Source of the DNA: a virus
Length of the DNA stretch: 21,251 bases
Virus record (IMG/VR): IMGVR_UViG_3300032360_000060
Coordinates: 1-21,251 of that record
Reading direction: 5' to 3' (one strand)
The notes below the pieces were generated by a model, which saw only the letters and a program-made list of their open reading frames with translations, was not told the origin of the DNA and ran no database searches. A program made the position numbers and the translations under genes. Below, in pieces: positions 1 through 21,251 of the stretch; positions within the stretch are counted from its first letter, which is position 1; every line of letters starts with the position of its first letter.

Positions 1-111
1 CTTGTTTGGTCGTTTAATTTAGGATGGTCCATAGTATATTTAGTTACACTTGGAATACTATCGAAGTTTATACGGAAAGACAGTTATCCCGCACCTTATA
101 AAAACTTATAA
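1..111 (+). CDS. C-terminal end of a possible membrane protein (partial)
   Basis: Frame 1 is open from the first base to a TAA at 109-111 and gives 36 residues, so the start lies outside the window. Residues 8-20 are hydrophobic (LGWSIVYLVTLGIL region) and are followed by a basic stretch (SKFIRKD). This looks like the last transmembrane helix and short tail of a small membrane protein. It runs toward the collagen-like gene on the other strand. The fragment is too short to name a family and could be a chance open frame. Confidence 0.45.
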   Translation, partial: LVWSFNLGWSIVYLVTLGILSKFIRKDSYPAPYKNL

Positions 112-113
112 GA

Positions 114-140
114 TAAAAAGGGGTCGTCGATTAAGACCCC
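114..140 (-). terminator. Rho-independent terminator of the collagen-like gene
   Basis: Read on the minus strand, GGGGTC (140-135) and GACCCC (125-120) form a six-base-pair GC-rich stem with a nine-base loop, followed directly by five T's. The stop codon of the collagen-like gene (131-133) lies inside the loop. The plus strand has no T-run after the hairpin, so it should act on minus-strand transcription only. Confidence 0.75.
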
Positions 141-601
141 GAAGATCCGTCCGAGCCAGCTGAACCACTGGAATTAGGATCACTAGTCACAGGGGCAGGG
201 GCAGGATCAGCAGGAGCAGAAGGTGCGCCGGAAGAACCATCCGAACCAGCTGAACCAGCTGAACCACTGGAATTAGGATCACTAGTCACAGGGGCAGGGG
301 CAGGATCAGCAGGAGCAGAAGGTGCGCCGGAAGAACCATCCGAACCAGCTGAACCACTGGAATTAGGATCACTAGTCACAGGGGCTGGAGCTGGAGCCGG
401 AGCACCAGATGAACCGCTTGATCCGGCTGAGCCGTCTGAACCGGCTGAGCCGTCTGAACCGGCTGAGCCACTTGTTGAACCATTTGTCGTTGTCATTTTT
501 ACTCTTTTGAACTGTTTAGGGCTGCCAGTGAAGCCACACTCAGGGCATTGCCTCACAGTAGAAACCCTTCTATTGAATAGTCTTTTGAAGATACTAAACA
601 T
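131..601 (-). CDS. Collagen-like repeat protein with a CxxC knuckle
   Basis: A 156-residue protein read from the ATG at 601. The N-terminus is basic (MFSIFKRLFNRR) and carries one CPECGF knuckle, which alone is only half a zinc ribbon. From about residue 39 it is low complexity. Perfect G-X-Y triplets (GSA, GSD, GSS, GAP) form blocks of eight, four and five, separated by an APSAPADPAPAPVTSDPNSS-type linker that occurs almost three times. Collagen-like triplets are common in phage fibres, but the zinc-knuckle start is not typical of them. The frame is open upstream to 700, but that start would run through the divergent gene at 662, so 601 is preferred. An ATG at 496 would give a pure repeat protein of 121 residues. 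Function unknown; virion surface or spacer protein is a guess. Confidence 0.6.
   Translation of the reverse strand: MFSIFKRLFNRRVSTVRQCPECGFTGSPKQFKRVKMTTTNGSTSGSAGSDGSAGSDGSAGSSGSSGAPAPAPAPVTSDPNSSGSAGSDGSSGAPSAPADPAPAPVTSDPNSSGSAGSAGSDGSSGAPSAPADPAPAPVTSDPNSSGSAGSDGSSGS
156..472. repeat. Tandem repeats inside the collagen-like gene
   Basis: Bases 156-257 and 255-356 are identical over 102 bases at an offset of 99. A third copy starts 90 bases later, at about 351, and diverges near 380. A separate 18-base unit (ccggctgagccgtctgaa) repeats at 423, 441 and, partly, 459. All periods are multiples of three, so changes in copy number keep the reading frame. Third codon positions are also identical between the first two copies, which points to recent duplication or ongoing recombination. 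Confidence 0.9.
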
Positions 602-661
602 TGTATTATTTTTATACCTTTTTTTTGTAGAAATGACAAAAAAATAAATATAACAAAACAG

Positions 662-895
662 ATGGCAAAGAAAGTTATTATTACTTGGCATGCTGCTCAT
701 GAAGCGGTAGTAGGATTGACGTTTGACGAGGATATCAATATAGAAAGTTTTGAAAAAGATTTGAATGAGAATAGCGACCCATCTGACCCGAATGGAGCTT
801 TATCCAAGATAGAGCAGATGACGAGAGACGGAAAGCTAGATTTTCAAAACATGACCAACGTTAAGCTAAAAGACTTTAAAGTCAGAGAGCTTTAA
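662..895 (+). CDS. Small acidic protein of unknown function
   Basis: A 77-residue protein with an ATG at 662, divergent from the collagen-like gene with a 60-base AT-rich gap between them. It begins MAKKVIITWHAAHEAVVG and continues with acidic, helical-looking sequence and no cysteines or membrane segment. No family is recognised. No clear Shine-Dalgarno sequence precedes it. Its TAA overlaps the stop of the convergent gene at 892-1146 by four bases. It is accepted as real because of its position, normal composition and the tight packing with both neighbours. Confidence 0.6.
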   Translation: MAKKVIITWHAAHEAVVGLTFDEDINIESFEKDLNENSDPSDPNGALSKIEQMTRDGKLDFQNMTNVKLKDFKVREL

Positions 896-1146
896 GGTCT
901 GAAATGCTTTTCTAGCTTTTCTTCTAATTTGTCAAATCTGGAATGCATGATGTCAGTAGCTCGTGTTAAGTCACTCTTTATGACGTACTGCTTCGGCATT
1001 TCGACCGCCAATTTGGCTAACTTCTCTACAAGGTCGTCATGCTTTTTCCAAAGTTGGTCTATATTGTGAAACAAACGTTTCATCGTCCAACCAATAAAAA
1101 ACGCAGCTATACCTAAAATTATATCTATTGCATCATTAAATTCCAT
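892..1146 (-). CDS. Small single-span membrane protein with coiled coil
   Basis: An 84-residue protein from the ATG at 1146. Residues 6-22 (DAIDIILGIAAFFIGWT) form one transmembrane helix. The rest is charged and heptad-like (IDQLWKKHDDLVEKLAKL, then FDKLEEKLEKHF), with a middle motif EMPKQYVIKSDL. Short phage proteins with one N-terminal helix, an LPxxYVxKxDL-type motif and a C-terminal coiled coil are common and are often found near lysis genes, but that role is only inference here. The frame continues upstream to an ATG at 1188. The 1146 start is preferred because it begins just before the membrane helix and leaves room for the promoter-like sequence at 1176-1190. Confidence 0.6.
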   Translation of the reverse strand: MEFNDAIDIILGIAAFFIGWTMKRLFHNIDQLWKKHDDLVEKLAKLAVEMPKQYVIKSDLTRATDIMHSRFDKLEEKLEKHFRP

Positions 1147-1175
1147 CTTTGACTTTCTTTTATTACACTCGTAGA

Positions 1176-1190
1176 CTATTATATACACAA
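1176..1190 (-). promoter_or_regulatory. Candidate promoter (TGTGTATATAAT)
   Basis: The minus strand reads TTGTGTATATAATAG, an extended -10-like element, about 30 bases upstream of the ATG at 1146. A second related sequence, GAGTGTAATAAAAG (1170-1157), lies closer to the start. No good -35 hexamer is visible. Confidence 0.4.
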
Positions 1191-1214
1191 ATTAAAAAAA
1201 TGTGATAATTTTTC

Positions 1215-1637
1215 CTATTTGTCCTCTGGCAATTTTGGAAGCTCTTTCATCTTGTCTCTTATGGCTCTTTGCTCTTCATAACCCACCTCTCCCCCCTTAT
1301 GTAGGTAATGAAAACCGCCATTAAGTGGAAGTTTCTTTTCGATCACAAGTAATTTTAATCTGTCATTTGGGACGATCATTTTGGTGCCGCGATCTGTCAT
1401 GTAAAAAATTGTTTTCAAAAATCCAACTCTTACTATTCTGGCTTGTCGTCCACTTATGTACAATACGTCGTCATTACAAAAATCTTTACCAACACATATC
1501 AAAAGCCCTTCTGCGGCTTTGTGTATTGCATCTTTAAAAAGTATACCAAGGAAAGCTACAATTAATAACCAACCATATGCGCCTATTAATTGTTCTGCGG
1601 CTTGTTGTAGTTCGGGATCTGCTAGTGAATCGTTCAT
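1215..1637 (-). CDS. MscS-like mini-protein (pore helix plus beta domain), copy A
   Basis: A 140-residue protein with one hydrophobic helix (YGWLLIVAFLGILFKDAI, about residues 20-37), then an amphipathic Ala/Gly-containing segment (HKAAEGLLICVG), then a small beta domain: DDVLYISGRQARIVRVG, TIFYMTDRG, MIVPNDRLKLLVIEK. The order and signature (aspartate before a beta-strand, G.xA.V..VG, T....D, V/IPN..L) match the TM3 and beta-domain region of MscS mechanosensitive channels. The upstream MscS membrane helices and the C-terminal cage are absent. The C-terminal 45 residues are a unique charged tail. It is clearly paralogous to the divergent gene starting at 1697. Whether it forms a channel is unknown; the protein could have been re-used as a membrane scaffold. 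Confidence 0.65.
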   Translation of the reverse strand: MNDSLADPELQQAAEQLIGAYGWLLIVAFLGILFKDAIHKAAEGLLICVGKDFCNDDVLYISGRQARIVRVGFLKTIFYMTDRGTKMIVPNDRLKLLVIEKKLPLNGGFHYLHKGGEVGYEEQRAIRDKMKELPKLPEDK

Positions 1638-1696
1638 TTATCGAGTAAAGCTTATTACACCTCTATTTAACTAAAACCTGTGTAATATATTTACAT
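1638..1696. promoter_or_regulatory. Divergent promoter region between the MscS-like paralogues
   Basis: These 59 bases separate the two divergent start codons. The minus strand carries GGTGTAATAAGC (1661-1650) and the plus strand GTGTAATATA (1680-1689). The same GTGTAATA core stands before each gene, so both could be controlled together. If the core is a -10 element, the plus-strand transcript would have almost no leader. Confidence 0.35.
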
Positions 1697-2017
1697 ATGG
1701 AAGATCAAATCGCTAATGCCGGTCAAAATTTTATCGGCGAGCACGGTTGGTTGCTCATCGCGGGAGCGGTGGGTTTAATTTTCAAAGAGACCATAACTAG
1801 CTTCGCAGCTGCAATATCCACGTCTCTTTTCGGAGGAATAAAAACTGATGACGTCTACAGTATGGGTGGAAGAGCCTGTAGAGTAGTAAGGGTTGGAATA
1901 AGATCCACAACTTTCTACTTTGCGGATTCTAAAACTCGAGTAGATATACCAAACGAAGACATCAAGGGTTTAAGACTCGAGAAGAAGATAGCGCCAATGG
2001 AAGAAGAGCAAGCGTAA
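1697..2017 (+). CDS. MscS-like mini-protein (pore helix plus beta domain), copy B
   Basis: A 106-residue paralogue of the 1215-1637 product. Shared features in the same order are IG..GWLLI, a hydrophobic helix ending in G.IFK, an Ala-rich amphipathic segment (TITSFAAAISTSLFGGI), DDVYSMGGRACRVVRVG, RSTTFYFADSK and IPNEDIKGLRLEKK. In E. coli MscS the equivalent region has the Ala/Gly-rich pore helix TM3 followed by a beta domain with a G.V..V...ST....DG...IPN signature, and this copy fits that pattern better than copy A. It lacks TM1, TM2 and the large C-terminal domain. It is followed ten bases later by the PhoH-type gene, so the two may be co-transcribed. Confidence 0.65.
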   Translation: MEDQIANAGQNFIGEHGWLLIAGAVGLIFKETITSFAAAISTSLFGGIKTDDVYSMGGRACRVVRVGIRSTTFYFADSKTRVDIPNEDIKGLRLEKKIAPMEEEQA

Positions 2018-2027
2018 ACTAGTTATT

Positions 2028-2798
2028 ATGCCTAAAGTTAGACTTGACCAATTGGCCAATTCTCTAGAGGAGTTGGATAACCCACAAGGTAGAGCTCTCC
2101 AGCGAGAGCCTTTGAGACCTCGAGAGAGGTTTCATATAGAAGACTTCAAGTGGACAAAAAAACAGAGAGAGTTCATTAAGATAGCCTTAAGTAAGGAATC
2201 AAAAATTCTTTTCGGTAAAGGTCCAGCGGGATCTTCTAAAACCCTTCTTAGTGTTTATTGCGCTCTGCATTTACTCAGCGAAGGAAAGGTTTCCGAAATA
2301 GTCTATATTAGATCTGCGGTAGAAAGCTCTGATTCTAGAATGGGCTTTTTGCCGGGAGATGCGGACCAAAAGCTTCATTTTTATAATCTTCCCTTTCTTC
2401 ATAAAATGGAAGAACTGGTTTGTCCTAATGTGATAAAAAAATTACAAAAAGATGAAAGAGTATCCACTTATCCTGTTAATTTTTGTCGAGGTATGAGTTG
2501 GAATTCTAAGTGTTTAATATTTGATGAATGCCAGAATAGCTCTCTCAAGGAAATCGTAACAGTATTAACTAGATTAGGTATGGGTTCCAAATGCTTTGTT
2601 TTAGCTGACCCAACTCAGACAGATTTAAAAAATGGGCATAGAGGAGGATTCGAAAGAATAGAGACTTTATTCACAGACAAAGAAAGCTCAAAATTTGGAA
2701 TAAACACTTTCGAATTCACGGAACAAGACGTAGTAAGATCAGAATTAGTCAGATTCTTAGTGACTAAATTCAAAGATTTAACTACTATGCCTATTTAA
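2028..2798 (+). CDS. phoH: PhoH-like P-loop ATPase
   Basis: A 256-residue cytoplasmic ATPase of the PhoH family. Visible motifs are Walker A GPAGSSKT (65-72), the YIRSAVE segment after it (93-99), Walker B CLIFDECQN (162-170), the sensor-like LADPTQTD (192-199) and a C-terminal RSELVRFLV arginine motif (237-245). PhoH proteins resemble the N-terminal half of superfamily 1 helicases. They are very common in phages, where their exact job in nucleic-acid metabolism is unsettled. Size fits stand-alone phage PhoH. Its last eight bases overlap the end of the convergent gene at 2791-3111. Confidence 0.93.
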   Translation: MPKVRLDQLANSLEELDNPQGRALQREPLRPRERFHIEDFKWTKKQREFIKIALSKESKILFGKGPAGSSKTLLSVYCALHLLSEGKVSEIVYIRSAVESSDSRMGFLPGDADQKLHFYNLPFLHKMEELVCPNVIKKLQKDERVSTYPVNFCRGMSWNSKCLIFDECQNSSLKEIVTVLTRLGMGSKCFVLADPTQTDLKNGHRGGFERIETLFTDKESSKFGINTFEFTEQDVVRSELVRFLVTKFKDLTTMPI

Positions 2799-3111
2799 CA
2801 TGACCAACGTATTCTGTCGAGGGCTCTGTCGTTACTGTCTGCCTCCAGCCGTCCTTGTGTAGAATATTGGTTACAGAACCGCAGAATCTTCTGACTTCTT
2901 TTTCAGGTATGTTCCAGAAAAAAGCATGCATCATTTCTTCTATCATGACTGCCATCTCTCTCTTGGGTGTTAAATCTGGTGAAATATGTATTTTGGGACC
3001 TCTGTAGTCTGGTGGGTCACATAGTCCGTCAGCGTTATAACTGTAGTGGGGTTTCTTTTTCAATATCTTATATCTTACCCCATCGTTATTTGTAAAAGTG
3101 TAGTCAGCCAT
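2791..3111 (-). CDS. Small phage protein with an EExxH (degenerate zincin-like) motif
   Basis: A 106-residue protein centred on AVMIEEMMHAFFWNIPEKEV (54-73), followed by a helix ending LHKDGW. A similar layout, HExxHA..W....E..V with a later L...GWR, is known from small phage proteins related to zinc metallopeptidases. Here the first histidine of HExxH is glutamate (E58-E59-x-x-H62), so normal zinc peptidase chemistry is doubtful. There is no signal peptide. It is convergent with the PhoH-type gene and divergent from the zinc-ribbon gene, and stands alone on its strand. A real gene, but the family call is tentative. Confidence 0.6.
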   Translation of the reverse strand: MADYTFTNNDGVRYKILKKKPHYSYNADGLCDPPDYRGPKIHISPDLTPKREMAVMIEEMMHAFFWNIPEKEVRRFCGSVTNILHKDGWRQTVTTEPSTEYVGHVK

Positions 3112-3136
3112 AATATTTATTATTTAAACTCTTATT

Positions 3137-3166
3137 TAGTTGTAATAACTATTTACCTAGTTGTAA
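3137..3166 (+). promoter_or_regulatory. Twin TAGTTGTAA repeats, candidate promoter or operator
   Basis: TAGTTGTAA occurs at 3137-3145 and again at 3158-3166, exactly 21 bases apart, which is two turns of the helix. Both lie in the 61-base gap between divergent genes and just upstream of the ATG at 3173. They could be a dimer-binding site or two overlapping -10-like elements. Confidence 0.35.
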
Positions 3167-3172
3167 AAAGTT

Positions 3173-3490
3173 ATGTCTAAATATAATAACATCACCTATT
3201 GTGTAAGTTGCGGATCCGCAAACGCTTGGAGTTTTAGTAAAAAAGGCTCTTTGCTAAATAAGCCTAAATTTTGCAGCTCCTGCGGCTGCAATCTAATTAC
3301 AGGAAAAATAACGAAAAAGAAAAAGGAGCTTCAAGAAGTTGAAGAGGAAGCCATGGAAGATGAAGATGTAGTCATCTCCACAGACATACCTCCTCTTGAG
3401 CTGGACGAGGCGGGTTGCTTTTTCCCACAAGTAGATTCTCAATCTTTAGGCAATTTAGTTGCACCGGTTTTAAAGGAAGAAGAGGAATAG
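3173..3490 (+). CDS. Small zinc-ribbon protein with an acidic tail
   Basis: A 105-residue protein. YCVSCG (C10, C13) and FCSSCGC (C34, C37, C39) form a classic two-knuckle zinc ribbon. A lysine cluster (KITKKKKE) follows, then a strongly acidic tail ending LKEEEE. It is the first gene of the long plus-strand series and lies ten bases upstream of the sigma-like factor. That position suggests a transcription accessory protein, for example a polymerase- or sigma-binding partner, but this is inference from context. Zinc ribbons are also found in many other small phage proteins. No Shine-Dalgarno sequence is obvious. Confidence 0.65.
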   Translation: MSKYNNITYCVSCGSANAWSFSKKGSLLNKPKFCSSCGCNLITGKITKKKKELQEVEEEAMEDEDVVISTDIPPLELDEAGCFFPQVDSQSLGNLVAPVLKEEEE

Positions 3491-3500
3491 CTATTAACAT

Positions 3501-4205
3501 ATGGCCGCAAAAAAGAAAGCCAAAAAAAAGTCTAAATTAAAATTTGAAGAATGTATTGAAATAATTAATGAAGAGGTAAGCAAAAGAAAAGGGAAATGGA
3601 CTTTAACGTCTATAGCTTGGATAGATTTTGAAGATATCTCTCAAATACTAAAAATACATATATTTAAGAAGTGGCATTTATTTGATCAAAGCAGGCCTTT
3701 ATTGCCTTGGCTTAACAGAATAATATCGAATCAGCTTAAAAATTTAATAAGAAATAATTATAGTAATTATTGTAAACCTTGTTTAAAGTGTGCTGCGGCA
3801 GAGCCAGATTCTGGATGTTCTATTTACGGCTCTCAGGACGCAAGGTGCCCACTTTATAAAAGATGGCTGACTAAGAAAAAGTCAGCTTATGATGTTAAAA
3901 TGGCTTTACCGCTAGAAAATCATAAAGGAGAGATTCGCGAGAACCTAACGTATCACCCAGATATAGAGTCAGGAATAATTAAGCTCCATGAAAAGTTAAA
4001 AGAAGTACTAAAACCAAATGAATGGTTGGTTTACGAAAATTTTTATATACAGAATAAGACAGAAGTGGAGATAGCAGAACAATTAAATTTCAAAACAACG
4101 GAGAAAAACAGAAACCCCGGATACAAGCAAATAAAAAACATACAAAAATCTATAATAGCTAAAGCTAAAAAAATACTAGAAAAGGATGATTTAGATTGGT
4201 CGTGA
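3501..4205 (+). CDS. Sigma-70-like phage transcription factor with a cysteine-rich insertion
   Basis: A 234-residue protein with a lysine-rich start. Residues about 40-86 resemble sigma region 2: DISQILKIHIFKKWHLFD, then RPLLPWLNRIISNQLKNLIR. Residues about 163-225 resemble region 4, with LKPNEWLVYENFY followed by a helix-turn-helix-like EVEIAEQLNF and a long basic helix. Between them lies an insertion with C91, C94, C97, C106 and C116, which should bind a metal. Phage sigma-like proteins with such inserts are known and direct host RNA polymerase to phage (usually late) promoters. The adjacent zinc-ribbon protein may be its partner. An atypical promoter element recurring in this window is a possible target. 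Confidence 0.75.
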   Translation: MAAKKKAKKKSKLKFEECIEIINEEVSKRKGKWTLTSIAWIDFEDISQILKIHIFKKWHLFDQSRPLLPWLNRIISNQLKNLIRNNYSNYCKPCLKCAAAEPDSGCSIYGSQDARCPLYKRWLTKKKSAYDVKMALPLENHKGEIRENLTYHPDIESGIIKLHEKLKEVLKPNEWLVYENFYIQNKTEVEIAEQLNFKTTEKNRNPGYKQIKNIQKSIIAKAKKILEKDDLDWS

Positions 4206-5314
4206 GCAAAGAAGATTTTAAATTAACAGAGGGACAGAAGCAGTCCCTAACCGCAGTTAAAGATTCAGTCGTTTCGGGAGAAGAGAATGTCGACGTATCT
4301 CTAATTCATCTAATACAGAACGTAACAGGGTTCACCGGCAAAGATGGAAGAAGCAAGGAGGGACGCGCCGTAAAAGCTTTTCTAAGTGAGATAGACTTAA
4401 CAGCTATTCCAGCCAGCGAATATCAAAAAGTCGAGAAGCCAGAACTCTCGGAAGAGCATAAAGAATTCATAAGAAACAACAGAGGGACAATGAAATATGT
4501 TGAAATGTCTCGAATACTATTTAAAAATGACAGCCTAACCAGCCTAAGCGCTGAGGTTAGAATGGTTACTGAATATTGTAAATCTCTGGAGGGCGACGGT
4601 TTTGAAGAGGTCTTAGAAGAGAGGGCTCCTGCTTTCGAATACAAACCCCCCAAACACCCAGATAGGGTACTTAGTAAGATAAACAAATATATTTTAGATA
4701 GCGGGATAGATAAAGAAAAAATTACTCCGAAACAAAAAAAGAGCATAGACAAACTGATGGGGTATCTGCATACTTTTAGGTTCGTTCACCAGATAAGTAA
4801 TTACAATCACGAGACAGATAGAGAGCTTTTCGAGTCTTCTTTCGTCAGATACACCCACGATAAGCCGGACCTAACTCAGGAGGAAGTTGACCAATATATA
4901 GTTCTTTCTGGAGAGGTTGTTATAGCATCAAATATTCAGAGAAGAGTAGGTAGGCTTACGAATCTATTGGATGAGACAGCTATGGATAACGAAGGACGAA
5001 GAATTTCTATGAGTTTGGTGGAGGCTATAAGTACGGCTCAAAATGAATATAATTCATGCGTAAACAGACAGCATAAGTTACTCGAAAGCCTAAAGGAAAA
5101 AAGAAGCGCCAGACTCAGCAAGCAGATACACGACAACGCAAGTATTTTAAATTTAGTCGAAACTTGGAAAGACGAAGAAGGAAGAAAAGAGCTAATCAGG
5201 ATAGCGGAATTAAGAAAGAAAGTAATTAAAGATGAGATTGTCAAACTTTCAACCATGGACGATGTCAAAGCTAGAATAATTGGCATATCAGAAGAGGAGG
5301 CTTTAAATGGATGA
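4196..5314 (+). CDS. Unknown 372-residue protein upstream of the packaging nuclease
   Basis: No family is recognised with certainty. The start is TTG at 4196, nine bases after AAGGA (4182-4186). A GTG at 4202, overlapping the TGA of the sigma gene as GTGA, is the alternative. Residues about 85-130 (EFIRNNRGTMKYVEMSRILF, then SAEVRMVTEYCKSL) look like a helical DNA-binding segment, and KPPKHPDRVLSKINKYILD begins a second helical part. Residues about 255-350 are long charged helices consistent with a coiled coil (VNRQHKLLESLKEKRSARLS). It lies immediately before a nuclease and the large terminase, where a small terminase subunit is usually found, and no other candidate for one is visible. That role is inference only. 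Confidence 0.6.
   Translation: MVVSKEDFKLTEGQKQSLTAVKDSVVSGEENVDVSLIHLIQNVTGFTGKDGRSKEGRAVKAFLSEIDLTAIPASEYQKVEKPELSEEHKEFIRNNRGTMKYVEMSRILFKNDSLTSLSAEVRMVTEYCKSLEGDGFEEVLEERAPAFEYKPPKHPDRVLSKINKYILDSGIDKEKITPKQKKSIDKLMGYLHTFRFVHQISNYNHETDRELFESSFVRYTHDKPDLTQEEVDQYIVLSGEVVIASNIQRRVGRLTNLLDETAMDNEGRRISMSLVEAISTAQNEYNSCVNRQHKLLESLKEKRSARLSKQIHDNASILNLVETWKDEEGRKELIRIAELRKKVIKDEIVKLSTMDDVKARIIGISEEEALNG
5295..5300 (+). promoter_or_regulatory. Shine-Dalgarno site AGGAGG of the nuclease gene
   Basis: AGGAGG ends six bases before the ATG at 5307, inside the 3' end of the preceding gene. It fixes the start and suggests coupled translation across the eight-base overlap. Confidence 0.8.
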
Positions 5315-6236
5315 GCTAATATGTAAAATAGACGGAGCCAAATTCGATACAGAAAAAGAGCTCCACAGGTACTTACGCAAATTCAAAATGAGGATGGCGG
5401 AATATTATCAAAAATATTATCCTCGCAGAGATTTACTTACGGGAGAATTAATAAAGTTCAAAAATAAAAATTATTATTTTTCTAATCATTTTAATTCTAG
5501 AGTAAACATGAAAAAATGGCTAAAGGAAGCTTCTCCAGAAGAGAGTAAAGAGTTTTGCGCTAAGATTATCAAAGAAAGAAAAGAAAGAAGAAATCTAGTA
5601 TATTCCCCGACGCAGGTTGAGATGCGTTGTACCATGATGCCGCCCATCCACTACTATCAAGAACTGTTTGGTGATTTTTATAAGTTATGTTCGAAGCTCG
5701 ATTTAAAACCTAGATTTAAAAAATTTCCTCATAAAGAGATAAAAGAGAAAATAAAAGAAGGCTACGAAATAGTAGTCGATACGAGAGAACAAAAACCCCT
5801 GAACATAAATTACGAAACTAGAAGAGAAGGTTTAAAGTTTGCTGACTACTGGTTAGATAAAGAAGATAATAAATGTTACGTAGAGAGAAAAGAGACTAAA
5901 GATTTTATAGGAACATTCACGGGGGGTTGTGATAGGTTCTCTAGAGAATTGGAGAGGGCCGAGGAACAGGACGCGTATGTAGTTGTTGTCGTAGAAAACT
6001 CACTTGACAATATGATGAAATTTAATTATCTTAAGTATATAACAAAGAAGGTGCAGGTAACCCCAGAGTTTGTATTAAGGAACGTCAGGGATATAATACA
6101 AAAACACGAGAACGTGCAATTCCTCTTCGCGAAAGGCAGAACCGAAGCCACTAGAGTAACAAGGAAGTTGTTTTTCTCTGGTACTGTATATAAGGATATG
6201 GATTTGCAATTAGCTTATGACTTAAAACTATTTTGA
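5307..6236 (+). CDS. ERCC4/XPF-type nuclease with phage-specific N-terminal domain
   Basis: A 309-residue protein. The C-terminal half carries the ERCC4 nuclease motifs in order: VVDTREQKPL (156-165, acidic and RE residues), GLKFADYW (175-182) and YVERKETKD (191-199, the ERK...D active-site signature), then GGCDRFSRELERA (206-218). These nucleases cut branched or structured DNA using a metal ion. Residues 1-140 are a separate domain with KFDTEKELHRYLRKFKMRMAE and a YYPRRDLLTGELIKF stretch, of unknown role. It overlaps the preceding gene by eight bases and is followed after one base by the large terminase, so a role in resolving branched replication products before packaging is likely. That role is inferred from context. 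Confidence 0.85.
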   Translation: MDELICKIDGAKFDTEKELHRYLRKFKMRMAEYYQKYYPRRDLLTGELIKFKNKNYYFSNHFNSRVNMKKWLKEASPEESKEFCAKIIKERKERRNLVYSPTQVEMRCTMMPPIHYYQELFGDFYKLCSKLDLKPRFKKFPHKEIKEKIKEGYEIVVDTREQKPLNINYETRREGLKFADYWLDKEDNKCYVERKETKDFIGTFTGGCDRFSRELERAEEQDAYVVVVVENSLDNMMKFNYLKYITKKVQVTPEFVLRNVRDIIQKHENVQFLFAKGRTEATRVTRKLFFSGTVYKDMDLQLAYDLKLF

Positions 6237-6237
6237 C

Positions 6238-8091
6238 ATGTGGTCTTGTCCTGAAAAATACGAGAAAGAAATAGGAGATGTAAATTCTAGGTTAGCTAAG
6301 CTAGAAGGGTATCTAGAAGATAAAGAAGCGAAAATCACTCTATCGGAATTTCTCAGAAATAATTTATACTTCACTACGTACCTTTTGAGTGGTATAAAAC
6401 TAGCAGCCTACCAAGAGATAACTTTAAGAGCTTTATTCAATAGGAACTTTAGCATGTGTGTCTGGGGGCGTGGTTGCGGCAAAAGTTTTATAGCTGCGGT
6501 TTATTGTTTTCTTCAGTGCATTTTCGAACCCAACACAAAGATACTCATAGCTGGTCCAACTTTCCGTACAGCGAGATTCATTTTTAACAATATAGAAAAA
6601 ATAGTAGAGACAAAAGAAGCCGTCCTATTGGCTCAGGCCTTTGGAGCTAAAGTAAAAAGGAATGACCAATACGAGTGGAAAATAAATAATGGGACAATTA
6701 CTGCGATTCCATTGAGCGGAGAAAAGATTCGTGGTTTCAGAGCTAACATACTTGTGCTTGATGAGTTTCTCCTTTTGCCAGAAGATATAATTAAAAATGT
6801 TTTGATGCCTTTCTTGGTCGCCCCACAAGACATGGCAAGAAGAATGCATATCAAGGAAGTGGAGAATGAGTTAGTAGAACAGGGAGCGATAGAAGAGAAG
6901 GATAGAACCAAATTTGAAAATGCTTCTAAGATGATAGCTTTATCTTCCGCTAGTTATACTTTCGAAAATTTATACAAAACTTACCAAGAGTGGATAAACA
7001 AAATACACGATAAAGAAAGCTCCTTGGAAGCTAAATATTTCGTATCTCAATTAGGGTATGAAGCTCTACCCGAAGAGATGATAGATAAAACCATTATCGA
7101 CGAAGCTTCGGAGGGGGGCTCTTCCCATTATTCTTTTCAACGAGAATACTGCGCTCAGTTTACCGATGGTAGCGATAGCTATTTCAGCGCAAAAAAGATG
7201 GACGCTTGTACGCTGAAGGGAGATGAGGAGCCTAGCACTCTTTTAATTGGCCGAAGCGGAAAGAGATATGTTTTAGGTATCGACCCTAACATGAGCGACA
7301 GTCCTTCTGCTGACTATTTTGCTATAGCCGTTATGGAGATAGATGATGATACCGGCTTGGGGACCTTGGTTCATTCGTACGCTGGCTTGGGTAACTTAAG
7401 TAATCATGTTAAATACTTAGCTTATTTATTTCAAGCTTTTAACATTGTTTTCGTCTGTTTGGATAATGCAGGTTCTGATGTTTTTATTGATTCTTGTAAT
7501 GAGTCTCAATACTTCAAAGACATACGAACTGAACTAAAGACTATCCCGCTTAATGCTGACGCAGAAGGTTTGGAATATCAAAAGTCTCTAAAGGGAGCCA
7601 AAATAAAATATAATTTAGAAAATAATAAAATTTGTTTTAATCAAGTATTTACTACCACGTTTATTCGTAGAGCCAACGAATATCTTCAAGCTTGTATAGA
7701 TTATAAAAAGGTTTTATTTGCCTCGAGAACTGCTTCTAATGAAACCTTCTTTAACAGAACGAGCACTCTCAGACTACCCTACCCTAAGAAAATAATTTTT
7801 ACTGGAGACAGAAAAGACTGGACTATGCTCGATTTCATAGAACATCAAGACGATATGATTTATCAAACGAAGAGGCAATGTAGCTTAGTAGAGCATAAGG
7901 CTACGGCGCGAGGAGCACAGAACTTTGACTTACCCCAGCACCTCAAAAGATCGACCTCTCCCAATAAAGCTAGAAAAGATAATTATTCCGCTTTAATGTT
8001 AGCGAATTGGGGGCTTAAGCTGTATAACGACATAACTAACGCAGAAACTAACAGTAATAAAGAAACTTTTGCTCCTGTTATGTTTTATTAA
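6238..8091 (+). CDS. terL: Terminase large subunit
   Basis: A 617-residue packaging motor. The ATPase domain shows Walker A GRGCGKS (77-83), the KILIAGPTFRTA strand (101-112), Walker B ILVLDEF (171-177) and a coupling-type segment IALSSAS (233-239). The RNase H-like nuclease domain shows YVLGIDPNMS (344-353, first catalytic aspartate D349), FVCLDNAG (405-412, D409) and the late DFIEHQDDMIYQ (532-543) region with the third acidic site. The C-terminal NYSALMLANWGLKLY helix is typical of terminases. It translocates DNA into the prohead through the portal and cuts the concatemer. It starts one base after the nuclease stop codon. No obvious Shine-Dalgarno sequence, so translation is probably coupled. 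Confidence 0.95.
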   Translation: MWSCPEKYEKEIGDVNSRLAKLEGYLEDKEAKITLSEFLRNNLYFTTYLLSGIKLAAYQEITLRALFNRNFSMCVWGRGCGKSFIAAVYCFLQCIFEPNTKILIAGPTFRTARFIFNNIEKIVETKEAVLLAQAFGAKVKRNDQYEWKINNGTITAIPLSGEKIRGFRANILVLDEFLLLPEDIIKNVLMPFLVAPQDMARRMHIKEVENELVEQGAIEEKDRTKFENASKMIALSSASYTFENLYKTYQEWINKIHDKESSLEAKYFVSQLGYEALPEEMIDKTIIDEASEGGSSHYSFQREYCAQFTDGSDSYFSAKKMDACTLKGDEEPSTLLIGRSGKRYVLGIDPNMSDSPSADYFAIAVMEIDDDTGLGTLVHSYAGLGNLSNHVKYLAYLFQAFNIVFVCLDNAGSDVFIDSCNESQYFKDIRTELKTIPLNADAEGLEYQKSLKGAKIKYNLENNKICFNQVFTTTFIRRANEYLQACIDYKKVLFASRTASNETFFNRTSTLRLPYPKKIIFTGDRKDWTMLDFIEHQDDMIYQTKRQCSLVEHKATARGAQNFDLPQHLKRSTSPNKARKDNYSALMLANWGLKLYNDITNAETNSNKETFAPVMFY

Positions 8092-8117
8092 GTGTAAGTA
8101 AATCGAAATAAGTTCTT

Positions 8118-9242
8118 ATGCCCTCCAATATAACAACTGGACAAATAGATGAAGCTGGTTTTACGGAGTTTTTCCATAAAAAAACCTCAGGTACCGTCAC
8201 TAGCACTAGCGGTTTTTACGCTTATAGTAATCCATTAAATTTTTTAGAGACCGCCAGTTTTACTGGGCATAGTGGAGAAATGCTGACTAGAGTCTCGGGT
8301 TTATCGTCTCAACTAAGCGGTACCTTGGATGCCAGCGGAGCACTTCTTTTTGGGAAAGCAGAGGATGTGTCTGGGCATGCTGAATCTTTCGCTACTGGTA
8401 TTAGCGGTTATTTATCCGACTCAATAGATCTGGTTTCGGGACAATTTTCTAGCAGTAGTGGCGAGTTTCTAAAATCTGGAAGTTTTCATCATACGGGTTC
8501 AGGAGATTTTTCTACTTCTGCTGAAACAGGGGCTCTGGCTTTTTCATCTGGGTATAACGACTCTCATGGATTTTTCGTTGCTACCGGTGATACTACAAAT
8601 AAAGTTGGCTGGATGAAGCTCGCTGGCTATCCTGAAATGACAGGTTATAATTCGGCCGTGAGCGGAGAAATAAAAACTAGCCTAAATGCTTCTGGCGCAA
8701 ATTTAGACGCATTGATTACAAACGTCTTAACAGATTCTTCCACTAGTTTTTCAGCTCGAAAAACTTTTGGAGACGGAATACAAACCAAGCAAATAAACCT
8801 AAGTGGGGATGGTGTTACGTTAAGAGTTAATGCCAACAACTCAGTATCTTTTGACGACGTTAGTGGGTCTTTGCTTACTCTTGCTCCCGGTTATGGAGCA
8901 GACGCTCCTGTGTTTTCAGTAACAGATAAAGCGGGCCTTCCTCTGGTTGATGTTTATGATGACGATAGATTAAATTTTGGTCCCTACGGAACAAATCCGT
9001 TTAACATTAGCGGGGAGCGTGTATATTTTGGAAATTATAAATCTTACATAAGTGGAAGCACTGTATCTTTTAGTGGCGACCCCTTGACAGTCAATGATGT
9101 ATTAACGGTAAGTGGGCTATCTGGAGGATATGTATTTTTAAATAATTTACCCGAATGGCCCAACATAGGTGGATTAAATAGTGGTGCACTTTTCAGAAGC
9201 GGTAACCCGGGAGTAGGTCCCGGCATATTATGCGTTGTTTAA
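8118..9242 (+). CDS. SG-repeat fibre-like protein A
   Basis: A 374-residue protein rich in Ser, Gly and Thr. Residues 1-42 (TTGQIDEAGFTEFF, then SGFYAYSNPLNF) match the start of the product at 17938-18771, so both probably share an attachment module. Residues about 45-160 carry SG dipeptides every seven to ten residues (VSGLSSQLSGTLDASG and so on), as in elongated trimeric phage fibres. The C-terminal part is beta-rich and ends in a glycine-rich LFRSGNPGVGPGILCVV. It lies unusually between large terminase and portal. A possible GTGTAAGTAA element lies at 8092-8101 before the ATG. Exact position in the virion is unknown. Confidence 0.7.
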   Translation: MPSNITTGQIDEAGFTEFFHKKTSGTVTSTSGFYAYSNPLNFLETASFTGHSGEMLTRVSGLSSQLSGTLDASGALLFGKAEDVSGHAESFATGISGYLSDSIDLVSGQFSSSSGEFLKSGSFHHTGSGDFSTSAETGALAFSSGYNDSHGFFVATGDTTNKVGWMKLAGYPEMTGYNSAVSGEIKTSLNASGANLDALITNVLTDSSTSFSARKTFGDGIQTKQINLSGDGVTLRVNANNSVSFDDVSGSLLTLAPGYGADAPVFSVTDKAGLPLVDVYDDDRLNFGPYGTNPFNISGERVYFGNYKSYISGSTVSFSGDPLTVNDVLTVSGLSGGYVFLNNLPEWPNIGGLNSGALFRSGNPGVGPGILCVV

Positions 9243-9245
9243 AAA

Positions 9246-11129
9246 ATGACAAAGAAAACAGATAATAAAAAAGAGGATATTAAACCAATGATGACGAGCT
9301 TCGCAGCTTCGCCATATACTACTACCAATCAGTCTACAAGGACGAGGAGGAATGTTGGCGGACAGATAGAGAGGACCAATAGGTTTGAAAATATTGATAA
9401 TGGTTTAGTGCCGTATAAATATAGCAAGGGGATTAATAATAAAAGCTCTCTCGATGTAAGAGATGTTGTCGTTCTTTGTCAAAAAGCTTATTACAATTTT
9501 TCAGTTTTCAGAAATATCATAGATTTGATGACTGAGTTTTCCGCCACGAAGATTTATTTTACAGGTGGTAGCAAAAAATCAAGATCCTTTTTAGAAGCTT
9601 TGTATAAAAAGGTCGACTTGCAGAGTTTTTTAGATAGATTTTTTAGAGAGTATTATCGTTCGGGGAATGTATTTATTCATAGATTTGATTCTAGAATACA
9701 GCCAGAAGACATTAAAAAGATTACTCAAACCTACGGAGCAAAATCTCTTGCCCTAGAGGAAGAGAACACTTTACCGGTCAGATATATAATTCTTAATCCA
9801 GCCGACATACAAATGGCGGGAAATATATCTTTCTTTGACGGAGTGTATCATAAGACCCTAAGTGATTATGAAATAGAGAGACTTAAGAACCCTAGAACAG
9901 AAGAAGACCAGCAAGTATACGACTCGTTAGATGAAGAGGCGAAGAAAGCTCTCAAAAGTAGAAACATAGGGGTGCTAACCATAAAGCTCGACACAGATAA
10001 AGTGGTTCCGGTTTTTTACAAGAAACAAGACTACGAACCTTTCGCTGTGCCAATGGGTTATCCAGTATTAGAGGATATAAACTGGAAAGCGGAAATGAAA
10101 AAAATGGATATGGCAATCACTAGAACAACTAATCAAGCCATACTGTTAATCACCATGGGGGCAGAGCTAAAAGATGGTAGTTTGAACGTTAATCAGAGAG
10201 CCATAGAAACTATGCAAAAACTTTTTGAAAACCAATCGGTTGGAAAAGTTCTTGTTTCCGACTACACCACTGAGGCAAAATTTGTTATACCTGACATAGC
10301 TGGGATACTTGACCCCAAGAAGTATCAGGTCGTTAACAACGACATACAAATGGGACTAAACAATATCTTAGTTGGAGAAGATAAGTTTGCTAATACTAGC
10401 ATCAAAATTCAAGTTTTCATAGAAAGACTGAAGCAGGGAAGAGAAGCTTTCTTGAATCAGTTTCTGGTTCCAGAAATTAAGAGGGTTTGCAGATCTTTGG
10501 GTTTCAAAAATTATCCTAAACCTCATTTCGAAGAGATAGAGCTTAAAGATAAGACGACTTGGAATCGAGTGGTTGCCCAACTAATACAATACGGTACCCT
10601 TACTGCTGAAGAAGGTTTGGAAGCTATCGATTCAGGTAGACTACCAGAACCCACAGAGTCTTTAGAGTCACAAAAGAAATTTAAAGAACTAAGAGACGAG
10701 GGTTATTATCAACCTCTGATAGGGGGGAATCAAGAACAACAAGGTCGCCCAGAAGGATCTAAATCTCCACAGACAACTAAAAAGGTTTCTCCCGTAGGAG
10801 AAAATACAACTGGGAGCGGAAAGTTTAGTGTAGAGAAGATTAAAGAGAATTTATTGTTGGCTCAAAAATTGGAATCTGAAATCCAAGAACAACTAAAGTT
10901 GAAATACGACAATAAAAGAGTAACTAATAAAATCAGAAATCTATCTACTGATATTTGTCAATTAGTTATGGCAAATGAAGTGAGTGAAAAGTGGCTGGAG
11001 AAAGTAAAAGATTATATTGATAATCCAATCGACACCAACCATAACAAAGTAAGAGAGGTTCAGACTATAGGCTGCGAGCATCAAGTTGATGATTATTTAG
11101 CAAGCCTATTACATGCAAGCAAAATTTAG
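9246..11129 (+). CDS. Portal protein
   Basis: A 627-residue protein placed between the terminase and head genes. The pattern fits the phage portal superfamily. An N-terminal part with the SVFRNIIDLMTEFSA helix is followed by RFFREYYRSGNVFIHRFD (about 136-153), VRYIILNPADIQMAG and a long stem-like region. The C-terminal GTLTAEEGLEAIDSGRLPEP (about 453-472) is typical of portals. Portals form the dodecameric ring at one capsid vertex, nucleate prohead assembly, dock the terminase and hold DNA. The last about 100 residues (from FSVEKIKENLLLAQKLESEI) form an extra helical tail. It starts four bases after the fibre gene, with no clear Shine-Dalgarno sequence. Confidence 0.85.
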   Translation: MTKKTDNKKEDIKPMMTSFAASPYTTTNQSTRTRRNVGGQIERTNRFENIDNGLVPYKYSKGINNKSSLDVRDVVVLCQKAYYNFSVFRNIIDLMTEFSATKIYFTGGSKKSRSFLEALYKKVDLQSFLDRFFREYYRSGNVFIHRFDSRIQPEDIKKITQTYGAKSLALEEENTLPVRYIILNPADIQMAGNISFFDGVYHKTLSDYEIERLKNPRTEEDQQVYDSLDEEAKKALKSRNIGVLTIKLDTDKVVPVFYKKQDYEPFAVPMGYPVLEDINWKAEMKKMDMAITRTTNQAILLITMGAELKDGSLNVNQRAIETMQKLFENQSVGKVLVSDYTTEAKFVIPDIAGILDPKKYQVVNNDIQMGLNNILVGEDKFANTSIKIQVFIERLKQGREAFLNQFLVPEIKRVCRSLGFKNYPKPHFEEIELKDKTTWNRVVAQLIQYGTLTAEEGLEAIDSGRLPEPTESLESQKKFKELRDEGYYQPLIGGNQEQQGRPEGSKSPQTTKKVSPVGENTTGSGKFSVEKIKENLLLAQKLESEIQEQLKLKYDNKRVTNKIRNLSTDICQLVMANEVSEKWLEKVKDYIDNPIDTNHNKVREVQTIGCEHQVDDYLASLLHASKI

Positions 11130-11133
11130 AACA

Positions 11134-12312
11134 ATGAGCGAGAATCAAGAAAATATACAAGACGTTAATCAGTACATGGGAGCAGATACTATAGATATTA
11201 TAGTTCCAGATATCCCGCTTCCTCCAGAAGAGCCGGAGAAAAAAGAAGAAGTAGAAGACACAGTTGATGGTGCTTTTAAGTTTGCTTTCATCGGGGCTGG
11301 ACAAGGTGGATCTAGAATAGCGGAGACTTTCCATAAATTGGGTTATAGAAAAATAGGCATTATCAATACAGCCCAGCAGGACTTAAACGGCATCAACGTA
11401 GAAAACAAACTTTGTATAGGTTCCGGAGGAGCAGGCAAAGATAGATCTGTAGCTAAAAAATGTTTCTCTGAAAGAAGAGATGACGTTCTAGATTTCATGC
11501 GTCGATCCTTTGGTGACGATGTAGATAGGGTGTTTGTTTGTGCTGGGGCTGGAGGAGGTTCTGGAGCAGGGACTTTGGTTCCTCTAGTCGAAACCTGTCA
11601 GGAGCTTCACGAAGCTATTGGTGCTGACAGCAAGAAAGTTGGCGTCATCTTAGCTCTGCCAAAATATTCAGAAGGTAGGAAGGTTAATGCTAACGCCCAT
11701 GATACGCTCAAAGAGGCATGTGATTTAGTTAAGAAGGGCGTCGTCTCACCTTTGATAATTATAGATAACGAAAAAACCAGTAAGATATATTCCAATGTTT
11801 CTGTTTCTAATTTTTGGCAGACAGCTAACATGAGTATGGCTGGAGTTTTTCATCTATTTAATATGACGGCTTCGAAAGATAGTTCTTATTCATCTTTTGA
11901 TTCCAGCGATTATAAGAGTGTCTTGGACTCCGGCATAGTTGTTTTCGGGGCTACTCCAGTTCCGGACTGGAAGGATTCCATTAGTATATCTAGAGCGGTT
12001 AGAGGCATAGCTCAAACAGGGAGCATGTCTGGGGGTATAGATATTACAACAGCTAATACAGCTGGGGCTATTTTAATTGGAGGAAAAGAGGTTCTGGATA
12101 ACGTGCCTCAATCCAATCTTGATCAAGCCTTTGACCAGTTGACTAGAATCTTAAGTTCAGGCAGCGTGGTTCATAGGGGTATATATAGCGGAGACAAGGA
12201 GAACTTAACCGTTTTCACTATTATCGGGGGCATAGCGTCTCCTCAGGAGAAATTGGATGAGCTAATGAAACTTGGGGATTTAGAGAAAGCTCCTTTAGAT
12301 AAAAGCTCATAA
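11134..12312 (+). CDS. Tubulin/FtsZ-family GTPase
   Basis: A 392-residue protein from the ATG at 11134; an ATG at 11113 would add seven residues and overlap the portal gene. Residues 1-45 are an acidic, probably disordered extension. The GTPase domain has GAGQGGSR (54-61), INTAQQDL (77-84), GAGKDR (99-104) and the tubulin signature variant GAGGGSGAGT (138-147, Ser where FtsZ has Thr). The catalytic T7-loop equivalent SSFDSSDYKSVL (253-264) keeps both aspartates. The C-terminal activation domain follows (SRAVRGIAQTGSM, ANTAGAILIGG, LTVFTIIGGI). The whole fold is present, so it should bind and hydrolyse GTP and polymerise. Phage tubulins are known (PhuZ centres the phage nucleus; TubZ segregates plasmid-like prophages), but this one sits in the head operon. 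Confidence 0.9.
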   Translation: MSENQENIQDVNQYMGADTIDIIVPDIPLPPEEPEKKEEVEDTVDGAFKFAFIGAGQGGSRIAETFHKLGYRKIGIINTAQQDLNGINVENKLCIGSGGAGKDRSVAKKCFSERRDDVLDFMRRSFGDDVDRVFVCAGAGGGSGAGTLVPLVETCQELHEAIGADSKKVGVILALPKYSEGRKVNANAHDTLKEACDLVKKGVVSPLIIIDNEKTSKIYSNVSVSNFWQTANMSMAGVFHLFNMTASKDSSYSSFDSSDYKSVLDSGIVVFGATPVPDWKDSISISRAVRGIAQTGSMSGGIDITTANTAGAILIGGKEVLDNVPQSNLDQAFDQLTRILSSGSVVHRGIYSGDKENLTVFTIIGGIASPQEKLDELMKLGDLEKAPLDKSS

Positions 12313-12359
12313 AATAATATTTCCAAAAACTAAAAAAACAATGTAATTGAAGATATAAT

Positions 12360-12365
12360 AGGAGA
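12360..12365 (+). promoter_or_regulatory. Shine-Dalgarno site AGGAGA
   Basis: AGGAGA ends eight bases before the ATG at 12374. This is one of the strongest ribosome binding sites in the window and supports high expression of the structural protein. Confidence 0.75.
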
Positions 12366-12373
12366 AATTTATA

Positions 12374-12991
12374 ATGGCAACAACTAACGCAGCATTAAAT
12401 GTTTATAACATAAACAAAGGAGCAGGAGAGGGCGAAGGCAGTAAGCTCACATATTTAACCAGCGGAGCTGGAGCCGGGAAAATCAAATTTATGGGCGCTG
12501 CTACGACGCCCATCAACGCAGCGGCGGTAGCGAAAGCTGCTGAGGTGACAGGAATCGTAATCCCCCTTCAGGGCGCAAGCCTTAACGGTTTGGGTGAGAC
12601 TGATTTTTCTGCACCCCTACCAATGAATATCATAGGTGACCCAACGGAATTAAATTATTCGTTGACCTCTGGCGATCTATTTGATAACGCCGGTAACGAA
12701 GTTAATGGTGGCGCTCAAAAATTTGTGAACGCTGTTCTTGATGGAGCTTATCGAGGTTATCAGTCAGGAGTCGATCAGGGTAGTGGGCTCAACAGTATGA
12801 CGGTTTCGAGAGGAGCCTTAAGTCTTTCCAATACGGCCGTTACTGACGGAACAGGTATTGTTAACACTTGGACAAGATCTTATACAGTCAATTTTAAATA
12901 TTATCAATCTGGAGTTATTCAGGGCGGCGACGACGATACAGCCTCAAGGCCTGATATAGCCAACGATTTGTCAGACGGCGTTCCGTTCTAA
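12374..12991 (+). CDS. Abundant-looking structural protein, role unknown
   Basis: A 205-residue protein rich in Gly, Ala, Ser, Thr and Asn with almost no charged clusters except the acidic QGGDDDTASRPD tail. It has no cysteine, signal peptide or membrane segment. The beta-prone pattern (TEVTGIVIPLQGASL-type strands, NTWTRSYTVNFKYYQSG) fits a virion protein such as a decoration, neck or tube component. A strong Shine-Dalgarno sequence before it and a strong terminator after it argue for high-level expression. It forms the end of the transcription unit that includes portal and the FtsZ-like gene. No family could be assigned. Confidence 0.7.
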   Translation: MATTNAALNVYNINKGAGEGEGSKLTYLTSGAGAGKIKFMGAATTPINAAAVAKAAEVTGIVIPLQGASLNGLGETDFSAPLPMNIIGDPTELNYSLTSGDLFDNAGNEVNGGAQKFVNAVLDGAYRGYQSGVDQGSGLNSMTVSRGALSLSNTAVTDGTGIVNTWTRSYTVNFKYYQSGVIQGGDDDTASRPDIANDLSDGVPF

Positions 12992-13020
12992 TTTCTGAAC
13001 GTCTTGTTTTCCTATTTAAG

Positions 13021-13050
13021 AAACCCTCCGTTTTTTACGGGGGGTTTTTT
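13021..13050 (+). terminator. Rho-independent terminator
   Basis: AAACCCTCCG (13021-13030) pairs with CGGGGGGTTT (13038-13047) in a ten-base-pair stem with one G-T pair and a seven-base loop. A run of six T's (13045-13050) follows. It lies 30 bases after the stop of the structural gene and separates it from the next unit. Confidence 0.92.
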
Positions 13051-13090
13051 GCGGGGGTTTTCATTTTTTTTATAAGTTTTTTAAAAATAA

Positions 13091-13100
13091 GTGTATAAAC
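13091..13100 (+). promoter_or_regulatory. Candidate promoter element GTGTATAAAC
   Basis: GTGTATAAAC follows the terminator and lies 16 bases before the ATG at 13117. The same core appears before 17501 and, as GTGTAATA variants, before several other genes. No -35 hexamer is clear, as in phage late promoters that consist mainly of a -10 box. Confidence 0.45.
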
Positions 13101-13116
13101 CCTTAGGTAACTAAAA

Positions 13117-13704
13117 ATGTCTTTCAGTCATAAAATGAAGGGGCTTGATATAGATTTGTCTGTCAGTGGTTCTAATTTGAACCTTAGGCCTTCGGATGAG
13201 TCAAAAAACAATTTGATTTCGGACGAGAAAGAAGTTGTTTTTTCTAAAAAAATTATCGAAGTTTTGAAATTCAAAACAGGAGAACACAACGAAAATTGTT
13301 CTAGAAAAGTGGCGTTTTCCCAACTGAGAGATATTTACAAGGAAGCCAGCAAGACCGAAGGGGATTCTAAAATTAAATTTGCTCTAGCTAGAGTCAATAT
13401 GTTTTTAAAGATAGTTAGAGGAGAGAAGATAAAGGAGATTTATGCCAAAACTGACGACTTGGAAACAAAAGGTTCCCTACAGGGTTTCGTCCTAGAAGAA
13501 GAGGAACCCGCTAATAGAGACGAAGCTATCGATATGTCTGATAATTTTTATCCTAACGAAGAAGCTTTTCTGTTGGCGGAAAAAGACATAACAAAACATA
13601 ATTTAAGTGACTACGATTATAGAGACGTGGACGATCTATATTTAGATACGGAAGAAGAAATAAGAGCTGAGGCTTCGGCTTGGCTAGACAATATAATTAA
13701 TTAA
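13117..13704 (+). CDS. Unknown charged protein of the head operon
   Basis: A 195-residue acidic protein. It contains EVVFSKKIIEVLKFKTGEHN, then CSRKVAFSQLRDIYKEASK (about 81-99) and a helical KFALARVNMFLKIVRGEKI. The C-terminal third is very acidic (DYDYRDVDDLYLDTEEE). The SRKVAFSQL..IY segment resembles a KVSLSQLK.VYRRG-type motif seen in some phage head-region proteins, but the match is too short to assign function. It is the first gene after a terminator and a promoter-like sequence. A virion or assembly role is suggested by position only. Confidence 0.6.
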   Translation: MSFSHKMKGLDIDLSVSGSNLNLRPSDESKNNLISDEKEVVFSKKIIEVLKFKTGEHNENCSRKVAFSQLRDIYKEASKTEGDSKIKFALARVNMFLKIVRGEKIKEIYAKTDDLETKGSLQGFVLEEEEPANRDEAIDMSDNFYPNEEAFLLAEKDITKHNLSDYDYRDVDDLYLDTEEEIRAEASAWLDNIIN

Positions 13705-13712
13705 AAAACATC

Positions 13713-14006
13713 ATGGCAAGATCATCAAATTCTCAACCTAACCAAGGCGTACCTACCCCGTCCAGAACAGCAAGCTCCGCCGGAGCTGGAGCTTTAGTGG
13801 CGGCTAGCAGCGGTGACACTATCGTTATAACAGACGTACTCGCTTCTGCGGCTTCGACGTTAAGTACATCCGCGGCAGGGGCGGATACTGTTCTAGCCTA
13901 TGCTCCAGTCGGAGCAACAAATCTTAATCAGGGCATTGCGGTGCCTACTAGTTCTGGAGTCTATAGTAGCGCTGGAAATGTCACTATAAATTATTACGTA
14001 AAATAA
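13713..14006 (+). CDS. Small Ala/Ser-rich structural protein
   Basis: A 97-residue protein, nearly a third Ala and Ser. The N-terminus is disordered (RSSNSQPNQGVPTPSRTASS). The remainder shows alternating beta-strand-like stretches (DTIVITDVLASAAS, TVLAYAPVG, NVTINYYVK). It contains few charged residues. It lies nine bases after the previous gene and one base before the protease gene. Composition and position fit a small head decoration or fibre-base protein. No family was recognised. Confidence 0.6.
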   Translation: MARSSNSQPNQGVPTPSRTASSAGAGALVAASSGDTIVITDVLASAASTLSTSAAGADTVLAYAPVGATNLNQGIAVPTSSGVYSSAGNVTINYYVK

Positions 14007-14007
14007 A

Positions 14008-15519
14008 ATGAAATATAATTATACTACTATTTTTAGTTCTGAAGTTAGACCTATTGTTTCCGAAGAGAGAGATAAATATTTAGCTCTAGCCTCAAACATA
14101 GAAATATCGCAGTTCGTACCTGAGGTAGATACGGAGAAGCAGGTAGATCTTCTGCCGATAGCCTTTAACGCTTTTGTCGCCAACAGAGTAAATAGAAATG
14201 GTGACGTTGTCGATACGGATACGGCGCTAGCTTTTCATGAGGATTTTAAAAATAAACCTATCAATATAGAACACAATAGAGATAGGGTGATCGGAACTAT
14301 CCTAACAGCAGGTTTTTCTGAGTTTGGTACTGATAAACCTTTAACGGAAGAACAAGTTAAAGAGACGGAAGGGCCATTTAATGTTACCTTGGGTGGCGTC
14401 ATATGGAAGATGGTCAGCCCAAAGACAGCAGATTTAATAGAAGAGTCTGCAGACCCTAGCAGTGAAGATTATATGAGAATCAGTGCTAGTTGGGAATTAG
14501 GATTCGCTGATTATAATTTAGTTATTTTGGAAGGAACCGATAAGAACATAGAAAACGGAACCGTGATAGATAACGAAGTTGAAATTAAAGCCTTGGAAGA
14601 TAATCTGAGAGCTTTAGGGGGGGACGGGAAAACTAAAGATGGTAAGTTCGTCTATAGACAAGTCATAGGAAATGTTGTACCTTTGGGCATTGGACTGACA
14701 GAGAGTCCTGCTGCGGACGTAAAAGGTATAGCAACAGACAAAACAGAGGAACTCGAAGACCTAAAAAGTAAAATCCAAATAGAGCCCCTAAATAAAGACG
14801 AAAAAGACACTTTTGCTGAAGCCGATAAAACTTCACAAAAACAAGAAAATAATGTAATAATCCAAAACGAGGAAAAAATTATGAAAATCGAAAGTATTAA
14901 AGACATCACAACTGAGTCTTTGAAGGAGCTTTCCGCCTCGGCTGTTTCCGATTATATTGAATCGGAACTCAAGGAAGCTTCCGAGAGATTCTCAGCCGAA
15001 AAGCAAAAGGTGGAGGCAAGTCTCAAAGAAGCTCAAGAAAAAATCGAATCTGTTAGCGCGGAGTTCGATAAAGTCAAAGCTGAACTTGAATCTGTTACAG
15101 AGAAGTTGAGCGGTCTTGAAGCCGAAAAAACAAAAAAAGAAGCCGAAGAACTATTCAATCAAAGAATGGCATCCTTGGACGAATCTTTTGTTTTGCAGGA
15201 TGACGATCGCAAAGTACTTGCTGAGCAGGTTAAGAATCTTGATGAAGAGGGATGGGAATCTTTCTCCAGCAGGATCAATGTTTTGCTAAGAGATAAGTCA
15301 AGAGAAGTCTTGGCTAAGAAAGAAGCTGAAGAGAAGGAGACCTCTCAGGAGGACACGACAGAAGAGTCTAAAGCCTCTGATGATATCGTTGATGAAGCGA
15401 TTGATAGAGGAGAGAAGGATTCGGAGGTTGTTCCTGCTTCAACAGAAGCTTCAGAACCCTCTACTTATGATAAGTACAAAAGTGCTTTCAACGTAGATCA
15501 ATTTGAAATTAGTTATTAA
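14008..15519 (+). CDS. Prohead protease fused to scaffold
   Basis: A 503-residue protein. Residues about 48-175 fit the phage prohead protease fold (S78/U9-like): FNAFVANRVNRNGDVVDTD, KPINIEHNRDRVIG with likely catalytic H89, and DYMRISASWELGFADY with likely catalytic serine S159. Residues about 292-400 are a long coiled coil (SELKEASERFSAEKQKVEAS and further heptads), typical of scaffold. The tail (EEKETSQEDTTEESKASDD) is acidic. The protease matures the prohead by cutting scaffold and capsid proteins; the scaffold part shapes the shell. A second in-frame start at 14881 probably makes the scaffold alone. The order protease-scaffold, decoration, major capsid is standard. Confidence 0.88.
   Translation: MKYNYTTIFSSEVRPIVSEERDKYLALASNIEISQFVPEVDTEKQVDLLPIAFNAFVANRVNRNGDVVDTDTALAFHEDFKNKPINIEHNRDRVIGTILTAGFSEFGTDKPLTEEQVKETEGPFNVTLGGVIWKMVSPKTADLIEESADPSSEDYMRISASWELGFADYNLVILEGTDKNIENGTVIDNEVEIKALEDNLRALGGDGKTKDGKFVYRQVIGNVVPLGIGLTESPAADVKGIATDKTEELEDLKSKIQIEPLNKDEKDTFAEADKTSQKQENNVIIQNEEKIMKIESIKDITTESLKELSASAVSDYIESELKEASERFSAEKQKVEASLKEAQEKIESVSAEFDKVKAELESVTEKLSGLEAEKTKKEAEELFNQRMASLDESFVLQDDDRKVLAEQVKNLDEEGWESFSSRINVLLRDKSREVLAKKEAEEKETSQEDTTEESKASDDIVDEAIDRGEKDSEVVPASTEASEPSTYDKYKSAFNVDQFEISY
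14869..14873 (+). promoter_or_regulatory. Internal Shine-Dalgarno site GAGGA for free scaffold
   Basis: GAGGA lies inside the protease-scaffold gene, seven bases before an in-frame ATG at 14881. It is placed exactly at the junction between the protease part and the coiled coil. Confidence 0.6.
14881..15519 (+). CDS. Scaffold protein from an internal in-frame start
   Basis: The ATG at 14881 is codon 292 of the protease-scaffold frame and would yield 212 residues starting MKIESIKDITTESLKELS. It comprises only the coiled coil and the acidic tail, ending in DQFEISY. Phage lambda makes its scaffold Nu3 in the same way from within the protease gene C, so an excess of free scaffold over protease fusion is the expected purpose. 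The call rests on the internal ribosome site and the domain border; no direct proof is available. Confidence 0.6.
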   Translation: MKIESIKDITTESLKELSASAVSDYIESELKEASERFSAEKQKVEASLKEAQEKIESVSAEFDKVKAELESVTEKLSGLEAEKTKKEAEELFNQRMASLDESFVLQDDDRKVLAEQVKNLDEEGWESFSSRINVLLRDKSREVLAKKEAEEKETSQEDTTEESKASDDIVDEAIDRGEKDSEVVPASTEASEPSTYDKYKSAFNVDQFEISY

Positions 15520-15549
15520 TCTAATTTTAGTATAAGGAAATAAAAAATT

Positions 15550-16200
15550 ATGGCAACGTTTGTAAAAAACACACAACAGCTGAAGCCTTTTAGGCAACAT
15601 GCTGAGACAGACGTCGTTAACCTTTTCAGTCTGAAAGACGACGACGGAGATGTTGTAGCCTCTTATGCAGCCCTTAAAGCCGATGGCGCTAAGGTCAATA
15701 AGGGACTCCTAGTTTCTGTTAAGTCTAATGGTTGGAAAAACACTGACGACCCTGTAGATAAGACTGGTATCGGCAACCCCGGTGCTACTTATTCAAATAC
15801 GGTTTCATTCCGTTACGGCGCAGCTGCTAATGTGGAACCTTGTGCTTCTGGTACAGCCCCTCTTGGTTTAACCATTTGGGATGTCGCAGAAGTCGATGAG
15901 AATGGCGAGAAATTGCTCTATCATCCTCGCAAGGCCGCAGAGATGCAGTCTGTGGTAAGCGGTCAGGCGGTTCCCGTCTTGACCAAGGGTATTGTACTCT
16001 ATAGTGGTAATTTGACTAGCGGTGGCGCTGATAGCGTTACAGCTGGGGCTTCGATTTACGCTGATATGTTCTACGAGGGTGACTTGAGTGCTTCGGCTAC
16101 TGAGACATCTCATGGAGGTGGAGCAACTCAGACGAAAGTCGGTACTGCTCTAGGTTCTGTGGATGAAGATGGTTTCATTCTGCTGAAGATTGACCTCTAA
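15550..16200 (+). CDS. Probable head decoration protein
   Basis: A 216-residue protein between scaffold and major capsid genes, the usual place for decoration or capsid-stabilising proteins. The sequence is beta-rich and Gly/Ala/Ser-rich. SGQAVPVLTKGIVLYSG and the C-terminal KVGTALGSVDEDGFILLKID resemble the pattern of phage gpD-like or head-fibre proteins in which late strands close a small beta barrel. AAGGAAAT lies upstream of the ATG (15535-15542). Codon choice is like that of the major capsid gene, suggesting high expression. Confidence 0.65.
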   Translation: MATFVKNTQQLKPFRQHAETDVVNLFSLKDDDGDVVASYAALKADGAKVNKGLLVSVKSNGWKNTDDPVDKTGIGNPGATYSNTVSFRYGAAANVEPCASGTAPLGLTIWDVAEVDENGEKLLYHPRKAAEMQSVVSGQAVPVLTKGIVLYSGNLTSGGADSVTAGASIYADMFYEGDLSASATETSHGGGATQTKVGTALGSVDEDGFILLKIDL

Positions 16201-16206
16201 TTTAAG

Positions 16207-16214
16207 AAAGGAGA
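16207..16214 (+). promoter_or_regulatory. Shine-Dalgarno site AAAGGAGA of the major capsid gene
   Basis: AAAGGAGA ends nine bases before the ATG at 16224 and is nearly a perfect ribosome binding site, as expected for the most abundant virion protein. Confidence 0.85.
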
Positions 16215-16223
16215 TTTAAGAAA

Positions 16224-17393
16224 ATGAGACTTAAGTTAAAAAACACCCCAGAACAGGTTGAACTTATCAAATCGATGGGTTCCAAGAATTCAATAGTTGC
16301 ACGTGAAGCTTCTGAGGCTTTTGCTGCTTTTCTAGGCCCTGTGGTCCAGAAAGTTTTGCAGCAGGCAGCCACAGCAGGAGCTATCTACACGGATGCACCT
16401 TTTAATCAAGACGAGGGCGCTAGTTACCCACTCGATCTTTACTACAACGAAACAAATGATGGTTATGTCAGCATTTGGTCCCAGAACGTTGCTGGTGGTC
16501 TTCCGACCTCCCAAGACGTCTCTGCGATTCAAGAGTTGAAAATCGCCACGTATCGTTTAGATACGGCTGTTTCGATCACCAAGAAATATGCAAGACAAGC
16601 AAGGCTCGATGTTGTGAGCAAGCTTATTGAGCGTATGTCTCAAGAAGTGCTTCTTAAGCAGGAGAGAAATGCATGGGCCGTGGCTCTGTATGCTCTTGCT
16701 AATGCGAGCACAAGCCATGTAACTGCAGGCTCTGTTGGTATTACCAATTTGGCTTCGGGAACGCATGTTATACCAGCCCACAATACTAATGTATTCCAGC
16801 TTCAGGACCTCAATAAGTTGATGACCCTGAATAAGAGAATCAATCAGTCTTGGGCGTCTGGTACAGCTGACGCGCCTTACAGTGCAGGTATTACTGATAT
16901 GTATGTCAGCCCTGAGATCAAGGAGCAGATTCGCGCTTTCGCTTATCAGCCCATGAACACAAGGCAGGCGACTTCAGGCGTGAGTTCTATTCCGCTACCT
17001 GATAACATTCGTACTGACGTGTTTAATCAGGCCGGTATGCAAGAGATCTACGGTGTGAATATCGTTGAGCTCAACGAGCTTGGTATTGGACAGAAGTACA
17101 ACACCTTGTTTGATGGCTTCGAGGCAGGTTCTGCTAAGATCGCTCCTCATGCTTCTAACGCTGGTGAAGCTGATGTGTTCGCTGGTGCGACCCATGAGCT
17201 CGCAGTTGGAGTTGACAACAGTAAGGGCGCGTTTGTTCGCGCTATCTCAGTGGATGCCGATACAGGCGATACTTTCACCACTCAACCGGATGATCAGTTT
17301 ACTCAGAGAAATGAGAGAATTGGTTTCTATGGTTCTTTGGAAGAGGGTAGAGTTTGTTTGGACGCCCGCGCAATTGTTGGCTTGACGGTCTAA
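16224..17393 (+). CDS. Major capsid protein, HK97 fold
   Basis: A 389-residue shell protein. The N-terminal helix (residues 5-60) is followed by an extended Asp/Gly/Tyr-rich region (APFNQDEGASYPLDLYYNET) consistent with the E-loop. A long helix (KLIERMSQEVLLKQERNAWA, about 134-153) is the usual spine helix. MYVSPEIKEQIRAF (about 228-241) and GVNIVELNELGIGQKY match the P and A domain strands and loops seen in HK97-like shells. The end (RIGFYGSLEEGRVCLDARAIVGLTV) is beta-rich. Position after scaffold and decoration genes, the near-perfect ribosome site, CGT/CGC arginine codons and a following terminator all support major capsid protein. The family is assigned from pattern and context, not by search. 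Confidence 0.85.
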   Translation: MRLKLKNTPEQVELIKSMGSKNSIVAREASEAFAAFLGPVVQKVLQQAATAGAIYTDAPFNQDEGASYPLDLYYNETNDGYVSIWSQNVAGGLPTSQDVSAIQELKIATYRLDTAVSITKKYARQARLDVVSKLIERMSQEVLLKQERNAWAVALYALANASTSHVTAGSVGITNLASGTHVIPAHNTNVFQLQDLNKLMTLNKRINQSWASGTADAPYSAGITDMYVSPEIKEQIRAFAYQPMNTRQATSGVSSIPLPDNIRTDVFNQAGMQEIYGVNIVELNELGIGQKYNTLFDGFEAGSAKIAPHASNAGEADVFAGATHELAVGVDNSKGAFVRAISVDADTGDTFTTQPDDQFTQRNERIGFYGSLEEGRVCLDARAIVGLTV

Positions 17394-17413
17394 TAAACTG
17401 TAAAAATATTAGC

Positions 17414-17443
17414 AAAGCCCCCTTTTCGGAGGGGGCTTTTTTT
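17414..17443 (+). terminator. Rho-independent terminator after the major capsid gene
   Basis: AAAGCCCCCT (17414-17423) pairs perfectly with AGGGGGCTTT (17430-17439) around a six-base loop, followed by a T-run to 17443. It ends the capsid transcription unit 20 bases after the stop. Confidence 0.94.
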
Positions 17444-17464
17444 ATTCTTTTATTAGGGTGTTTT

Positions 17465-17483
17465 GTGTAAAAGTATGTATAAC
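17465..17483 (+). promoter_or_regulatory. Candidate promoter with two GTGTA/GTATA elements
   Basis: GTGTAA (17465-17470) and GTATGTATAAC (17473-17483) lie after the capsid terminator and 18-36 bases before the ATG at 17501. A Shine-Dalgarno-like AAAAAGGAT (17486-17494) follows. The element resembles the one at 13091, also placed between a terminator and the next gene. Confidence 0.4.
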
Positions 17484-17500
17484 GGAAAAAGGATAAAGTT

Positions 17501-17920
17501 ATGGCCGCAAAAAGGAAAACAACAGCGAAGGTAAAGAAAAAGGCGACAGTTAAGAGCAAACAGACTAAAGCTAAGTCTGAAAAGAAGGAAATGATTCAAA
17601 CCCACGCCATGGAGGAGGAGACTAAGTTTGAAAAGACTTCATTAGATCAAATCTGGGGCGACACGGGGCTGTCTAAATACGGAACCCAAGACGAAAGTCA
17701 ATACACAAGCGAAATAAAGGGTATGAATAGGAGTGATCTGCATGCTCATGCGATAAAACTAGGCGTCTTGCCTATAGACAATAGAGAGCTTCTGACAACT
17801 AGATTAATTAGGGAGTTTAAGAAATACATCCTAGCCTACAGAAAGCCTAAAAAATCTGAATCAAAAAAGGATTTAAAAGTTTCCAGAAAAATTAGATCGA
17901 TCTTGGCCGAAGGTAAATAA
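17501..17920 (+). CDS. Lysine-rich protein with SAP/HeH-like motif
   Basis: A 139-residue basic protein. Residues 1-30 are almost all Lys, Ala and Thr (RKTTAKVKKKATVKSK), a tail expected to bind DNA non-specifically. Residues about 74-108 (MNRSDLHAHAIKLGVLP, then NRELLTTRLIREFKKY) fit a two-helix SAP, LEM or HeH-like DNA-binding motif. The end is again basic (KPKKSESKKDLKVSRKIR). It is the first gene after the capsid terminator. A head-completion or internal virion DNA-binding role is plausible but not shown. Confidence 0.65.
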   Translation: MAAKRKTTAKVKKKATVKSKQTKAKSEKKEMIQTHAMEEETKFEKTSLDQIWGDTGLSKYGTQDESQYTSEIKGMNRSDLHAHAIKLGVLPIDNRELLTTRLIREFKKYILAYRKPKKSESKKDLKVSRKIRSILAEGK

Positions 17921-17937
17921 GGTGTAATTATGGTCGT

Positions 17938-18771
17938 ATGTCGCACACTATTAAGACAGGCCAGCTAGACCTTGGTGGTTTACAGGAATATTTTACTACT
18001 AACTTATCTGGTAGCGAAACAAACACAACGGGGTGGTATCCTTATGCAGGAAACCCTTCTGATTTCGCGACATCTGGCTATATCACTGGAATAAGTGGGG
18101 ATATATCAGGTTACATAGACTCAGTAAGCGGCGTATTAGCTACGAAGATAGCGGAAACTGGTCTTGCCGTAAGCGGCTTTGCATCTGGAATTCATACAGA
18201 ATTAAAATCTGATGTAAATTTTGTAAGCGGAAAAATCGAGGAACTAAGCGGCTCCTATGTAATCACTCAAGCCCTTAGCGAGGGTAACGAGAACGACATA
18301 GATTCTTTGAGTGGGGATCTAGGATCCACTGGCCAGCTTTTATCTACTTGGATTACTGGGGAAAGCGGAGTTGGGGTAAGTGGATTTGTCACTGGTTTTG
18401 TAGATACTACTAGTGGGGCTCTAAGCACCAAGATATCAAATTTAAATGTAGATTTAAGGGACCATGTAGAAGAAGATTATCTATCCAAAAGGAATGAATC
18501 TGAGTTAGTATCAGGTTCGGTATCTTTTGCAAAAACTTCTAGGTTCAAGCAGTCGGTAGAACTTGAAAGGGTAGCTGACCACGATGAAGTTGCGACATAT
18601 CAAAGTGGAGTTAATATATATACTACCGTTACTGGCGTTTTAGAGGGTCCATCTAATGCCGCACACCAAGTCTTAACAACATTTTTGAGATACCCGCATA
18701 GCGGAGATAATGTTAGGCAAAACTTAGTTATTGGCTCCTTTATGTATAGTGGGGGAGCGATACCAACTTAA
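17938..18771 (+). CDS. SG-repeat fibre-like protein B
   Basis: A 277-residue paralogue of the product at 8118-9242. The shared N-terminal module has TGQLDLGGLQEYF and GWYPYAGNPSDF at equivalent positions. Residues about 44-165 carry SG dipeptides at short regular spacing (GISGDISGYIDSVSGVLA and similar), typical of slender trimeric fibres. The C-terminal 100 residues differ wholly from the paralogue and contain helical (LDLRDHVEEDYLSKRNESEL-like) and beta parts. The ATG at 17938 fits the shared start. An ATG at 17930 is in another frame. It is followed after five bases by the large adhesin, so the two may act together in the tail. Confidence 0.72.
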   Translation: MSHTIKTGQLDLGGLQEYFTTNLSGSETNTTGWYPYAGNPSDFATSGYITGISGDISGYIDSVSGVLATKIAETGLAVSGFASGIHTELKSDVNFVSGKIEELSGSYVITQALSEGNENDIDSLSGDLGSTGQLLSTWITGESGVGVSGFVTGFVDTTSGALSTKISNLNVDLRDHVEEDYLSKRNESELVSGSVSFAKTSRFKQSVELERVADHDEVATYQSGVNIYTTVTGVLEGPSNAAHQVLTTFLRYPHSGDNVRQNLVIGSFMYSGGAIPT

Positions 18772-18776
18772 TCATA

Positions 18777-20729
18777 ATGTCAGCTTCTAATGGTCACATA
18801 AGAAAACTTACCGAAGATTTGGTGATGTACGCTGATGAACTTTCTCGTAAAAGTTACGCTGGAGAACCAACTAGGAACCTAATGCCCATAGCGGTGGAGA
18901 ACGGTGATTGGGGCGTTAGGCTTGGAAGTGGAGACCCCGATAAGCAATATCATTTTTGGAGAATATATAAAGATCAAGATCCAAATCAACAGGGAATGTT
19001 CAAGTCTTTGGCTACCGGGCATATGTCGCACGAAGATGTTGTCTATAAGAGTGTGTATCCTGATTCTCCCTCTAATACGTTATATGGGCTGCATGCTTTT
19101 CGCGGTACTAGCAGTAGCACTCTTTATTTAGATATAGGGGTAGAATACACTTTCTCATGCGAAGTGTTTGTTTCTAAGACTCATAACAGAACTACTAAAT
19201 CAAAGTGGCCTGTTATTTCAATCAAAGCTACAGATCAAAACAAGTCTTATGGATATTATGACTTTTCTAAAAAAGGCACTTGGCAAACGGTATCTATATT
19301 AGTTAAGCCTAGTCTCAGATCTACAGTAGCGTCGACTTCTGGCACTGCCGGTACAAGCGGAACAAGCGGAACAAGTGGAACAAGTGGTGTTGTTCGTTCT
19401 TCTTTGCATCATACTGCTTATTTTTGGCCTAGCGAAACAGCAACAACTTCCCAATATTCGTCCGGCTATATTCTTTACAAAAATCCACAGTTAGAAAAAA
19501 ACAAAACAGGATATGAAGGCGTTGCCCACAGAACTCAATTTGTTAGGTTTGGATCCAGAGGATCTACTAACTCCCTAAAAGATCTAAGCGGAAATAAAAA
19601 TTCCTTAAGCGTCTCTAGGTCTAAATTCGATAGTAATTCTCTCCCAATTTTTGCTGCTGACACTTTTCATAATATAGGCTTGACCCCAAACGAATCAGGG
19701 TACTCTTCTTCTTTTAGTTTAAGCAGTACTACGAAAAAGAGTTATGAATTTTGGGTGAATTTAACCTCTTTAGAAGAAGGAATTTCTACTTTGTTGTATT
19801 CTGACATAACCCAAGGTTCCGGGGTTTTCGTAGGTGGAGGAAGCTCTTCTAGGAAGCAGCATGTTTACATTAGTCAAGGAAGGATTTATTGTAATTTATA
19901 TAATGAGTTCGGGCTATCTTATACTTCATTTACTGCAAATGTCTGTGTCTTCCCTTCTAATGTAACGCATATAGTTGTGTCTATTAATATGGCTTCATCT
20001 CCTAGTGATAAGGTTAAATTTTTTGTAAATGGTCAAAATATAGGAACTAAGGTTTTGTCTTCACTACTCCCTCCTGCTAATTTATTTTTATCAACTTTCC
20101 CTATTCAAGCTAGTGACGCCGTTGATACTCAGAGTATTTCATCTAGAACGTTTGTTTCGGGGTCTACAATAAATTACAGAGTTTCCTCGTATAACGAGGA
20201 CGGAGAATCCATAGCTACAAAAAATACAAAAACACTTATTACCAGACCCAAGGATGGAATACAATTAAACTGGTCTAACGTAACTGATGCTAAAAGTTTT
20301 TACATATATAAATCAGTTAATAAGACTAATGACTTTGGGGATAATTCTCTTTTAGCTATCATTCCCAATCCGTATGTCGGGGAAGACGCCGGGAGTCCAG
20401 TATTATTCAGAGATAATGGTTCTTTTACTTTAAAAGCAGGATTTCCTAAATTCATAGAAAGCTATTCAAACTATGCCGTAGATAATAAAAGTTTTTATGA
20501 TGGCTCAGATCTTAAGCTATCGATAGGAGACTATCCACAAGTAGGCAAACCTGAGGGAAAAACTCATTCGGAGGGTAAAATATATACAGTCTCCGTTTAC
20601 AAAAAAGCTTTGTCTTTGGAAGAGGCCAAGTCTAATTTTATAGGAGGTTCTAGAGATTTTAATTTAATTAACAATATAGCTGATTATAACTTTTCAGCTT
20701 CTACTAGCGTTTCCGGAGGAGGATATTAA
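18777..20729 (+). CDS. Multi-domain adhesin or tail fibre (CBM-, LamG- and FN3-like)
   Basis: A 650-residue surface protein. Residues about 30-245 resemble the jelly-roll module common in phage fibres: TRNLMP, GDWGVRLGSG, VEYTFSCEVFV, GTWQTVSILV and finally ILYKNPQLEKNKTGYE. A collagen-like run of GTA/GTS triplets (about 189-204) interrupts this module in one loop. Residues about 310-430 look like the first part of a LamG/concanavalin-like sandwich (KSYEFWVNLTSLEEGISTLL, then KVKFFVNGQNIG). An FN3-like segment (about 440-540; INYRVSSYNEDGES, IQLNWSNVTDAKSFYIYKS) follows. The final LamG strands (GKIYTVSVYKKALSLEEAKS) come after it. The likely role is binding of host sugars. Domain borders are by eye. 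Confidence 0.78.
   Translation: MSASNGHIRKLTEDLVMYADELSRKSYAGEPTRNLMPIAVENGDWGVRLGSGDPDKQYHFWRIYKDQDPNQQGMFKSLATGHMSHEDVVYKSVYPDSPSNTLYGLHAFRGTSSSTLYLDIGVEYTFSCEVFVSKTHNRTTKSKWPVISIKATDQNKSYGYYDFSKKGTWQTVSILVKPSLRSTVASTSGTAGTSGTSGTSGTSGVVRSSLHHTAYFWPSETATTSQYSSGYILYKNPQLEKNKTGYEGVAHRTQFVRFGSRGSTNSLKDLSGNKNSLSVSRSKFDSNSLPIFAADTFHNIGLTPNESGYSSSFSLSSTTKKSYEFWVNLTSLEEGISTLLYSDITQGSGVFVGGGSSSRKQHVYISQGRIYCNLYNEFGLSYTSFTANVCVFPSNVTHIVVSINMASSPSDKVKFFVNGQNIGTKVLSSLLPPANLFLSTFPIQASDAVDTQSISSRTFVSGSTINYRVSSYNEDGESIATKNTKTLITRPKDGIQLNWSNVTDAKSFYIYKSVNKTNDFGDNSLLAIIPNPYVGEDAGSPVLFRDNGSFTLKAGFPKFIESYSNYAVDNKSFYDGSDLKLSIGDYPQVGKPEGKTHSEGKIYTVSVYKKALSLEEAKSNFIGGSRDFNLINNIADYNFSASTSVSGGGY
19350..19387 (+). 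repeat. 9-base tandem repeat coding for GTS triplets
   Basis: Units GGTACAAGC, GGAACAAGC, GGAACAAGT and GGAACAAGT run from 19350 to 19385. The nine-base period keeps the frame, so slippage would change only the length of the collagen-like linker. Confidence 0.85.
20715..20723 (+). promoter_or_regulatory. Shine-Dalgarno site GGAGGAGGA
   Basis: GGAGGAGGA, at the end of the adhesin gene, lies eight bases before the ATG at 20732 and sets the start of the last gene. Confidence 0.75.
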
Positions 20730-20731
20730 AA

Positions 20732-21251
20732 ATGTCAAGCAAAGTAAATTATGGAAAATACAGAGTAAATACAGACGGTCTAGTCTTTAGGGTGGACGGC
20801 TACAGTCAGAGAAGTAAAGAGCATAATTCTCAGTATTGGAGGGATCTAACCCCAAGTGGCTTGGACGTCAAGCTTGAAAATAGCGGATTGTATAGTGAGG
20901 AGAGCGGCTTCTATCAGTTTAGAGCTGGTACAGATAATTCTTACGCTGCAATATCTGGTGAAAATTTTACTGGGTTAAGGTCTTTGGGGGTTTTTAAGGA
21001 TAAAAATTCTAGTTTTACGATAGAAAGTTTTTTCAAACTGAAGTCTGGAGAAACTGTTAGTTCTGACGATGGGGCGGTTATATTTGGAAATACAGATCAT
21101 AATAAAAGTGGCTATTCTTATGGTCTAATTGCTCACACTGGAGACGATAACGAAATTCGGGGTCTGCATACTGTTCTTTCTTCTAATAAAACAGATAGTG
21201 TAGAATCTCATAATCCTTGGACTGGGATAACCGGGGTTTTGTCCGACCCAT
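20732..21251 (+). CDS. LamG-like virion or adhesin protein (partial)
   Basis: The frame from the ATG at 20732 stays open for 173 codons to the end of the window and starts MSSKVNYGKYRVNTDGLVF. The early RVNTDGLVFRVDGYS and YWRDLTPSGLDVKLENSG pattern is typical of the first strands of LamG/concanavalin-like modules in phage structural proteins. SSFTIESFFKLKSG and DGAVIFGNTD continue the sandwich. It has its own strong ribosome site and follows the adhesin by two bases. Probably another carbohydrate-binding tail component. The C-terminus lies beyond the window. Confidence 0.75.
   Translation, partial: MSSKVNYGKYRVNTDGLVFRVDGYSQRSKEHNSQYWRDLTPSGLDVKLENSGLYSEESGFYQFRAGTDNSYAAISGENFTGLRSLGVFKDKNSSFTIESFFKLKSGETVSSDDGAVIFGNTDHNKSGYSYGLIAHTGDDNEIRGLHTVLSSNKTDSVESHNPWTGITGVLSDP

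Follow-up and report, generated by a model that had tools for sequence, protein, structure and literature searches.

A tubulin-like GTPase linked to the portal gene in uncultured large phages

To our knowledge, the phage-encoded tubulins described so far serve either genome partition (TubZ) or the spindle that nucleus-forming phages build (PhuZ). The portal-linked tubulins described here, found in the packaging operon of at least 114 contigs, make up a third phage lineage. Their closest described relatives, in sequence profile and in structure, are TubZ/RepX of Bacillales plasmids (PDB 4ei7 and 2xka) and TubZ of phage c-st, with which they have in common the fold and the T4 and T7 catalytic motifs. 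TubZ ends in a C-terminal helix, H11, and an extended tail (PMC3678025). In contrast, the model of the portal-linked tubulin shows no such extension and ends in a 10-residue helix (371–380) followed by about 10 disordered residues. The gene also lacks an adjacent TubR-type gene and a local repeat array, its product adds a disordered N-terminal tail with a PD.P.P motif, and it adjoins a portal gene rather than a partition operon. Since the TubR-type gene, the repeat array and the long C-terminal tail are all missing, the protein should not be classed as a TubZ partition protein.

PhuZ (phages phiKZ and 201phi2-1) is also a phage-encoded tubulin, and a role in moving heads may be common to the two. 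According to published work its filaments transport capsids to the phage nucleus (PMC13282480), and the protein is reported to be dispensable although it increases the yield of phage (PMC10299810). The portal-linked tubulin differs from it in belonging to a separate clade and in having no PhuZ-type C-terminal helix or tail in the model; its phages differ in their head genes, which are unrelated in sequence, and in the absence of a multisubunit RNA polymerase from the long records. With cellular FtsZ and CetZ it has the fold and active site in common. What is new is the lineage and genomic context of a phage tubulin, the link between tubulin and heads itself having a precedent in PhuZ. Our search of the open literature, which took in little of the subscription journals and preprints, found no description of this family.

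The gene in question lies in a 21,251-nucleotide stretch of viral DNA (IMG/VR record IMGVR_UViG_3300032360_000060, positions 1 to 21,251), which we call the window. A sequence-only reading of the window had described a complete tubulin/FtsZ-like GTPase within a head operon, and had contrasted it with known phage tubulins as belonging to replication or segregation systems. The description is borne out by family search and model; the contrast was too sharp, given the reported carriage of capsids by PhuZ.

Fold, active site and placement among tubulins

The Pfam Tubulin model PF00091 matches the window tubulin with an E value of 1.7e-10 and a score of 42 bits, above the cut-off of 33, and a sequence search of the PDB returns RepX/TubZ first (RepX, E 5.5e-18) and FtsZ second, while PHROGs gave no significant match. 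The assigned start, ATG 11134, agrees with the conserved start of close relatives; a second in-frame ATG lies upstream at 11113. An AlphaFold model made with 30 relatives as input (mean pLDDT 80, pTM 0.81) has a Rossmann-type GTPase domain, a long H7 helix and the C-terminal activation domain that the sequence-only reading had recognised. Foldseek placed TubZ at the top of the matches to this model, with FtsZ and CetZ after it, and VIA-align gave Z scores of 35.7 for TubZ, 34.5 for CetZ2 and about 31 for FtsZ (range 30–36). The T5 and T6 motifs are also similar in the window tubulin and TubZ.

The nucleotide loops are present as first read. The T4 pattern G.GGG[ST]G.G and the T7 pattern FD..D[YF] each occur in 140 of 140 full-length relatives, so that the serine in place of threonine in GGGSGAG is ordinary variation in this family, and both T7 aspartates are universal. 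A dN/dS of 0.02–0.055 indicates purifying selection. The acidic N-terminal extension, earlier put at 45 residues, measures about 46. Five of its residues (D21, P25, D26, P28 and P30) are invariant in an alignment of 30 diverse relatives, and the D...PD.P.P pattern recurs in altered form in divergent members; if some part of the protein binds a partner, this disordered tail is the likeliest.

Table 1. Features of the window that bear on the tubulin gene and its setting
Feature	Position	Strand	Basis
Terminase large subunit	6238..8091	+	PF03237 E 9.9e-8; phrog_2 E 5.4e-26
Portal protein	9246..11129	+	the top PDB matches listed for its model are all portals
Tubulin/FtsZ-superfamily GTPase, 392 aa	11134..12312	+	PF00091 over cut-off; AlphaFold model matched to TubZ/CetZ/FtsZ
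Acidic N-terminal extension, predicted disordered, residues 1–46	11134..11271	+	mostly pLDDT 30–50; in all aligned relatives
D...PD.P.P linear motif in extension, residues 21–31	11194..11226	+	conserved across 30 relatives
T1 nucleotide loop GAGQGGS, residues 54–60	11293..11313	+	aligned with FtsZ/TubZ T1
T4 signature GAGGGSGAG, residues 138–146	11545..11571	+	pattern kept in 140/140 full-length relatives
T7 loop FDSSDY, D256 and D259	11896..11913	+	relatives' pattern; aligned with D..D of E. coli FtsZ
Protein downstream of tubulin, function not assigned	12374..12991	+	no family match; close relatives only
Probable prohead protease/scaffold gene	14008..15519	+	position and conservation only
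Probable major capsid protein	16224..17393	+	position and conservation only

Whether the protein would group with PhuZ or with bacterial FtsZ had been left open by the sequence-only reading; it groups with neither. Profile comparison puts TubZ closest (E 6.6e-39 over 323 columns), followed by FtsZ (E 1.1e-17 over 244 columns, 27%) and by a weak match to PhuZ (3e-6, 88%, 91 columns), and an HMM of the portal-linked family does not match PhuZ. In a tree of 28 sequences, which has long branches, includes no confirmed CetZ and is firm only in its separations, the portal-linked tubulins form one clade (100/99), with PhuZ (100/100) and FtsZ (100/100) apart; they are placed among the plasmid TubZs, which are paraphyletic and not one clade. 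By these sequence comparisons the portal-linked tubulin is a lineage of its own, neither PhuZ nor FtsZ, with plasmid TubZ nearest.

An identification as FtsZ was rejected on the score against TIGR00065 (ftsZ), which is far under the equivalog cut-off (E 8.1e-16, 58.3 bits against 295.2), and on the position outside the FtsZ clade. Identification as PhuZ was rejected on its separate clade, the miss by the family HMM and the weakness of the profile match. Among 50,697 phage records the sole match is gp138 of Bacillus phage G, a putative FtsZ-like protein with 23.6% identity that scores 74 bits against the portal-linked family profile; it sits among nucleotide-metabolism genes (thymidine kinase and thymidylate synthase are nearby), not head genes. 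The best viral structure match is A0A6J5RW92 in BFVD, annotated as 'FtsZ Cell division GTPase' of an uncultured Caudovirales phage (29% identity, E 1.9e-30), which has 452 residues against the 392 of the window tubulin.

Between the window and two relatives (L041 and L001), nucleotides 11134–12250 of the tubulin gene are 92–96% identical, as against 54–85%, mostly 60–78%, in the flanks. A recent exchange between lineages that involved nothing but the tubulin allele would leave such a contrast.

Linkage of the tubulin to the portal gene

The gene upstream of the tubulin is a portal by predicted fold. Family searches by sequence gave no match for it, and its model is modest (pLDDT 67), so the identity rests on the agreement of the structure matches and not on their fit. 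The tubulin had been said to lie between a portal and a highly expressed structural protein, and only the first half of that statement stands: the gene on the other side has no family match, is absent from the divergent relatives compared, and offers only a promoter-like TTGAAG-N17-TATAAT and a GGAG ribosome site in front of it. Further downstream, the probable protease/scaffold gene is conserved in divergent relatives and has no informative family match, and the probable capsid gene has only a non-significant match to Phage_capsid_4 (E 0.26).

To survey conservation of the portal–tubulin pair, 2.9 million viral contigs were scanned twice with profiles, which confirmed 158 and 238 relatives, and the results of a first scan were added; the loci come from 126 distinct contigs, some of them being the same contig twice. 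A portal gene lies upstream and on the same strand in all 114 contigs that reach far enough. The earlier observation is therefore stronger than was stated, the linkage being conserved in every informative relative. Of the contigs with room to show it, 72 of 75 have the terminase (TerL) upstream, and 37 of 42 have the candidate capsid gene on the downstream side; in one short contig (L112) the portal is not in view. Portal and tubulin are separated by −12 to +79 nt in 111 of 137 loci, and most commonly by 2–7 nt, which suggests translational coupling. The window fits this pattern, as the portal stop codon is 4 nt ahead of the tubulin start with no clear ribosome site before it, again suggestive of coupling. 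A gap of 1.3–1.5 kb (23/137 loci), occupied where inspected by one gene of about 430 codons, or of 3.6–5.0 kb (3/137) is found in the remainder, and about a fifth of the relatives have at least one gene in between.

The tubulin is single copy in each of 12 records of up to 162 kb. It is better conserved than the portal, with a mean identity to the window of 63% against 51% in divergent relatives and of 66% against 56% among 50 taxa. Distances in the two proteins are correlated (Mantel r 0.905; 0 of 999 permutations as high), and the pair has thus largely been inherited together.

A portal-based scan, independent of the tubulin, returned at least 572 portal relatives. A tubulin is in view in 7 of the nearest 80, many loci ending soon after the portal. 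The tubulin-less relatives have the same order of sigma-like gene, 4196 gene, ERCC4 nuclease, terminase and portal, and the records of this group (13–118 kb, all incomplete) hold no tubulin of any kind. In one tubulin-less relative (L160) the next gene, no more than about 200 nt beyond the portal, is homologous to window gene 13117, and the protease and capsid candidates come after it; by gene order this is the site in its tubulin-free state. The portal tree requires five changes between the two states; the tubulin may have been gained once and later lost in some lineages.

Since related phages in which no tubulin was detected keep the terminase–portal block, head assembly does not in general require one. 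Between portal and capsid the gene content varies, and fibre, membrane and lipoprotein genes are also found there, so that position alone is a sign of late expression and not of heads. From this comparison of gene content, the tubulin is a clade-specific late gene in a variable interval rather than part of the general head machine. Close relatives with and without it form a matched set and offer a natural comparison.

Docking of the filament on the portal had been proposed among other links to head assembly. A portal signature linked to the tubulin was rejected: with 52 portals from loci with tubulin aligned to 18 from loci without it, no column, block, residue or insert separates the groups. 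As no portal feature tracks the tubulin, direct docking is unsupported, and the intervening genes in about one-fifth of relatives and the many portal relatives without tubulin tell against it as well. The broader proposal, a late filament linked to assembly, is plausible.

Possible roles of the tubulin

The reading that we tentatively prefer is a late, GTP-dependent filament of TubZ grade that organises virion production in space in large lytic phages. From what is computed (fold, active-site residues, selection, a constant place within the late packaging operon, a separate lineage) we infer late expression, polymerisation, a partner for the tail and a cellular role. The tubulin would be translated together with the portal, and the coupling implies that it is made late in infection. 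With its nucleotide pocket and T7 loop both intact, the window tubulin probably polymerises in the standard way into dynamic filaments: subunits would stack head to tail and hydrolyse GTP where they meet, each GTPase site being completed by T7-loop aspartates from the neighbouring subunit. Such filaments might place or move, for example, proheads or packaged genomes within the cell, and the conserved N-terminal tail would recruit a partner. By analogy with PhuZ the role is most likely the spatial organisation of assembly, and positioning or trafficking of capsids is possible. The data suggest, then, that these phages use a cytoskeleton of their own late in infection, most likely for organising virus assembly, which raises the question of whether phages without a nucleus also organise virion assembly by tubulin filaments. 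A more committed version, which we consider unlikely, has the tubulin built into the morphogenesis module and made together with the portal, nucleating on, positioning or moving proheads in cells with no phage nucleus. If it were true, tubulin-based capsid transport would have arisen in a lineage apart from PhuZ.

The alternatives rank in the order interference with host division, virion component and DNA partition. The first, on a par with the version just described, is that the tubulin disturbs host division, perhaps by titrating FtsZ or its partners or by co-assembling with them, so that cells stop dividing and enlarge before lysis. The FtsZ-family fold is consistent with this, as are the small membrane and lipoprotein genes, lysis-related in look by sequence, that follow the tubulin in divergent lineages (L043, L117 and L131), and the disordered tail contains a short motif that includes DIP. 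This recalls the FtsZ C-terminal peptide, the likeness going no further than three residues. However, a complete GTPase site strictly kept in all 140 relatives argues for an active, self-assembling enzyme, and the high divergence from FtsZ makes co-assembly unlikely. Genes for host takeover, moreover, are usually found in early regions and not in the packaging operon.

Somewhat less probable is a tubulin that is packaged in the virion or bound at the portal vertex and is ejected or put to use as infection begins. Its conserved adjacency to the portal favours this reading, and the acidic disordered tail with its invariant motif could be a packaging tag, but the aligned portals bear no signature of the tubulin and those of close relatives work without it. 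We know of no virion proteomics for this group of phages.

Segregation of the genomes of a phage-plasmid by a TubZ-type system is very unlikely, even though TubZ is nearest by profile, by PDB sequence search (RepX) and by fold. Directly before tubZ, most of the plasmid operons compared have a small gene of about 90–115 aa, the expected place of tubR, whereas nearly all relatives of the window have a portal or fibre-like gene there. No tubC/iteron repeat array was found in window 10900–13200, the model has no TubZ-type C-terminal helix and tail, and a 158-kb relative looks lytic (rIIA, DNA polymerase III alpha, ribonucleotide reductase), and the proteins scanned from it include neither a phage integrase nor a partition protein. 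Least probable of all is that the group are unrecognised nucleus-forming phages with a PhuZ-like spindle, for while their genomes are large (at least 162 kb) and trafficking of capsids is already a PhuZ role (PMC13282480), PhuZ forms a separate clade and barely matches by profile, the replicative polymerase resembles bacterial Pol III alpha, and nine long records hold no multisubunit RNA polymerase.

The phages, their possible hosts and other genes

Besides the genes just named, the 158-kb member encodes DnaB, six tRNAs and collagen-like fibres. The RNA polymerase beta domain was not found in the nine long records, all incomplete, and no marker of a phage nucleus has so far appeared in these parts. 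These results and the genes of the 158-kb member point to large, lytic bacterial phages unlike phiKZ. The group appears to be uncultured and mostly marine, the latter judged from the sample sets. Neither the portal nor the capsid gene has a cultured relative among 50,697 phage records, and the terminase has distant matches only. No relative of the tubulin was confirmed in 84,980 bacterial and archaeal genomes. Portal relatives with 38–51% identity lie on three MAG contigs (Flavobacteriales, Marinimicrobia and one further bacterium); as a clue to the host the Flavobacteriales and Marinimicrobia bins are weak, because binning a phage contig with a MAG does not prove that the phage infects that organism.

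Several other genes of the window deserve mention. The product of 3501–4205 resembles a sigma-70/ECF factor (TIGR02937, E 2.6e-8, below cut-off) and is possibly a factor for late transcription; the gene lies upstream of the ERCC4 nuclease and terminase genes whether or not the group has a tubulin. A pair of related, fibre-like proteins rich in SG (8118–9242 and 17938–18771) stand on either side of the packaging module, and the second cross-matches the protein at the site of the first in relatives, with 24–37% identity. At the left end of the window are two related small membrane-protein genes in divergent orientation (1215–1637 on the minus strand and 1697–2017 on the plus strand) and, at 131–700 on the minus strand, a low-complexity protein of GSAGSDGSSG and PAPAPVTSDPNSS repeats.

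Among the relatives, a ClpP-family protease gene (PF00574, E 3.4e-27) is found downstream of the tubulin at L046:11878–12621, and proteins with similar starts occur at the same place in L050 and L137. Small membrane and lipoprotein genes run between the tubulin and the protease candidate in two divergent lineages (L043:11253–13471 and L131:11818–13027); they are lysis-like by appearance only, and one of the lipoproteins has a CGP motif and a marginal match to Peptidase_C39. The 158-kb relative also carries an IS605 OrfB/Cas12f-like transposon protein (L254:1130–2608) and an aldehyde dehydrogenase gene (L253:9467–10948; PF00171, E 2e-126).
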